Positions 1 through 64,000 of a stretch of DNA of 64,000 nucleotides are shown one piece after another. The DNA is taken from assembly GCA_002816455.1 (NCBI GenBank), contig MUCR01000012.1, positions 1-64,000 on the forward strand. Direction: 5' to 3'. Source of the stretch: SAR202 cluster bacterium Io17-Chloro-G4 (GTDB lineage Bacteria; Chloroflexota; Dehalococcoidia; Lucifugimonadales; UBA3495). Made by a program: the position numbers and the translations under genes. Within the stretch, counting starts at the first letter, position 1. Every line of letters begins with the position of its first letter. The notes under the pieces were generated by a model. It was not told where the DNA came from, did no database searches, and saw nothing but the letters and a program-made list of their open reading frames with translations.

Positions 1-217
1 CTCTGTGTCTCAGTGACTCTGTGGCTATTTACACACAATAAACCTTTGGACACTCTGTTCCCTACCATCAGTTGACACTCGAATCGCCATAGGGCAGAAT
101 GCCGGTAGATATTCGTTTAGCGGATAAAAAACCGCTGTCAGTATAGTGGGTTAACTCTAATACCTCCCATTTTGCGGTCGATTTATGGTCGATTGAATCA
201 TCAAAGGAGTCAGGTAG

Positions 218-1501
218 ATGTTAAAAGTAGGCCACGTTGTTACCAGACCCGGAAGAAAATTAGGCGACGCGCCTGTGGAAATCCCGGTGCCGGAAGAGTT
301 GGAGACGGTTCCCGGAATACCTATCACCAGCAGGGAAGTTGATTTCTACAGCCGGGAGTACCCGCTGCAACGCCAGCAGGTGGAGCATGCGGCAGACACC
401 GAGTGGGCGCCCAGCGTCGGCACGACGGCCATGCGGAAATATCAAAAAGAGCACGACGGCGCCATGGAACCTTTCTATACATTAATGAACGCATCAGGGG
501 ACTTGGAAGCCACCGGAACCCCCACCGGCGAGGACGTGACGGAACAGATCAAAGCCAAGGCCCGGGAGTTGGGTTACCTGGAAGTGGGCATGACCGCCCA
601 TGACCCTCGGTATATCTACCAGGACCGCAAGTCCCACGTTAAGTTTACCCACGCTATATGTCTGGCTTTGGAGCAGGACTTCGTTGAGACCCAGTCTGCT
701 CCCAGCATGGCGGCTGAGCATGGGCACTACGGCACTTATGAAATTCAGGCTCCTTTGGGCTTGAAGATGGTGGATTTCATCCGGTCACTGGGATACCAGG
801 CACAAGTTCACGGGCCCAGTAACCACAGCGCCGCCACGATCCCGATGTTCGTTGCGGCCGGCTTAGGACAACTCGGTGCTAACGGCCAGTTGCTTACGCC
901 CCACGCCGGCGCTCGTTGCCGTCTGCAGATCATCACAACCGATGCCCCGGTGACTTATGATGAGCCGGTGGACTACGGTTTCCACGCATTCTGCCAAGTT
1001 TGCCAAGTCTGTGTAAATCGGTGCCCCGGCCGGGCACTGATGCGGGAGAAGGTTTGGTGGCGCGGTGTAGAAAAGAACAAACTGATCTACAAGCGCTGTC
1101 GCCCGGTCATGGCCCGTTATGAAGGCTGCGCCATCTGCATGAAAGTCTGCCCAATTAACAAGTACAGCGCTAAGGTCGTCATGGAGCACTACGTACAGAC
1201 CGGCCAGGTGTTAGGTAAGGGGACTCACGACCTGGAGGGTTACACGCTTCATCCAGAGTTGTCTGAGAAGTACGTCTACGGGTATTTTGGGCCCGGAGAG
1301 TTGCCCACATTCGATACCGGCTTCTTCGACATTCCCCGAGGAACCAGGGAAGAAGCGACCATGGACGAGTACATAAAGGTGATCGAGCAAGAGGATCGCA
1401 CGCAGGAAAAGCCTGAGGGCGATGAAGCGCTGTTCGCCTTCCGTGACCGGCTTCGGGAAGTTAGAAATGGTGAAGGGGTCAGCGACAGCACCATGTTCTA
1501 A
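218..1501 (+). CDS. Reductive-dehalogenase-like / QueG-like 4Fe-4S double-cluster protein
   Basis: Complete ORF with ferredoxin motifs CQVCQVCVNRCP (Cx2Cx2Cx3CP) and CAICMKVCP; RdhA-like C-terminus; no evident TAT signal. Confidence 0.75.
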   Translation: MLKVGHVVTRPGRKLGDAPVEIPVPEELETVPGIPITSREVDFYSREYPLQRQQVEHAADTEWAPSVGTTAMRKYQKEHDGAMEPFYTLMNASGDLEATGTPTGEDVTEQIKAKARELGYLEVGMTAHDPRYIYQDRKSHVKFTHAICLALEQDFVETQSAPSMAAEHGHYGTYEIQAPLGLKMVDFIRSLGYQAQVHGPSNHSAATIPMFVAAGLGQLGANGQLLTPHAGARCRLQIITTDAPVTYDEPVDYGFHAFCQVCQVCVNRCPGRALMREKVWWRGVEKNKLIYKRCRPVMARYEGCAICMKVCPINKYSAKVVMEHYVQTGQVLGKGTHDLEGYTLHPELSEKYVYGYFGPGELPTFDTGFFDIPRGTREEATMDEYIKVIEQEDRTQEKPEGDEALFAFRDRLREVRNGEGVSDSTMF

Positions 1502-1528
1502 CCCCGATGGGATATGTTTCGTAGCTGA

Positions 1529-1560
1529 GGGGAGCGACGAAACTGTCGCTCCCCTTTCTT
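1529..1560 (+). terminator. Intrinsic terminator
   Basis: GGGGAGCGAC-GAAACT-GTCGCTCCCC followed by TTTCTT, 28 nt after the stop of the 218..1501 ORF. Confidence 0.8.
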
Positions 1561-1604
1561 GTTCGCTGCCGGTCATGGCCTTGGGCAACTAGACAGATCG
1601 AAGG

Positions 1605-1637
1605 AAGACCCCGGAATGATGCTGGGGTCTTTTTTCT
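1605..1637 (+). terminator. Hairpin terminator-like element
   Basis: AAGACCCC-GGAATGATGCT-GGGGTCTT followed by TTTTT. Confidence 0.55.
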
Positions 1638-1652
1638 TATGTAGGTGGTTCG

Positions 1653-1907
1653 CTAGTTGCGGTGCCGGTAAGAGATGTAGTCGTCTAAGAGCAGGATCAC
1701 GGCTACCACTCCCAGCAAGGTGCCGCCGGTAAACCAGCCTACAGTGCCAAGTTTCCAAATTGCGTCGCTAAAGCCCACAATTAAGCCAATTACCCCCAAA
1801 GCAATGCAGGCTAGAGCGCATCCACGGGCTAACCGCGTTCGCCACATATCCATTTTCGCAATCCCCCTTAAGTAAGTCCTAATCCGGGCTTTCCGCCCAG
1901 GATTCAC
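1653..1907 (-). CDS. Small membrane protein, two predicted TM segments
   Basis: 84 aa ORF with two hydrophobic stretches. Confidence 0.45.
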   Translation of the reverse strand: MNPGRKARIRTYLRGIAKMDMWRTRLARGCALACIALGVIGLIVGFSDAIWKLGTVGWFTGGTLLGVVAVILLLDDYISYRHRN

Positions 1908-2380
1908 CAGCGAATGCCTGAATCGCCCGACCGTAAAGCTGAATGGAACTGGGCAAAGGCTCTGGTGAAATAAACGGGAGTTTAATGACCGCCCCTATTT
2001 AGTGTCAATAAGCAGCTAAAACGGTGTAGCGATGTTTTAGGCCTAGATTTCTTCCGCAAGCGTTGCTTTAGACCACTAAACCTGAACTTTTTCTCCAGGA
2101 CCGAGGCGGCGGCGAAACTCCGCCGTTTGTCCTGGAAGTTTACTGATACACCAAATATCATTTATGAATAAGCATGATTCTCTCCAATTTTATCTCAGCT
2201 AATTATCTAATCCGCACTGATCGCCGAATTTGAGGGGGCGCACCGATGTTTGCCACGCCCAAACGCTGATCCAGTTGGAAAAGCGAGACTTGGCAATCCC
2301 GGAAATGCGGATTAAACTGGCGGATGCTGCAGGCATGTCTACATCAACCTCATTGCTGGACACCGTTTCAAGGAATTGAG

Positions 2381-3169
2381 ATGTCCCTTTCAGGCAAAGT
2401 AGCCATCGTCACTGGTTCCAGCCGGGGTATCGGCAAGGCCACAGCCTTGGGCTTGGCCAGGGAAGGCATCAAAGTGGTGGTCGCCGCCCGGTCGGAGGCG
2501 GAGCGGCCCGGCGTCCCGGGGACGATCCACGAGACCGTTAGCGAGATACAATCCGGGGGCGGCACGGCCCTGGCGGTCCGTTGCAACCTTCGGGAGGAAG
2601 AGGACATACTCGCCATGGTCCAAAGGACGTTGGAAGCCTATGGCCGGGTCGACATACTCGTAAATAATGCTGGAATAGGCAGCTACCGGCCGTTCTTGGA
2701 GACCACAGTTAAACAGTGGGACTTGGTCATGGACATAGACCTGCGGGCCCCATTTATTTGCTGCAAGGCGGTGGCTCCGGTGATGGTTGACCAAGGCAGC
2801 GGCAGCATCATTAACGTCTCTTCCCACGGCGCAACCAATATCTACTCGTCCACCTTGGGGGAAGACCGGGACGCTGGCATCGCATTGGTGGGCCAGGAAT
2901 ACGGGACCGCCAAAGCGGGCCTGGAGCGCTTTTCTTGGGGTTTGGCCGCCGAGCTTGGCCCCCACAACATCGCCGTCAACGTGTTGAAGCCGCTCAGGCC
3001 GGTGATAACCGAGGGTTTTCGGGCCCAGCGGCCCGACGGGGATTTTTCCACATGGGCCACCCCGGAAGCCATGGTCAAAGCAGCCATTCACCTGGCCAGG
3101 CAGGACGCCCACGGCCTAACCGGCGCGACTGTTACCGCCGAGGAACTGGTGCAACGGTTGGGGCTGTAA
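2381..3169 (+). CDS. SDR family oxidoreductase
   Basis: TGSSRGIGKA nucleotide-binding motif, NNAG, YGTAK; start chosen at MSLSGKVAIVTG inside the longer ORF. Confidence 0.9.
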   Translation: MSLSGKVAIVTGSSRGIGKATALGLAREGIKVVVAARSEAERPGVPGTIHETVSEIQSGGGTALAVRCNLREEEDILAMVQRTLEAYGRVDILVNNAGIGSYRPFLETTVKQWDLVMDIDLRAPFICCKAVAPVMVDQGSGSIINVSSHGATNIYSSTLGEDRDAGIALVGQEYGTAKAGLERFSWGLAAELGPHNIAVNVLKPLRPVITEGFRAQRPDGDFSTWATPEAMVKAAIHLARQDAHGLTGATVTAEELVQRLGL

Positions 3170-3287
3170 ATCTGCTGAATTGCCAACGTTGACAGCTAAT
3201 TACCTCTACAATACGCTGGAGGCGCACGCAACGCGGGGAAGTTGCTCATTTACGTATTGTGGTTGTTGAGATTCCAGGAGAGGACAC

Positions 3288-3500
3288 ATGAGTTCGACTT
3301 ACACCGCTTTGATCCAGCATGACGGCGATTGGTGGATTGGTTGGGTTAAAGAAATCTCCGGGGTAAACTCCCAAGCACATTCCAGAGAAGAGCTTATGGA
3401 GAACCTTCAGTCGGCGTTGGGAGAGGCACTGGAATTGAACTGCAAAGATGCGGAAGCTGCGGCAATGGAAGGATATGAAGAAGTGAGTTTGACTGTGTGA
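3288..3500 (+). CDS. hicB: HicB-like antitoxin
   Basis: 70 aa, YTALIQHDGDWWIGWVKEISGVNSQAHSREELMENLQSAL pattern of HicB; overlaps the downstream hicA-like ORF by 4 nt. Confidence 0.75.
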   Translation: MSSTYTALIQHDGDWWIGWVKEISGVNSQAHSREELMENLQSALGEALELNCKDAEAAAMEGYEEVSLTV

Positions 3501-3685
3501 GACGCCGGAGGCTACTAGCCTATCTAAGGAGTCATAATTGTACGCTCATCCGAGAAGGCTCCAGGCATTCATGGTGGGGTAATGCCGAGAATGACCGCAG
3601 GTCCGCAGTGCCTAGGCACACTGAAACTCACGACTTATTGGCCCGCAAGATTTGCCGCGACTTCGGGATACCTCCGCCGCCATAA
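3497..3685 (+). CDS. hicA: HicA-like toxin
   Basis: 62 aa, LLAYLRSHNCTLIREGSRHSWW and C-terminal LARKICRDFGI typical of HicA. Confidence 0.75.
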   Translation: MRRRRLLAYLRSHNCTLIREGSRHSWWGNAENDRRSAVPRHTETHDLLARKICRDFGIPPPP

Positions 3686-3700
3686 TATTCACATTCGCCT

Positions 3701-3769
3701 CAAGAGGCCCACGGTCTAACCGGCGCCACAGTTACCGCCGTGGAACGGGTGTAACGGTTGAGGCTGTAA
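3701..3769 (+). pseudogene. Degraded duplicate of the 3' end of the SDR gene (copy of 3101..3169)
   Basis: Ungapped alignment at exact offset 600 bp with about 9 mismatches in 69 bp, including the stop codon. Confidence 0.85.
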
Positions 3770-3785
3770 CAATAAGGAGCCAAAC

Positions 3786-4922
3786 ATGGACTTTAGCCTA
3801 ACCCCTGAGGAGCAAGAACTGCAGAAGCGCGTACGGCGCTTGGCTGAAGAGGAGATTGCGCCCATTGCGGAGGAGGCCGACGAGTCCAGTCGGGTTCACG
3901 CCGGGCTGATGTCCATCTTGGCCGAGAGCAATCTGCTGCGCTACTGCGTGCCCGAAGAACACGGCGGGTACGGGATAGACGTGACCAAGCTTTGCATCAT
4001 CAGGGAGGAGCTGGCCCGAGTTTCAGCCCAAGCGGATACCAACTTCATTATGCAAGGACTGGGTAGCTACCCAATAACACTGGGCGGCACAAAAGAGCAG
4101 AAAGCAAAGTACCTGCCTCCCATCGCCGACGGTAAAGCCATCGCCGCTTTCGCCTTGACCGAGCCCACTAGCGGCTCCGACGTCATCAGCATGAAGACCA
4201 CCGCAACGTTAGAAGGCGATGAGTGGGTGCTGAACGGCAATAAGAAGTTCATCAGCCAGACCGGCGACGCCAGCACTTACGTGGTCTTCGCCAAGACCGA
4301 TCCTGAGGCGGGCAGCAGGGGACTTTCGGCCTTTATCGTGGAGCAAGGAACGCCTGGATTTGACGATAGCAAGCGCATGGATCTTATGGCGGCTCACCCC
4401 ATTGGCGAGCCAATCTTTGAGAACTGCCGCATCCCCTATACTAACCTGATAGGCGAGCGGGGCCAAGGACTGCGCCTGGCTTTGGGCACTTTGGATACCT
4501 TCCGTACCACAGTGGCAGCGGCGGCGGTGGGCATGGGTCAGGCTGGCTATGAAGCGGCGTTGGAATACGCTAAGAACAGAGAGCTATTCGGCCAGCATCT
4601 GAGCGACTTCCAGGCGACCCAGTTCAAGCTGGCCGACATGGCCGTGTCCCTAGAAGCCGCCAGGCTGTTGGCCTATAGGTCGGCTTGGTTGAAAGACTCG
4701 GGGCAGGAAACGGTGATCAAAGAGGCGTCCTTTGCTAAGCTGTTCGCCACTGAGGCGGCGTCCCGCATCATAAACGAGTCGGTGCAGATACACGGGGGAG
4801 CAGGACTGGAAAAAGGCGCCAGGATAGAGCGGCTCTACCGTGAAGTGCGCGCCCTGACCATCTATGAAGGCACCTCGGAAATACAACGACAGACTATAGC
4901 CCGGCAGTTGCTGCGGGAGTAA
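3786..4922 (+). CDS. Acyl-CoA dehydrogenase
   Basis: Full-length ACAD with FALTEPTSGSD and YEGTSEIQRQTIARQLL motifs. Confidence 0.93.
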   Translation: MDFSLTPEEQELQKRVRRLAEEEIAPIAEEADESSRVHAGLMSILAESNLLRYCVPEEHGGYGIDVTKLCIIREELARVSAQADTNFIMQGLGSYPITLGGTKEQKAKYLPPIADGKAIAAFALTEPTSGSDVISMKTTATLEGDEWVLNGNKKFISQTGDASTYVVFAKTDPEAGSRGLSAFIVEQGTPGFDDSKRMDLMAAHPIGEPIFENCRIPYTNLIGERGQGLRLALGTLDTFRTTVAAAAVGMGQAGYEAALEYAKNRELFGQHLSDFQATQFKLADMAVSLEAARLLAYRSAWLKDSGQETVIKEASFAKLFATEAASRIINESVQIHGGAGLEKGARIERLYREVRALTIYEGTSEIQRQTIARQLLRE

Positions 4923-4935
4923 AGACCCGGTTAAT

Positions 4936-4998
4936 TAGCCACAGAGGCACAGAGATTACTTCGTCAGAATCTCTGCGCGCTCTGTGCCTCTGTGGCTA
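4936..4998. repeat. Intergenic inverted repeat of the CACAGAG family
   Basis: tagccacagaggcacagaga ... tctgtgcctctgtggcta. Confidence 0.8.
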
Positions 4999-5031
4999 CT
5001 ATGGTCGCGGCAGTCACGATGTGATGGCCGC

Positions 5032-5322
5032 CTACGCCCCGTCGACGAAGATGAGGCCGCTGTCGCTAGTGCTAATTCTTTGCCCCACCACCGCTTGGTA
5101 CTCCGGCGAGTTATACCACTCTTTGGCTTTGGCCAGGCTCTCAAATTCAAGCACAACCATCCCAGACGGAGACCAGGTGCCGTCGGCTACTTCAATTTTG
5201 GTGCCGCCGGCCACGCGCTTTCCACCGTACTGGGCTACCGTCGGCCCGGCCGCTGCCCCATAAGCCGTGAAACCATCTGCATCGTTCACCTTTTGAATTG
5301 CGCCAATTACCCATGCTGCCAT
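5032..5322 (-). CDS. DUF1330-family protein
   Basis: 96 aa; GQYGGKRVAGG, FEFESLAKAKEWYNSPEYQAV. Confidence 0.8.
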   Translation of the reverse strand: MAAWVIGAIQKVNDADGFTAYGAAAGPTVAQYGGKRVAGGTKIEVADGTWSPSGMVVLEFESLAKAKEWYNSPEYQAVVGQRISTSDSGLIFVDGA

Positions 5323-5444
5323 TTTGAGTCTCCTTGTTCGATTTCAGGTGATTATTCAATTCGGCCGGCTCGCTCGACCGTAGAGGGCGCATTTTCATCG
5401 GCAATAGATGCGATGATCTAAAACCGGCTGTGTTGAAGTAGGGG

Positions 5445-5735
5445 CTATTCTGCGACGAACAGAGTGACGGCGCTGTCGGTGGAGTTTATCCGCTGATTGA
5501 CCACCGCTTGATACTCAGGCGAGTTGTACCATTTTTTGGCTGGATCAGCGCTTTCAAACTCGAAGAGAATGAGGCCCAATGGAGCCCAGCCACCGTCCAA
5601 CGGCGTCACTTCTCCACTGAAAAATACCCGCTTTCCACCGTATTGTCCGATGGTGGGTTCCACCACATGCTGGTAGGCTTCGAATGCCGGTCCATCTTTT
5701 ACTCCGTTTACTACTCCCATCACATATCCTGGCAT
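5445..5735 (-). CDS. DUF1330-family protein, tandem paralog
   Basis: 96 aa; GQYGGKRVFFSGE, FEFESADPAKKWYNSPEYQAV. Confidence 0.8.
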   Translation of the reverse strand: MPGYVMGVVNGVKDGPAFEAYQHVVEPTIGQYGGKRVFFSGEVTPLDGGWAPLGLILFEFESADPAKKWYNSPEYQAVVNQRINSTDSAVTLFVAE

Positions 5736-5795
5736 GTTTCTCTCCTTTCCATATCAATCCGGTTTGGTTAAGTTTAAACTTGGGTTAGATGGCGG

Positions 5796-6638
5796 TTACA
5801 CCTCTAAAGGTGTGTCCTCGCGGTTGGCCCATTCGCCCATGGATCCGTCGTAGTTCTTGGTATTAGTGTAGCCCACCAGTTGCATGACGAACACACTGTT
5901 CGCCGCGCGAATGCCGCCTTGTCAATATGTGTAGACGTTCTTGTCGGGAGTTATCCCGTGTCCGTTCAAGATACTACGAATCTCGCTGGCGGACTTGAAC
6001 TGGTGAGTCTCCCGGTCCAACAAGTTAAACCATTCCAGGTGTACCGCGCCGGGGACGTGGCCCACCCGCTTGTTGCCACGGGCGGCGCTGCCGTCCCATT
6101 CGCCGTCGCTTCGCACGTCCCAAACAACCGAGTTATCCAGCGCACAGGCGGCCTTCAAATCATCGCCAGATACGAACAGCGAATCGTCCCTGTTGGCGGT
6201 GAACTTCACCCCCGAAGGCACTTGGGGACGATCGAAGCTGACAGCTCTGCCCTCCGTTTGCCAACGCCGCCAACCCCCATTGAGCACCTTCGCGTTGGGA
6301 TGTCCATAGGTGTTCAAGGCCCACCATAAGCGGGCGGCAGTCAGGCTTTGCGAATTGTCGTAGGCGACCACCAAGGAGTCGTCGCCGATGCCTAGGCCCT
6401 GACACATGGCGGTGAATTGCTCAGCGTTCATGAGATGCACGCGGCCCGTGTCCGGGTCCTTCTCGAAATTGTCCGGCACCAATGCGGCGCCGGGAATGTG
6501 GCCCCGGTTGTAACCGGCCTCCACGTCGCAGTCGATAATCACCACATTGGCGTCATCTTTATGGGCCTCAACCCAAGCGGCGTCCACCAAATACTCTGGG
6601 TGAGTGTAGTCTCCTGAAGTTGTCATCATGCCTCCCAA
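5796..6638 (-). CDS. Two-domain rhodanese/sulfurtransferase, candidate selenoprotein (UGA at catalytic Cys, 5922-5924)
   Basis: ORF 5922..6638 stops at TGA in ...KNVYTY[TGA]QGGIRAANSVFVMQLVGYTNTKNYDGSMGEWANREDTPLEV-TAA; same frame continues 41 codons to 5796. Confidence 0.8.
5886..5904 (-). promoter_or_regulatory. Candidate bacterial SECIS stem-loop
   Basis: GGCGAACA-GUG-UGUUCGUC, 8 bp stem with one G-U pair, loop begins with G; 25 nt lie between the UGA and the apical loop. Confidence 0.65.
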
Positions 6639-6797
6639 ACCGTCGTGCCTGAAAATGCCTTTCCAAAAGCCAGACGAATTGTAGGCCCCGCCGGTGGTAT
6701 GGTCAATCGTAGCTGGGGGACCAAGTTGCCCATGCCTAGAAGTGGGGTTAGAATGAGGCGAAATTGGGGAGCTTTCAGCTATCAGCTGTCAGGGGGA

Positions 6798-6833
6798 CGA
6801 AATCCCCCCAACCCCCCTTACGAAAGGGGGGCT
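6798..6833. repeat. GC-rich palindromic repeat (AATCCCCCC...AAGGGGGG family), copy 1, intergenic
   Basis: gaaatccccccaaccccccttacgaaaggggggc. Confidence 0.7.
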
Positions 6834-6893
6834 TTTCGATGCCTTTCCATGTTCCTGGTAACGCTGATAGCTCCGAACTTGTGAGGAATCGCC

Positions 6894-8834
6894 ATGGTAA
6901 ACCAAGGGCAAATCGACCACTTGCTGCAGGAAAGCGGCGAGATTAACCCACCAGCCAGCCTCGTGCAGCAGGTCTACCTCAAAGACCACAAAGAAGCCCA
7001 CCGCCAGTCCATCGAGGACCCGCAAGGCTTTTGGAGCGGAGTGGCCAAGGAGCTGGACTGGTTCGAGCCCTGGAATAAAGTGTTTGAGTGGGACTACCCA
7101 ACTTTTCAGTGGTTTCTGGGAGGAAAGTGCAACATTACCGCTAATTGCCTGGACCGGCACTTGGCCTCAGGCAAGCGAAATAAGGCGGCATTTGTCTGGC
7201 TGGGAGAGGACGGTTCGGAGCGGGTCTACACCTATGGCCGCTTGGCACTGTCTGTCAACCGTTTCGCCAACGGACTCAAGTCCTTGGGCGTGGTCAAGGG
7301 AGACCGAGTTGTGATCTACATGCCACTGACCCCCGAAGGGGCCATCGCCATGCTGGCCTGCGCCAGGATCGGCGCCGTCCATAGCGTGGTCTACGCCGGG
7401 TTCAGCGTCGGGTCTCTTCGGGAGCGAATCCTCGACGCTCAGGCCAAAGTTCTAATTACCGCCGATGCCGGTTACCGCAGGGGCAATAAGGTGGACTTGA
7501 AGGGAATTGCCGACGGCGCCGTGGCCGGCTTGGACGTATTGCAGCACATTGTGGTCTGGCGGCGGGAGGATGAGAAGACCCCCCATAATTCCCCCTTACC
7601 TACGGGGGAAAACAGGGGGGTTAATCCAAAAGAAGTAGACTTCGACGAACTCATGGCCACAAGCAGCATTCACTGCGATCCCGAGGTCATGGACTCGGAA
7701 GACCCCCTATATATCCTCTACACCAGCGGCACCACCGGAAAGCCCAAGGGCGTGCTCCACGTCCACGGTGGATACATGGTAGGCACCTACTACCACTTCA
7801 AGACCTTCTGGGACGTCAAAGACGACGATGTCTTTTGGTGTACCTCGGACATTGGTTGGGTAGTGGGACACAGCTATATCGTCTATGCGCCGTTAATAGC
7901 CGGGGCCACCACCGTATTCCGAGAGGGGGCCATCGACTACCCCCATCCGGGCGTTTTTTATGAAGTGGTGGAAAACTACGGCGTCAACGTGGTATTCACC
8001 GCGCCCACGGCACTGCGGATGCTCATGCGCTACGGCGAGTCCTACCCGCAGCAATATGATCTGCGCTCGCTGCGGTTTTTGACCTGCGCCGGTGAGCCCC
8101 TTAACCCCGAGGCGTTGCGTTGGACCTATGAATTCATCTGCGGCAGCGGAGATTGGGGGCACATCGTCGACAATTGGTGGCAAACGGAAACGGGCGGCCC
8201 CTGCCTGGGCACTCCTGCCACAATTCCGGTTAAGCCCGGCAAAGTTGGCATTGCCTTGCCGGGGGCAGTGATGGACATCGTTGACCGGGAAGGCCAACCC
8301 ATCACAGAGCCGGACAAGGGCGGTCTGCTGGTTATCAAACAGCCCTTCCCTCATTTTTATCGCACCGTATACGGCGAACCGGAAAGGCAGGCTCAAGACT
8401 GGGGCACCATTCCAGGTTGTTACCTGACCGGCGACGTGGCCCTCAGGGACGCCGACGGCTACTACATGGTGGTTGGCCGGGCCGATGATGTGCTTAACGT
8501 GGCCGGGCACCGCATAGGCTCCGCTGAAGTGGAAAGCGCCCTAGTCTCCCACCCGGCGGTGGCCGAAGCGGCGGTAATCGGCAAGCCCGACGAGCTCCGA
8601 GGCGAGACCATTAAAGGATTTGTCACCCTGCGCGTCGGCAGCGACCCCTCCGAAGAGATGGTGGCGGCACTAAAAGCCCACGTCCGCCAAGAAATAGGCC
8701 CTATAGCCGTCCCCGCCGAGCTGGAATTTACCCCAACACTGCCCAAGACCCGTTCCGGCAAAATCATGCGCCGCTTGCTTAAAGCCCAAGAGTTGGGTCT
8801 AGACCCCGGGGATATAACGACGTTGGAGGAGTGA
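6894..8834 (+). CDS. acs: Acetyl-CoA synthetase
   Basis: 646 aa; [42 protein letters not shown]. Confidence 0.93.
7578..7625. repeat. GC-rich palindromic repeat, copy 2, inserted in frame inside acs
   Basis: accccccataattcccccttacctacgggggaaaacaggggggttaat, encoding [16 protein letters not shown]. Confidence 0.75.
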
Positions 8835-8874
8835 CGGGGTTATACTCTAAGTAACGGGACTTGAGAGGCTTACG

Positions 8875-9435
8875 ATGGCAGTACAAGTGTTGCGACGGCG
8901 ATTCACGGTGGACGAATATCACCTAATGGGACAGGTCGGCATCCTGGGCGAGGATGACCGGGTAGAGTTGTTGGAAGGAGAGATCGTAGAAATGGCTCCG
9001 ATTGGCAGCCGGTATCAGGCCACCGTTGATCGTCTCACAGAGCTGTTTTCCCGCCGGGTGGGGGACAGCGCCTCGATCCGGGTGCAGGGCCCGGTCCGGC
9101 TGGCTGGCGACTCGGAGCCGGAGCCGGATCTTACATTGCTGCGAAGGCGAACCGACTTCTACGCCACTGCTCACCCGGGTCCTGAGGACGTGCTTTTGCT
9201 GGTGGAAGTGTCTGACAGCTCGATAGACTACGACCGTGATGTGAAGCTTCCCCATTACGCTCGCCAGGGCGTACCTGAAGTCTGGATCGTAGACCTGGAG
9301 AGAGAAGCTATCGAGGTCTACACTTACCCTGCGACCGAGGGCTACAGCGGGTTCTCGCAGCCGGTAAGGGGACAAAACCTGGTCCCCCAGCACTTTCCAT
9401 CGCTGGATTTGGCCGTGGATGAGGTCTTGGGGTAA
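8875..9435 (+). CDS. Uma2 family (DUF820) putative restriction-endonuclease-fold protein
   Basis: FTVDEYHLMGQVGILGEDDRVELLEGEIVEM, PDLTLL, VLLLVEVSDSSIDYDRDVKLPHYARQGVPEVWIVDL. Confidence 0.85.
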   Translation: MAVQVLRRRFTVDEYHLMGQVGILGEDDRVELLEGEIVEMAPIGSRYQATVDRLTELFSRRVGDSASIRVQGPVRLAGDSEPEPDLTLLRRRTDFYATAHPGPEDVLLLVEVSDSSIDYDRDVKLPHYARQGVPEVWIVDLEREAIEVYTYPATEGYSGFSQPVRGQNLVPQHFPSLDLAVDEVLG

Positions 9436-9469
9436 AGCCCGGCTCGAGTTGGTATCCAGGATGGCCACC

Positions 9470-9565
9470 CTGCTCAAGACTCGCTCCAGCAAAATCATGC
9501 GCCGCCTGCTTAAAAGCCCAAGAGTTGGGCTTGAACCCAGGGATATAACGACGTTGGAGGAGTAG
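9470..9565 (+). pseudogene. Degraded duplicate of the acs 3' end (copy of about 8740..8834)
   Basis: tgctcaagactcgctccagcaaaatcatgcgccgcctgcttaaaagcccaagagttggg...gatataacgacgttggaggag-tag aligns to acs 3' end with scattered substitutions and a 1-nt insertion. Confidence 0.88.
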
Positions 9566-9749
9566 GGGATTATAGGTGGCTATCAATGGTTGACGAAATG
9601 TGCAAATTCGATTTGGGCTATCGAGAGATGCGGCGTGGGTTTGCGACATGGGCGATTCACTGGCGAACTTCAATGAGGACCAGCCAAAATCGGGCCTGCT
9701 TGGGAAATCGGTCCTGACTGATAATAAAGACTGGTAAAGGATCCCCAAA

Positions 9750-9788
9750 TAAAAACTCCCTCGACTCAGCATTAGCTAGGTCGAGGGA
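9750..9788 (-). terminator. Intrinsic terminator (minus strand)
   Basis: On minus strand TCCCTCGAC...GTCGAGGGA followed by GTTTTTATTT, downstream of the 9819..10823 gene. Confidence 0.7.
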
Positions 9789-9818
9789 TTCGTCTTTAAG
9801 TCTCGCAGGGGGTTAGCC

Positions 9819-10823
9819 TTAGCCTTCGGTCTTAACGAACGTCTGGTCGACCGTCGCGCGGGCCTCTTCCAGGCTTATGCCTGAGGCTACGGCGCAGGGG
9901 GTCACCTCTTCCATGATGGCCAGGGCGTCGCCGCTTAGCATGTGCTTCTTGTATTGGTCCTCGTACTCGATGCCCAAGGCCCGGCCCATAACCGTAAGGT
10001 AATGCTCCACTTTGAGCGGGTACTCCGCTTCGAACCCACATAGGGAGCGCTGGCAACCGTGGTAGATGGTGGCGTATATATCGGCCTGGACATCGGTCGC
10101 TTTCTGGATGGACTCCCTCGCCAATGCTTCCCATCCCTCTTGTCCCAGGTTCGCTTGGACAGCCGGAGTGCAGCGCCGTTCCCACTTTAGGTCCGTGCCG
10201 ATGTCCACCAATTCGATGCCTGGCAACGCCGACAATAATTCCCAAGCCGCTTTGGTTTCATCGTCCGTCTGTTCGCCGCCGGTGTGGTAATGGAGAGCTA
10301 CTTTTTGGGCTGGTTGGGGCTTTAAGTCCAGCTTGTTCAATTTCTCCACCAGGAATTGGGTGACGTGTTGGAAGGCAAAATCCTCTCGCATTTCCATAAT
10401 ATCGTCGTAAAAGAAAATGCAGGATGGGCACCACATGATCACCCGCTCCGGCTGAAACTTCTCGAAATTCTTGACGGTAGTCTCAGCCACGGACCGTGCG
10501 GATTCTGTGTCCCCTTGACCGTAGTGTTGGATTCCGCAGCAATAGGCGGCGCCGCCAACTGAGACAAAGTCCACCCCAAGCAGCTTGAATACGTCGGTGA
10601 CGGTGCGCATTAGGTGCGTGGTCCTCATCACGTTGCAGCCCATGTACAGCACCACCTCGGTCTTCCGCACCTCTCCCTTGGGAACGGTAAGAAGCCATTC
10701 CCGCTCTTCGGGCTTGCTCTGCAGGCCGTGGAGAACGTCTATTTCCCGGTAGTACTTTCTGTAGTAGCTCTGGTCCTTTTTGTCTGGTTGCTTTTGGTCC
10801 GTCTTTTTTTGATTTGAAGCCAT
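9819..10823 (-). CDS. Heterodisulfide reductase subunit B-like (CCG-domain) Fe-S protein
   Basis: Cysteine-rich motifs GGAAYCCGIQHY and VIMWCPSCIFFY. Confidence 0.75.
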   Translation of the reverse strand: MASNQKKTDQKQPDKKDQSYYRKYYREIDVLHGLQSKPEEREWLLTVPKGEVRKTEVVLYMGCNVMRTTHLMRTVTDVFKLLGVDFVSVGGAAYCCGIQHYGQGDTESARSVAETTVKNFEKFQPERVIMWCPSCIFFYDDIMEMREDFAFQHVTQFLVEKLNKLDLKPQPAQKVALHYHTGGEQTDDETKAAWELLSALPGIELVDIGTDLKWERRCTPAVQANLGQEGWEALARESIQKATDVQADIYATIYHGCQRSLCGFEAEYPLKVEHYLTVMGRALGIEYEDQYKKHMLSGDALAIMEEVTPCAVASGISLEEARATVDQTFVKTEG

Positions 10824-10992
10824 TTAATATCTCTCAGGCCACCGGGTAAATATTCAAAAGAGGCGTGTACTTGCGATGGGTTGAGTGTAGCCATGGCCGA
10901 AAGGAATGTCAACGAAGGTCGAGGGTGGGTACGGAAGAGGAAAACCGTCTCACCGGCGAAGGGGTGCCCACGATTTTCGGGGTCGCCGATTG

Positions 10993-12594
10993 CTACCATC
11001 CGACGGCGCAACCGTCTTTGCGGGGCTCTGAAGCTCCGCTCAGCACGCCTGTTTCGGGGTCCCGCTTAATCATCTGCGCTCCGCCCACGCCTCCGGTGAC
11101 GCCCCGAGCGTAGCTGCTGATTATTGCGGTGCGGTGGCCCCTGCGCTCCAGTTCAGCCACCAGTTCGGGAGGCGCCCCTTCCTCCAAAGAGACTGTGTCG
11201 CTGGCTATCATGAACCTCAGGGCATTCAGCGCTTGTTGAGGGTCCATCCCGAAATCCACGACATTGCTAATAACCTGAAGATGCCCTTGGGGCTGCATGA
11301 AGGCCCCCATCACCCCGTAGCACAGTTGCAATTCCCCGTCGACAGTAGTCATGCCGGGGATTATCGTGTGATAGGGCCTTTTGTTGGGCGCCAAAGCGTT
11401 GGGATGGTCTTTGTCCAAAGAGAACAACGAACCCCGGTTGTGCATGACGATTCCAGTTCCGGGGACCACCATGCCGGTGCCAAAGTTGGAGTAAACGCTG
11501 TAGATAAACGAGCATGCGTTGCCCTGTCCGTCCACGACGCTGATGTACACGGTATCGCCGCCGCCTTGGACCTGTCCGTAGGGCACAGTAGACATAGCCC
11601 GGTTTGCTTCAATAAGCGACCGGCGCTGGGCGGCGAACTCTTTGGAAAGTAGCTCATCGGTGGGGACCGCAACCTGGGAAGGGTCTGCGATGTACCTAAA
11701 GGCATCGGCGAAAGCCAAGCGCATTGACTCAATCAAATGGTGGTAAGCGTCCGGGCTCTGTGCTCCCATGGCTGGGATGTCGAAGCCGTCGGCGATGTTC
11801 AGGGCTTCCAAAGCGGCAAGGCCCTGGTCGCTGGGCGGGACCTCCCAGCAAGTGACGCCCCGGTAGCTGGTGCTGATGGGTTCCTCCCAGTCCGAAGTGT
11901 GTTTGGCCATGTCTTCAGCCGACAGCCAGCCGCCCTGCTCTTGGACGAAGGCGGCGACCTTGGGCCCGATTTCCCCTTTGTAAAATGCCTCGGGTCCTCC
12001 CTCCGCAATGGCCCTGAGCGTGCGTCCCAAAGTGGGGATGCGCATTACCTCCCCTTGTTTGGGCGGCCTGCCGTTGAGGAGCAGTTCTTCGCCGGAAGGG
12101 ACCTGCATCAGCTTCTTTTGCTCGGTTGACCACTGGAAGGAAATCACGTCGGATACCGGGTAACCTTCCTCAGCGTAGTGGATGGCCGGTTTCAGCAACT
12201 CGGATAGGGGCATGGTGCCGTGGGCGTTTACCAGTGTTTCCCAACCGTGGACGGCGCCGGGAACTGTGATGGAATGGGCACCGAAATCGGGCATTCGGCG
12301 CATTCCCTGAGCAGTCAGCTCCTCCAGGGATGCAGCAGCGGGGGCTCGGCCGCTGCCGTTGATGGCCCGCACTTTCTTTTCGTTATCGTTCCAGACCAAG
12401 GCGAACAAGTCGCCACCGACGCCCGTGGACATGGGCTCCACTACGCTTAGCACCCCTGCGGTGGCGACTGCGGCATCGACGGCATTGCCGCCATCAATCA
12501 ACGTTCTTAGCCCTGCCATGGCCGCCAATGGCTGGCTGGTAGCCACCATGCCGTTTTTCGCCAGGACAGTGGAGCGCCGCGAGTCGAAAAACAT
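10993..12594 (-). CDS. ggt: Gamma-glutamyltransferase family protein
   Basis: 533 aa; GGNAVDAAVA, STGVGGDLF, internal GDTVYISVVDGQGNACSFI (catalytic Thr context). Confidence 0.9.
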   Translation of the reverse strand: MFFDSRRSTVLAKNGMVATSQPLAAMAGLRTLIDGGNAVDAAVATAGVLSVVEPMSTGVGGDLFALVWNDNEKKVRAINGSGRAPAAASLEELTAQGMRRMPDFGAHSITVPGAVHGWETLVNAHGTMPLSELLKPAIHYAEEGYPVSDVISFQWSTEQKKLMQVPSGEELLLNGRPPKQGEVMRIPTLGRTLRAIAEGGPEAFYKGEIGPKVAAFVQEQGGWLSAEDMAKHTSDWEEPISTSYRGVTCWEVPPSDQGLAALEALNIADGFDIPAMGAQSPDAYHHLIESMRLAFADAFRYIADPSQVAVPTDELLSKEFAAQRRSLIEANRAMSTVPYGQVQGGGDTVYISVVDGQGNACSFIYSVYSNFGTGMVVPGTGIVMHNRGSLFSLDKDHPNALAPNKRPYHTIIPGMTTVDGELQLCYGVMGAFMQPQGHLQVISNVVDFGMDPQQALNALRFMIASDTVSLEEGAPPELVAELERRGHRTAIISSYARGVTGGVGGAQMIKRDPETGVLSGASEPRKDGCAVGW

Positions 12595-12722
12595 TCCTGA
12601 AATTCTCTCTTAATGTATTTGACAGCGTAATGGGCCGAGGCTGGGCCATTCTAACATAGGCGTAAATTGCGCGCACTGGCTTGGTCGCTAGCTCTAAAGG
12701 TCTATACAACAGATTCTTGTGT

Positions 12723-12790
12723 GCCACAGAGTCACAGAGACACGGAGGCTGAATCAAAGCCAATTCTCCGTGCCTCTGTGACTCTGTGGC
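12723..12790. repeat. CACAGAG-family intergenic inverted repeat
   Basis: gccacagagtcacagagacacggag ... ctccgtgcctctgtgactctgtggc. Confidence 0.85.
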
Positions 12791-12842
12791 TAATTGCCCG
12801 AGACTCCAGGTTCCGATAGCTATGATAAGATAGGCTTCGCTC

Positions 12843-13391
12843 GTGGCTGCGAGCGTAAAAAATCTATTCTGGCATACGGTCTTGGGCTGGGTGCCATTAT
12901 CTTTCGGAGGTTACATATTGGCAGTTGAAGTTGGTCAGGCGGCACCCGAGTTCTCCTTGTACGATATGGACCGCACACAGCGGTCATTGAGCGAATATAA
13001 AGGCAAAAACGTGGTACTGGCCTTTGTTCCAGGAGCGTTCACCGGCACCTGCACCACGGAGATGTGCGACCTGCGGGACCAGGTGGACCAGTTTAACTCC
13101 ATGAACGTCGAGGTGTTGGGAATCAGCGTGGACCCGCCTTTCTCTCAAAAAGCTTGGGCCGAGGCGAACAACCTGAATTTCACCATGCTTAGCGACTTTA
13201 GCCGTCAAGCGACCCACGCTTACGACGTTGCTTGGAATAACATGGCAGGCCTGGAAGGTTATACGGCCAGCAACCGGGCTGTGTTCGTGCTGGACAAGGA
13301 AGGCGTGGTCCGGTACAAGTGGCTTGCCCCTTCCCCGGCCGATTTGCCGAACTATGACGAGATTAGGCAGGCAATTAGCAATCTAAGTTAA
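12843..13391 (+). CDS. Peroxiredoxin (AhpC/TSA-like); translation may start near 12921
   Basis: VGQAAPEFSLYDMDRTQRSLSEYKGKNVVLAFVPGAFTGTCTTEMCDLRD. Confidence 0.9.
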   Translation: MAASVKNLFWHTVLGWVPLSFGGYILAVEVGQAAPEFSLYDMDRTQRSLSEYKGKNVVLAFVPGAFTGTCTTEMCDLRDQVDQFNSMNVEVLGISVDPPFSQKAWAEANNLNFTMLSDFSRQATHAYDVAWNNMAGLEGYTASNRAVFVLDKEGVVRYKWLAPSPADLPNYDEIRQAISNLS

Positions 13392-13403
13392 TCAGGTTCC
13401 GGA

Positions 13404-13465
13404 TTCACCGCAGAGACGCAGAGATAACAAAAAAAACTCCGCGGCCTCTGCGTCTCTGCGGTGAA
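13404..13465. repeat. CACAGAG/CGCAGAG-family inverted repeat
   Basis: ttcaccgcagagacgcagag ... cctctgcgtctctgcggtgaa. Confidence 0.85.
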
Positions 13466-13488
13466 AAAGCCCGGTTAAAGGGGCGGCA

Positions 13489-14229
13489 TTGGCGATCTTT
13501 GTATTGGTCCACGGCGCTTGGCACGGCGGATGGTGCTGGAAGAAAGTCGCTCCGCTGCTGCGTAGCGCCGGAGCCGAAGTTTTTACGCCTACACTGTCCG
13601 GCATGGGCGAGCGGGTTCACCTTGCCGACCACTTGGACCCCTCGGCCATCAACTTGGACCTCCACCAAAAGGACATCGTGAGTCTCTTGGAATTTGAAGA
13701 CCTCACGGACGTGATACTCGTGGGACATGCCTACGCTGGCATGGTGATCTCCGGTGTGGCTGAGGCTTGTCCCGAGCGATTGAAGCACATCGTCTACGTG
13801 AACGGGGTGGTCCCTGCCGACGGGGAGTCGATGGCCGACCAGTTGACGGCCGTGCGAGGTCCCCAGTTCTCAGCCTGGGTCAGGGAACAAATCAACACCG
13901 GCGACGGGTTTTTGCCGTCTCCCGGCTCACAGGAAGAAGTCGGCCGCCGTTGGGGAATAACCGACGCCGCTGACTTGGCATGGGTCGGCTCCAAAGTAAC
14001 GCCCCAGCCAGCGGCGGCCATGGACCAAGCGGTACGGCTGGGACGGCCCGAAGCCAAAGCTGTTCCTCGCAGCTTCGTGGGCAGTAGTGAGGCGGGCTTC
14101 GATTCGGTGGCCGAAAGAGTAAAAGCCGCCGGTTGGCCAATCTACCACATCGACTCCGGCCACGACCCATTTATCACCCACCCCGACGAATTGGCTGGCA
14201 TTTTGCTGGAGATTAGTCGCTCTGAGTGA
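13489..14229 (+). CDS. Alpha/beta hydrolase
   Basis: FVLVHGAWHGGWCW, GHAYAGMV, C-terminal DSGHDPFITHPDELA. Confidence 0.88.
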   Translation: MAIFVLVHGAWHGGWCWKKVAPLLRSAGAEVFTPTLSGMGERVHLADHLDPSAINLDLHQKDIVSLLEFEDLTDVILVGHAYAGMVISGVAEACPERLKHIVYVNGVVPADGESMADQLTAVRGPQFSAWVREQINTGDGFLPSPGSQEEVGRRWGITDAADLAWVGSKVTPQPAAAMDQAVRLGRPEAKAVPRSFVGSSEAGFDSVAERVKAAGWPIYHIDSGHDPFITHPDELAGILLEISRSE

Positions 14230-14284
14230 TCTCCTTTCACCGCAGAGGACGCAGAGAGCGCCGAGATTAATTTCAGGGGTTCGA

Positions 14285-14342
14285 TTTGCCACAGAGACAC
14301 AGAGAAGAATAAATAAAAACTCTGTGCCCTCTGTGGCGAAAA
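14285..14342. repeat. CACAGAG-family inverted repeat, with a half-element at 14236-14268
   Basis: tttgccacagagacacagag ... ctctgtgccctctgtggcgaa. Confidence 0.8.
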
Positions 14343-14347
14343 ATCGT

Positions 14348-15379
14348 CTAGTCCCTGATTCCGCAAGCCTCCGCCACCAACTCGTAAGACCGAACCCGGT
14401 CTTCAAAGCCGTGGCAAATGGTCACCACGCTCAGATCGGGAGTCTGATATAGCTCCGCAATCTCCTCAAGTTTTTCTTTTACTTGCTGGGGAGTGCCGTC
14501 GGCGCACAGCCGCTGGTACTGCTGCATGAAAGCCCATTCGTTGGGCTGGTACTTGTAGGCTTGAGCGACTTCCGGGCTGGGCACGCCTTCGGCCCTGCCG
14601 GTTATGGAAAAAAGCCGAGCCAAGTTGCGGCTGGAAGCCAGGCGAGACGCTTCTTCCTCGGTATCGGCGCACAGCACTTGGACGCCGACGTTGATTTTGG
14701 GCTCGGACAAATACGCTGAAGGCTTGAAGTTCTTTATGTAGTTTTCTACGATGGCCGGGCCCTCTTCCACTCCTAATCCGAAAAAGTGGGCATAGGCGAA
14801 TGGCAGGCCCATCTGGGCCGCCATCATGCAGCTTTCGTACCTAGAGCCAAGGAGCCATACCTCCGGCACGCCGCCAGGCTGGGGATCGTCAGGCCCGGCT
14901 TGTATGCCTGAGAACGGGTGCTCTACTTCCAGATCGCCCCTTAGGTGCCCCAACAAGTCCGATACCTGCCTGGGATAGTGAGTTATGTCGTGGGGACGAT
15001 TGGGGTAGCTCAGGGCGGCCATGGTCATCTGATCGCTACCCGGCGCCCGTCCGACTCCCAGGTCTATCCGGCCCGGATAGAGGGCGGCTAACATCCGGAA
15101 GTTTTCGGCGACTTTGAACGAGCTGTAGTGGGAAAGCATTATGCCGCCGGAACCTACGTTGATAGTCTTGGTGCGGGCAGCCACCAATCCGATGAGGACT
15201 TCAGGGCTGGTGCCCGCAAAGTTAGGTAGGCTGTGGTGCTCGGCCAACCAATAACGCTGGTAGCCCATGGACTCGGTGGCCACAGCCAGCTCAATCGTGT
15301 CCCGCAGAGCGTCGGCGGCGGTTTCGCCTTGGCGCATTGGCGATTGGTCAACCACGCTTAGCATTAGTTTTTGGACCAT
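14348..15379 (-). CDS. LLM class flavin-dependent oxidoreductase (MsnO8-like)
   Basis: LSVVDQSPMRQGETAADALRDTIELA, RYWLAEHHSLPNFAGTSPEVLIG, GSGGIMLSHYSSFKVAENFRMLAALYPGRIDLGVGRAPG. Confidence 0.92.
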   Translation of the reverse strand: MVQKLMLSVVDQSPMRQGETAADALRDTIELAVATESMGYQRYWLAEHHSLPNFAGTSPEVLIGLVAARTKTINVGSGGIMLSHYSSFKVAENFRMLAALYPGRIDLGVGRAPGSDQMTMAALSYPNRPHDITHYPRQVSDLLGHLRGDLEVEHPFSGIQAGPDDPQPGGVPEVWLLGSRYESCMMAAQMGLPFAYAHFFGLGVEEGPAIVENYIKNFKPSAYLSEPKINVGVQVLCADTEEEASRLASSRNLARLFSITGRAEGVPSPEVAQAYKYQPNEWAFMQQYQRLCADGTPQQVKEKLEEIAELYQTPDLSVVTICHGFEDRVRSYELVAEACGIRD

Positions 15380-15708
15380 GCATTAGCCTCAGTAATAGGG
15401 CGACGGGATATCCTAAATCCGCTCTGGGTACGAATGCCCTTGCTCCGGTTAACGGAATGGATTACTTAAAACGATACACCCGAGTCGGGGCAATCGAAAT
15501 CTCATAACCGAAATTCGCCGGTAGATTGCTATTCCCAAATGGCGTTTCAAGGCCGATAATGTATACGCGAATAACATCTTAAAGCGAAGGCTACCTCAGT
15601 ATACAGGCTACTCAGCTTGAAACGCACACAGAGTCTTCGATGGCTTCATGCCCCAGCGTCGGCGCAGAGGGCGGGTAATTGGCCCGCATAGCGTGGTTGG
15701 GAACGGGA

Positions 15709-16731
15709 ATGAACGGGAAACCCATCGCAGGCTTCCACAAACCGGCATTTCTTTATTTACTTCTATTCTCACTAGCATTAACCATAGCCGCTTGCGGGTG
15801 GAGCCTTGGCGGTTCTGAAACCGTGGACATCGACGGCTCCTCCACCGTTTTCCCCATAACCGAAGCTGTGGTGGAGGAATACGGCAAGTCTCTGGGCGGG
15901 TCTGCCAGAGTAACAGTGGGCATTTCCGGCACCGGAGGCGGCCTCCAGAAGTTCTGCAATGGCGAAACGGATATTTCTAACGCCTCTCGACCTATCAAGG
16001 CGGTTGAGGTAGAACGGTGTGCCCGGTCAGGCGTTGAGTTCATTGAGATCCCCCTGGCAATCGACGGAATCACGGTGGTGGTGAACCCTGAAAATAATTT
16101 CTTGCAGTGCTTGACCGTTGACGATCTTCAAGTCATGTGGAGCCCTGATTCCGAGGGGAAAATTGAGCGATGGAATCAAGTGCGGGTTGATTGGCCCGAC
16201 GAGGAAATGCTGCTGTTTGGTCCCGGCGTGGACTCGGGCACCTTCGATTATTTCACCTCGGCTGTTAACGGGGCGCCCCAAGTATCCCGGGGCGATTTTA
16301 TTGCCAGCGAACGAGACGACGTGCTAGTGCAAGGCATCTCCGGAGAGACGAACAGCCTGGGCTATTTCGGCTTTTCCTTCTTTGAGGAAAACCAAGATAT
16401 TCTAAGAGCCGTGGCCATTGACCACGGTTCGGGTTGTGTCTCTCCCACACGGGAAACAATCAACAACGACACCTACCACCCGCTCTCCAGGCCATTGTTT
16501 ATATACATAAACAAAGAATTCGCCAAGCAACCATACGTGGACCAATTCGTGCGTTTCTACATTGGTGAGGTCAGCCAAAAGTTGATACCTGAGGTGGGCT
16601 ACGTGGAATTTCCTCCCCATGTCTACGAAATGGCCTTGGCAAGGTTCGAGAAGGGTCTCACGGGCACGCTATTTGGCGGCAGCGATCCCAAGGTCGGGTC
16701 AGTGGCGGAGGTTCTTGCATTGAATCAGTAG
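15709..16731 (+). CDS. pstS: Phosphate ABC transporter substrate-binding protein PstS; start uncertain (ORF from 15679)
   Basis: Lipoprotein-like N-terminus (LTIAACGW), [36 protein letters not shown]; followed by pstCAB. Confidence 0.92.
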
Positions 16732-16763
16732 CTGGGAATCAGTAGCTGGGAATCAGTAGCTGG
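16722..16763. repeat. 14-bp tandem repeat x3 over the pstS stop codon
   Basis: (gaatcagtagctgg)x3. Confidence 0.95.
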
Positions 16764-16885
16764 AAGAATCACCAAGATCGGCCAAAAAGTGAAGTCTATT
16801 TGAACTCGGATCGAGAATCCGCTCAGCATACTCTAAAGGATGAACAGCGAATCAACAAAACAACGTTAAATGCCAACTGTGCGCG

Positions 16886-16915
16886 TAGCGCAAAGATTAG
16901 TAGCGCAAAGATTAG
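16886..16915. repeat. 15-bp tandem repeat x2 upstream of pstC
   Basis: (tagcgcaaagattag)x2. Confidence 0.95.
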
Positions 16916-16928
16916 GGGTTAGCGGGTA

Positions 16929-17873
16929 ATGGAAGAACAGGCTAATTCCCACGATCGCTCAGAAGCTCCCCGCCCACGCAACCGGCGCATGTGGCACGGC
17001 GTTCCTCTGGAACGGGTCATAGGTTTTTTCCTTTTCTTGTGCGCCGCAGTTTCAGTTCTTACCACAATTGGCATCGTCGCCGTCCTGGTGTGGGAGGCAG
17101 CCCAGTTTTTCGGCGAAATATCCTTCTTCGACTTTATTACCGGCACCAAGTGGACCCCGCTATTCGCTTCCAAGCACTTCGGCGTCTTGGCTTTAGTGGC
17201 CGGCACGGTGCAAACAGCCATCGGCGCAATGATTGTGGCCCTTCCCTTGGGATTGCTCAGCGCCATTTTCATGAGCGAATACGCCCCGAATCGCATTCGG
17301 GGATTGGTCAAACCGGTTTTGGAAGTTCTTGCTGGCATACCAACTATCGTATACGGTTTCTTCGCCCTTCTTTTCATCACCCCCTTGCTCCGGGACGTAT
17401 CCGGTGGAATCTCAGTCTTCAACGGTCTGAGCGCTTCGATAGTCATGGGGATAATGATTTTGCCCATGGTTTCCTCGTTAAGCGAGGACGCTATGCGGGC
17501 CGTGCCCCGCTCCCTGCGAGAGGGCGCATATGCTTTGGGAGCGACGAAGCTGGAAGTCTCGACCCAGGTTGTTATTCCAGCCGCCCTCTCCGGTATAGTG
17601 GCATCCTTCATTTTGGCTATGTCTAGGGCAATTGGCGAGACGATGATTGTGACCATAGCTGCCGGGCAGAATCCCAACTTTACGCTCAATCCGTTGGTGC
17701 CCATAGAGACGATGACCGCCTTTATCGTCCAAGTTAGTCAAGGGGACTCGCCCACCGGGACTTTGGAATTCAAGACAATTTTCGCGGTTGCGTTAACCTT
17801 GTTCGTTTTCACACTGTTTATGAATCTGCTCAGCCAATATATTGTGGCGCGGTTCCGGGAGGCCTACGAGTAA
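16929..17873 (+). CDS. pstC: Phosphate ABC transporter permease PstC
   Basis: Multi-TM permease; [53 protein letters not shown]. Confidence 0.92.
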
Positions 17874-18751
17874 TGGCTGTAATCGCTCCCACGGATTTTA
17901 GGAAAAGAAAGGAACGCCGGAAGTGGCAGGGCCGGGCATTTTTCGTTTTATGCCTCTTGGCTATAACAGTGGCCTTGGGCATGTTGTTGGTCTTGCTGAT
18001 TTACATTGGGATGAAGGGCTGGTCCCACGTAAATTGGAGCTTTATTTCCAGTTTTCCCTCCCGGCATCCCGACGAAGCCGGAATTCAAAGCGCGCTTTTG
18101 GGCAGCGTTTACCTGGTGATTATCGCGGGCATCGTGTCCTTCGTTCTGGGAGTTGGCGCTGCGGTCTACTTAGAAGAGTACGCAGGCCGTAACCGGTTTG
18201 CCCGTATCGCCCAAATAAACATAGCAAATCTGGCCGGGGTTCCGTCCATTGTGTACGGGATTCTGGGACTGGAAATTTTCGTCCGTAGCATGGGTTTGGG
18301 GAAGAGCCTGCTGGCCGGCGGGTTTACCCTGGCGCTTTTGATACTGCCCATAATCATCATATCGGCACAAGAGGCCATCCGGGCTGTTCCACCGTCTATA
18401 CGGGAAGGCGGATATGCCTTGGGAGCTTCCCGGTGGCAGACTATCTGGAATCTGGTATTGCCCCAAGCGTTTTCCGGGATCTTGACCGGGGTTATCCTCT
18501 CCGTAAGCCGGGCTATAGGGGAAACCGCGCCGTTGATCGTTATCGGAGCGCTGACTTTCGTTCCCTTCAGCCCCGACGGACCATTAAGCCGGTTTAGCGC
18601 CTTGCCTATACAGATATTCAACTGGACCGCCAGGCCTCAAGCCGGGTTTCAAGAGGCCGCCGCTGCCGGTATAATCGTGTTGCTGATCGTGCTCTTGGGC
18701 ATGAATGCGCTCGCGGTGATACTACGCAACAGACTGGAAAACCGGTCCTAA
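17873..18751 (+). CDS. pstA: Phosphate ABC transporter permease PstA
   Basis: Overlaps pstC (TAATG); [35 protein letters not shown]. Confidence 0.92.
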
Positions 18752-18761
18752 GGACGACCAT

Positions 18762-19535
18762 TTGCTACAGGCCGACCCAATCCTCCAGACTAAAGACTTA
18801 AGTGTCTACTACGGCGCCAACCGGGTAGTCACCGAAGTCAGCCTGGATGTGCTCCGGAACCGGATTACCGCCATTATCGGACCATCCGGCACGGGCAAGA
18901 GTACGTTGCTCAGGTGCTTCAACCGGATGAACGACCTAATCCCCACTTTCCACCTATCCGGGGAAGTGCTCTTTGAAGGGAATAACCTGTATGAGCCAAC
19001 CGTAGACGCCACAGATATTCGATACCAGATCGGCATGGTCTTTCAAAGACCTAACCCATTCCCCAAGTCTATTTTCGATAATGTTGCCTTCGGTCCGAGA
19101 ATCAACGGTTATAATGGCAATCTGGCTGACTTGGTGGAATGGTCTCTCCAGCGGGCCGCCATCTGGGATGAGGTAAAAGACCGGCTAAAGAGTAGCGCCT
19201 TGTCTCTCTCCGGTGGACAACAGCAGCGGCTATGCATCGCCAGGACCCTGGCTGTGGAGCCGACCGTCATTTTGATGGACGAGCCCTGCTCCTCGTTAGA
19301 CCCTATCGCCACATTGGCCATCGAAGAGTTGATGCGGGAACTTTCCGAAGAGTATTCCATCGTCATCGTGACCCATAACATGCAGCAAGCCGCCCGGGTT
19401 TCCAACTACACGGCCTTTCTAATGGCTGAGGGAGACCGCGTTGGGCAGCTCGTCGAGTTCGGCGAGAGCAGGCAGATTTTCACCAATCCTCAAGACGAGC
19501 GGACTGAAGCCTACATCACCGGCCGATTCGGCTAA
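18762..19535 (+). CDS. pstB: Phosphate ABC transporter ATP-binding protein PstB
   Basis: [48 protein letters not shown]. Confidence 0.95.
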
Positions 19536-19716
19536 ACTTTTGGGAACAGTTGTGGACCGTTTCCCTCTAATTATTTTTTCTGTATAATTAGTCTTTAGGC
19601 TCGCATGCCCCAGGACGTAGGCACAACACGCAAGGGCGTAAGCAAATAAATCGGAACCCCTAGCTCTGTCCCCAAAATTGGGCTATAATTTTCCGGCTGG
19701 AGGGACCGGAGGGGTC

Positions 19717-20142
19717 ATGCCTGAGAAGTACAAAGACGAAATTGAAGAGATACTGAAAAGGGCTGGAGAGGCGGTTCCCAGTCAAACTACCGGTGAGCCG
19801 GAGGGGCATCCTGAGGACCGGCCCCGGGGCCGTGGACCGCGAGATGTTCGGGATTCCCTGCCGAGCCGGCAAGCCTCTGCGCCCCGAAGTAGGCCTAGCT
19901 CCGGCTTCCCATCAATCACTCCCGGCAAGCTAATGTTGGCGGGCGTGATTTTGCTAATAGTGGGTATCAAGTTCTGGCCCCTGATTTGGGTTGGCTTGGC
20001 CATCTTGGCTGGTGGCTACATGATGTATTTCGTGGCTCCCCGAACGATCAGCCACGAGAAGAGGTGGCGGGGCAGGTCAATGGAGGAGGATATAAACCCC
20101 AGGTCCCAATGGGAACGGCTCAAACGCTGGATCAAGAACTAA
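19717..20142 (+). CDS. Hypothetical membrane protein
   Basis: ORF with one or two TM segments; start chosen at MPEKYKDEIEEILKRAGE. Confidence 0.6.
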   Translation: MPEKYKDEIEEILKRAGEAVPSQTTGEPEGHPEDRPRGRGPRDVRDSLPSRQASAPRSRPSSGFPSITPGKLMLAGVILLIVGIKFWPLIWVGLAILAGGYMMYFVAPRTISHEKRWRGRSMEEDINPRSQWERLKRWIKN

Positions 20143-20177
20143 ATAGCATAGTTGTATTGGCAAAATAGTAAACAAAA

Positions 20178-20213
20178 GGGGCGTCCCGACCGAGTCGGGA
20201 CGCCCCTTTTTCT
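20178..20213. terminator. Strong bidirectional intrinsic terminator
   Basis: AAAAGGGGCGTCCCGAC-CGA-GTCGGGACGCCCCTTTTTCT between convergent genes. Confidence 0.92.
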
Positions 20214-20242
20214 AATGTTCGTCACGATCCATGACCGGAGTA

Positions 20243-21070
20243 TTAGGGGTCCTGGTTTTCGAAATAATCGGCCAAGGCCTGAATTAAGTTTCCCATGTGA
20301 GGATGTTCCGGCTCCACGTCAACGTGGATGCCAGCCTCTTCCAATCGCCGGGTGCAGACCGGCCCCACCGAAGCCACAGCCAAAGACGGGCTACCCAGAC
20401 ATTCCCGAAGAGAATTCTCATTGCCGGCTTGCGCTGCGATTTCTAACAAGTTGCCGACTTGAGGTTGGCTGGTGAAAGCCACTGCGTCAATCCGGTTTTT
20501 GGCCAAGTCGTCGATAAGTTGAATCACCGGAGTCTTGTCCTCGGGCAAGCCCCAGTTATAAACAGTGAACTCTCTAACTAGGGCCCCAAGCTTAACCAAT
20601 CCCTTGGCGAAAATGTTGTTGGTAGCCCCGTAGGCTTGAACCGCCACGCTGCGGCCATTTAGGTCCATTCCATTTATGGCCGCCAGCAGGTCTTCGGAGG
20701 TGTACGGTTCCGGTGGCATGAGGTCGATATGGATTTTATGCTGTCGCAGGACCCGGGCTGGCTTGGGGCTACGGGCGATGATGGTCCGCTGGTCCAATGC
20801 GGCGATGAATTCTTCCTGCCGGCCCATGCACTCCGCAACTCCCACCAACGCCTGAGTGCCAACGCCGGTGAAGAGCACCACCACTTCAACCGAACCCTGG
20901 CAAATATCGTCGATTAGTTGCTTTAACTCGGGGCTGTCCTTCAGGTAGATTTCCTGAAGGACCGGAGCGGCGTAGGGAACACCGCCGTTGCGCTGTATCA
21001 AGGAACCCATCTCAGAGCGCATGCGTGCTTCCACGTAAGCGATTGTCTTTCCGTTGAGTGATGCTGCCAT
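20243..21070 (-). CDS. hemD: Uroporphyrinogen-III synthase
   Basis: HemD fold pattern: GKTIAYVEARM, GRSVAVQAYG, VDAVAFTSQPQV, LAVASVGPVCTRRLEEAGI. Confidence 0.82.
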   Translation of the reverse strand: MAASLNGKTIAYVEARMRSEMGSLIQRNGGVPYAAPVLQEIYLKDSPELKQLIDDICQGSVEVVVLFTGVGTQALVGVAECMGRQEEFIAALDQRTIIARSPKPARVLRQHKIHIDLMPPEPYTSEDLLAAINGMDLNGRSVAVQAYGATNNIFAKGLVKLGALVREFTVYNWGLPEDKTPVIQLIDDLAKNRIDAVAFTSQPQVGNLLEIAAQAGNENSLRECLGSPSLAVASVGPVCTRRLEEAGIHVDVEPEHPHMGNLIQALADYFENQDP

Positions 21071-21182
21071 TAGGCTATTTTGCTAACCCTGTTTTCCGTA
21101 ATATTCGAGGCGGCGTTGCCATCAAGCGACGCCGCCTTTGTCAAATACGAGCGATTTATTTGCCAGGGCACGTTCCGGAGCC

Positions 21183-23075
21183 CTAGACCATGCACTCGCC
21201 TTCGCCGCGCTCCAGCTTGTAGACATTGGTCCTTTCCCAGTCAAAATACAGGTCCGACTCTGCCTCGGCTTCCTTCGCTTTTTGTTGGGCTTCGGCGGCC
21301 ACGGCCGTTAAATCCTCTAACCCTACCCGGTCTAGGAACCCGTTAAAACTTTCTTTTTCCTGCCGGTTCTCTTTGAAGTAGGAGGTTATTTCCCGCACGA
21401 TGGAAGGGACCGACTTGGCGGGGACCTTCACCAAGGGAATCCGCGTGCCAATCCGGGAGTCCTCAACCCGGCTGGAGCCGTAGTTGCCGCCCAAGAACAA
21501 CTCATAAGCCGGTATCTGCTGGCCGTCCGGGCCCTTTACCGCAGCGCCGTGGAAGCCTATGTTGGCAATGTGGTGCTGGCCGCAACCGTTAGGGCAACCG
21601 CTGATTTTGATCCGCATCTTTTGAACTTCTTCATCATCTAGCAAGCCGTTCCAGGTGTCCATCTCATCGGAAATGGCCTTGGACAGACCCATGGAGGAAG
21701 TAATGCCCAATTTGCAACTGTCGGTGCCCGGGCAAGAAACCACGTCGGTGATTGTCTGCGCGCCCGGAGCCGCCAAACCGATGTCCTGCAAGGCATGCCA
21801 AACTTCGTGCAGGTAACCTTCGGGCACCCACCGCAACACGATGTTTTGTTCCAATGAGGAAACCGCGCGTCCTCCGGTGTAGCGACGTACGATCTCAGCC
21901 AGAGACCTGAACTGGACCGGGGTTAAATCTCCCCTTCTTACCGCAACGTAAACCAGGTTGTAGCCCTGTTGCCTTTGGGCAACCACGTTGGAGTCATGCC
22001 ACTTGTGGTAACCGTCGCCACCGTTGTGACCGTTCAAAATCCCCTCAGCCCCCTTTTTTAAAGGGGGGTTAGAGGGGGGATTTGGCTGGGGCGGGGTTTC
22101 CCGGTGTAACTCCTCGGCCACCATGTATGGCTTGGGGTCAATCGGGCCGATATTTTCCAACTCGGCATCGACCAACTCCCGGAAGGCGTCTAGCCCGATT
22201 CTGTCGATGAGTACCTTTACCCGGGCCATCATTCGGTTCTTCCGCAGCATTTCAGCATTGTTAAACACGGTCCAGAGGGCCAAAGCAACCCGCAAGTAGT
22301 CCTCTTCCGCCACAAATTCATAAAGAGGCTGGGCCAGCTTGGGCATGATAGACGTGCCACCGCCCACGTAGACTTTAAAGCCTTTCTTTTGAACGCCGTC
22401 TTCCTCACGGATTTGGGCTACGTAGGTCAGGTCTTGAATAGCCGCCGCCACATGGTCGTGTTGGTCGCAACCCGTGAAGGCCGACTTCCATTTGCGGGGG
22501 AAGTTTTGGCTGATGGGATGACGCACACCAAAGCGCACATAGGCGGTTAGGTAGGGAGTGGGATTGAACACTTCACTGGTGCATACTCCCGCTGTGGGAG
22601 AGCCGATTACGTTTCGGACTGTGTTCCCGCAGGCTTCCCTGGTCGTCAGGCCCACCGTGCCCAGCAGGCGCAGCACCTCGGGACAGCGGTCTAAGGGTAT
22701 GTGGTGGTACTGGATGTTTTCACGCGTGGTGATGTGGCCCTTGCCCAAGGGGGCGTATTCCTCGGCAATTTCACCCAAAACATCCAGGGCTTCAGGGGTC
22801 AAGATGCCGCCGGGGATCTTGACCCGGATCATCTGTACGTCGGCTTGGCGCTGTCCGTACACACCCTGGCGTAGGCGGAAGGGCGTAAATTCTGTTACCT
22901 CCCGTTCGCCAGCTTTGAAGGCGGCTGCCTCTTCTTCCAGTCGTTGGATTTCATAATCGATATGAGGAATAATTCCCAAAGATGACTTGGATAGTTCCAA
23001 GCTCTCTTGGTAAACATCTTCTTGGGTCTTAATCTGGGGTTGGTCGGTCCTAGTGCTCTCGGTCCTAGTGCTCAA
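21183..23075 (-). CDS. sir: Nitrite/sulfite reductase (siroheme, ferredoxin-type)
   Basis: IKISGCPNGCGQHHIANIGFHG, TTREACGNTVRNVIGSP, C...C siroheme/4Fe-4S motifs; TTG start with AGGAGA SD. Confidence 0.9.
   Translation of the reverse strand: MSTRTESTRTDQPQIKTQEDVYQESLELSKSSLGIIPHIDYEIQRLEEEAAAFKAGEREVTEFTPFRLRQGVYGQRQADVQMIRVKIPGGILTPEALDVLGEIAEEYAPLGKGHITTRENIQYHHIPLDRCPEVLRLLGTVGLTTREACGNTVRNVIGSPTAGVCTSEVFNPTPYLTAYVRFGVRHPISQNFPRKWKSAFTGCDQHDHVAAAIQDLTYVAQIREEDGVQKKGFKVYVGGGTSIMPKLAQPLYEFVAEEDYLRVALALWTVFNNAEMLRKNRMMARVKVLIDRIGLDAFRELVDAELENIGPIDPKPYMVAEELHRETPPQPNPPSNPPLKKGAEGILNGHNGGDGYHKWHDSNVVAQRQQGYNLVYVAVRRGDLTPVQFRSLAEIVRRYTGGRAVSSLEQNIVLRWVPEGYLHEVWHALQDIGLAAPGAQTITDVVSCPGTDSCKLGITSSMGLSKAISDEMDTWNGLLDDEEVQKMRIKISGCPNGCGQHHIANIGFHGAAVKGPDGQQIPAYELFLGGNYGSSRVEDSRIGTRIPLVKVPAKSVPSIVREITSYFKENRQEKESFNGFLDRVGLEDLTAVAAEAQQKAKEAEAESDLYFDWERTNVYKLERGEGECMV
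22036..22083. repeat. GC-rich palindromic repeat, copy 3, inserted in frame inside sir
   Basis: aaaatcccctcagcccccttttttaaaggggggttagaggggggattt, encoding NPPSNPPLKKGAEGIL. Confidence 0.8.
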
Positions 23076-23110
23076 GGTAGTCTCCTATGTCTCTATTAAA
23101 TAGGATGCGC

Positions 23111-23148
23111 AAAATAAAAAAAACCCGCCACACATGTAGTTGGCGGGT
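23111..23148 (-). terminator. Attenuator terminator in the sir leader
   Basis: Minus strand ACCCGCCA-ACTACATGTG-TGGCGGGT followed by a U-tract, ending about 40 nt before the sir start. Confidence 0.8.
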
Positions 23149-23195
23149 GCAGGACTGGCTGAAGCGGTGTCTAAATTACAAAAGTCGTCTGCCCC

Positions 23196-23249
23196 CTATG
23201 TGGGAGGACAACAACAACAGGTGCAGGAAGTTCCATTCACCAGCTTCAT
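23196..23249 (-). CDS. Cys-rich leader peptide MKLVNGTSCTCCCCPPT (candidate attenuation leader)
   Basis: Codons ATG AAG CTG GTG AAT GGA ACT TCC TGC ACC TGT TGT TGT TGT CCT CCC ACA TAG; 5 Cys in 17 aa upstream of a terminator and sir. Confidence 0.75.
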   Translation of the reverse strand: MKLVNGTSCTCCCCPPT

Positions 23250-23257
23250 TTGAATTG

Positions 23258-23286
23258 AGTCTATCCCAAAGAAATAGGAGTGTCAA
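23258..23286 (-). promoter_or_regulatory. Putative sigma70-type promoter for the sir leader transcript
   Basis: TTGACA (23286-23281), 17 nt spacer, TAGACT (23263-23258). Confidence 0.55.
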
Positions 23287-23289
23287 CAC

Positions 23290-23307
23290 TTGCAGTTGCA
23301 ACTGCAA
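23290..23307. promoter_or_regulatory. 18-bp perfect palindrome, candidate operator
   Basis: TTGCAGTTGCAACTGCAA, 3 bp upstream of the putative -35 of sir. Confidence 0.55.
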
Positions 23308-23360
23308 ATAGGTACTTTGTTTGGGACCGTGAACGAGGGTAATTGACGCGAATTGGCAGT

Positions 23361-23427
23361 AATGATACTATCATTAATATCATAATAATGTTATTAATAA
23401 GCGGTAAATAAAATGAATGATAGTATC
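23361..23427. promoter_or_regulatory. Palindromic operator-like sites upstream of and overlapping the fic start
   Basis: AATGATACTATCATT (23361-23375) and AATGATAGTATC (23416-23427). Confidence 0.5.
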
Positions 23428-24516
23428 TTTTCCCCAAATTATACCATCACGGCCAGAATCGAGTTTACATTGGAGGCCATTGACCGAAACCGGTGGCTGA
23501 TCGATAACTTGCTGTTGATGCCCAAACACGAAACTTGGCTGCACCGGGAGGTGCGGGTCAGCAGAGCCGCAGGCACAACCCGGATTGAAGGGGCGAAACT
23601 GGATGAGCAAGCGGTGGCGGAGCTAACTCGGCAAGCATTGCCAGGCGCCAAGAATGAAGATGAGCAAGAAAACATCAACGCATTCCAAGCCTATGAGTTC
23701 ATCGATTTCCTGAGCGATCAGGAAGACATTCCTGTGGACGAGCTAGTCATGCGGCAACTCAACCGTTATTTCATCTCCACAGCACCTGCGACCTTAACTC
23801 CTGGAGCTTACCGGAAGGGCTCGAACAGCGTGGGTGACTTCCAGCCTCCCGACCAAGGGGACGTGCCTGACTTGATGCGATCTTTCGCCCTTTGGTTGAA
23901 GGATGAAGGTGATGAGCCACATCCCGTGATTAAGGCGGGTTTGGCCCACTTGCACATGGTCGCCATCCACCCCTTCTGGGATGGCAACGGCAGAACGGCC
24001 CGGGGCTTGGAAACCCTATTGCTCCAGCGGTCGACCTTCGGCTTTAGGAAGCTGCTGTCTCTGGAAGCGACCTTGCTGAAAATCAAAGACCAATACTTCT
24101 CTTCTCTTAGGCAAACCTTGGGAACAGGGTTCAGCGCTGAGTATGACGCTACTCCGTGGCTGGAATTCAGTACCACCGCATTGAAGCTCTGCTCGGACTT
24201 GCTGGTGGAACAGACCACCGATTGGCACCGGATGATGCAAGACGCCCGCGACCGCTGGGAAGCCACGGGATGGCCCCAGCGGTACGTGGACGCCTACGCT
24301 TTGGCGGTCCAATCTGGGCGAATTACTCGTTCCGACTACGTAGACATCACCGGAGTCTCTGTGGCGACGGCCTCCCGGGATTTGGCTGCGATGGTAGACG
24401 CTGGAGTCTTGATATCCGCAGGTAAAACTCGTTCCAGAATCTATAGGCCGGTGAATCTGGACGCAATGGACAGCAGCGATCTACCAAAGGAACAATTGCC
24501 TTTGGATCTAGGCTAA
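23413..24516 (+). CDS. Fic family protein with C-terminal winged-helix region
   Basis: Fic motif HPFWDGNGRTARGL; N-terminal RIEGAKLDEQ; C-terminal DYVDITGVSVATASRDLAAMVDAGVL. Confidence 0.92.
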   Translation: MNDSIFSPNYTITARIEFTLEAIDRNRWLIDNLLLMPKHETWLHREVRVSRAAGTTRIEGAKLDEQAVAELTRQALPGAKNEDEQENINAFQAYEFIDFLSDQEDIPVDELVMRQLNRYFISTAPATLTPGAYRKGSNSVGDFQPPDQGDVPDLMRSFALWLKDEGDEPHPVIKAGLAHLHMVAIHPFWDGNGRTARGLETLLLQRSTFGFRKLLSLEATLLKIKDQYFSSLRQTLGTGFSAEYDATPWLEFSTTALKLCSDLLVEQTTDWHRMMQDARDRWEATGWPQRYVDAYALAVQSGRITRSDYVDITGVSVATASRDLAAMVDAGVLISAGKTRSRIYRPVNLDAMDSSDLPKEQLPLDLG

Positions 24517-24556
24517 TATACAGAGGTTCGTCAAAGATCGACAAGAGGGTCAAACC

Positions 24557-25723
24557 ATGAAACAGTCAGCTGACGTAGTGATAATCGGCGGCGGCGTCAT
24601 TGGATGCAGCCTTCTCTATAACCTGGCCCAACTGGGGATCACCAACTCCCTGCTTTTGGAAATGGACGTGTTGGCTTCCGGGTCTACAGGAAGGTCTCAG
24701 GCTATTTGCCGGATGCATTACTCCAACCCTGTTACCGCTTCCATGGCTTGGGAGAGCCTCAAAATCTTCGCAAACTTTGGTGACGCAGTAGGAGGGGCTT
24801 CCGGCTTTGTTAAAACCGGGTACTTAGTGGTTGTGGAAGAAATCGAACGGTCCGGCCTGGAAAAAAACGTGGCCATGCAGCAAGACCTGAGTATTAGCAC
24901 CAGCCAGATCACGGCTGAGCACTTGCGGGAACTGGCGCCTATGGTGTCCGTAAACGAAACGGAGGCTCTAGCTTGGGAACCTGAATCGGGATACGCCGAC
25001 CCTTACTCGGTGACAACTTCCTACGCTTCCAAAGCCAGGGAAATGGGCGCCGAGGTGGTACAGCGAACACCGGCTTTAGGAATCGAAGTGACGGGCGGCC
25101 GGGTCCGGGCAGTGTTGACTCCGGAAGGCCGGGTGGAAACCAACACGGTTGTGATGGCAGCCGGTCCTTGGTCTAAGCAGGAAATGGCCAAGGTCGGAGT
25201 GGACCTGCCCCTGATCCCTGTTCGCCATCAAGTTGCTTCTCTAACGCGGCCGGTGGACCGCCTGCCGGAACATCCAACCGTGGGAGATATCGCCCAGTCC
25301 TTTTCCTTTAGGCCAGACGGAGCGGCTATGACGCTAATGGGTTTCGGCGATGACGAGGAAGTTGAAGTTGACTCCTACAATCAGGGCGTTAATATGACCG
25401 CCGTAGCCGACTCGATGAGCAAACTCGCCCGCCGCATTCCAGCCATGGCCGATTGCTACTTTAGGGGTGGATGGTCAGGACTATTCACCACCACCCCCGA
25501 TTGGCATCCAATACTGGACCGGGTGCCCGGAACCGATGGACTGTACTGCGCGGTGGGTTTTAGCGGACACGGCTTCAAACTTTCGCCGATGGTTGGCAAG
25601 ACCATGGCGGAATTGATCGTCAATGGTCAAGCCAGCTCGGTGGACATATCTCCTCTCCGTTACTCCCGGTTCGCTGAGGGAGATTTGATGAACTCCAGCT
25701 ACCGCTACCGGGTCTTGGCCTGA
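24557..25723 (+). CDS. FAD-dependent oxidoreductase (DAO / sarcosine oxidase beta-like)
   Basis: DVVIIGGGVIGCSLLYNLA, C-terminal DGLYCAVGFSGHGFKLSPMVGK. Confidence 0.9.
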   Translation: MKQSADVVIIGGGVIGCSLLYNLAQLGITNSLLLEMDVLASGSTGRSQAICRMHYSNPVTASMAWESLKIFANFGDAVGGASGFVKTGYLVVVEEIERSGLEKNVAMQQDLSISTSQITAEHLRELAPMVSVNETEALAWEPESGYADPYSVTTSYASKAREMGAEVVQRTPALGIEVTGGRVRAVLTPEGRVETNTVVMAAGPWSKQEMAKVGVDLPLIPVRHQVASLTRPVDRLPEHPTVGDIAQSFSFRPDGAAMTLMGFGDDEEVEVDSYNQGVNMTAVADSMSKLARRIPAMADCYFRGGWSGLFTTTPDWHPILDRVPGTDGLYCAVGFSGHGFKLSPMVGKTMAELIVNGQASSVDISPLRYSRFAEGDLMNSSYRYRVLA

Positions 25724-25867
25724 TCTTAGCCGCGCCAGGACTGCCACAGAGACACGGAGGGCACAGAGAGATCGACCTGAGATATTAGCGCTACTGCGAT
25801 TCAGCCTAATCCCGGCCATTAAATCAACTGCTATAGATGCCACGACTGTGAACCCAGGAAGCTAAAT

Positions 25868-27124
25868 TTGCTAGCATTTAGCCCAAAGGGCTTGGTGATA
25901 GGGGTTTTAATCCTGTTGGTTTTGGCGACGGGTTACAAGGACTTCCGCCCATCCAACTTCGACCTGACCGTCGACCCCTACAAGTACAGCCTACTTCGCT
26001 GGGAAACATCTCACTTTCTGGATAAGTGGCTCCACAAGCTTTCCGACTTGATGCCTTGGACCACTGAGCCGTCCAGAGTAGAGCGGCACGCCCAGATCAG
26101 AGAGTTCTTTGACTTAGGGCAAGAATCCAGAGACCTGGAGCGCCAGTTGTTGGACTCGCGGGCCGGCGATGCAGATAATCTTGGTCTGCGGACTAAGATA
26201 GCTGGAATTTCCCAGCGCCGAGACGAAATTCAAGCCACGGTGGAGGAATCCATCGAGTCTGAAATAAGTCTTGTGCTAAGCCAGGAAGGGTTCGGTTCTC
26301 GTATCGGATTGATATTCCCACCGGTGGACACGGTGTTTGCTCGCTCGCCGGGGGTGCTGATACTCTCGCCCAGGGACCGTATACACCGGCAAGAGTCCAT
26401 ACTCATGAAACCTGGGTTGACTGGGGAAACTCGAGGCCAGATTGAGGACCGAATATTTGAGGACCGGAACCTGGCAGCCTTGGTGGAGAGCACGGGAGGC
26501 GTTGCTGCTTTCCCCAGCGTGGTGACCGAGTCGGGGGGATTGCGCCATGCGGTGGTGACGGCGGCCCACGAATGGCTCCACCACTGGTTTTTCTTCCAAC
26601 CACTCGGTCAGCACTTCTGGGACAACTCAGACATGACAACGCTAAACGAAACTGCGGCCACCCTGGGCGGAGAGGCCATAGGCGACCGGGTGTTCACCGC
26701 AATCACCGGGGAAGAAGTTAGCCGGGACAGTGAGCCGCCTACAGCCGTAGACCCAGACGCCTTTAATTTTAACGACGCTATGCATGAAACCCGGCTGCGC
26801 ACCGAGGACTTGTTGTCCCAAGGGAAGATAGAAGAAGCGGAAACTTATATGGAAGAGCGCCGGTTATATTTAGCGGAAAACAAGATATTCATCCGGAAGA
26901 TCAATCAGGCATTCTTCGCTTTCCACGGCACCTACGCCACCAGCGCAGCGTCAATCAGCCCCATTGATGAGCAACTGAGGCAACTACGCAGCCAAAGCGA
27001 GACATTAGAGGATTTCTTGAAGACGGTGGGGACCTTTGGTAGCTACAGGGAGTTTTTGGAGCACTTGGATGGGGTGGGGGCTGACTTGAGGGAACCGACA
27101 CTCTGGCGACTCAAGGGAGGCTGA
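25868..27124 (+). CDS. Membrane-anchored putative zinc metallopeptidase of unknown family
   Basis: N-terminal TM plus AAHEWLHHWFF (HExxHH-like) and downstream NETAATLGGEAIGD. Confidence 0.55.
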   Translation: MLAFSPKGLVIGVLILLVLATGYKDFRPSNFDLTVDPYKYSLLRWETSHFLDKWLHKLSDLMPWTTEPSRVERHAQIREFFDLGQESRDLERQLLDSRAGDADNLGLRTKIAGISQRRDEIQATVEESIESEISLVLSQEGFGSRIGLIFPPVDTVFARSPGVLILSPRDRIHRQESILMKPGLTGETRGQIEDRIFEDRNLAALVESTGGVAAFPSVVTESGGLRHAVVTAAHEWLHHWFFFQPLGQHFWDNSDMTTLNETAATLGGEAIGDRVFTAITGEEVSRDSEPPTAVDPDAFNFNDAMHETRLRTEDLLSQGKIEEAETYMEERRLYLAENKIFIRKINQAFFAFHGTYATSAASISPIDEQLRQLRSQSETLEDFLKTVGTFGSYREFLEHLDGVGADLREPTLWRLKGG

Positions 27125-27126
27125 CC

Positions 27127-28101
27127 TCAGCTCCCCAGCAACCCACCAGGTCGGTTACGCAATATTTGCTCCGCTTCGGCAATGATGCGCCGCACAATGT
27201 CTCCGGCCGGCTCTACGCTGCTGACTAGTCCTGAGGATCCGCCGGCCCGTGCTGGGGCAATGGATGGGTCTCCAGCAGCAGTTGCGGTGGCGATTTCTTC
27301 TTGTAGTTCGCCTCGGTTGGCTACGACCTCGGCATCTCTTGCGTGCCAGGTATCGGTAAAGTTGTTGCGCAATACCCGGTCGCCCACAGTCAGCGGAAAT
27401 GGAGCATCGGAGGCCAGTTCGTACACCTTGGTCAGTAGCGTATCATCGGCATCGGAAGCAACGACCCGTTCTTTGATCCAATCGGCCCCCAGCCATTCGT
27501 TGCTAGCGACGAATCTCGTGCCGATCCAAGCAGCTTCGGTGCCCATCATCAACGCCGCAGCCAGTCCTCGACCGTCGGCGATGCCACCGGCGGCCACCAC
27601 CGGAATATCCCCGGCGATGTCCAGCACGGATAAAGCGAAGGATATGGTACCCAAATGTCCTGTGTGACCTCCGGCCTCACTTCCTTGGGCCGTGATAATG
27701 TCGGCGCCTGCGTCAACAGCAGCCCTGGCAGCGGCCATGGTCTGCACTTGGGTCAAGACTTTGACGCCAGCGGCTCGGGCTTCCCGAATAAATGGAGTTG
27801 GATCAACGAATGAATGGGCGACGGCATCAACCTTTTCATCTAGTGCCGCCTTGATTACCTTTTCCAGGCCTGGGGCGGAAGAGATAAATCCCACACCGAA
27901 GGGCTTCGAAGTAAGCTCCCTGGTTTTTTGTATCTGCTCTACCACCCATGACGGGTCGGGATTTGTGCCCGTGCCGAGCAATCCAAATCCACCGGCCTCG
28001 GACACCGCCGCTACCAAGTTTGCGGTGGCGGATCCGCCCATAGGGCCGCTGATTATAGGGTGCTTGATCCCAAGGAGTTGGCAAATTCGTGTACGCAGCA
28101 T
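27127..28101 (-). CDS. Nitronate monooxygenase / 2-nitropropane dioxygenase family
   Basis: GIKHPIISGPMGG, AQGSEAGGHTG, VVAAGGIADGRGLAAALMMGTEAAWIGTRFVAS. Confidence 0.92.
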   Translation of the reverse strand: MLRTRICQLLGIKHPIISGPMGGSATANLVAAVSEAGGFGLLGTGTNPDPSWVVEQIQKTRELTSKPFGVGFISSAPGLEKVIKAALDEKVDAVAHSFVDPTPFIREARAAGVKVLTQVQTMAAARAAVDAGADIITAQGSEAGGHTGHLGTISFALSVLDIAGDIPVVAAGGIADGRGLAAALMMGTEAAWIGTRFVASNEWLGADWIKERVVASDADDTLLTKVYELASDAPFPLTVGDRVLRNNFTDTWHARDAEVVANRGELQEEIATATAAGDPSIAPARAGGSSGLVSSVEPAGDIVRRIIAEAEQILRNRPGGLLGS

Positions 28102-28198
28102 GAATTCCCCTCTTAACGAATTCGTTCAGAATTGTAACCCCAGCCTGAGCGAGAGTACAGTTTAAAACGTTCGCTCAACACAAAACGTTCAACTACCC

Positions 28199-29410
28199 TC
28201 ACACCCACGGCGCGCGCTTCGACCGGTCCTTTTCCGAGGTGTAGGAGAACAGGCCTTGGCGTTCCAAAGCCTCGCCCACCATCTGCTTGAAAACTCTCCG
28301 GTCTGAGGTGTGGATCACCGCCTGTTCGTGGGACTCGGATATGGACACGGGGTAACCCTGTCCCCTTTGGCACTGGTCCAAGATAAGACTGTGACTCAGG
28401 CCCAGCAGCTTTTCGTCGCATGCAACCCAGGCGGGTATCTCCACCCGGGCGATTTCTTCACCGCCTTGCAGGTAGTAGAAATGGACTTGCTGCTCTTCCC
28501 CATAGTGGTCTCTGGGCACCGAGGAGTTAGTGCGGTAGACCGGTGAACGCCAACCGGATGGGAGCAGGTTCTGGAACAAGTCCCGGTCTAAGAACTCATT
28601 GGCCAGGTCGCAGGGCGAGGCCGCGGACCGGCGGCTGCCGCAGGATTGGCGGCAGTGGGCCAAGTCATGAGGGCAGATACAACGCCGGACGGCATTTACC
28701 ACTTCGGTGCTGCGGGGAAGCGACACGTAAGCGGCCAGCGTCAGAGGGCGGGTTTGGGCGAACTCCCGCATTTTTTCCAAGGCGGGCAGCAGACGGTCGC
28801 GGATAATTGCGTCCCGGACGAAGGGACGGTAGCCTTGGCCGGACAGACCCCACAACACCAGCGATCCGTCCACCAAGGCTAGCGTGGGAATCTCCGGCGG
28901 CAGTTCGCTCACCAACTGAACCAGCCGCTCCAACTCTCCCACCGTCCTCATCAAACCTAGTAGCTGGCCGTTGACCTGCTCTTCTTGGGAGGGATTGCCG
29001 GGGTCTGGGATGCTCAAATCAGAGGGCTCGGTAGCCAGTTGGGACTGGCTAAAAAACTCGGCGCTGGGCTGGGCGCCGTAGGTCAAAACACAGCCGCCCA
29101 GGTTTATCAGGAAGCAGGCCACCGGCAGGTGACGGTCAACATCGATGTGCGAGCCGTCCACCGCCGCTACTTGCCAGTCTTGGGGTGCTAGTGGGGGCGC
29201 ATGACTGCCCAACAACCCTTCTGCCGCCACCGCCGCCAAATAGGGCCGGTCCAGTGCAGACTCGGTTCTGTCTCTTACCGTTGTAGGGTCAACTTGGTTT
29301 GCGGCCTCCAGCAACGCTTTCAGCCGCTGGTCCCGTCCAGACTTTGACTGGCCCAGGGATTGGGCCATTTGCTCCAACTGCAGGGAAATGTCCCCCAAGT
29401 CCAAGGGCAC
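28199..29410 (-). CDS. NurA domain nuclease-like protein
   Basis: AAVDGSHIDVDRH, LALVDGSLVLW, NurA-like C-terminal EIPAWVACDEKLL. Confidence 0.75.
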   Translation of the reverse strand: MPLDLGDISLQLEQMAQSLGQSKSGRDQRLKALLEAANQVDPTTVRDRTESALDRPYLAAVAAEGLLGSHAPPLAPQDWQVAAVDGSHIDVDRHLPVACFLINLGGCVLTYGAQPSAEFFSQSQLATEPSDLSIPDPGNPSQEEQVNGQLLGLMRTVGELERLVQLVSELPPEIPTLALVDGSLVLWGLSGQGYRPFVRDAIIRDRLLPALEKMREFAQTRPLTLAAYVSLPRSTEVVNAVRRCICPHDLAHCRQSCGSRRSAASPCDLANEFLDRDLFQNLLPSGWRSPVYRTNSSVPRDHYGEEQQVHFYYLQGGEEIARVEIPAWVACDEKLLGLSHSLILDQCQRGQGYPVSISESHEQAVIHTSDRRVFKQMVGEALERQGLFSYTSEKDRSKRAPWV

Positions 29411-29414
29411 GGCT

Positions 29415-31280
29415 TTACCTCAACACCCGCTCGTCGCCAACCCGCCGGGTAATTTGCTGCTGGTCCAGGTATTCCAACAATGGCAACAAGAACTTGCGGC
29501 TGGAGTTAAACATGGTACGGGCATCGGCGACAGTAATGCTGCCCTCGGATTTCAGGTGGCCGATTATCTTGTCGGACATTTCCTTATAGGCTTCAGCGGT
29601 GAAGACCACCGAATCGTTGACCTTGACCACCTTGCCGCCATCAATGAGTACCGACAGCAGTTCCGGATCCAGGGTTTGTTCGCTTGAGGGGGAATAAGGG
29701 TCCCTTCCCAGATTCGCCAGGTACGACTCCACTTGCTCTTGCATTTTAGGAGTCAGTTCTACTTGGTGGTCGGGTAGCCGCAATGACCGGCCCACCTCGA
29801 CGACGATACCTTCTTCAGTGAGTTGGGCCAATGCCCGGATAAAGATCGGTTGTGGTAGGTCCAGCCGGCTGCGGACCTCTTGAGCCGGCACTCCAGGGCG
29901 CAGTGGGTTTTGGTTGTGGTAGGTCTGCAGGGCCACAAAGGCCTTGCTTTTTAGGACCGTCCAACCTTGAGTGGAGTAGACTACGGCGTCGTTGTCCGAA
30001 CCCAGCCTTCCCAAGACCATGACTTGCCCTTCTTCAGAAAGGCTGGGGATGCGCTCCAAAACCTCAGCTTCGGGAAGGTTGGACCTGCGGGACAACGTGG
30101 TTAGGTCGCAAGGCCCCCATTGCTCCGCCACCGAGAGCAGAATATCCTCTCCGGTGCCCTCATCCAGCATCATCAAGCGTTCCACCACGTCGGGGTTAAA
30201 CCGGCGGTGCCTTCGCCTGGGATTGGGGTCCACAACTTGGCCGCCGCCCAAAGTGTCTTCGGCGGAGCGGACGACGAAAAAGTCGCCCTTCACCATGGGC
30301 AAAGAGTCATCCAGCAGGATTTGCACCCAGCCTTCGGCTCCCGGCGCCAAGCGAGCGGCGTCCAAGATGCGCACCCGGGCTGTTGCTTCGCTTGACAGCA
30401 GATGGAAGGTTACGCCCTCGTTGTGGCGCAACGCATGGGACGCGCCCTTGACCATTCTGATTTTGGCGTCCAACCGTCGGGTGGGTCGAAGCCAACCGGG
30501 GTTTGTAAGAATTTCGCCCCTTTCCACTTCGTCCCGGGACAATCCGGAAATATTTACTGCCAGCCGGACCCCTGGTTGAGTGTGGTCCACCTTGTTCTTG
30601 TGGCTTTGCAGCCCCCGAATCCTGCCCCGCCGTCCCGAGCCCACCAGTTCCACTTCCTGTCCAACAGCCAATACGCCGTCTATCAGGGTGCCGGTGACCA
30701 CAGTCCCAAAGCCGGTTATTGTAAAACAGCGGTCCACTGGCAACCGGGGCCGGCCCAGGTCGGCACGCTCCTCGGTGTTGTCCAATATCTGATCGATGGC
30801 GGAGCGCAACTCATCCAAGCCTTCGCCGGTGTAAGCCGAAACTCCCACCATTGGACAGCCCTGGAATGAAGTGCCCTCCAAGGCGTCTTCCACTTCGGCC
30901 TTGACCAGTTCCACCAACTCTTCGTCCACCAAGTCGGCCTTGGTGATTACCACCAAGCTGCGTCGAATTTGGAGGATGTCAAGAATAGCCAAGTGCTCCC
31001 GAGTTTGGGGCATGACGCTTTCGTCGGCGGCGACGATCAACATGGCCAAGTCGATGGCGCCCACGCCGGCCAGCATGTTCTTAATGAACCTCTCGTGGCC
31101 TGGCACATCGACGATGCTCACTTCCCGGCCGCTGGGCAGCGTCATCCAAGCGAAGCCCAAGTCCACGGTCATCTCCCGTTCTTTTTCCTCGGGCAACCTA
31201 TCGGGGTCGATGTCTGTTAGCGCTTTTACCAGGGTGGACTTGCCGTGGTCCACATGGCCGGCAGTACCGATGACGTACAT
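29415..31280 (-). CDS. selB: Selenocysteine-specific translation elongation factor SelB; start chosen at MYVIGTAGHVDHGKST
   Basis: GTPase motifs GTAGHVDHGKSTLVKALT, DVPGHERFIKNMLAGVGAID, ITKADL plus C-terminal winged-helix repeats typical of SelB. Confidence 0.93.
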   Translation of the reverse strand: MYVIGTAGHVDHGKSTLVKALTDIDPDRLPEEKEREMTVDLGFAWMTLPSGREVSIVDVPGHERFIKNMLAGVGAIDLAMLIVAADESVMPQTREHLAILDILQIRRSLVVITKADLVDEELVELVKAEVEDALEGTSFQGCPMVGVSAYTGEGLDELRSAIDQILDNTEERADLGRPRLPVDRCFTITGFGTVVTGTLIDGVLAVGQEVELVGSGRRGRIRGLQSHKNKVDHTQPGVRLAVNISGLSRDEVERGEILTNPGWLRPTRRLDAKIRMVKGASHALRHNEGVTFHLLSSEATARVRILDAARLAPGAEGWVQILLDDSLPMVKGDFFVVRSAEDTLGGGQVVDPNPRRRHRRFNPDVVERLMMLDEGTGEDILLSVAEQWGPCDLTTLSRRSNLPEAEVLERIPSLSEEGQVMVLGRLGSDNDAVVYSTQGWTVLKSKAFVALQTYHNQNPLRPGVPAQEVRSRLDLPQPIFIRALAQLTEEGIVVEVGRSLRLPDHQVELTPKMQEQVESYLANLGRDPYSPSSEQTLDPELLSVLIDGGKVVKVNDSVVFTAEAYKEMSDKIIGHLKSEGSITVADARTMFNSSRKFLLPLLEYLDQQQITRRVGDERVLR

Positions 31281-31369
31281 GGTTAGTCCTGAATTCTCAT
31301 GATCGCCTGACAAGTGGGATCCGAAGAGAAAGAAATACCCGACGGCTCACAATTCTACCGGATGCTCGT

Positions 31370-31600
31370 CTATGCAACCGTGATCTCTCGTGCGTGGAGT
31401 ATCTCGTGTTTGCCTATCGGGCGAATATCAGTTTCGTTAAGCGTCAAGAGAGCAGCAGTGTCACCCTCTCCAGTCACAAACTCGACTTCAAAGGCTTTGC
31501 CGTCTGGATAACAGTGCACCACCGTCCCTACGTCTCCCCTTTCTAGTCCGTGTTCTTTAAAGTCACGGGTGAGGACGACCGAATCTAACTCACCGATCAT
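31370..31600 (-). CDS. DUF4926-like small protein
   Basis: MIGELDSVVLTRDFKEHGLERGDVGTVVHCYPDGKAFEVEFV. Confidence 0.7.
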   Translation of the reverse strand: MIGELDSVVLTRDFKEHGLERGDVGTVVHCYPDGKAFEVEFVTGEGDTAALLTLNETDIRPIGKHEILHAREITVA

Positions 31601-31953
31601 CTGGTTCCTCCCTGTCGGGGTCGGTCTGAATAGGCAGTCACGAAACGCGGCTGCGCGATTCCCCGGTCGATGATCCAAACTGTTCGCAGCCAGACAGTTT
31701 CTCCGTTAGGAGCGCTAATCTCTCCTGTGATTACGTATTTCGTGCCGTATTCCGAGGTTATTGTATCTGTCAAAACGCCTTCATGAGCGATTGATATCAG
31801 ATCTCGCTCCAGGGTGCTGGAGTCCTTAATATCATACCCCAGATTTTTTAGAAATAGGGCTTTGGCTCTGCCGATGGGATGGACTTCAGACAATAGGTAG
31901 CCGTCGAGTTTCGCCGAAGGAACGTAGGCGCTTTCTCGATTTGGCAGTGTCAT
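31597..31953 (-). CDS. DUF6883-like protein
   Basis: KLDGYLLSEVHPIGRAKALFLKNLGYD ... TVWIIDRGIAQPRFVTAYS; 4-nt overlap with the DUF4926-like ORF. Confidence 0.7.
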   Translation of the reverse strand: MTLPNRESAYVPSAKLDGYLLSEVHPIGRAKALFLKNLGYDIKDSSTLERDLISIAHEGVLTDTITSEYGTKYVITGEISAPNGETVWLRTVWIIDRGIAQPRFVTAYSDRPRQGGTR

Positions 31954-31965
31954 TAGCGGATCACG

Positions 31966-33249
31966 TCACCCCACAAAGCGGGTAAACACCTGATTGGCTT
32001 TCAGGTAGGTTTTGCTGGTCAGGCGTAGCACGCCGTTATAACGCTCCAGCAGCCCCATGGACGTCAATTCCTCAATTTGCTTCCCAAAGACGGACTCCAG
32101 GTCTTCGCCAACCCGGGCCGATGCTTCTCCCAGGTCCATGCCGTCTAGCAGACGCAGGCCAAGAATCATCATTTCCGAGCAGTCGATCTCCGGGCTGATA
32201 TGCTCCCAGTTATCCACCGGAGAGGCGCTCCTTAAAGCGGTTTGGTCCAGGTGGGTGAATGGTTCCGGCTGGCTCTTTTGCCACTGGGCGACCTTGTCCA
32301 AGTAGTTCCTGGGAGAAGAAACATCCCAGAACCGGTAAGCGCCCAGACGGGAATGAGCGCCCGGACCTACGCCTAAATAGGGCAAATTACGCCAGTACCC
32401 CAGGTTATGGAGCGCCTGGCAACCGGTTAGCGACCAATTGGAAATTTCGTAATGGTGGAACCCGGCTCTAGCCAGATGTTCCCTAGCGCCTTGGTACATA
32501 TCGGCGGCCAAGTCGCTGTCGGGTTGGGGGACGCTCCCTTCCTTCAACCATTGGTGCAGCGGCGTCCCTTCTTCAGGCGTCAGGGCGTATAGCGAAAGAT
32601 GCTGGGGATTCAGGGACGTCACTCCCTGGAGTGTCTCTTGCCACTGGCGCATGGACTGGCCGGGGAGACCGTACATCAGGTCAAGATTGATGTTGGTGAA
32701 CCCGGCGTCTTGGGCGGCTTTGACGGCGTCAATCGCTTGGGAAGAATTGTGGCGGCGGCCCAGCAATTCCAGAAGGACGTCGTCCATGCTCTGGATGCCT
32801 ATGCTAAGTCGGTTGACGCCCGTCCGGAGCAAAGCAGCGCAATTTGAAGGTTGCAGGTCGTCTGGGTTGGCCTCGACGGTGATCTCAGCGTACTCTTTCA
32901 ACTCGAAGGAGGAGTTGATTATTTCGAAGATTCTGGGCAGGTGGTGTTCCGGCAGATAAGAAGGGGTTCCGCCGCCTAGGAAAACGGTGTTGACCTTGGG
33001 GCGGGACAGCACCTGGCCCCAAAGCTGTAACTCAGCGACCAAGGCTTCCAGATAGGGTTCCAGCAGAGTTTCAATGCCCTGATAGGTGTTGAAGTCGCAG
33101 TAAGGGCACTTGGTGGCGCAGAAGGGCACGTGGACGTAGAGGCCCATACCCAGCTGGGGCACTATCGAGTCAGATGTACTCTGGGGCATACTTTCATGGG
33201 AGGTTGAGGACATTATGTTTGATCCCCGGCAAGCGCCAGAGAGAATCAT
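31966..33249 (-). CDS. hemW: HemW-like radical SAM coproporphyrinogen III oxidase homolog
   Basis: LGMGLYVHVPFCATKCPYCDFNTY, VFLGGGTPSYLP, INLDLMYGLPGQS. Confidence 0.92.
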   Translation of the reverse strand: MILSGACRGSNIMSSTSHESMPQSTSDSIVPQLGMGLYVHVPFCATKCPYCDFNTYQGIETLLEPYLEALVAELQLWGQVLSRPKVNTVFLGGGTPSYLPEHHLPRIFEIINSSFELKEYAEITVEANPDDLQPSNCAALLRTGVNRLSIGIQSMDDVLLELLGRRHNSSQAIDAVKAAQDAGFTNINLDLMYGLPGQSMRQWQETLQGVTSLNPQHLSLYALTPEEGTPLHQWLKEGSVPQPDSDLAADMYQGAREHLARAGFHHYEISNWSLTGCQALHNLGYWRNLPYLGVGPGAHSRLGAYRFWDVSSPRNYLDKVAQWQKSQPEPFTHLDQTALRSASPVDNWEHISPEIDCSEMMILGLRLLDGMDLGEASARVGEDLESVFGKQIEELTSMGLLERYNGVLRLTSKTYLKANQVFTRFVG

Positions 33250-33318
33250 CGGCGCCGCTAGGCTGGACTGCCGAGATAGCCTAAAGGCGGGCTGCGTGCC
33301 GGAGTAGATCTAGAGCGG

Positions 33319-33687
33319 CTAGTCGTCGATTAGCTTGGACGTGCCGTCCACGACTTTGGACGGGTCTTTGTCTTCAGGCCGGTCGGACACTCTGGGCTTC
33401 CCGGAGTGCTCGTCAATTACATGCTGCGGCGAGAGCTTAAGGAGGAGCAACAGCGCGAAACCTAGAATTATCAGGTCGTCGAATCGGCCTACTACCGGAA
33501 CCCGGTCCCGAATTAAGTCGAAGGGCGACACCACATAAAGTATGGCTAAGGGCAAAAGCGCGCGGAGGAAAATGGGCACCCGTTTATCCCTGGTTAGCCG
33601 CCACACCAACCGGGCTTGCCTGATTATCTTGGGCAGTAGCCTGGGCGCCAAGAAGAATATTAGAGGAAATGCTAATCTATGAAACAT
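33319..33687 (-). CDS. YkvA/DUF1232 family membrane protein
   Basis: YVVSPFDLIRDRVPVVGRFDDLIILGFAL. Confidence 0.85.
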   Translation of the reverse strand: MFHRLAFPLIFFLAPRLLPKIIRQARLVWRLTRDKRVPIFLRALLPLAILYVVSPFDLIRDRVPVVGRFDDLIILGFALLLLLKLSPQHVIDEHSGKPRVSDRPEDKDPSKVVDGTSKLIDD

Positions 33688-33921
33688 AATTTTTCTTGCT
33701 CTTTTGCTTTCTTAATTATAAGGCACCATGGAGCGCGTGGGAACACCGGCGGATTATTGGGCTCGGACTCGTGAGTCTTGGTGCCTGTTATACGTTATAC
33801 TATCGCTGTACTGAACTGTACGAGGGCGGCGGCAATTTGCGTCTGTTCCGCCCGCCACCAAAACTTCGATGCCATCCCAGACATGACTCGACACCCCGGA
33901 AATTTTTACGGAGCTTGAATA

Positions 33922-35322
33922 ATGCCTGCTGCTAAGAAAGCCCAGACCATTGGCCAGTTGCGCCGCTCCCGCTATAAGGTTCTCCCGGTGCGCGAAGAGA
34001 TGAGGAACAACCTTATTGCCAAGATCAGGGCCGAAGAAATAGTTTTCCCAGGCATTATTGGATTTGAGGACACGGTGATTCCCCAGTTGGAAAACGCAAT
34101 TCTGGCGGGTCAGGATATTATCTTGCTTGGAGAACGAGGCCAGGCCAAATCCCGCTTGATTCGCGCCATGGTCAGCTTACTGGACGAATTCGTGCCCAAG
34201 ATCGCTGGCTGCGAGATTAACGACAACCCGTTCGACCCGATTTGCCGGCCATGCCGGGACAAAGTGGCAAACCAGGGGAACGACGCAGAGCTTGAGTGGA
34301 TTCCCAGGGAAGACCGATATGCGGAAAAACTGGCCACGCCGGATATTTCGATTGCGGACCTTATCGGAGAAATCGACCCGATCAAGGTCGCCGAGGGGCA
34401 CTACCTTTCCGACGAATTGGTCATCCATTACGGAATGGTGCCCAGGACCAACCGGGGGATATTCTGCATCAATGAACTGCCCGACTTGGCAGAGCGTATT
34501 CAAGTGGGTATGTTCAATTTGATGGAAGAGCGGGATGTCCAAATCAAGGGCTACCGCGTCCGTCTGCCTTTGGACGTTTACGTGGTGTCAACCGCCAACC
34601 CCGAGGACTATACCAACCGGGGACGCATCGTCACGCCGTTGAAAGACCGTTATGGATCGCAGATTCACACCCACTATCCCATATCCACTCAGGATGAAAT
34701 CACCATCATGGAACAGGAACGGGCCCGATTTCCCAACGAGAACAGCATAGTGGTGCCCGGATACATGAAGGAGATACTTGCCGAGATCACTTTCCAAGCC
34801 CGGCAAAGCAATGAAATCAACCAGCGGTCCGGTGTAAGCGTTCGAGTGTCCATCGCCAACTACGAAACGCTGCTGGGCAACGCACTACGCCGTTCGATAA
34901 CGCACAAAGATAAGTGGACCTGCCCCAGGACCAGCGACCTACCCTTCATTGCGGCCTCCTTTTCGGGGAAAATTGAGCTGGAGACTTTCGAGGAGGGCCG
35001 GGAAAACCGGGTGACCGACGACCTTACCCGAAGGGCTGTGTTGCGGGTCTTCGGCGATTACTTCGATTTGGCTGATTTGGAAGACTTAGTTACGGCGTTC
35101 GATTTGGGGAAGTCGGCTGAGACGGGGAGTGAAAAACGGGCTGCCAGCTATCCGGCGCTGCTAAAAGAAATCCCCGAACTGGCCCCGATTGTAAAGAAGC
35201 TTACGGAAGACGACAGCCCCGAGGTAATCTCTTCCGCAATCGAGTTTATCCTCGAAGGCCTCCACCTAAATCGCCGCTTAAACTGCGAGCGCGCCGCCAA
35301 CGGGTACGTCTACCGGCGGTAA
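33922..35322 (+). CDS. AAA+ ATPase, magnesium-chelatase ChlI / MoxR-like
   Basis: ILLGERGQAKSRLIR, RGIFCINELPDLAERIQVGMFNLMEERDVQI, STANPEDYTNRGRIVTPLKDRYG. Confidence 0.88.
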   Translation: MPAAKKAQTIGQLRRSRYKVLPVREEMRNNLIAKIRAEEIVFPGIIGFEDTVIPQLENAILAGQDIILLGERGQAKSRLIRAMVSLLDEFVPKIAGCEINDNPFDPICRPCRDKVANQGNDAELEWIPREDRYAEKLATPDISIADLIGEIDPIKVAEGHYLSDELVIHYGMVPRTNRGIFCINELPDLAERIQVGMFNLMEERDVQIKGYRVRLPLDVYVVSTANPEDYTNRGRIVTPLKDRYGSQIHTHYPISTQDEITIMEQERARFPNENSIVVPGYMKEILAEITFQARQSNEINQRSGVSVRVSIANYETLLGNALRRSITHKDKWTCPRTSDLPFIAASFSGKIELETFEEGRENRVTDDLTRRAVLRVFGDYFDLADLEDLVTAFDLGKSAETGSEKRAASYPALLKEIPELAPIVKKLTEDDSPEVISSAIEFILEGLHLNRRLNCERAANGYVYRR

Positions 35323-35397
35323 TACGCGCAAATCCCATGCCTCCCTAGCACACGCTGGCCTGACAGGCTCTCCTTGACTGTCCGTATGCCTAACCCT

Positions 35398-35423
35398 ATT
35401 ATTAGTACAAATGTACTAATAAT
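35398..35423. promoter_or_regulatory. Perfect palindrome upstream of a radical SAM gene, candidate operator
   Basis: ATTATTAGTAC-AAAT-GTACTAATAAT. Confidence 0.55.
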
Positions 35424-35437
35424 TATGGATATAGGGA

Positions 35438-36349
35438 GTGAGCATGGCAGGGGCAGAAGTACAAGAAATTTTCTGTAAATCGCTAATTAACCGGGTTGAC
35501 GTCCCGGATTTTCCATTTCGCTGGACCCTAAACCCCTACCGTGGTTGCCGTCACGCCTGCACCTACTGCTACGCTCGGCCTACCCATGAATTTTTGGGTT
35601 TGGACACGGGCAGGGAGTTCGAACAGAGGGTCTTCGCCAAGGTAAACGCGCCTGAAGTGCTGCGGCAGGAGTTGCGTCGGCCGAAGTGGATGAGGGAATC
35701 CATCGCCATAGGCACCGCCTCGGACCCCTACGAGCCTGCGGAAGCCCAGTACGAGCTGACTCGAAGAATATTGCAGGTGCTTAGAGAGTTCGAGAACCCT
35801 GCGTCCATCACCACGAAAGGCGTGTTGGTGCGGCGGGACTTGGACGTTTTGCAGGAGTTGGGGTCGGTGGCTGGAGTCAGCGTGACCTTCAGCGTAGGAA
35901 GCATAGACGAGAAAATCTGGAAGCTGACCGAGCCCGGCGCTCCAAACCCGATGGCCCGGTTGGAGGCAATGCAGTTCTTGGTGGAAAACGGGGTACAAGC
36001 CGGAGTCATGATGGCACCGCTGCTACCCGGAATTTCCGACAGCGCCGAGAGCATCGATGCAGTGGCTGAGGCCGCCGCAGCGCACGAAGCCCAATACTTA
36101 GGGGCTAATGTCCTGTTCCTCAAGCCCGGTTCCCGAGAGTGGTTCATGCCCATGTTAAGTGAGGCATACCCCCGGCTGGCGCCCGGCTACCAGTCTTTGT
36201 ACCAAAAGACCTATGCCCCACGGGATTACACCCGGAGAGTGCTGGACTTGGTAGATGATTCCAGGCGGAGTTGGGGATTGGTAAACAAACCCGCGCCGCG
36301 CACTATGCAGCCTCAACAGCGGCAACTGGAACTGGCCCTTACCGCCTGA
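35438..36349 (+). CDS. PA0069/Rv2578c-type (spore photoproduct lyase-like) radical SAM protein
   Basis: NPYRGCRHACTYCYARPTHEFLGLD; GTASDPYEPAEAQYELTR. Confidence 0.88.
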   Translation: MSMAGAEVQEIFCKSLINRVDVPDFPFRWTLNPYRGCRHACTYCYARPTHEFLGLDTGREFEQRVFAKVNAPEVLRQELRRPKWMRESIAIGTASDPYEPAEAQYELTRRILQVLREFENPASITTKGVLVRRDLDVLQELGSVAGVSVTFSVGSIDEKIWKLTEPGAPNPMARLEAMQFLVENGVQAGVMMAPLLPGISDSAESIDAVAEAAAAHEAQYLGANVLFLKPGSREWFMPMLSEAYPRLAPGYQSLYQKTYAPRDYTRRVLDLVDDSRRSWGLVNKPAPRTMQPQQRQLELALTA

Positions 36350-36407
36350 CGCCGCGGAGCCGAATGAGGCTGACGCAAGCGTTTGTGTTACCCAATGGCG
36401 CCGATGT

Positions 36408-37073
36408 TTAATACTTGGATACGTGAATCTCGGTTAGCTTGCCGGTGACCAAGAAGATTACCCGCTCGGCGATGTTGGTCGCCCGGTCAGCTATCCGCTC
36501 TAAGTCGTGGGACACCCACAGCAGGTAGGTTGCTCGCTGAATGGTCTGGGGGTCCTGGATCATGAAAAGCAGCAACTCCCGATACACTTGGTCGTACAGG
36601 TCGTCTACTTCATCATCAGCCTGGCACACCTGATTGGCTTTCACCAAGTCCCGGTTTAGCAAGCAGTCGATGCTGTCTCGCAGCATTTCCGTGGCTTTTT
36701 CGGCCATACGAGGAATGTCGATAAGCGGCTTTAAGGGAGGAGAGTCTCCCATGGAGATGCTAATCTTGGCGATGCCTTCGGCATAATCACCCATGCGCTC
36801 TAATTCCACCACGATGTGGAGCAGGGCGATAATAGCCCTTAAATCTCGGGCCATGGGCTGCTGAGTTGCGATCAGGTCTACGCAACGCTCTTCGATTTCA
36901 AAACGTTTCTGGTCGATGTAATCGTCATCCTGAATGACCCGCTGAGATTCTTCCAGATCCCGCCGTTTCAAAGCATCGACGGCTCGGTTGATCGACTTTT
37001 CTACGATGCCGGCAAGAACCTCAACTTCCTGCTGTAAAGCATTAAGCTGTTGGTCAAAATCCGCTCTCACCAT
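36408..37073 (-). CDS. phoU: Phosphate transport system regulatory protein PhoU
   Basis: Two PhoU repeats; start chosen at MVRADFDQQLNALQQEV. Confidence 0.9.
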   Translation of the reverse strand: MVRADFDQQLNALQQEVEVLAGIVEKSINRAVDALKRRDLEESQRVIQDDDYIDQKRFEIEERCVDLIATQQPMARDLRAIIALLHIVVELERMGDYAEGIAKISISMGDSPPLKPLIDIPRMAEKATEMLRDSIDCLLNRDLVKANQVCQADDEVDDLYDQVYRELLLFMIQDPQTIQRATYLLWVSHDLERIADRATNIAERVIFLVTGKLTEIHVSKY

Positions 37074-37181
37074 TTTTGACCTCCCCCTAATACGCCCATA
37101 CCTTTCCAACTAACCACAATGAATTAGCTCAATTATAACCTCTACTTAACGGTTTCCCGAAAGCGGAAACTCTTGGGCCAA

Positions 37182-38942
37182 TTATCTTGGGATGATGGGC
37201 AGCACAACGTGGGAAGCGTAACCTTCCCGGTGGTGGACACTTTGGCTGGCCACTTCCAATCGGTCATCCTGGCCGATGGGCGCTCCCGTGTTGGGGTTGC
37301 GATCAAAGCGCGGGAAATTGCTGCTGGAAATTTCAAGGCGCATCCGGTGCCCAGTCTTGAACAAGTGGCTGGTGGACCAAAGATCGATCACGTATTCGTA
37401 TACCTTGCCGGGTTCAATAAGGGCAGGTTCTGACTTGGAATTCCTGTAACGTGCTCTTATTATGCCGTCTTGGATGTTGTGGGCATACCCATCAGGGCGC
37501 ACGTCTACCAGCTTGGCAGTAAAGTCGGTGTCCACGGCACTGCTGGCGGCGAAGATGTGGGCCTTTATGGGTCCTGTGACTTCGGTGTCCCGTACCAAAG
37601 TCTCCGTTGTATAGACTAAAACGTCTTCCCGGTCTTCCACCGGCCGCTGATCGGCCACCCCCTGGGGAATAATCAGGGTATTCCCCCCGAAAGTAGGAGT
37701 CGGGTTTTTAGGATCGTATCGATACGTGTCCACCGGTTCGTCTCCCGGCGGCGCCGTGGAAAGCGTGCCTGCTCCACTTCTGGTATTGGCCGGACTTTCC
37801 GAGTGGAGGTAATAGCGGGTGTAGTGGGTGCGGGCCAGGGGCCACTCTTGCTCGTCCCGCCATCGGTTTTCGCCCATGACGAACAATCGCACCGGAGGTT
37901 CGCTCATTATGCCCGTGTCGATGTCCTTTAGCCAGTAATTGAACCAACGTAACAGATATCTATGAAGCTCGATCTTGGCCTCTGGGCCGAAATCTATGTC
38001 CCCTGTCTCCTTGGATGTGGGAGCCGTGTACGGACGAATATGGGCCCAAGGCCCGATGAGGAGTTTCTGGCTGCTCCGAGCCAGCTGGCTGCCTGCGCGG
38101 TCGCTTAATGCTTGGTAAGCGTTTAGCGCCCCCTCAAGGAAGATGTCGTACCAGGAACTGACATGAAACATGGGGAGCATGATTTTCTCGACGCGTTCAA
38201 GCAGGTTGATCTGCCGCCAATAAGGACCGTCGGCCTCGTTCTCCAGGTACTCGCCGAAGTAGGGGGCCGTCTCTTTTAGCCGCTCCACCCAATCACTGAG
38301 TGGCAAGTGGCTGTACCATTCGTCTTTGAGCGGTTGGGCGAAATTGTCTGCTGGCAGAACATACTCGTCCATCTTCGCCAGCAGTTCTTCTCGCCCTTGC
38401 CTAGCGAGAGTATTGCGTCCTTTGAAAATTGCGTAAGGGACCATCCAACCCCATTCCATCGCCCCACCGGTGTGGTAACCCCAGCTTTCGTGGAAGTCAG
38501 CGGATGCGGAAAAGGGAGCCATGACTTGTAGATGGGGCGGCACCGGATTGCTAGTGGCCAATGTGTATTGGGTGGCGCCTAAGTAGGACTGACCCGTAGT
38601 TCCGACGCGGCCGTTGGACCAAGGTTGGCGAGCCGCCCACTCCACGGTGTCGTACCCGTCATCGACCTCTTGGAACAATGGATTATAGCTATCGCCTTCG
38701 GACTCGAACCGAGCGCGGCAGTCCTGGCTGACCACCACGTAGCCGTGCTTCGGGAAAAACCAGATGGAGTGGTCCGGGTTATCGAGGTAGCTGTCTTTGC
38801 CGTAAGGGCCTCGTGTAACCAAAACCGGGTACTGGCCAGGACCGTCAGGACGGACAACGTCAGTGGCCAAGCGCACGCCGTCCCGCATGGGGACCATTAC
38901 GTTAGGCTCTCTTATTACCTTATACTCATCATTTTGAGGCAT
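37182..38942 (-). CDS. CocE/NonD family hydrolase (X-Pro dipeptidyl-peptidase-like)
   Basis: VPMRDGVRLATDVVRPDGPGQYPVLVTRGPYGK, GRVGTTGQSYLGATQY, SWYDIFLEGALNAY. Confidence 0.92.
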   Translation of the reverse strand: MPQNDEYKVIREPNVMVPMRDGVRLATDVVRPDGPGQYPVLVTRGPYGKDSYLDNPDHSIWFFPKHGYVVVSQDCRARFESEGDSYNPLFQEVDDGYDTVEWAARQPWSNGRVGTTGQSYLGATQYTLATSNPVPPHLQVMAPFSASADFHESWGYHTGGAMEWGWMVPYAIFKGRNTLARQGREELLAKMDEYVLPADNFAQPLKDEWYSHLPLSDWVERLKETAPYFGEYLENEADGPYWRQINLLERVEKIMLPMFHVSSWYDIFLEGALNAYQALSDRAGSQLARSSQKLLIGPWAHIRPYTAPTSKETGDIDFGPEAKIELHRYLLRWFNYWLKDIDTGIMSEPPVRLFVMGENRWRDEQEWPLARTHYTRYYLHSESPANTRSGAGTLSTAPPGDEPVDTYRYDPKNPTPTFGGNTLIIPQGVADQRPVEDREDVLVYTTETLVRDTEVTGPIKAHIFAASSAVDTDFTAKLVDVRPDGYAHNIQDGIIRARYRNSKSEPALIEPGKVYEYVIDLWSTSHLFKTGHRMRLEISSSNFPRFDRNPNTGAPIGQDDRLEVASQSVHHREGYASHVVLPIIPR

Positions 38943-39475
38943 ATGACTAACCGCGTGTATAGATGATTATCGCTACAATTTTGTGCCAGACATGGCCAAT
39001 TTCTAGACATAAATTCCTGAAGATCCGGGACTGCTATTACCTCATCAAAGCGTTCAAGAAAACGCATCGATTGAGGAGTTGCTCAAGCATACTCTCGCGG
39101 GAAATTGGCGTCAATTTATTGAGGGGACTCAGCGTAGTTTCATATCGCATCTGGGATTAGCGATATTCAGCCAATATTGGCGGGGTATGCTTCAAGTACT
39201 TGAGTCTTGGTGCAACAGATCCGTTCGATCCCGTAGAAGGGAGATCACTGGGCTGGACTTGTGAATGTTTCGAAATAATCGGACATTCAGAGGCGATATG
39301 TTCATATTCCAGGAACGGAAACGGTTGAATCCCGGTTATTTTGAGGAGTATGATAGGGCTGCTCTGTAGACTTCCGGGGATGTTGCCCAAAAAGATTTAA
39401 CGGTCTGCCTTGGCTCGGCGCCTCCACGGTCAGGCATCGCAATAGAATTACCCCTATTTCCAAAATAGGTGTTAA

Positions 39476-40747
39476 GTGACTAAACCGAATCCGGTAATTA
39501 AGACAATCGTTTGGCTCTGGGATGGGCTCCAAATCGGTAGGATTGCCAATGCTCTGGCGGGTGACCGGAATGATCAGCGTGCTGTATTGGCCTTCCGGTA
39601 TTTTAGCTGGAAGAAGCTATTTAATGTGCTGCGGATTGAAGTCCAGCTGAGGCTTGGCCGCCGAAAGATATGGGGGAAGCCCTTTGAGTGGGAAATCGAT
39701 ACCACCAACATCTGCCAACTAAAGTGCCCATTGTGCCACACCGGTTTGGGCACCATACACCGGGACCAAGGCACCATGCATTTTGACACTTATACGAAGA
39801 CCATCGACCAGATTAAAGACTACTGTGTCTGGTTGAGCCTGTACAGTTGGGGCGAGCCATTCTTGAACCGCCGAATCCACGAATTCGTGGCTTACGCCCA
39901 CCAAAAAAAGATCGCTACGATTATCAGCACCAACCTGAACAAGCCGCTAACTGAAGAGATGGCCGAAGATATTATCAAGTCCGGTTTGGACGTGATGATT
40001 GTCTCTTTGGACGGCGTTACCCAGGAAGTTTATGAACAGTACCGGGTCGGTGGGATTCTTCAACGGGTGCTGGACAATGTTAATTTATTGGTTAAGAAAA
40101 AGCGCGAACTGGGCTACAGTACTCCTCATATGGAATGGCAATTCATCGTAATGCGCCAAAACGAGCACGAGATGGTGGAGGCCAAGCAACTCGCCGCCGA
40201 TATGGGCGTGGACTCGGTAATATTCAAAAACGTGGACTTTCCTCACGGTATGGATGACAAGGAAGAGGCGCAGCGCTGGCTTCCCAAGGAGCACCCCGAG
40301 TTCCTACGTGAGCAGACATTCTCTAAGCCATACCGCGAAGATGGACTGCGTTGCTGGCGCCTGTGGCGCAGCGCAGTGGTTAACTGGGACGGTGGATTGG
40401 CGCCTTGCTGCTACCTGACGGATAAGTCGGAAGATTTTGGCGATGTGAATGCTAACTCGATCGAGGAAATCTGGAACGGCGAAGATTACACCACGGCCAG
40501 AGGACTATTTCAGGAGCGGTACGCACCGCAGAAACATGTGGGCTGTATGTCCTGCAGTGTGTACACCGGCAGTAAAGCGGCCCGCAAGCGGGGACCGGTG
40601 GACTTAGAGCCTGCGGCTGCGCCTCTGCCCTTAGTGATAAAACCGGCTGATGGGCCAACATCCAACGGGACCAGCAAACGAAATGACGATCAGACATCCG
40701 ATTCCCTGCCGGACCCGGAGAAAATTCAAGAGCACGTCGGAGATTGA
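39476..40747 (+). CDS. Radical SAM/SPASM domain protein
   Basis: CQLKCPLCHTG cluster motif; C-terminal SPASM-like CWRLWRSAVVNWDGGLAPCCY. Confidence 0.88.
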   Translation: MTKPNPVIKTIVWLWDGLQIGRIANALAGDRNDQRAVLAFRYFSWKKLFNVLRIEVQLRLGRRKIWGKPFEWEIDTTNICQLKCPLCHTGLGTIHRDQGTMHFDTYTKTIDQIKDYCVWLSLYSWGEPFLNRRIHEFVAYAHQKKIATIISTNLNKPLTEEMAEDIIKSGLDVMIVSLDGVTQEVYEQYRVGGILQRVLDNVNLLVKKKRELGYSTPHMEWQFIVMRQNEHEMVEAKQLAADMGVDSVIFKNVDFPHGMDDKEEAQRWLPKEHPEFLREQTFSKPYREDGLRCWRLWRSAVVNWDGGLAPCCYLTDKSEDFGDVNANSIEEIWNGEDYTTARGLFQERYAPQKHVGCMSCSVYTGSKAARKRGPVDLEPAAAPLPLVIKPADGPTSNGTSKRNDDQTSDSLPDPEKIQEHVGD

Positions 40748-40946
40748 GCCAAACTGCGGATTGTCAGACTAGTCCCCGAATTGGCTAATCTGTAGTAAAA
40801 TGCACGGAATCTTGACGGCAGATGAAAAAGCGAATCAGATTTGGCTTCAACGGATCAAGTTGCTATAAGAACTAGGCGGCCCAAGAGGGGATGTAATCGA
40901 GTTAGGGCCACGTCTCTGCGGGCCTAGGGAGTCGCGAGGTGGGGTA

Positions 40947-41765
40947 ATGGATTCCCGCCAGTTTAATCCAACTCGCCTAAATGGCGGAGGACCTGCCTTC
41001 GTCAGGATGGCTGCGCCTCATATGCGCGAGTTGGCGATCGTGATCGGGGCTTATTGGGCCTACATGTATTCGCGGGCCCTGGTCTTTGACGACTTTGGGG
41101 CCACCGCCCTTTCCAACGCCAGCGCCATTATCTCTTTCGAAAAATCACTGGGATTCTTCTGGGAACCAGAATGGCAGGCTTGGGCCATAGATAGTGCCAA
41201 GAATCTAGTGATCTTCTTTAACTGGGCCTACATCATCACGTTCTGGCCTATTCTGCTGACCACCGGACTTATCCTCTACCTAGTAAATCGCCAACGGTAC
41301 CGATACTACCGAAATTTGGTTTTAGTTAGTTTCATCGTTGCGCTACTGGGATTTATGCTCTTTCCCTTGGCTCCACCCCGCATGATGGCGGAGCATTTTG
41401 TCGATACGATAAAAGCCTTTGGCCCTGCATTCTATGCCAGCAGGGAGTTTGCCAACTTCTACAACCCATACGCTGCCATGCCAAGCCTCCATTTCAGTTG
41501 GACGCTTATGTTCGGCATCCTGTTCATCCGAACACCGGGTAAATGGTTCAAGGTCGTAGGTGTGCTTTACCCTACCCTGACGTTGCTGGCTATAACAATA
41601 ACCGCCAATCATTACATTATGGATGCGGTCGGCGGCGGTATCTTAGTTATCATGGCGTTTGCTGTGCTCGAGATCGGTCTAAAACGCCGCCTGTTCTTTC
41701 CGGCAATTTTCAGTTCAGTGGGCTTCCGGGCAAAAAACAGAGCTTTCCAACTGCAGAATCGCTGA
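40947..41765 (+). CDS. PAP2-superfamily membrane protein, inositolphosphotransferase Aur1/Ipt1-like
   Basis: PAP2 catalytic pattern AAMPSLHFSWTLMFG and NHYIMDAVGG. Confidence 0.82.
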   Translation: MDSRQFNPTRLNGGGPAFVRMAAPHMRELAIVIGAYWAYMYSRALVFDDFGATALSNASAIISFEKSLGFFWEPEWQAWAIDSAKNLVIFFNWAYIITFWPILLTTGLILYLVNRQRYRYYRNLVLVSFIVALLGFMLFPLAPPRMMAEHFVDTIKAFGPAFYASREFANFYNPYAAMPSLHFSWTLMFGILFIRTPGKWFKVVGVLYPTLTLLAITITANHYIMDAVGGGILVIMAFAVLEIGLKRRLFFPAIFSSVGFRAKNRAFQLQNR

Positions 41766-41871
41766 GCGATGAACCGGAAAAGGTAGAGAACCCAGGACCA
41801 ATACCTGGTGGTGGCGGAGACGAGGCCCCAGGCCAATAACCTCGATCCTGAGTCTGATACGCATAAATGCG

Positions 41872-42963
41872 TTGACTCGTGGTTCCAATATTATGCAGAT
41901 TAACCCACGTCAAATTACTGAGTCATTAGGCCCGATGAGTTCCCGTGTCTCATTGTGTTTGGCTGGCTTAAAGGCGCGGGTGGACCAACTCCCCGTGATT
42001 AGGGCGCTCTCCCCGAGGAGAGCTCATATATTGGAATTGACCCTGGTAATCGGAGCTTACCTAGTCTACGTATTTACACGTGGATTGATATTCTCTGATG
42101 CCAGCGGCACAGGTGTGGAAAACGCTGGCCGGATAATATCATTGGAAAAATCCCTAGGTTTCTTTTGGGAACCAGGCTGGCAATTCTGGGTATTGGCCAA
42201 TATCAAGGGCTTTGCGGCTCTCCTTAACTGGACCTACATATTTACCTACTGGCCGATAATCGTCATCGCCGGTACGGCGCTCTATGTGGTCAATCGGCCC
42301 AAGTATTACTATTACCGGAGCGTGGTAGTAATAAACTTGGTCTTTGCGCTACTGATTTTCATGCTGTTCCCGGTAACCTCTCCGTTCAACATTACCGAGT
42401 ATTTCGTCAACACGATTCAAGAGTTGGGCCCCACTTTCTACGGCAGCCCGGAAATGGCGTCGTTCTACAATGCGCAGGCTGCCATGCCCAGCTTGCATTT
42501 TAGCTGGACTGTAATTTTGGGCGTCCTTTTCGTGCGGACATTCAAGGGTTGGTTCAGGATTATAGGCCTCATTTACCCGGTAATCACATTCTTGGCTATC
42601 ACAATAACTGGGAACCATTTCATTCTAGACGCCATCGCCGGTGGAATTCTGGCCGTTGCCTCATTCGCACTAATGGAATTAGGCTTCCGAGGCGGATTTT
42701 CCCGAGTCTGGCACAAACTTAATTCCTTGAGGGATTCGGTTCGCATTAAGGGACCTCAATATCGTCTTCAGGGGCAGCGCCTCGGGGTAAAACTCCTAAC
42801 AGAGAGCCGGAGTCGGTGCACTAGGTTCATGGAAGCACAGCCCCGAATTCGCATAAGGACTCGGCAAGTGATCAGCAGCCAAGGGACCCTTTACCGCGAT
42901 ATTTGGTTGAGGTTCAGAGCGAAGCTGGCGGTCCGATTGGGCCGCCATACGGCTGCCCGCTAA
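41872..42963 (+). CDS. PAP2-superfamily membrane protein, tandem paralog
   Basis: AAMPSLHFSWTVILG and GNHFILDAIAGG; C-terminal basic extension. Confidence 0.82.
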   Translation: MTRGSNIMQINPRQITESLGPMSSRVSLCLAGLKARVDQLPVIRALSPRRAHILELTLVIGAYLVYVFTRGLIFSDASGTGVENAGRIISLEKSLGFFWEPGWQFWVLANIKGFAALLNWTYIFTYWPIIVIAGTALYVVNRPKYYYYRSVVVINLVFALLIFMLFPVTSPFNITEYFVNTIQELGPTFYGSPEMASFYNAQAAMPSLHFSWTVILGVLFVRTFKGWFRIIGLIYPVITFLAITITGNHFILDAIAGGILAVASFALMELGFRGGFSRVWHKLNSLRDSVRIKGPQYRLQGQRLGVKLLTESRSRCTRFMEAQPRIRIRTRQVISSQGTLYRDIWLRFRAKLAVRLGRHTAAR

Positions 42964-43127
42964 GCTTACTTAAGTCCACGTATCCCCCCGCATTGGCTAT
43001 GATGGGCGTTTAGGGATTGGGCACTGTGTTCTGCCCCAAATTGCGCCAAAAACGCTTGTTGTAGTAGCGCTTTCGCTCTTGCCACACTTGCAGGCAGAGT
43101 CTCCCCACACCGATCCAGACTAAATCC

Positions 43128-44465
43128 CTAACGGCCTCTCCCCCATAGTGGATGGCGGTATGTAGGAGCCAATCGTGGGTCCAAAGCGATTGGCTGTTCA
43201 GTGCCGGCTTCTGGCTCCACCGGCCCTTCCTGTAACTTAGGCCGGCGCTGGGGGCCGAGCTGGCGTTTGGGGCTGAGGGAGTTCAAGTGCCGGGCCAAGG
43301 CGTCTAGGCTGTTGAGGTTATGGACCGGCAGGAAGTCGTCCACGAAGGGCATGGCTGCTTGCATGCCCCGGGTTAATGGCTGATAAGTAGGTGAGCCCAG
43401 CAATGGGTTGAGCCAAATTAGGCGGTGACAACTGCGTTGCAGCCTTGCCGCCTCCTGAGCCAGCAAGTCCGGTTCGCCCCGGTCCCAACCATCGGAGATG
43501 ATCAGCACCACGGCGCCGCCGCTTAGCACCCGCCGCAACCACTGATAATTAAAGGTTTTGAGGGCTTGTCCGATTCTCGTGCCGCCCGCCCAGTCGGGAA
43601 CCGCTTTGGCAACTTCGGTCACCGTCTGGTCGACACCCCGGTAGTGCAAGTAGCGGGTTATCCGGGTCAAGCGGGTGGCGAAGAGGAAGGCCTCAACTTG
43701 CTCAACCTCGCCGGAGATCGTGTGGATAAAGTGGAGCAACATGCGGGTGTAGCGCTCCATGGAGCCGCTGACGTCGCAGATTAGAACCAAGGACCGCAGC
43801 TTGTCTTTTTGGGTGAGATGGGCCAGTTCAACGGGCTCGCCGCCGTATTTCAGGTTGAGGCGCAGGGTTTTACGCAGGTCCAGTTTTCGGCCCCTGCCGG
43901 AAACCAGCCGGCGGGTGCGACGAAGGTCCATGTTCCAGTTGAGCTGCGCCATCATACGGCGGGATTGATTGATTTCGGTCGGAGTGAACTCGGAAAAATC
44001 TTTGTCTCGCAACACCTCTCTGGCGCTGTAAGTGCGGGTTAGGTCTACCCTATCGCCAGCATTGGCGTCGTCCTCGTTTTCGCCCGCTCCACCGTCCATG
44101 CCTGACTCTGAACCGGGAGGCGGGGCGACTTGGGGTTTGCGGTAGCGGGTATCCTCTCCCATGGAGCGGATGTTTCGCGTAGACATGCCGGAACTGGGCT
44201 TACGCCAGAACACCTGGAACGCCTCGTCGAACAAGGGCAGGTCTTGTTTGCGGTGGACTAAGAGGCATCTCGCGGCCTGGTAAAAGTCCTGCTTGCGGCC
44301 TAAGGGCGAGAATTCAGTGGAACGGACTAGGTCCTGAACGTTTGCGGAACTAACATTCAAGCCCAAGCCGCGCAGCACTTCGGCGAATAGCATCAGGCTA
44401 TGGAGGATGTGGCCGGAACTGCCATTGCTGGCGTTGCCGTTAGTGGATTGGATGGAGGAGGTCAT
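43128..44465 (-). CDS. vWA domain protein, CoxE-like; start chosen at MTSSIQSTNGN (ORF extends to 44609)
   Basis: LVLICDVSGSMERYTRMLLHFIH MIDAS motif; ATGA overlap with upstream HepT frame. Confidence 0.88.
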   Translation of the reverse strand: MTSSIQSTNGNASNGSSGHILHSLMLFAEVLRGLGLNVSSANVQDLVRSTEFSPLGRKQDFYQAARCLLVHRKQDLPLFDEAFQVFWRKPSSGMSTRNIRSMGEDTRYRKPQVAPPPGSESGMDGGAGENEDDANAGDRVDLTRTYSAREVLRDKDFSEFTPTEINQSRRMMAQLNWNMDLRRTRRLVSGRGRKLDLRKTLRLNLKYGGEPVELAHLTQKDKLRSLVLICDVSGSMERYTRMLLHFIHTISGEVEQVEAFLFATRLTRITRYLHYRGVDQTVTEVAKAVPDWAGGTRIGQALKTFNYQWLRRVLSGGAVVLIISDGWDRGEPDLLAQEAARLQRSCHRLIWLNPLLGSPTYQPLTRGMQAAMPFVDDFLPVHNLNSLDALARHLNSLSPKRQLGPQRRPKLQEGPVEPEAGTEQPIALDPRLAPTYRHPLWGRGR

Positions 44466-44803
44466 TTCGGGCCTAACTCTTGTAACATAATCGAGATACG
44501 TCTCTTCAGTATCGGCAACTCCCGCTCCACGACTTGCCATACTTGGTCTAGATCTACACCCGGGTAATCGTGAACCAAGATATTTCGAAAGGCTAACATT
44601 TCGCGCCACTCGATATCAGGATGGGCCGCTTTGAATCCTTCTGAAAGTCGTTAGGATGACTGAGCCAGAATTTGAAGGTTTCGCAAGACAGCGTCTTGAA
44701 TCAACTTCGAGGCAGTAAATGGCTCTTTTCCTTGAGCGGTATATTCCTCGATTCGGGAGATACACTCTTTCATGTGCCTAAGATAGAATATATCGTCCCT
44801 CAC
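44462..44803 (-). pseudogene. HepT-like (DUF86) gene interrupted by in-frame TAA at 44651-44653
   Basis: MRDDIFYLRHMKECISRIEEYTAQGKEPFTASKLIQDAVLRNLQILAQSS*RLSEGFKAAHPDIEWREMLAFRNILVHDYPGVDLDQVWQVV...; HepT RNxxxHxY motif after the stop. Confidence 0.78.
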
Positions 44804-45108
44804 AGCGGAACAGCTTCCTCCAGAATATGGTCACGGATGTACCAGTGGAGGCTTCTCTGCTCAGCTATATCGACTTTACATTGCAACAAATCTTCTAAGG
44901 CTACTGCCATCCGAGCAATGTCGAATAAACTCTTTCCCGTCTCCATCTCAACCAAAAGGTCTAAGTCGCTATCTGAGCGTGCTTCACCCCTGGCAACCGA
45001 GCCAAAAAGGCGAACGTTGTGGGCACCGTGCTTGGCCGCAATTCGGAGAACTTCACTCCGGTTAGTTTTCAGAACAATAGCTAATCCGTCACTGACGCTC
45101 ATAATCAC
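44800..45108 (-). CDS. MNT-type minimal nucleotidyltransferase (MntA-like antitoxin)
   Basis: LFGSVARGEARSDSDLDLLVEME; GTG start overlapping the upstream stop. Confidence 0.85.
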   Translation of the reverse strand: MIMSVSDGLAIVLKTNRSEVLRIAAKHGAHNVRLFGSVARGEARSDSDLDLLVEMETGKSLFDIARMAVALEDLLQCKVDIAEQRSLHWYIRDHILEEAVPL

Positions 45109-46046
45109 CCGCCGCCTCCGCCTCGGCCCCGGCGTGGACCTTGATTTCTGGAGCGGTCGAGCATGGTTCGCACGGGCTCTCCGCGCACCAGTTCAATGTC
45201 GTCTTGGTATTTGAGAACAATCCCCAGGGTGTCGTCTATCACCTCGGGGTCAAGTTCCGTCTGATTCAGAGCCAGAAGTGCAGCCGTCCAGTCAACCGTC
45301 TCTGATACGCCGGGGATTTTATAGAGTTCGGTCTGCCGAAGTTCCTGAATAAAGCCGGTGACCTGCTCGGCCAAACGGCGCGGCGCATCGGGCAACTTGG
45401 AGGATACAATCTGCATTTCTTTCTGGAAATCCGGGTAATCTATCCAGTAGTACAGACAACGGCGCTTCAAGGCGTCGTGAATTTCTCGGGTACGGTTGGA
45501 CGTTATTACTACTATGGGCCGGTGTACAGCCTGCAACGTACCCAGTTCAGGGATGGTTATCTGGAAGTCGGCAAGGAGCTCCAATAAGAAGCCTTCAAAC
45601 TCTTCGTCGGCTCGATCAAGCTCGTCAATGAGCAGAACGGGAGATTTTTCCCGTCCACCGTCGATGGCCTGTAGCAGGGGCCGTTTGATCAAAAATTCGT
45701 CGCTGAATAAGTTGGCTGTAGCGGCTTTCCGGTCCAAGCCGCCTTCGGCTTCCATCAGCCGGATTTCCAGCAACTGGCGGGCATGGTTCCATTCGTAGAT
45801 GGCGTGGTTGATGTCCAAGCCCTCGTAGCATTGGAGCCTGATTAGCTCCGTGTCCAGCCCGGTTGCCAGGGCCCTGGCGATTTCGGTTTTACCGACCCCG
45901 GCCTCACCTTCCAAAAATAGGGGGCGCTGCAGCTTGAGGGAGAGAAATATAGGCACGGCCAGCGAGCGGTCTGCGACGTAAGATTGCTGGCGTAGCAGAT
46001 TTTGCACGTCGTCAATCGAATCTGGGGTTACGCTGGTGGTGGTCAA
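45105..46046 (-). CDS. MoxR family AAA+ ATPase
   Basis: LEGEAGVGKTEIARALA, VLLIDELDRADEEFEGFLLELL, ITSNRTREIHDALKRRCLYYWIDYP. Confidence 0.92.
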   Translation of the reverse strand: MTTTSVTPDSIDDVQNLLRQQSYVADRSLAVPIFLSLKLQRPLFLEGEAGVGKTEIARALATGLDTELIRLQCYEGLDINHAIYEWNHARQLLEIRLMEAEGGLDRKAATANLFSDEFLIKRPLLQAIDGGREKSPVLLIDELDRADEEFEGFLLELLADFQITIPELGTLQAVHRPIVVITSNRTREIHDALKRRCLYYWIDYPDFQKEMQIVSSKLPDAPRRLAEQVTGFIQELRQTELYKIPGVSETVDWTAALLALNQTELDPEVIDDTLGIVLKYQDDIELVRGEPVRTMLDRSRNQGPRRGRGGGGG

Positions 46047-46158
46047 TGTTGGGCTCCAAGTGATCGATTTAAACTCGAACAGGCTGTCTTACGCCTGCCC
46101 GGCTCCTGCCAGAGCATATTGTACCGTATGTCGGGCAACTGGGACGCGGATACCCGTT

Positions 46159-46809
46159 TTATGGTCCGGTTCTCCAGTGGTGAGTGAAGAACTCTCGCAC
46201 TTTTGCCCGCAACTGAGCCCAGTGGTCGTCAATCTCTTCCCGCAGCTCCTGGGAAAGCTGGTCGTAAGTCTTGCCCAAGTCTGGGAAGTACCAAACCGAG
46301 AAAGCCCAAAATCCCTCAGATTCCGGCACGGTAGCCGCCTTGTCGGCGATAACTCCGGTGGCGCCGTTTAGCTCCCAAGAGGCAAGAAGTTCCCCTCGGT
46401 CGGCGATGGCCATGGCTTCTACCCATGTTGCCCGCCGCTGCTCTCCATGAAAGGGCTTCATCAATTGTAATAAGCGTTCCAAGCGCTGGAGGTTGGTCGC
46501 TTTCGGACCGGCAAAACGGTGGGTGTAGCGGCTCTCCCAGGCGTCCCCCAATGCCGGGAGCACCAAGCCGCCATCGGTGGCAATGGTCAGCATTGAACCG
46601 GAGCGCGACCAGTCCAACGCTTTGGCTTTGGCGATCTCGTAGTGAGTGTCGCCTCGCTCGTCGGGCGCGTCAGCCAAACCAAGCTGAGACGGGGTCGTAA
46701 GGTTAAGGGGCAGGCCATCCAAGAGCCAACGCAAAGCAGCCTGTTTGGAGGGATTGCCGGTTCCCAGCAGGATTGGGGTTTCATCAGAAATATTACGATT
46801 TGCTGGCAT
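46159..46809 (-). CDS. Non-canonical purine NTP pyrophosphatase-like (HAM1 family)
   Basis: ILLGTGNPSKQAALRWLL, ATDGGLVLPAL. Confidence 0.72.
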   Translation of the reverse strand: MPANRNISDETPILLGTGNPSKQAALRWLLDGLPLNLTTPSQLGLADAPDERGDTHYEIAKAKALDWSRSGSMLTIATDGGLVLPALGDAWESRYTHRFAGPKATNLQRLERLLQLMKPFHGEQRRATWVEAMAIADRGELLASWELNGATGVIADKAATVPESEGFWAFSVWYFPDLGKTYDQLSQELREEIDDHWAQLRAKVREFFTHHWRTGP

Positions 46810-46927
46810 GGGCGCTGCCTGAAATGATAGGGTACGGGCCTCACGTTGCGCGGACCCGCCACCCTAAGGGGATTTGTTCAGTAATTCTTGGGTGCCCGGT
46901 CGCCCTAATGAAACCAATACTTGGCCC

Positions 46928-48388
46928 TTAGTCTAGCTCTGCCAATGGCTCTAGGGCCGCCGCTTGGGCGGCTTCCACGCGGACCACGGCTGTAGTTGAC
47001 CGGGCTTCCTCAGGCAAAGAGTCCTCCCAGTCGGGGATTAGCACACGGTCGCTGGGTGGCAGGTTCAAAACTACAATTACACCCACCAGGCTAAAGCCCA
47101 TGGAAAGAAGCAATATGGGATAGAAGGAGTCCAGGGCGATGATAACGAAGCCGGCTAGCCCTGTAGCTATGGCGTGTCCCAGTAGAGCGCCCATCATCTC
47201 GAATCCGTAGAATGTGCCGATGGGACCGGAGCCGAAATACTGGCGGTTCACCACGGGATAGGCCGACATCTCGCCTCCGAAGCCGGTGCCGAACAAAGCC
47301 GCAAACAAGTAGAATGCCCAAGACTCGCTGGCCCCAAACAGGATCAGGACGGTCAAGCCCTGTATGGACAGCGCCGCGACCATGATGGGTTTGCCTCCAA
47401 ATCGCTCAGCAAATATGGGCGTAAAGAAACGGCTTCCAATGCTAAACACGTTGATCAGGCTGAGGATTAAGGCCGCGCCCGTTAGGCTGATGCCCTGCTC
47501 CACCGCAATGGGGATGGAGTAAATGAGGATAATCCCGTGTCCGGCGCAGCCTAAGCTGTGTATCAACGGCAGGTCCCAAAATTCCTTGGTGCTACGTATC
47601 TGTGCATTAAACTCTTTGAGCCGGAGCTTCTCCATTGGTTTGCTCCAGCGGATTTCAGGTTCATCGTCCTCGAGGGTGCCATAGGGCTCGATGCCAAGTT
47701 CGGACGGACGGTTGCGGAAAAAGGGAACCATCAGGAAGATCAAGCCGCCACCAAGGACGCCAACGGTCCAGAAGGTCGCTTGCCAGCCAACATTTTCCAG
47801 CAAAGCGGCCACTCCGGGAGCCATGGCTGCGGCTCCCAGGCCGCCCGCAGCCCAAAGTAATCCAACTGCAAATCCCAAACGCCTCTTGAACCACCCGTTG
47901 ATTCCGGCGATCAGGGGCACCATCGCAATGGACTGAGTCGTGGCCAGCAAAACGCCGAAGACCAGGAAAAACTGCCAGAGGGCGTTAATGATTCCCAGCA
48001 AGACCATGCTAATCAAGAACATAGTACCGGCCGCAATCATCATCTTACGGGTGCCGTACTGGTCGGACAGCCAACCGGCTACGGGGGAGAAGACGGCGCC
48101 GGTAAGATAATACACTGCCAATCCGGCGCCGATGATGCCAATGCTCCAGCCGAAGTCGCCTTCTGGGTCGCTGAGCGGAGCCACCATGATTCCGGCCGCC
48201 ATGCCAATAGACTGGCTTACCAACTGCACCACCACCAGCATGGCTACTATCAGCCAGGCGTAGTGCATTCTGCCGGATGAGCGGGCTGTAGGCAACAAAG
48301 TCCGAATGCGGCGGTTAACGGTGGGTATGCCGACTAGGGCCACGAGGGCAATGCCAGAGGCCAAAATTAGCAGGCTGATTATTGCCAT
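46928..48388 (-). CDS. MFS transporter
   Basis: 12-TM pattern, GWLSDQYGTRKMM between TM2 and TM3. Confidence 0.9.
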   Translation of the reverse strand: MAIISLLILASGIALVALVGIPTVNRRIRTLLPTARSSGRMHYAWLIVAMLVVVQLVSQSIGMAAGIMVAPLSDPEGDFGWSIGIIGAGLAVYYLTGAVFSPVAGWLSDQYGTRKMMIAAGTMFLISMVLLGIINALWQFFLVFGVLLATTQSIAMVPLIAGINGWFKRRLGFAVGLLWAAGGLGAAAMAPGVAALLENVGWQATFWTVGVLGGGLIFLMVPFFRNRPSELGIEPYGTLEDDEPEIRWSKPMEKLRLKEFNAQIRSTKEFWDLPLIHSLGCAGHGIILIYSIPIAVEQGISLTGAALILSLINVFSIGSRFFTPIFAERFGGKPIMVAALSIQGLTVLILFGASESWAFYLFAALFGTGFGGEMSAYPVVNRQYFGSGPIGTFYGFEMMGALLGHAIATGLAGFVIIALDSFYPILLLSMGFSLVGVIVVLNLPPSDRVLIPDWEDSLPEEARSTTAVVRVEAAQAAALEPLAELD

Positions 48389-48532
48389 ACTGCCGACTCG
48401 GTTGCGGATGCCGTTGCTTCAAACCGGCGCCGACCCAACTGTACCACTAACTTGAGTTTAGCACTAGCAGCCATCGTGTATTGGGATGTTCCTCTCTCTG
48501 TCCCCAATTCTTCCCATCGGTGTCCCATGAGA

Positions 48533-48805
48533 TTAATGGAAAGGGCAAGCCTTTAAGAAGGCGCCGCCCCACCAACTGTCTTTCGCAGATTCCTGGTCCA
48601 AGCTTTCTTGGCTGTTTGTCCCCGACGAATTGGCAGATGTGTTATTGACTGTTGCTGCACTACTAGTGAAGGAAAAAGTCAACTTCCTTTCCCCCCCACT
48701 CGTGTCAGCCGAAACTGCCCAGGCACCAAAGAAAATAATCAAGAAGATTATTCCCGACACCACGACGACGAACGTCATCGGTACTGGAAACCGCCGGGCT
48801 GTCAA
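48533..48805 (-). CDS. Small secreted/membrane-anchored hypothetical protein
   Basis: N-terminal hydrophobic segment then Ser/Asn/Thr-rich tail. Confidence 0.4.
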   Translation of the reverse strand: MTARRFPVPMTFVVVVSGIIFLIIFFGAWAVSADTSGGERKLTFSFTSSAATVNNTSANSSGTNSQESLDQESAKDSWWGGAFLKACPFH

Positions 48806-48904
48806 ATTAGCTCACCTCTTCCGATCAAGCTGTTTATAAAGTCCGCTGGCCCTGAGCTCCAAGTTCATCAAGAATCTCGACAAAGTCGGATCTTTCGAAG
48901 GACC

Positions 48905-49010
48905 ATTTGTCCACGTCGCATAAGGTTCGACAAGCCTGTCCTGATCCTTCCGCTGCTCGCCCTTCGTCCGAAGGGGAAGGACGAAGGGCTCGCCACGAAC
49001 GGATGGGCGG
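48905..49010. repeat. Dispersed palindromic repeat (TTCGACAAGCCTGTCCTGA.../...GACGAAGGGCTCGCCACGAACGG type)
   Basis: gcccttcgtccgaaggggaaggacgaagggc hairpin. Confidence 0.6.
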
Positions 49011-49039
49011 CCCTGTTTAGGAAGAAAAGCTATGCTCAT

Positions 49040-50146
49040 TTAGCCGACTTCAACCTCGTACGGGAACACCATGTTGTTGCCATATCCGCGGCCGTCCCAC
49101 TTGTTGGGGAACTCCATGGGCTGAGTCTCTCCGGCGCTGTTAGTGGCGCGGGACATAAGTGTGTAACGTCCCGGACCTTTGGGCTGCCAATTGTGCTCCC
49201 ACCGGGTCCACGAATAGGCACTGGGAGGATGGATAACATCTACCGGGCCCCAATTGGTCCCCCCGTCTGTGCTAATCTCAATCTTTGCGATCGACTCCTC
49301 GCCGGACCAGGCGGCTCCTGCCAAGGTGTATCCGCTTACTGGAATAATCTCGCCGGGTAACGGGTTGGTGATAATGGACTTCACCTTCAGCTTGGTGTAA
49401 TAGCGATAAGGGACTGGATTGCCGGGCTCATTTTGGGTCATGTACCGCTCGGTCATATAAAAGCCCTTGAACTCGTGGTCCAAGACATGGATGCCTGTCA
49501 GCCATTTGACCGAATTCATCCCGTACCAGCCGGACACTAACAAACGCAATGGGAAACCATGCTCTTTCGGCAACGGCTCACCGTTCATTTCATATACGAG
49601 AAGAGTGTCGGGATGATTTGCTTTATCTATGGGAAGGCTGCGTTCGTAGGTAACTTCCGCCGGGTCTTCGACAACTTCGTCGGGGCCGTGGTCCGCGCCC
49701 TCGAACATCACCTCAACGGCTGAGGACTTCACGCCAGCCAAATCCAGCACGTCGCGCAAGGAAACACCAGCCCACTCGGCATTGCCCATGATGCCATGAC
49801 CTTTTATCTGCTCCATTACAGAGCTGATGCGCAGCGCCTTGGTGTAGTAATCGGGCACCGGGCTGTTTCCGCAGCATTCGAAGGTCACCTGGAAACGCTT
49901 TTGGGGTAGCTGCTTGATTTCATCGAGACTAAGGCTGATTGATCGCTCCACTTCGCCGTCCACCGTCAAGCGGTAGGTAGCGGCGTTGATATCGGGAGAG
50001 TCTTTCCAGTGATTGCGGACATAGTACAAATCGTTGGGTACGATATTTTCTTGAAGCGCTTGTGGTGGCGCAGCAAAAGTGCGCAAGCCTACGTTGGTGG
50101 GTATAAGTTGGGGCTTAACCTTCGTCCGCGTCTGCTGGGCTGCCAT
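49040..50146 (-). CDS. Sulfite oxidase-type molybdopterin-dependent oxidoreductase
   Basis: FECCGNSP (Mo-Cys context), LLVSGWYGMNSVKWLTGI, C-terminal Mo-co dimerisation domain. Confidence 0.9.
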   Translation of the reverse strand: MAAQQTRTKVKPQLIPTNVGLRTFAAPPQALQENIVPNDLYYVRNHWKDSPDINAATYRLTVDGEVERSISLSLDEIKQLPQKRFQVTFECCGNSPVPDYYTKALRISSVMEQIKGHGIMGNAEWAGVSLRDVLDLAGVKSSAVEVMFEGADHGPDEVVEDPAEVTYERSLPIDKANHPDTLLVYEMNGEPLPKEHGFPLRLLVSGWYGMNSVKWLTGIHVLDHEFKGFYMTERYMTQNEPGNPVPYRYYTKLKVKSIITNPLPGEIIPVSGYTLAGAAWSGEESIAKIEISTDGGTNWGPVDVIHPPSAYSWTRWEHNWQPKGPGRYTLMSRATNSAGETQPMEFPNKWDGRGYGNNMVFPYEVEVG

Positions 50147-50262
50147 ACTTTCCTCCCATAAAAATTAGACAGGAATTATCAGATATCAGGGAAAAATCCT
50201 TCGAATGTTAATACGCAAACATAATTACGATTACAGATATTCTATCAGAGTTTTAGTGAGAA

Positions 50263-50613
50263 CTACTCTAGATAGCTAGTTTCCAATTGATTACTCGGAT
50301 AAGTGACCATCAACTGGACCGGGGTCCACAATGCATTTATCAGCTTATGGGGCCTGCCCGGCGGGGCCAACAACGTGCAACCGGCGCGGACGGTGCGAAC
50401 ATCGTCATCGTCCACGATCTGAACTGCGCCGGACATGACCATGATGGCGATGTCCACGTTGTGGGAATGTAGTCGGCCCTCGTAGCCGGGATGGAGCGTC
50501 ACTTCCTTGATGGTCAGGGACGTAGCGCCGGCGGCGGCGGATACCAAGGTCCGTTCCTCTTGGCGGTCAGCCACAGGCGGAGTGGCAATGGTGGTGTGCT
50601 CAATGATGGCCAT
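50263..50613 (-). CDS. Cupin domain protein
   Basis: VTLHPGYEGRLHSHNVDIAIMVMSGAVQIVDDD ... LAPPGRPHKLIN. Confidence 0.85.
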   Translation of the reverse strand: MAIIEHTTIATPPVADRQEERTLVSAAAGATSLTIKEVTLHPGYEGRLHSHNVDIAIMVMSGAVQIVDDDDVRTVRAGCTLLAPPGRPHKLINALWTPVQLMVTYPSNQLETSYLE

Positions 50614-50639
50614 GTCTGCTGGTCCTTATCTAGCTGGGC

Positions 50640-51839
50640 TTATTTAATGGCGATGTCGTAGCCGACAATCGCGCTGAAGTTCTTCCGCATAATATTATAC
50701 CTGGGGGTGTGAGACTGTTCCCGGCCCGCAGCGTCGGTGGCCCTGGCCATGAGTGTGTATTTGCCTGCTTTTTGGGCGTCCCAAACGTAAGACCAGCGCA
50801 CCCACATGTATTGGTCTTGGGGTCCTTCCAGCCGGGTCGCTTGCCAGGTTTTGCCCCCGTCCAGGCTCAGTTCCACTTGATTTATAGGCCCACCGCCGCT
50901 CCATGCATAGCCCCGCACAACATGAACGCCCTTCTTCATAGTGTCTGTGTCGTCGTTCGGTTGGGTTATGATCGACCTCACGCCGATGGTCGTAATCAAC
51001 TCTTTATTGGGGTCCTCAGCTGAATCTCCGTAGTAGTAGAAATTGTAGTGATACCAGCAGGGCGCTTCGTGGTCCATCACTTGCAGCTTCCACAGCCACT
51101 TCACCGACCAGTTGCCCGACCATCCGGGGACGATTAGCCGCGCCGGAGCCCCGTGCAGATGTTCCAAAAGCTGGCCGTTTTGCGCCACGGCAATCAGGGT
51201 ATCCGGGTGCAGTGCCTTTTCTAGGGGCAAGGCTTTGTCGTAGTAAAAGGGCTCGGTTCCCTCGACGGCAGTGGCCGGGATTCCTTTGTCCCAGCCTTCT
51301 CCCCTAACATGGGTAGCCTTTCCAGTGAGGCCGGCGTCGTTCAAAACAGCGGCCAAAGGGACTCCGGTCCATTCGCTGGCGCTGAGGATCATGGCCTCTG
51401 AAGTGCGGGAAGGCTTGGGGCCTTCGCCCTTAAAATACTCGAAGTAGGTGGCATCGCTACCGGAGCACTCCATGACAGTACGGACCGTGCGGCCCGGATA
51501 GCGGCGCAACATTTCGTAGTCAATGGTCAGGGGGCGCTTTACCTCTCCGGTGACTTCCAACTTCCATTGAGTGGGGTCGGCCACCGGCGGCACGTCGAAG
51601 TGCTGCACAACGTAATGGAGGTCAACAGAGGTGATCAGACCCTCCATGTCCATCATAGGCGTGCGCACTCGCACGGTGCGGCCTTGGTCATCCAGCAAGG
51701 TGACCGGGTTCATTTTTTTGGTAGGCCAGCCGTACCAACCGGACTCTGATTGTTTAGATGCGGCCTGTGGCGAATCCATCACCAGGAAATCGGGTACTAC
51801 CTCGACTCCGGTAACTCGGGCTCCTTGTTGAGTGGCCAT
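50640..51839 (-). CDS. Sulfite oxidase-type molybdopterin-dependent oxidoreductase, paralog
   Basis: VMECSGSDATYF, LIVPGWSGNWSVKWLWKLQV; start chosen at MATQQGARV. Confidence 0.9.
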   Translation of the reverse strand: MATQQGARVTGVEVVPDFLVMDSPQAASKQSESGWYGWPTKKMNPVTLLDDQGRTVRVRTPMMDMEGLITSVDLHYVVQHFDVPPVADPTQWKLEVTGEVKRPLTIDYEMLRRYPGRTVRTVMECSGSDATYFEYFKGEGPKPSRTSEAMILSASEWTGVPLAAVLNDAGLTGKATHVRGEGWDKGIPATAVEGTEPFYYDKALPLEKALHPDTLIAVAQNGQLLEHLHGAPARLIVPGWSGNWSVKWLWKLQVMDHEAPCWYHYNFYYYGDSAEDPNKELITTIGVRSIITQPNDDTDTMKKGVHVVRGYAWSGGGPINQVELSLDGGKTWQATRLEGPQDQYMWVRWSYVWDAQKAGKYTLMARATDAAGREQSHTPRYNIMRKNFSAIVGYDIAIK

Positions 51840-51870
51840 GTGTGCAACTCTCCTATGTGGCCTGTTCAAT

Positions 51871-51960
51871 AGATTAGGTTGAACTAGGACTGTTTACCTG
51901 AGATTAGGTTGAACCAGGACTGTTTACCTGAGATTAGGTTGAACCAGGACTGTTTACCTG
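51871..51960. repeat. 30-bp tandem direct repeat x3 upstream of the sulfite oxidase paralog
   Basis: (agattaggttgaac[t/c]aggactgtttacctg)x3, one mismatch in total. Confidence 0.97.
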
Positions 51961-52053
51961 CGGTGTTTATGTTCGGTTGCCGAGTCGATATTATCGCCGG
52001 ACCATAATCCTTGGCTTCCATTGGCCGGAAGATTTAACTCGGGTCGCATTATC

Positions 52054-52104
52054 CGCTCACCCTGAGCCCTTCGACAAGCTCAGGACGGGCTTGTTGAAGG
52101 GCGC
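52054..52104. repeat. Dispersed palindromic repeat (CCCTGAGCCCTTCGACAAGCTCAGGACGGGC)
   Basis: ctgagcccttcgacaagctcag inverted repeat. Confidence 0.7.
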
Positions 52105-52217
52105 TGGTTCCTCGGTTCCACGGGTCCGAGATTGTCGAGATTCTCGACGTCCAGCCTGAGCTCATCATAAGCGGTCTTGGATTCTAGCGGACACTGCTAA
52201 ATTTAGCTGAATGGGTT

Positions 52218-53795
52218 TTAGTCGGCGGCGTACTTTTCGCCCAACTGCGTCTCCCAACGTAAGTAGTTCATCATTTCCGCCGGGTTTCTGTCGACGCCCA
52301 GGATTACCACGTCGGTAGGAGGCGCCATCACGCCGGACAAACCCTTCTCCAGGGGGAGTCCTGCTCCGCTCCAGGCGGTGATGCCCCCTTCCAAGACCGA
52401 CACGTCTTTATAGCCCAGGTCCGTCAGAGTGGCGCCAGCTAAAGGAGCCATTTGCCCGTCGGCGCAGGTCACGGCTACTGGAGCGTCCTTCGACGGCGCA
52501 AATCCTTCAACTTGGAACTCCAACCAACCCCGGGATATCCAGTTGGATCCTGGAACGTGGCCTTGGGCGAATTCCGCGCTGGTATCGACGAATATGACTG
52601 CCGCTGTTTTGGAGTTGTTCAGTTCCCTGGCGGAAATGCTTTTTACTTTGGCCTTGGCTTGCTCGAGGCCTACAGGAGCGTCCGAATTCGGGCCGTTTTC
52701 TAATTCTAGGCCTGCTTCGGCCCACGCGGCGGTGCCGCCGTCGACAACGTAGACGTCTTTGATGCCGAATTGGCGGTACCAAGACGCCGTGTGGGTGGCC
52801 CTGGCTTTACCGTCGCAGCTAAAGATAATAGTGGCGTTTTTCACCACGGCCACATCGTCGGAGCGCTGGACGCATTGGCCTCCCGGGAACCACTGGAACC
52901 CGGGAATGTGCCCTTTCTCAAATTCTTCTTTGGTACGAATGTCTACAAGATAAACCGTTTCCTGGCCTCGCTTTTCCATAGCCGACTTTAGACCAGAAAT
53001 ATCCAAGTAGCGAACACCGTCTTCGGCGGCAATTTGCTCGGCATAACGCTCGGCGGCAGCCCGGCCTTCTTCCGAGACCTCCGGCAACTCCACCCGGTCC
53101 GCTCCCCGCTCCACCTGGTAGCCAGCCAAAACCCAACCGGATGTGCCGTTCTTGAGGCCTATGGCATCAACTCCCATCCGCTGAAGCACCCTGGTGCCCA
53201 CGATGCTCCGGGTGCGGCCAGCGCAATTGATCACCACGGTCGTGTCCGGCTCCAGGTCCTTCACGACATCGGTTATACGGTAGGCCAATTCACCGCCCGG
53301 CATGCTTCGGCCTCCGGGTATGGCAAATCGCTGGTATTCTTCCGGCGTGCGGGTGTCTAAGATCACTATTTTGTCGCCACGGTCAATCCGCGCCTGCAAT
53401 TCGGGAGCGTCAATCTCCGGCACATGATGGACTACCTCCATCTTTTCCCCGTAGTCCTTGCTGGGGACATTGGTGCCCCATTCAGTGGGCAAGTCCAAAG
53501 TGGTCCAGGTGTTTATGCCACCTTCCAAAACAGACACGTTGGTATAACCCATGGCCTCCAAGGTGCCCGACGCAACTTGGGCGCGCCTTCCATCGTCATC
53601 GCAGACGACAACCAGAGCGCCTTTGAAGGGCACGGCGGAAGGCATCTGGAACTCCAGGCGGCGCCGGGGAATCAGGCTGGAACCGGGAATGTGGGTACTG
53701 TTGTACTCGCCGGCTTCCCGAACGTCGATCAGGGCGAAGGGTGCATCCCCAGCGAACAGGCCCTTTAGTGTCTCAGCCGATGTCTTTGTGGCCAT
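52218..53795 (-). CDS. Rhodanese-related sulfurtransferase with four rhodanese domains
   Basis: Four active-site loops: CDDDGRRA, CAGRTRS, CDGKARA, CADGQMA. Confidence 0.93.
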   Translation of the reverse strand: MATKTSAETLKGLFAGDAPFALIDVREAGEYNSTHIPGSSLIPRRRLEFQMPSAVPFKGALVVVCDDDGRRAQVASGTLEAMGYTNVSVLEGGINTWTTLDLPTEWGTNVPSKDYGEKMEVVHHVPEIDAPELQARIDRGDKIVILDTRTPEEYQRFAIPGGRSMPGGELAYRITDVVKDLEPDTTVVINCAGRTRSIVGTRVLQRMGVDAIGLKNGTSGWVLAGYQVERGADRVELPEVSEEGRAAAERYAEQIAAEDGVRYLDISGLKSAMEKRGQETVYLVDIRTKEEFEKGHIPGFQWFPGGQCVQRSDDVAVVKNATIIFSCDGKARATHTASWYRQFGIKDVYVVDGGTAAWAEAGLELENGPNSDAPVGLEQAKAKVKSISARELNNSKTAAVIFVDTSAEFAQGHVPGSNWISRGWLEFQVEGFAPSKDAPVAVTCADGQMAPLAGATLTDLGYKDVSVLEGGITAWSGAGLPLEKGLSGVMAPPTDVVILGVDRNPAEMMNYLRWETQLGEKYAAD

Positions 53796-54040
53796 GGTCT
53801 ATTACTCCTCGAGTGGTGTATGACTGCATTATTCCTGGATTACGTTGTGATTTATCAACCCCAGATGGGAAGCGGCGGTGATCCCAAATAAAGATAAGCC
53901 CGCGAATAGCGGCCCTGCCACTCTCGCTGCCGCACCACCCCGAGCTCATTATCACTAACTAACAGGCATAAACTAAATGGGACGAATGTGAGTTATCACC
54001 CTTCGTCCCCGGCAAACCAATATTGAATTTCCGAGAACCT

Positions 54041-54685
54041 TTAACAGTTGTCGTAGCCGCCGGACCGGAACCCTATCACTCTATTGGTTTCCAAATCGTA
54101 GCGGTGGCGGTCGATGCCCCGCAGGTCATCGCCGTACACGTGAATTTCTACAGTAGGGCGGTCGGTGTGGTTGTCCATCTGGTGAATTTCGTCCGTGTCG
54201 GGCACCAACAAAGTGATGTCGCCGGGCTTAAAATTGGCTTTGCGGTCTAACTCCAACTGGGCGAACCCCTCTTTGGAGCGATCGTCAATCCGCTGGTAGC
54301 GGGTCTCGGTCAAGGTATTGTTTAAGATGCCGATCATTCCCCAGGTAAGATGGTCGTGTGGGCCAAGATGCTCACCGGGGCCCCAAACAACGGCCGTCAC
54401 CGAAAGTCCGCTCTCGCCCTGGTATAGGAGGTAGGTGCCGTGGTTGGGACGCCGTCCACCGACAGCGGGTAGCCGGTAATTTTCGGGAATGACGTTCTCG
54501 TTGCTAACCAGCCGCTCCAGCAAAGACGAGCCAGCATCGAAGATATTATCTTGGTCCGGCTTGCTCTTTAGCAGGCTCTCCATGTCCGATGTAAATTCAT
54601 CAAGAGAATACTTTACTATCGTCATACTCCTCCAATTGTTTCCAAAGATCGCGTTGCCAAAGATCCGTCCCACCGTAAGTTGCAA
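54041..54685 (-). CDS. Cysteine dioxygenase-like cupin protein
   Basis: VWGPGEHLGPHDHLTWGMIGILNNTLTETRYQR; later HQMDNHTDRPTVEIHVYGDDL. Confidence 0.75.
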   Translation of the reverse strand: MQLTVGRIFGNAIFGNNWRSMTIVKYSLDEFTSDMESLLKSKPDQDNIFDAGSSLLERLVSNENVIPENYRLPAVGGRRPNHGTYLLYQGESGLSVTAVVWGPGEHLGPHDHLTWGMIGILNNTLTETRYQRIDDRSKEGFAQLELDRKANFKPGDITLLVPDTDEIHQMDNHTDRPTVEIHVYGDDLRGIDRHRYDLETNRVIGFRSGGYDNC

Positions 54686-54923
54686 CGAATGGGTGCCAGG
54701 TCCATCGTGCTTAATTCGAAGCTAAATGAGTGAGTCTGATTATGTTATGGGTTATCCCAAGTGTCAAGCGATTCCATAGATGTATTTAAGTGGGGGAGAA
54801 TGGATAAAACTAGGAGGCTGGCGCCAGCGCCGGGGGCAATTTCTGGTGCGGTTAAAACCGGTGATAGAATAGTTGAAACAGGTTCGTAGATCAGTCGCCG
54901 CGCGTTAGCAAGGAGCCATTGGG

Positions 54924-55187
54924 TTGGATGACGAAGAATTTATCCAACGTATAGTTGAAAAAATACAGCGTTTGACCGGGACTCGGGTGGAAGTAGAAGT
55001 CGACAGAGAGGATGGCGGTAAACTGGAAATCGAGTTGAACGGGGAGGTACCCAGGGTGGTGTTGGGCGCCAACGTTTTCCAGTATGCCGGTTTCGCCCGC
55101 ATGTGCGTCGAATACGCCGTGGCGTCTATTAAGCAAGACCGGCCCATAGACGTGCTGGAATTTCACCTGTTACTAGCCCGTAACTAA
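54924..55187 (+). CDS. Hypothetical small protein
   Basis: 87 aa ORF with regular alpha/beta-like composition. Confidence 0.5.
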   Translation: MDDEEFIQRIVEKIQRLTGTRVEVEVDREDGGKLEIELNGEVPRVVLGANVFQYAGFARMCVEYAVASIKQDRPIDVLEFHLLLARN

Positions 55188-55227
55188 GTCTTGGCTATTA
55201 GCTCTAACTTTCACCTAACGCAAGCAG

Positions 55228-55725
55228 ATGGCGCAAAACGAACCGATACCCCCCGATTTGGAACCCCCTTGGTACTATCAGAGATGGTTCCTCATCCCTG
55301 CCTTCGTCTTTGGAGCCCCCCTAATTTCCCCTCCGTTTGTGCTGTGGCCGGTGTGGGCTATCCTGATTTTGCGTTCACCTTGGCACAACAATGTTCTGCT
55401 TAACGGACTAGCTTGGGCGATGCTAGTCACGGGCGCTGTGATGGGGTATAAAAACGCTCAGGGAGAAGGCGGTGTGGTGTTCGCTGTGGCGTCTGTAGTC
55501 CCAGGGGTCATGGTCACCATTATTACTCAGGTCATGTGGACCCGGTTTCGGCTGGAGCACGGCTTGGTCGTGGAAAGGCCAAACCCGCCGGAGGAGCCGC
55601 CGGAACCCTCAGATAGTTTGCGAGACACCCAAGACACCGATAATGAAGAGGAGTCCACGGAGGAACGGAGGTTCCGCCGTTCCCAACGCCGTAGGAGTTC
55701 CCGTTCTGGCCGTTCTCCCCGTTAG
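55228..55725 (+). CDS. Hypothetical membrane protein with charged Arg/Ser-rich tail
   Basis: Several TM segments then RRFRRSQRRRSSRSGRSPR. Confidence 0.6.
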   Translation: MAQNEPIPPDLEPPWYYQRWFLIPAFVFGAPLISPPFVLWPVWAILILRSPWHNNVLLNGLAWAMLVTGAVMGYKNAQGEGGVVFAVASVVPGVMVTIITQVMWTRFRLEHGLVVERPNPPEEPPEPSDSLRDTQDTDNEEESTEERRFRRSQRRRSSRSGRSPR

Positions 55726-55784
55726 TGCCGGATGGGAAAATGCATTCGGTCTAACATCAGCTTAATCCGGCCGCCAGCAATGAC

Positions 55785-56252
55785 CTATATACTCACCAGC
55801 ACGTTAGCCGAGGCCACCGTTTCACCCGATTGGTTTTCAATAATCACCCGGCATTCAACTAACCGAAGTTCTTGCTCTACCCGCTTGTCCACCACTGAGC
55901 CGGACAAGGCCAACGTGTCACCGAGATTTACGGGTAGAAGGATTTCCAGTTTCAACTGGCTTCCTTCTTTGGAGTCAAAGTCGGAAACAAGGTTGGAAAC
56001 AAGGTTGGGCTGCTGAAACCCTTTTTCCAACAATTCGGCCACGTATTCCGCAAAGGCCATGCTCCAAACTGAGTCGGTTTGCGCCGGTGACTTCTCCCCT
56101 GATTCGGCGGACTCGTCAGAAGACGCGGTGGGCGATTGTACATCGCCAAAACGCTGGATGGATTGTTCCGTCTCCCATTTGACTAGGATGGGCAGTTCAT
56201 CGCCCAGCGATACCGTTTCGAAAGTTGTTGTTTTGGCCCATAAACGAGGCAT
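55785..56252 (-). CDS. MaoC-like / hotdog-fold protein
   Basis: N-terminal FETVSLGDELPILVKWETEQSIQRFGDVQ, C-terminal LPVNLGDTLALSGSVVDKRVEQELRLVECRVIIENQSGETVASANVLV. Confidence 0.6.
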   Translation of the reverse strand: MPRLWAKTTTFETVSLGDELPILVKWETEQSIQRFGDVQSPTASSDESAESGEKSPAQTDSVWSMAFAEYVAELLEKGFQQPNLVSNLVSDFDSKEGSQLKLEILLPVNLGDTLALSGSVVDKRVEQELRLVECRVIIENQSGETVASANVLVSI

Positions 56253-56701
56253 ATTTTCAGATATCCGTGCAACGCTTCTTGATAATTCTACATTAGAATT
56301 CTACCTTGGATCGGGACATTGGGTTGGACGAAGAATGACAGTGCTGTGGGGAGCCACGTCCGGCCCGTGGCGCCCAGGATTGGAAATTGAGAAAATTAGA
56401 CTAGCACTGGATGGGCCATGCTTCAATCAAACGTATTTAAGCAAACGTATTTAAGAGAAATATTTAAGGCGGGCGTTTCAAAATGATTGAGGCTAAATGA
56501 CATAAATTAGGCGTGAATCATCCAGCCTACAACAAACTGCCTATAAGTCGATTTTTCGCTGTACTGAAGTAGGTTTTAGTTACCTTATAATATCTGGTAG
56601 TAACGCGCCCCCCACATAGTCTTTGGGCGTATTCATGAGCAGGAGGTTAGACCAAAGCACAGGGCCAATGACCAAATAATAACCAATTTTTGGAGGCGCC
56701 A

Positions 56702-57412
56702 ATGGCAGAACAGGAACCGGCGTGCCGGAAAGGAATGGTGGTTTTCGCCCACGCCGATGATGCGGAGTGGGGTTGCTCCGGTACAGTAGCCAAATGGTGC
56801 GCTGAGGGTTGGGATGTGGTGTATGTGGTTTGCACCGATGGGAGCAAGGGAAGCGCAGACCCGGATATAACCAGCAAAAGTCTGAGCGAAATTAGAGAGC
56901 AGGAACAGAGGAATGCAGGCAGCGTTCTTGGACTACAGGATGTTGTTTTCCTGGATTACGAAGACTCAATGTTGGAACCGAGTCTGGAGCTCCGGCGGGA
57001 TATAACCCGGCAAATACGAATATATAAACCCGAAGTAGTAATCTGTGGGACACCCATGCGTCGGCTTTCATACAACGGCTACTTGGGTCATCCGGACCAC
57101 ATCGCCGCCGGAGAAGCGGCGTTATCAGCCGTTTTTCCATCGGCAAGGGACCGATTAACTTTCCCGGAACTGTTGGATGAGGGCCTGGAGCCCCACAACG
57201 TCAGTGAAGTTTGGGTCATGGACCACCATGAGCCGGACAAATTCGTGGACGTTTCCGGCTACATGGAAACCGCCATCGAGGCTTTGAAGCAGCACGAAAC
57301 CCAGGTCACCAGCGACGATGTGGGTACCCATATGAAGCAGTGGCGGAGCCGGACCGGCGAAAAGGTCGGATACCAATACGCCGAGGGGTTCCGGCGCTTT
57401 CATCTAGGATAA
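56702..57412 (+). CDS. PIG-L family deacetylase
   Basis: GMVVFAHADDAEWGCSGTVAKW, GYLGHPDHIAAGEAALSAV. Confidence 0.9.
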   Translation: MAEQEPACRKGMVVFAHADDAEWGCSGTVAKWCAEGWDVVYVVCTDGSKGSADPDITSKSLSEIREQEQRNAGSVLGLQDVVFLDYEDSMLEPSLELRRDITRQIRIYKPEVVICGTPMRRLSYNGYLGHPDHIAAGEAALSAVFPSARDRLTFPELLDEGLEPHNVSEVWVMDHHEPDKFVDVSGYMETAIEALKQHETQVTSDDVGTHMKQWRSRTGEKVGYQYAEGFRRFHLG

Positions 57413-57473
57413 ACTCTGGTAAGACAAAACACGGGGCTCATTGCATTGCCGCCGCGGCTCCGTGGTCCATAAA

Positions 57474-57510
57474 AATACCCTTGCTCCCAGATCATGAGAG
57501 CAAGGGTATT
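57474..57510. terminator. Bidirectional terminator-like hairpin between convergent genes
   Basis: AATACCCTTGCTC...GAGCAAGGGTATT. Confidence 0.75.
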
Positions 57511-57564
57511 CTCCTTTCTAGTCCGAAGCCGGTTATCCCGAGCCCGGATGCTGGGTAGAGATGG

Positions 57565-58551
57565 CTAGGCTTTGGTGGCCACGACCTTAACGCTGGCAAC
57601 GTTTAAGGGCATGCCTTCTTCTTGGTCGAACTTCACCTTTTCTTCGGTGATTTCCAGGTTCACGAAGCCGGCTTTGCGCAAACGACCCAAGTAAACGTCT
57701 CTATCCTCGGCGCCGGCGATGCATGCGGCCCAAGCCTCGGGGTCAGTCCTGCTCGGCCCATCCGAGCTGAGGGACATCATATCCGAAAGGTGGATCCTTC
57801 CACCCGGCGTCAATACCCGGTAGGACTCGCTGAATACGGCGTCCTTGTCGGGAGATAGGCACACCACGCAGTTGGAGATAATAACGTCCACGCTGGCATC
57901 TGGAATTGGCATTTCCTCCAGTTCGCCTTGGATGAACTCGACGTTGGTCAAGCCCAAGTTGGCTTGGTTCTTGCGGGCCAGTTCCAGCATATCCGGTGTC
58001 ATATCCAAGCCGGTCACATGGCCGGTTTCGCCAACCTGTTGGGCGGCTAGGAAGCAGTCGATACCTCCACCGGAACCCAGGTCCAGCACTCGCTCTCCCG
58101 GCTTGAGACCAGCCAAGGCCGTTGGATTGCCGCACCCGGCGGAGGCCGCGACCGACTCGGCAGGCAAACCCGCTATTTGACCTTCCTGGTAGAGTTGCAA
58201 GGCTCTGTCCAGGTCTTCGGGTCCACAGCAGCCCGGCGCATCGCAGGACGCTCCGGACACGTCCACAAGCTGGATGATGCCCTTGGCTTCGGCTGCGGGG
58301 CTGGAAGCCACTTCGGTGGTTTCGCCGTGAGCTTCGCCGCAGCAACTGGGCGCGCAGCACGCCTGATTGTTGGTTTCTGAGTTTGAGTCCGCATGAGATT
58401 CGCCGCAGCAACCGGGGTCGCAGCAGGCTTCCTCTTTTTGATCCTGGTTGGCCTCTGCGGCAAATGCTTCTGATTGTTCGATTACCCCTCTGGCCCTGGC
58501 GCCGTAACGCTCGCGGACTAGTTTTTTAACTTCTTCGGAATTTGTAGTCAT
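57565..58551 (-). CDS. arsM: Arsenite methyltransferase with Cys-rich N-terminal extension
   Basis: LDLGSGGGIDCFLAAQQVG, SNCVVCLSPDKDAVFSESYRVLTPGGRIHLSD; N-terminal CCDPGCCGESH / CCAPSCCGEAH / CDAPGCCGPED modules. Confidence 0.9.
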   Translation of the reverse strand: MTTNSEEVKKLVRERYGARARGVIEQSEAFAAEANQDQKEEACCDPGCCGESHADSNSETNNQACCAPSCCGEAHGETTEVASSPAAEAKGIIQLVDVSGASCDAPGCCGPEDLDRALQLYQEGQIAGLPAESVAASAGCGNPTALAGLKPGERVLDLGSGGGIDCFLAAQQVGETGHVTGLDMTPDMLELARKNQANLGLTNVEFIQGELEEMPIPDASVDVIISNCVVCLSPDKDAVFSESYRVLTPGGRIHLSDMMSLSSDGPSRTDPEAWAACIAGAEDRDVYLGRLRKAGFVNLEITEEKVKFDQEEGMPLNVASVKVVATKA

Positions 58552-58605
58552 AATTAACCTCCTAATTTTCTCCGAAATTTCCCGTAATTGGTCTGATTCC
58601 GGGAC

Positions 58606-58980
58606 CTAATTCTGACCCGCCACTGCAGTTGGTTGGCCCAAGGCTTGGGTCACGGAATCGTTAATTGTGGGCAACATTTTCTCCCAGACCCGGGCGGCAG
58701 CCCGAAAGGCCTCTTCACCTTGGGTCGTAAGCCAGCAAACCCGGCGGCGCCGGCCTTGGTGTTCCTCGTCCCGGCACTCCACGTAGCCACTGTCCAAGAG
58801 CTCTTTCATAGTCGAGTAGACCATGGCTTCTGTCGGCTCGCAGCAACCTTGGCAGGCGGCGCGTATGGCCAGGTTGACTCCATAGCCGTGGACCGGGCCC
58901 TTTTCCAACTCTCCCAACAACAGAAAGCGGCACAGGCTGCGTTTGACCAGGTTTTCCCAATAGGCTTCGGTTTCCATCAT
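58606..58980 (-). CDS. PadR family transcriptional regulator with CxxCC motif
   Basis: FLLLGELEKGPVHGYGVNLAIRAACQGCCEPTEAMVYSTMKELLDSGYVECRDEEHQGRRRRVCWLTTQGEEAFR. Confidence 0.8.
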   Translation of the reverse strand: MMETEAYWENLVKRSLCRFLLLGELEKGPVHGYGVNLAIRAACQGCCEPTEAMVYSTMKELLDSGYVECRDEEHQGRRRRVCWLTTQGEEAFRAAARVWEKMLPTINDSVTQALGQPTAVAGQN

Positions 58981-59053
58981 GATTAGTTGTTCCTTTATAT
59001 TTCGGGTAAATCATTCACCCGTAATTTTCGTCGGAAGTATGCTAAACCCGATT

Positions 59054-59093
59054 CATACTTAACGGGCTGATACTTAACCGGCCATATACTTAA
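59054..59093. promoter_or_regulatory. Three TACTTAA repeats upstream of padR-arsM, candidate operator
   Basis: TACTTAA at 59056, 59071 and 59087 (15-16 bp phasing). Confidence 0.4.
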
Positions 59094-59285
59094 GCTTGTT
59101 GAGTATACTATTATCCGCAAAGTGGGATGTCAACCCCCCCAATTTTCCATGTTGCATACCACAGGCCTATCCGTCATTCTTGCCCGGCTTTTACCTGGAT
59201 TTCTTATGTTAGAATTGCTGGGCGCAGGCTGGGGCGCTGAACTGATGGCGCTGCGCCAGTTTACCCAGGAGTTTGGTTTTAAGAG

Positions 59286-60386
59286 ATGAAGGTTACGAAA
59301 GCCACCACGAAAGTTCTGCATACTCCAGCAGACAGTCCATTGGCCCTAGGAGTACCAGACAACAACGCAAAACGAGCCTTCGTTACGTTGGAGATGGAGA
59401 CGGACGAAGGCATAGACGGCATAGGCTTGACCTTCATCCCGGCTTTGAATGCCAGTCCTTTGCTCCCGGCGTTAAATTCGGCAGTGGACTCCTTGGCCCA
59501 GATGGTGGTGGGCCAAGACCCAATGCCCGTGGAAGCAATTGCGTCAAACCTAATGGAAGCGGCCAGCGGTTCCGGCCCAGGCGGCATTTTTAGCCTGGCG
59601 CTTTCGGCGGTGGACATGGCATTGTGGGATATCAAAGGCAAAGCGCTGGACCAATCAGTCTGTTCCCTCTTGGGCGGCTACAGGAATAGGATGCCCACCT
59701 ATGCCAGCGGTGCCCTGATGCGCACCCAGAACTTGGAGAGCCTGGCCGAGACGGGCCCACATCTTATGGAAATGGGTTTCAAGCAGATGAAGACCCAGTT
59801 GGGCGGCGAACCAACGGTGGCGCGGGAATTGGAGCGCATCAAAGTGCTGCGGGACGGAATCGGTGATGACATCGACCTGATGTGCGACATCAACCAACTT
59901 TGGGACGTCAATCAGGCTATAGACATAGGCACCCGTCTCGAGGATTATCATCTGTTTTGGCTGGAAGACGTGGTCGCCCATGACGACTACCAGGGGTTTG
60001 CCAGGGTGGCCGACGCTTTAACCACGCCCATAGCCGCTGGAGAGTATCACTACGGTGTTCGTCCCTTCCGGCACATGCTGGAAGCCCGGTCCATAGACAT
60101 AGTGATGATCGATCTTCTGCGAGTGGGAGGCATTACCCAATGGAGGAAAGTCGCAGGTATGGCCGAGGCGTTCAACCTGCCCGTGGTCAGCCACTTGGTA
60201 CCCGAAATCCACGTTCAGCTAATGGCTTCAATCCCCAACGGCTTGACGGTCGAGTACATGCCCTGGACCCTGCGGTTGTTCGAGGAGACGCCGGAATTGG
60301 ACGGCGGCGACATCATCGTTCCCGACAAGCCGGGTCTAGGCCTCAAGTTCGATCAAGACGTAATCAAGAAATTCCAAGTAGCTTAG
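59286..60386 (+). CDS. Mandelate racemase/muconate lactonizing enzyme family (enolase superfamily)
   Basis: DIDLMCDINQLWDVNQAIDIGTRLEDYHLFWLEDVVAHDDYQGFARVADALTTPIAAGEYHYG. Confidence 0.93.
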   Translation: MKVTKATTKVLHTPADSPLALGVPDNNAKRAFVTLEMETDEGIDGIGLTFIPALNASPLLPALNSAVDSLAQMVVGQDPMPVEAIASNLMEAASGSGPGGIFSLALSAVDMALWDIKGKALDQSVCSLLGGYRNRMPTYASGALMRTQNLESLAETGPHLMEMGFKQMKTQLGGEPTVARELERIKVLRDGIGDDIDLMCDINQLWDVNQAIDIGTRLEDYHLFWLEDVVAHDDYQGFARVADALTTPIAAGEYHYGVRPFRHMLEARSIDIVMIDLLRVGGITQWRKVAGMAEAFNLPVVSHLVPEIHVQLMASIPNGLTVEYMPWTLRLFEETPELDGGDIIVPDKPGLGLKFDQDVIKKFQVA

Positions 60387-60479
60387 CCGTCTGGGTGGCA
60401 TAACTGCGGTCCTTATAGCTGAATGCTGATTGCTGACCGCTGATAGCTCCTAAATAAGATCAAAATTCGGAGGAACAAG

Positions 60480-60788
60480 ATGATTTCACAGCTTCGTATC
60501 TACACCATTAACCCTGGGATGATGGATTCTTGGCTTAAGCTCTTTGAGGAGACCATTAGGCCGGTGCACAGCAAGTTGGGCATGCCGGTGGAGCGCACCT
60601 GGGTAAATGCCGAGGCCAATGAGTTCGTCTGGGTCCGCAGTTTCAAAGACGCTGATGAAATCAAGGGGAAAGAGGAGGCCTACTTCGCCTCCGATGAGCG
60701 AAAGGCACTAGGCGACATTCCCCAACAGCACATCGTAAAAATGGAAGTCCGGGTAATCGAACCGGTGTTGGTGGGAGCGCCGGATTAG
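60480..60788 (+). CDS. NIPSNAP family protein
   Basis: SQLRIYTINPGMMDSWLKLFEETIRPVHSKLGM. Confidence 0.82.
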   Translation: MISQLRIYTINPGMMDSWLKLFEETIRPVHSKLGMPVERTWVNAEANEFVWVRSFKDADEIKGKEEAYFASDERKALGDIPQQHIVKMEVRVIEPVLVGAPD

Positions 60789-60798
60789 ACTGAGTTAT

Positions 60799-60877
60799 TT
60801 ACCGCAGAGATCGCGGAGAGCGCAGAGTTAAACAAAAATACCCATGGTTCTGCGTTCTCTGCGCCCTCTGCGGTTAA
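60799..60877. repeat. CACAGAG/CGCAGAG-family intergenic inverted repeat
   Basis: ttaccgcagagatcgcggagagcgcagag ... ctgcgttctctgcgccctctgcggttaa. Confidence 0.85.
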
Positions 60878-60886
60878 AATTCCGTC

Positions 60887-61324
60887 CTAGAGTTCTTTCC
60901 GCATTTCCACGTGGGGGATATCCACTTCTAAGAATGTGTCCCCGTGTTGCTGGTAGCCGTGGGCGGCGTAGAAGCTTTTGACGTACTCTTGGGCGTGCAG
61001 AACAGAGTGGGTCAGCCCTTGTTTGCGTGCGAAGTCTTCCAGAAAAGTCAAGATTTCTCCGCCCACGCCTTTCCTCCGCCATGGGGCGTCCACAGCCATC
61101 CGGCCAATGTGCGCGCTTCCGTCGTCGGCCCAAACCAGCCTGCCGGTGCCTACAACGCTGCCGTCAGAGACGGCGATGGCGTGGGTGGCCGTGGCGTCGG
61201 CCTCGTCCAGTTCTTCCTCGGGAGGAATGGACTGCTCGTCAACGAAAACACGGAAGCGCACCGCGATGGCCGCTTCCATGTCCTCTTCGCTTTCCACCTG
61301 CTTAATGTTTAGGTTGTCAGCCAT
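60887..61324 (-). CDS. GNAT family N-acetyltransferase
   Basis: AIAVRFRVFVDEQSIPPEEELDEAD, AHIGRMAVDAPWRRKGVGGEIL. Confidence 0.9.
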   Translation of the reverse strand: MADNLNIKQVESEEDMEAAIAVRFRVFVDEQSIPPEEELDEADATATHAIAVSDGSVVGTGRLVWADDGSAHIGRMAVDAPWRRKGVGGEILTFLEDFARKQGLTHSVLHAQEYVKSFYAAHGYQQHGDTFLEVDIPHVEMRKEL

Positions 61325-61334
61325 CAGTTGATAG

Positions 61335-62435
61335 CTACGAGTAAACGATCGCGCCGCGGCCTATCTCACCTTTGTCCATGTCCCCGTAGGCCTCATTTAT
61401 CTGGTCTAGGGTGTAGTGGCGCACCACTAAATCGTCCAGTTTAAGCTTGCCCGACAAGTACATGTCCGCCAGCTTGGGCATGTCTGTCTGGGAACGGGCC
61501 GAGCCGTAGTAGGTACCCCGGATGGTCTTTTCGTTGCGAACGATGTCCACTGCGTTGATGGCCGCTTCGGCCCCGATGGGAGCGATGCCCACCACGGTCA
61601 TGGTGCCGCTCTTGCCGGTCATGTCATAAGCGGTTTTTACGGTCTCGGCTGAGCCAAAAACCTCGAACGTGTAGTCGGCGCCCCTTCCGTCCGTAAGTTC
61701 CTTGACTTGCTCGACGGGATCGCGGTCAGCGGCGTTAACCGAGTGGGTTGCCCCAAACTTCATGGCGAACTCCAACTGGCTCTCGCGGATGTCTACGGCG
61801 ATAATTTTGGAGGCGTTTACCAAGGCTGCGCCCATGATCACGTTCAAGCCCACTCCACCGCAACCAACCACGGCGACGGTGCTGCCGGGCTGGACGTCGG
61901 CGGAAAATATCACTGCGCCCACACCCGTGGGTACGCAGCAACCGATCATGGCGGCCTTGTCCATGGGTATTGGCGTGATAGTAGGCACGCAGCCAGCCTC
62001 GGGGACCACCGAGTACTCGGAGAAGCAGGCGACCTTGCCCATATGGTGAATGTATTGGTCTCCTTTATGCAGGCGGCGCGTGCCGTCGTACATGAATGGG
62101 CCTGTGGCGCCGTGGCTGTCGCAAATGTTGCCGTGGCCCTCTATGCAGGACTTACAACGGCCGCAGGCAGGAACGAAAGACAATATCACCTGCTGTCCCG
62201 GCCTTACCGAGGTCACCCCCGGTCCGACTTTTTCCACAGTGCCGGCGCCTTCGTGCCCCAGCACCACGGGTAGAGCTATTGGAGCGTCGCCGTGCATGAA
62301 GTGACGGTCACTACGGCAGATGCCAGCGGCGCCCACCTTAACCAGCACCTCACTTTCTTTCGGTTCGTCTAATTCAACTTCTTCAACCACCAAGGGTTGA
62401 CCTACTTCGTAAAGAACGGCAGCTTTGGTTTTCAT
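61335..62435 (-). CDS. Zinc-dependent alcohol dehydrogenase (class III-like MDR)
   Basis: GICRSDRHFMHGDAPIALPVVLGHEGAGTVEKVGPGV, CGRCKSCIEGHGNIC, GCGGVGLNVIMGAAL. Confidence 0.92.
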   Translation of the reverse strand: MKTKAAVLYEVGQPLVVEEVELDEPKESEVLVKVGAAGICRSDRHFMHGDAPIALPVVLGHEGAGTVEKVGPGVTSVRPGQQVILSFVPACGRCKSCIEGHGNICDSHGATGPFMYDGTRRLHKGDQYIHHMGKVACFSEYSVVPEAGCVPTITPIPMDKAAMIGCCVPTGVGAVIFSADVQPGSTVAVVGCGGVGLNVIMGAALVNASKIIAVDIRESQLEFAMKFGATHSVNAADRDPVEQVKELTDGRGADYTFEVFGSAETVKTAYDMTGKSGTMTVVGIAPIGAEAAINAVDIVRNEKTIRGTYYGSARSQTDMPKLADMYLSGKLKLDDLVVRHYTLDQINEAYGDMDKGEIGRGAIVYS

Positions 62436-62518
62436 GGTATTTAACTGGGCCTCCTAGATATGGGAATCGGTGGTAATCATGCCCCGCAGGGCGATTTCTG
62501 TCAATGGCTTAGTAGCCG

Positions 62519-63898
62519 TCAGTGGTCAGCGGTCAGCCTTTCCGGCCGGGATCGGGCCCGCTCCATCAATGGCCGCATGCCCAGTTCGGTGGAAATAGCT
62601 AGGGATTCATCCAGTAGGGAGATGGCCTTGGCCCGGTTATCGGAGGCCGTTGTGTCTGAGCTTGTCGAAAGGTCAATTAACAAATCGGCATAGTCGCAGC
62701 AGGTCCAGGCCAGTTCGGGCCGGAAGTCCGCTTTCCGGCAAAAAGCCAGGGCATCTTCAAAATGGGCGGCAGCGTCGTCCAGCTTGCCAGTGGTCTTGGC
62801 CAAGAGGCCCAGCACCCGGTCCACGCTGGCGTGAAGAATAAAGGTGCCCGCTAATTCCTTTAGGATGGCGTATTGCTCACCCGCCGGGATTGGGTCTACA
62901 TTCATCACTGATGTCAAGGCAGCGCCGATTCTCGCCCAAGTCGCAAAATACGGCGTTGCGGACGGTGAGGAAAGGACAACGTTGATTGAATCCTCGCCTG
63001 CACTTTGCTGCTTTACAATCCCGATTATTCTCCTACTCACAGGGGATACAAGAGCCAAGGATGCATGTGCGGTATTGGGCCCAGTTTCGGATTGCCGGAC
63101 GACATTCTCCAATCGCTCCAGGTGGATATCCACTTGGTCTTGATTGCCGACATTCGCCTCCAAAACTATCCGCAGGTTCAGGAGTCGCGGGTCAAGTGGC
63201 AACAAGTCCAGACCGCGTTGGGTCGCGTCACGGGCTGATTCCCAGTCGCCTTAAAGCAGGAGCAGGCCAGCAATCCTTTGATGTGCAGACGCCAACCAGT
63301 AACGGTCCCGCAATTTCTCTGCTGGTCCCAAGATTGCCGAGGCTTGGCGCCCGAGCTCTTGTATGTCGCCCAAGGCAGTTCAACTTGAACACGCCCAATA
63401 TCGTGCGGCTACCTCGGCCCGAGGGTCGGAGGATGCGGACGCCAAGTCGATTGCCTTAAGACTGCTTTTCAGAGATTCCTCAAATTGGTGATGCCACAAT
63501 TCGACTTGGGCGGCAAAGCCAAGCGTTCGCATTTCCAGAGCTGTGTTTCCTTCCCGCCTTGCGATGGCGAGTGCCCGCACAAAAGACTCCCGCGCGCTGT
63601 CGTAGTCGCCGTCCGCCATACCCTGGACGTTCCCATGGTATGAATGGAGCCTGCCCGCTTCAAGAGATTCATCTGGAACGAGCCCTAAGGCCCGCGTGAT
63701 GAGCCCGCTGGATCGTGCCCTGTATTCACTAAGTTGAGGGAACGGAAATTCGGCTATGGCAACTACGCGGGCCGTATCACCCACCGACGCGTAGTAGTCA
63801 AAAGCCCGGCTAAAACTTTGGTGGGCTTTTGGCATTTCGTGTCTCGTCAGGGTAGCAGCTTGGGCACGGCCCAACCCAAACAACAATGCCGCCGCCAC
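62519..63898 (-). pseudogene. TPR-rich regulator-like gene interrupted by two in-frame stops (TGA 63380-63382, TAA 63251-63253); 5' part probably continues toward the window edge
   Basis: ORFs 62519..63205 and 63380..63898 are in the same frame; the region between them translates to TALGDIQELGRQASAILGPAEKLRDRYWLASAHQRIAGLLLL*GDWESARDATQRGLDLL. Confidence 0.7.
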
Positions 63899-64000
63899 GC
63901 CATCTTCAGCAGATTCAGAATCTTCGAGAGCTAAGCCTTGGGCCGCAATTCCCCGCAGGAAATGCGCGTGGGCCTCCTCGTGGGCGTATGCGTCTAAGGC

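Follow-up and report, generated by a model that had tools for sequence, protein, structure and literature searches.

Toxin-antitoxin modules occur as scattered chromosomal singletons, and their movement without an attached mobile element is a long-standing question. The closest described parallel comes from restriction-modification (RM) systems, for which insertion with long, variable target duplications of about 100 bp is reported (PMC3031569, PMC3874152); there, the authors also suggest that other post-segregational killing systems might act alike. The locus described here resembles such long-target-duplication insertions (Nobusato et al. 2000, as related in PMC3874152, PMC3031569 and PMC1643837) in that a small addiction module without transposase lies between direct repeats, each made up of about 50-200 bp of resident sequence, and in that a relative has a one-copy empty site. 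In these texts, however, the pattern is described for RM systems, whereas the repeats around hicBA mostly stop at gene ends and several hicBA copy pairs have diverged as functional alleles.

A second parallel is single-crossover or homology-facilitated illegitimate recombination (HFIR; PMC3240628), which likewise places an insert without a recombinase of its own beside a duplicated gene end, with one gene as anchor. In E. coli, fragments bearing gene ends were integrated by single crossover with duplications of 109-950 bp (PMC3240628), and in Helicobacter an event interpreted as homologous on one side and nonhomologous on the other sandwiched an insert within a duplication (PMC4615327). The events in PMC3240628 were laboratory events with a marker, whereas the homologous stretches at hicBA loci are shorter and diverged; classical HFIR usually deletes resident DNA, whereas the hicBA cases duplicate DNA. 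Integrative islands that rebuild their target's 3' end also duplicate a gene end and leave the gene intact, but the hicBA loci have neither integrase nor short core site, use many targets and involve 5' ends too. In the minimal mobile elements of Neisseria, varied small cargo, often addiction or restriction genes, lies between conserved genes and is swapped via flanking homology. To our knowledge, duplicated gene ends are not a defining mark of these elements. No report of gene-end duplications around HicBA was found in the literature, and a survey of HicA contexts from 2024 (PMC10865869) is silent on both direct repeats and duplications.

The duplicated SDR gene end and its HicBA-like pair

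The window (the whole stretch of 64,000 nucleotides that was analysed) comes from a marine-type Dehalococcoidia genome. The features of the locus are as follows:

2381..3169, plus strand: SDR (short-chain dehydrogenase) gene, intact (Pfam adh_short, E=2e-45)
3101..3169, plus strand: left, functional copy of the duplicated SDR end, to the stop codon
3170..3287, plus strand: spacer and presumed hicBA promoter region, without counterpart at the empty site
3288..3500, plus strand: hicB-like antitoxin gene, 70 aa, without DNA-binding extension (UPF0150-like, E=8e-4, under the curated cut-off)
3497..3685, plus strand: hicA-like toxin gene, 62 aa (Pfam HicA_toxin, E=2e-5, slightly under the cut-off)
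3701..3769, plus strand: right, orphan SDR 3' end, which bears a nonsense change and leads into the native SDR/acyl-CoA dehydrogenase junction
3786..4922, plus strand: acyl-CoA dehydrogenase gene, the conserved downstream neighbour of SDR (Pfam Acyl-CoA_dh_1, E=2e-48)

The last 69 bp of the SDR gene are present twice at a spacing of 600, with 60 of 69 positions identical (87%) and the SDR stop codon included in both copies. This repeat, the hicB-hicA pair between its copies and the position of the second copy, without a gene body just ahead of the acyl-CoA dehydrogenase, had been named in a preliminary description of this DNA and were all recovered with a repeat finder, self-BLAST (E about 1e-16 to 1e-20 for the 69-bp repeat) and the gene coordinates. 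The insert between the copies measures 531 bp, and its sole genes are hicB and hicA, which overlap by 4 bp. The orphan copy carries an in-frame C-to-T nonsense change (CAA>TAA), and the ATG of the acyl-CoA dehydrogenase gene follows 16 bp past it. The G+C content of the hicBA cassette is 51%, compared with 61% for SDR and 58% for acyl-CoA dehydrogenase. Since bracketing as close as in the window was obtained for 9 of 1500 random 410-bp segments and bracketing was found at 14 of 1235 matched control positions, the repeat is well above chance level. The source genome is a bin that is 71% complete, which might suggest an artefact of metagenome assembly; this is scarcely credible, however, since the two copies share a contig and are distinguished by 9 of their 69 positions, and since the same arrangement is present in many genomes from separate assemblies, some of few contigs such as G010 and G003.

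Neither protein of the pair reached the curated Pfam score (HicA_toxin, 25.0 against a cut-off of 27.0 bits; UPF0150, 19.7 against 27.3 bits), and neither was matched in NCBIfam or PADLOC. The AlphaFold2 model of HicA (pLDDT 92) has the predicted alpha-beta-beta-beta-alpha, double-stranded-RNA-binding-like fold, and the nearest PDB folds were the HicAB structures 6hpb (E. coli) and 6g26 (B. pseudomallei), with probability 1.00, TM 0.7-0.8 and Foldseek E-values of 0.01-0.08. His24 in the GSRH motif, which we take to be the catalytic histidine of HicA, is invariant across 10 aligned sequences, and the HicB motif WWIGW...GVN..A is conserved in the window, G014 and G010. By predicted fold, motif and gene order rather than by curated score, the pair is HicBA-like. 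With HicAB/HicBA type II systems it shares the HicA fold, the conserved histidine and an overlapping small antitoxin gene; it differs from them in the antitoxin gene coming first, in the antitoxin lacking a DNA-binding extension and in the Pfam scores below cut-off. It is presumably active as a toxin-antitoxin system.

Further repeats were seen elsewhere in the window. A perfect 19-bp inverted repeat with 25 bp between its arms lies directly after the acyl-CoA dehydrogenase gene (4936-4998), and a similar CAGAGGC-type hairpin is present in L006. Two adjoining, similar 96-aa genes on the minus strand (5032-5735) form a tandem duplication, and a 30-bp unit is repeated three times in tandem at 51871-51960 (97% identical).

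The SDR gene end in relatives

In Dehalococcoidia bacterium UBA1141 (G001), the only genus-mate compared at the empty site, the SDR stop codon is followed by CGATGAGGAGCCAAAC (16 bp) and the ATG of the acyl-CoA dehydrogenase gene. The SDR genes of the two genomes share 84% DNA and 93.5% protein identity. G001 has no hicBA and exactly one copy of the 69-bp segment, as the preliminary description had anticipated for a relative without hicBA. The window's right copy leads into CAATAAGGAGCCAAAC, which matches the G001 junction save for two substitutions; unrelated DNA comes after the left copy. With the G001-type junction behind it, the right copy occupies the site of the original gene end and is now an orphan, with the left copy serving the SDR gene. 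The only polarised site (n=1) favours the right, orphan copy as native.

SDR lies next to acyl-CoA dehydrogenase in 12 genomes, with a gap of 16 to 1454 bp. Several of these gaps contain other small genes (PIN-domain toxin, GIY-YIG protein, HNH protein and others), and a second SDR tail is present only in the two hicBA carriers, the window and G010. A tandem second SDR gene behind hicBA that was almost wholly deleted, the alternative origin put forward in the preliminary description, would leave a degraded SDR end with a nonsense change, as is seen in the right copy. Yet a second SDR gene was found in the gap in 0 of the 12 genomes, the genus-mate has a single copy and no hicBA, and the same anatomy surrounds hicBA at unrelated genes, 5' ends included. 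By these comparisons such paralog decay is highly improbable and, as far as the available relatives go, refuted at the window locus.

The junction was also seen to be a variable spot in L371, L373, L378, L379, L219 and L220, where the cargo differs between genera and comprises a PIN toxin, a GIY-YIG protein, a methyltransferase fragment and a 447-aa protein.

In G010, the order is SDR, hicBA, second SDR tail, HNH gene and acyl-CoA dehydrogenase. The duplicated part of SDR runs, in both the window and G010, from CAGGACGCC to the stop codon. This agreement, together with the restoration of the 3' gene end by a second copy, would suit site-specific integration, in which an element of the integrase type would attach at the SDR 3' end and rebuild it, in the way islands do at tRNA genes and certain protein genes. 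The 531-bp insert, however, holds hicB and hicA only and no integrase, no short invariant core was found within the longer diverged repeat, and many unrelated genes are targeted, in both orientations and at both ends; we consider such integration very improbable. In the HicBA tree, G010 groups with G210, which belongs to another family, with support of 100/91 and apart from the window's pair. A single ancestral hicBA insertion common to the window and G010 was ruled out by this grouping, and because of it the SDR end appears either to have received hicBA twice independently or to have exchanged its cargo.

The HNH-endonuclease gene of G010 (L029 / L214; G010:C6, about 607400-609000) is situated between hicBA plus second SDR tail on one side and acyl-CoA dehydrogenase on the other; this SDR end may have taken up two cargos one after another. 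As drivers, homing nucleases of the HNH or GIY-YIG type at the SDR end were considered and rejected: they are present in G010 and G008, yet missing from most bracketed loci.

Bracketed hicBA loci and other cargo at gene ends

HicA profile searches across the family, order and class returned 84 distinct loci suitable for testing. A locus was taken as bracketed if hicBA lay between the copies of a direct repeat, the right one at most 200 bp from hicA. Random positions with the same geometry in the same loci served as controls (n=1235) and were placed without regard to gene ends. Bracketing was found at 14 of the 84 hicBA loci and 14 of the 1235 controls (Fisher p=1.2e-10), about 15 times the expectation, in a set in which related loci are partly non-independent and genomes are mostly metagenome bins. 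Four bracketed loci are probably not gene-end duplications (L226, CRISPR-like; L268 and L273, dispersed repeats; L295, non-coding), and 10 of 84 are bracketed without them.

The anchor genes are unrelated. SDR, enoyl-CoA hydratase and others are duplicated at the 3' end, and hemL, purB and a Dam-like methyltransferase gene at the 5' end; in G003, a 46-bp repeat (98%) around hicBA lies outside genes. Both 5' and 3' gene ends are used, so the pattern is not 3'-specific. No recombinase was linked to the bracketed loci, nor were terminal repeats of an autonomous mobile unit found there. The initial proposal that a mobile unit had joined at the SDR 3' end and completed the gene with a second copy therefore stands in part: joining and completion agree with the empty site of G001 and the second tail of G010, whereas specificity for 3' ends is contradicted by the hemL, purB and Dam-like methyltransferase cases, and an autonomous unit with recombinase or terminal repeats did not emerge.

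For comparison, 1 of 29 PIN and 2 of 29 ParE loci in the same order were bracketed; hicBA bracketing is above these values, with a borderline difference. In unbiased scans of three relatives, gene-end duplications numbered about 2.5 per Mb. The pattern may extend to other toxin-antitoxin families, since two ParE-type toxin genes lie between direct repeats, one of 164 bp at 91% (L359:1052-1939) and one of 44 bp at 89% (L366:478-1130).

At L226 (G364:C27, about 2600-4202), hicBA was observed beside a CRISPR-like array, both within two copies of a nadB-like 3' end, of which the second runs to the contig end.

Another gene end is duplicated in the window around different cargo:

8736..8844, plus strand: functional copy of the acetyl-CoA synthetase 3' end (gene at 6894-8834)
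8875..9435, plus strand: Uma2-family (putative nuclease) gene (Pfam Uma2, E=6e-29)
9467..9574, plus strand: orphan acetyl-CoA synthetase 3' end (87% over 110 columns)

Uma2 is absent from G001, where both window copies map to a single acetyl-CoA synthetase end; in G055, Uma2 is arranged as in the window and occupies the same place. Polarised sites at this gene are split two against one on the orphan copy being native. In G021, an orphan acetyl-CoA synthetase tail is present about 800 bp downstream and Uma2 is missing on that contig, so the gene end there appears to hold other cargo. Cargo likewise differs at the enoyl-CoA hydratase end: hicBA in G065, two other genes in G063. Uma2 as a driver was rejected: among about 30 Uma2 genes, only the window's has gene-end repeats, and the remaining repeat matches are tandem Uma2 arrays.

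The G063 locus (L213:1317-4654; G063:C58) has a 204-bp second enoyl-CoA hydratase 3' end, and the two genes bracketed by it are unrelated, one being lipoprotein-like.

Extent and divergence of the copies and possible routes of entry

In 11 coding cases, the repeat runs to the gene end or slightly past it. The mean overhang, with lengths taken by hand from alignments, is 11% of the repeat length, compared with a uniform expectation of 50%, and a value as low as 11% was obtained in 0 of 200000 draws. Differences between copies are biased to third codon positions (60 of 113, p=2e-5). The five codons changed in G010 are synonymous without exception, two of them being arginine codons with two altered bases each (CGC>AGA and CGT>AGG), and on these grounds the G010 copies look like two once-functional alleles rather than a duplicate that then decayed. 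Synonymous-only or synonymous-rich divergence was found in G010, G065, G350 and G364; in L033, L106, L108 and L116, 19 of 47 changed codons are synonymous, which is the share given by decay of one copy. Comparison with genus-mates did not separate the native from the foreign copy of enoyl-CoA hydratase.

The favoured explanation, given an even chance, is homology-anchored integration of DNA in which a gene end is joined to the module. Foreign DNA with the SDR gene end and hicBA would enter the cell, and the incoming fragment would be anchored by homology at the resident SDR gene. Integration would then proceed either by single crossover of a circularised fragment or by a homologous joint on one side and an illegitimate joint on the other. 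The product would consist of SDR body and tail, hicBA, and a second tail joined to the native downstream DNA; the SDR gene would be kept intact, the second tail would be free to decay, and no recombinase of the module's own would be necessary. Recombination between the tails would lose hicBA, and the losers would be at a disadvantage since hicBA is an addiction module, so that such insertions would persist better with toxin-antitoxin cargo. The enrichment of hicBA may reflect retention, not mobility: direct repeats are prone to deletion, which an addiction module would counteract.

This route is supported by the one-copy empty site of G001 with the right copy running into the native junction, by the excess of bracketed hicBA loci over controls, by the third-position bias and the synonymous changes in G010, and by the appearance of different cargo at the same gene ends, which speaks for import (SDR in the window and G010, acetyl-CoA synthetase, enoyl-CoA hydratase). 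If donor and recipient are homologous only as far as the gene reaches, the repeat should stop at the gene end, and in most coding cases the duplicated segment, as judged by hand from alignments, does so. Several observations speak against it. The window copies and the empty site are about equidistant over the 69 bp (left copy to empty site 9, right copy to empty site 11, copy to copy 9 differences), which leaves a foreign functional tail unsupported, and at 44-69 bp the repeats offer little length for homologous recombination. The search of sparsely sampled relatives yielded no donor in which SDR and hicBA are so arranged. As for classical HFIR, the deletion of resident DNA typical of it is absent from the window locus, where the native junction past the orphan tail differs from that of G001 by two substitutions.

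Long target duplication is judged a less probable but real contender: hicBA would have been inserted at a staggered or replicating break, duplicating 44-170 bp of resident target, with copies identical at the start and gene-end cases surviving since the duplication spares the gene. The anatomy is that of RM systems, whose target duplications are variable and about 100 bp long (PMC3874152, PMC3031569), and long direct repeats of resident sequence on both sides, together with the one-copy empty site of G001, were found. The perfect 50-bp repeat of G523 over the Dam-like gene start, in which the target supplies the hicA stop codon, suits target duplication as well as or better than homology-anchored integration; the 46-bp repeat of G003 outside genes and the decay-like share of synonymous changes in L033, L106, L108 and L116 also agree with it. 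On the other hand, a random target would predict far fewer repeats that stop at the gene end, divergence is synonymous-only or synonymous-rich in G010, G065, G350 and G364, and the same gene ends are used again by different cargo. With copies ranging from 100% identity in G523 to allele-like divergence in G010 and others, homology-anchored integration and long target duplication may both occur.

The G523 repeat (L275:5450-6100, reverse strand; G523:C55) extends 14 bp beyond the gene start.

We read the bracketing of hicBA as a known kind of gene mobility, now in a toxin-antitoxin family. It would extend the pattern described for RM systems to toxin-antitoxin modules, and it points to an entry route for small addiction modules without a recombinase of their own. 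The statistical link between hicBA and gene-end duplications, together with empty sites and reused ends, makes the question of their movement testable, and the repeats record the entry site and entry age of each module. It is a rather unlikely further step that hicBA modules are recombinase-free mobile units moving between species with a fragment of their last neighbour gene, the fragment giving homology for entry, the duplication keeping the host gene whole and the toxin blocking repeat-mediated excision. If true, Uma2 and other small genes at gene ends in Chloroflexota would owe their positions to this route as well.

In G003 (L182:4624-5830; G003:C2), a zinc-ribbon membrane protein gene is located inside a 126-bp, 97% identical duplication of the 3' end of a FAD-binding dehydrogenase subunit gene.

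What the first reader, a model, noticed from the sequence alone, without database searches (positions are those of the whole stretch)
23111..23249. Cys-codon leader peptide and attenuator upstream of sulfite reductase
On the minus strand, a 17-codon ORF MKLVNGTSCTCCCCPPT (TGC ACC TGT TGT TGT TGT) ends just before a complete 1:2 / 2:3 / 3:4 arrangement. Region 1 TCCTGCACC lies within the Cys codons. Region 2 GGGGGCAG lies at the leader stop codon. Region 3 TCCTGCACCCGCCA repeats region 1 and forms the 5' arm of the terminator. Region 4 TGGCGGG is followed by TTTTTTTT. Region 2 can pair with either region 1 or region 3 (CTGC.CCC), so a ribosome stalled at Cys codons would favour antitermination and sir transcription. 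Classical attenuation is well known for Trp, His and Leu, and Cys-rich uORFs are known in mycobacteria; a Cys-codon transcription attenuator on sir in this type of organism appears little described.
Basis: partly seen in the sequence, partly recalled or inferred. Interest (0 to 1): 0.92.

Follow-up and report, generated by a model that had tools for sequence, protein, structure and literature searches.

The report
Cysteine-sensing attenuator of sulfur assimilation
Marine SAR202-type bacteria appear to switch on sulfite reductase and cysteine-making genes only when a ribosome stalls on a run of cysteine codons in a tiny upstream gene; the same switch guards two operons in most genomes of one family and is conserved across a large uncultured group.

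Summary
Upstream of a siroheme sulfite/nitrite-type reductase gene (sir) lie a consensus promoter, a leaderless 17-codon ORF (MKLVNGTSCTCCCCPPT*) and an intrinsic terminator. In 115 distinct sir upstream regions, mostly Dehalococcoidia (SAR202 and relatives), 58 carry promoter + near-leaderless ORF with at least 2 Cys codons + terminator; 0 of 2300 shuffles do. Outside the Cys codons the peptide varies. The terminator covaries. Region 2, just after the Cys codons, pairs with the terminator's 5' arm in register (90% vs 35-56% when slid), and each genome's own partners pair better than swapped ones. Every second site checked with enough downstream sequence precedes moeB/thiF-cysM, the cysteine synthase operon. 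Best explanation: ribosome-mediated transcription attenuation by Cys-tRNA supply, acting on a two-operon regulon. Mechanism known; amino acid/gene/phylum combination new to the papers searched. No experiment has tested it.

The parts
23258..23286 (-). sigma-70-type promoter TTGACA-17-TAGACT
   Evidence: 10 of 12 consensus matches; a perfect TTGACA is kept in most relatives. Start site not mapped.
23196..23249 (-). leader ORF MKLVNGTSCTCCCCPPT* (5 Cys codons), predicted leaderless, no Shine-Dalgarno
   Evidence: Sequence; Cys-rich C-terminal part kept in relatives, N-terminal part variable; SD-like motif before only 2 of 69 leader starts.
23184..23215 (-). 1:2 hairpin: last Cys-Pro-Pro codons pair with GGGGGCAGACGAC
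   Evidence: Fold -14.2 kcal/mol; 85% of cells paired in 36 relatives, no double changes.
23189..23196 (-). region 2 GGGGGCAG, begins at the last base of the leader stop codon, 14 nt after the start of the last Cys codon
   Evidence: Conserved in alignment A2; spacing read from the sequence.
23145..23153 (-). region 3 CCTGCACCC, antiterminator partner of region 2; its 3' part is the terminator 5' arm
   Evidence: 2:3 pairing 90% of cells vs 35-56% when slid; own vs swapped partners 0 of 20000 permutations.
23123..23148 (-). intrinsic terminator stem-loop (regions 3/4)
   Evidence: -15.8 kcal/mol; 96.5% of cells paired, 5 pairs with changes on both sides, 0 of 500 shuffles.
23116..23123 (-). 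T8 tract of the terminator
   Evidence: Sequence.
23082..23086 (-). AGGAG Shine-Dalgarno of sir, outside the terminator hairpin
   Evidence: Sequence; SD-like motif near sir in 64 of 69 loci.
21183..23075 (-). sir: siroheme 4Fe-4S sulfite/nitrite-type reductase (regulated gene)
   Evidence: Pfam NIR_SIR and NIR_SIR_ferr; closest solved structure 1zj8; below all NCBIfam equivalog cut-offs.
20243..21070 (-). hemD: uroporphyrinogen-III synthase (siroheme precursor), probably same operon
   Evidence: Pfam HEM4; same strand, next gene.

Best explanation
A ribosome-mediated transcription attenuator that senses Cys-tRNA supply. RNA polymerase starts at or a few bases before the leader ATG, so a ribosome loads at once on the leaderless ORF. 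With enough Cys-tRNA the ribosome reaches the stop codon, covers region 2, and region 3 folds with region 4 into the terminator: sir is not made. With too little Cys-tRNA the ribosome stalls at the Cys codons, covers the Cys-Pro-Pro stretch (region 1) but leaves region 2 free; region 2 pairs with region 3, the terminator cannot form, and sir-hemD is transcribed. An equivalent element controls moeB/thiF-cysM, giving a two-operon cysteine regulon. Shown here: the elements, their conservation, the pairing and the two operons. Inferred: translation, stalling, termination and the response to cysteine.
For: 58 of 115 real vs 0 of 2300 shuffled regions have the whole architecture. Cys makes up 21.6% of the residues between Met and the last Cys in 69 leaders, with both TGT and TGC used; part of this follows from the detector's demand for at least 2 Cys. 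A Cys codon outside the 1:2 stem (columns 10-12) has invariant T and G in the family alignment. Terminator covariation. Antiterminator register and own-versus-swapped energies, z -7.6 overall and significant inside and outside the family. In this window and many family members region 2 starts 14 nt after the last Cys codon, just outside a ribosome stalled there and under one at the stop. A model trained on sir leaders finds a second site, always moeB/thiF-cysM where checked and readable. Leaders without SD, sir with SD. No Rfam family fits.
Against: No expression data. Covariation of the 2:3 helix is modest (one pair with double changes), and 1:2 has none. In this window the 2:3 hairpin alone is no more stable than shuffles. 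The footprint overlap has no proper null and may be no better than the search window would give by itself. The leader is absent from some order members and from Tepidiforma-type relatives. The strength of the predicted antiterminator varies between clades.
Confidence: 0.88

Rival explanations
1. Translational attenuation or coupling: the Cys-rich leader acts on translation of sir, as reported for mycobacterial poly-Cys uORFs, and the hairpin is incidental.
For: Mycobacterial leaderless poly-Cys uORFs regulate cysteine genes without conserved terminators (PMC1262725; PMC9031893).
Against: A covarying stem with a U-tract sits between leader and gene; the sir SD lies outside it; in this window the leader stop is about 120 nt from sir, so direct coupling is unlikely.
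Confidence: 0.05
2. Cys codons are only a by-product of RNA pairing: TGTCCCC is kept to pair with GGGGGCAGG and the ribosome plays no cysteine-specific part.
For: The last Cys-Pro-Pro codons do pair with region 2.
Against: Further Cys codons outside the stem are kept, including one with invariant T and G; Cys is 21.6% of residues before the last Cys; families with quite different RNA sequence keep CC/CxC; both operons are for cysteine synthesis.
Confidence: 0.04
3. The leader encodes a functional small Cys-rich protein (metal or redox binding), and the terminator sets a fixed expression ratio.
For: CxC motifs are conserved.
Against: N-terminal half and length are not conserved, TGT and TGC interchange, and the stop codon position is tied to the RNA helix in most of the family.
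Confidence: 0.03

Closest known systems
Classical ribosome-mediated transcription attenuators (trp, his, leu leaders)
   Same: Leader ORF with regulatory codons, 1:2 / 2:3 / 3:4 alternatives, intrinsic terminator before the structural gene
   Different: Cysteine codons, leaderless start, sulfite reductase and cysteine synthase operons, Chloroflexota
uORFC-8-2 motif (cysS, Rhodobacterales; PMC8632094)
   Same: Cys codons in a short uORF followed by an intrinsic terminator; predicted Cys-tRNA attenuation
   Different: Upstream of cysteinyl-tRNA synthetase in Alphaproteobacteria; tandem Cys codons usually at positions 14-15; not sir or cysM; no shared taxa
Mycobacterial poly-Cys leaderless uORFs (PMC1262725, PMC4633059; Canestrari 2020 via PMC9031893)
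   Same: Leaderless short ORF with Cys codons near its end, upstream of cysteine/sulfur genes
   Different: No conserved terminator; translational attenuation reported; Actinomycetota
Leaderless attenuator leaders of Streptomyces and Sinorhizobium (PMC8079986, PMC7298713)
   Same: Leaderless leader peptide in front of an attenuator
   Different: Trp, Leu, Ile and others, not Cys

Membership tests
Ribosome-mediated transcription attenuator | short leader ORF rich in codons for the end product | tested here: met
Ribosome-mediated transcription attenuator | intrinsic terminator between leader and gene | tested here: met
   Covarying stem + U-tract
Ribosome-mediated transcription attenuator | mutually exclusive antiterminator using the terminator 5' arm | tested here: met
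   double changes are few
Ribosome-mediated transcription attenuator | spacing such that stalling frees region 2 and termination at the stop covers it | tested here: inconclusive
   14-nt spacing fits in this window and many family members, but there is no clean null for the overlap counts
Ribosome-mediated transcription attenuator | termination relieved when the amino acid is scarce | not testable with these tools
   Needs expression data
uORFC-8-2 | upstream of cysS in Rhodobacterales | tested here: not met
   Upstream of sir or moeB/thiF-cysM in Dehalococcoidia
Mycobacterial poly-Cys uORF | leaderless start | tested here: met
   By sequence only: -10 ends 6-11 nt before the start codon in 69 leaders, SD-like motif in 2; start sites not mapped
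Mycobacterial poly-Cys uORF | no conserved terminator | tested here: not met
   Terminator present and covarying
T-box or other known riboswitch | match to an Rfam family | tested here: not met
   No match up to E = 1

The most novel reading that the evidence does not exclude
In Dehalococcoidia a leaderless, Cys-codon transcription attenuator is an old, regulon-level cysteine sensor: the same RNA switch was placed before both the sulfite reductase and the cysteine synthase operon, doing the job that palindromic operators may do in Tepidiforma-type relatives.
Probability: 0.4. Interest if true: 0.72.

Novelty: new member of a known kind. Interest (0 to 1): 0.6.

Why it matters
It gives a clear, testable regulatory logic for sulfur assimilation in an abundant, mostly uncultured ocean lineage. 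It would be a conserved intrinsic-terminator attenuator reading cysteine codons before cysteine-synthesis genes, in a phylum for which my literature searches found no leader-peptide attenuator of this kind. Its leaderless start gives the ribosome a loading point at the very 5' end, and the same switch recurs in two operons. It deserves an RNA family entry.

Tried and rejected
Rfam search: no match. Covariance model across 295 class genomes: only the two own sites plus one false hit inside a protein gene, so the model is specific but does not reach distant families. Two own-genome hits of the leaderless-promoter pattern (L140, L141) are not Cys leaders. Two detector hits (L042, L114) were rejected by eye as chance. 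A scripted listing of the second-operon leaders for an alignment stopped with an error and was not repeated. A first own-versus-swapped test had overlapping windows in some loci and was replaced. The Canestrari 2020 paper is not held, so it is cited through others.

Full report
OBSERVATION. On the minus strand the window reads TTGACA-17-TAGACT (23286-23258), eight bases, then ATG (23249) of MKLVNGTSCTCCCCPPT*, with the stop at 23198-23196. GGGGGCAG starts at the last base of the stop (23196-23189). CCTGCACCC (23153-23145) leads into the terminator stem (23148-23123) and eight T (23123-23116). The sir ORF starts at TTG 23075 behind AGGAG. The terminator folds at -15.8 kcal/mol (2 of 200 shuffles as good) and the 1:2 hairpin at -14.2; the 2:3 hairpin at -12.7 is not better than shuffles taken alone. 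No Rfam family matches.

REGULATED GENES. The downstream protein has the Pfam NIR_SIR and NIR_SIR_ferr domains. It passes no NCBIfam equivalog cut-off, so the profiles do not settle sulfite versus nitrite. Its closest solved relative is 1zj8, deposited as a probable ferredoxin-dependent nitrite reductase NirA; that this is the M. tuberculosis enzyme later shown to be a sulfite reductase is from memory. The next gene is uroporphyrinogen-III synthase, which fits siroheme supply. The cysteine logic of the leader itself favours sulfite reductase.

CONSERVATION. The Sir protein, or a relative of it, is found in 54 of 59 relatives. Nearly all loci of the same family that reach far enough upstream have a short ORF ending in a Cys-rich stretch, typically C-T-C-P-P-T, and many other families of the order do too. 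The genome-contig scan added 80 named loci, mainly Dehalococcoidia and SAR202. Of 115 distinct upstream regions, 71 met a loose detector, of which two (L042, L114) were set aside. A stricter one found 62 with promoter and near-leaderless ORF with at least 2 Cys, 58 of them with a terminator; 2300 dinucleotide shuffles gave 2 and 0. On a Sir tree of 100 rows the trait needs 11 changes against 32 for shuffled labels, clusters in the SAR202-type clades and is absent from the Tepidiforma/actinobacterial side (a truncated contig, L011, counts as 'no').

WHAT IS UNDER SELECTION. In 69 leaders Cys is 21.6% of the residues between the Met and the last Cys, 68 of 69 end in CC or CxC, and 55 have three or more Cys. 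The detector requires two Cys, so part of this is by construction; the shuffle test above is the fair control. Both TGT (152) and TGC (81) are used. In the 36-sequence alignment A2 the Cys codon at columns 10-12, outside the 1:2 stem, has invariant T and G. Start codons lie 6-11 nt after the -10 element, mostly 8-9; SD-like motifs precede 2 of 69 leaders but lie near sir in 64 of 69.

RNA STRUCTURE. 3:4: 96.5% of cells paired, five pairs with changes on both sides, covariation reached by 0 of 500 shuffles. 2:3: 90.2% paired versus 35-56% when slid, with one pair showing GC/UA/CG. 1:2: 84.7% paired without double changes. A thermodynamic test across 65 loci gives -16.3 kcal/mol for own region 2/region 3 partners and -13.8 for swapped ones, 0 of 20000 permutations as low; the family alone (0 of 20000) and the other families alone (1 of 20000) agree.

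GEOMETRY. In this window and many family members region 2 begins 14 nt after the first base of the last Cys codon. With the usual footprint of about 12 nt beyond the start of the A-site codon (general knowledge), a ribosome stalled there would stop just short of region 2, and one at the stop codon would cover it. Across all loci 92 of 699 paired region-2 bases fall under the first ribosome and 578 under the second. No null was run for these counts, and the placing of the search window alone may give a similar split, so I count this as consistent, not as proof.

A SECOND OPERON. The pattern TTGACA-N-TANNNT-N-ATG has four hits in the genome; one (G000:C8) is a second Cys leader, MIQPDNYLSSGFDCTCPPT*, with a like region 2, region 3 and a terminator. 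Behind it lie a moeB/thiF-type adenylyltransferase and a cysteine synthase. A peptide-end pattern occurs in 37 of 50 family genomes, once or twice per genome, with one hit for the reversed control; of the 30 loci fetched, 29 had sir or thiF-cysM downstream and one ran off its contig. The covariance model R1, built only from sir leaders, finds one or two sites in 37 of 39 family genomes and never three. Of twenty second sites fetched, nineteen precede thiF-cysM and have Cys-rich leaders behind a perfect TTGACA; the twentieth had no readable gene. Outside the family a Cys leader precedes thiF-cysM in G037 and lies between thiF and cysM in G045, both of which have no sir hit; most other families had none before thiF.

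MECHANISM. The best reading is ribosome-mediated transcription attenuation by Cys-tRNA supply, as set out above. The sequence elements, their conservation, the pairing and the two-operon distribution are shown; leader translation, stalling, termination and cysteine response are inferred. A translational mechanism is less likely because the sir SD lies outside the hairpin and the leader ends about 120 nt upstream.

KNOWN WORK. [quoted passage not shown] acnes and B. longum (PMC1262725) and found leaderless in mycobacteria (PMC4633059); functional work is Canestrari 2020, cited through PMC9031893 and PMC13236596. A Cys-codon uORF with terminator is predicted upstream of cysS in Rhodobacterales (uORFC-8-2, PMC8632094). 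Leaderless leader peptides with intrinsic terminators are described for other amino acids in Streptomyces (PMC8079986), and a leaderless trpL in Sinorhizobium (PMC7298713). My searches of the held library found no Chloroflexota case; subscription journals are mostly not covered. So: a known mechanism, in a new combination of amino acid, genes, start type and phylum.

Noticed in passing
L110, L113, L117, L118, L126, L128, L136 (sir upstream regions): Tepidiforma and related sir genes lack the leader; several have an inverted repeat of the type ACTTTATCAAC...GTTGATAAAGT near the promoter, which looks like a repressor operator.
   Followed up: no
L142:9558-9986 (-): An Rrf2-family regulator gene (IscR/CymR-like, below equivalog cut-offs) lies directly upstream of the second Cys attenuator.
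   Followed up: no
G056, whole genome: 103 hits of the leaderless-promoter pattern, many of them near-identical copies of TTGACA-N-CCGAACC-N-TAGAGT-N-ATG, against at most 15 hits in each other genome; a repeat family or unusual promoter class.
   Followed up: no
L042 (G036) and L085: sir upstream regions that keep the promoter (L042) or a promoter and terminator-like hairpin (L085) but no Cys-rich leader: possible decayed attenuators.
   Followed up: no
window 23413-24516 (+): A Fic-family protein gene divergent from sir in this genome.
   Followed up: no
window 21183-23075 (-), middle of the Sir protein: The Sir protein carries a stretch PPQPNPPSNPPLKKGAEGIL that looks like an inserted DNA repeat read in frame.
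   Followed up: no
L074 upstream region: A Cys-rich short ORF (MPGPHRTCACTCPQPP...) that is not right behind a -10 element and has no clear T tract: perhaps a non-leaderless or translational variant.
   Followed up: no
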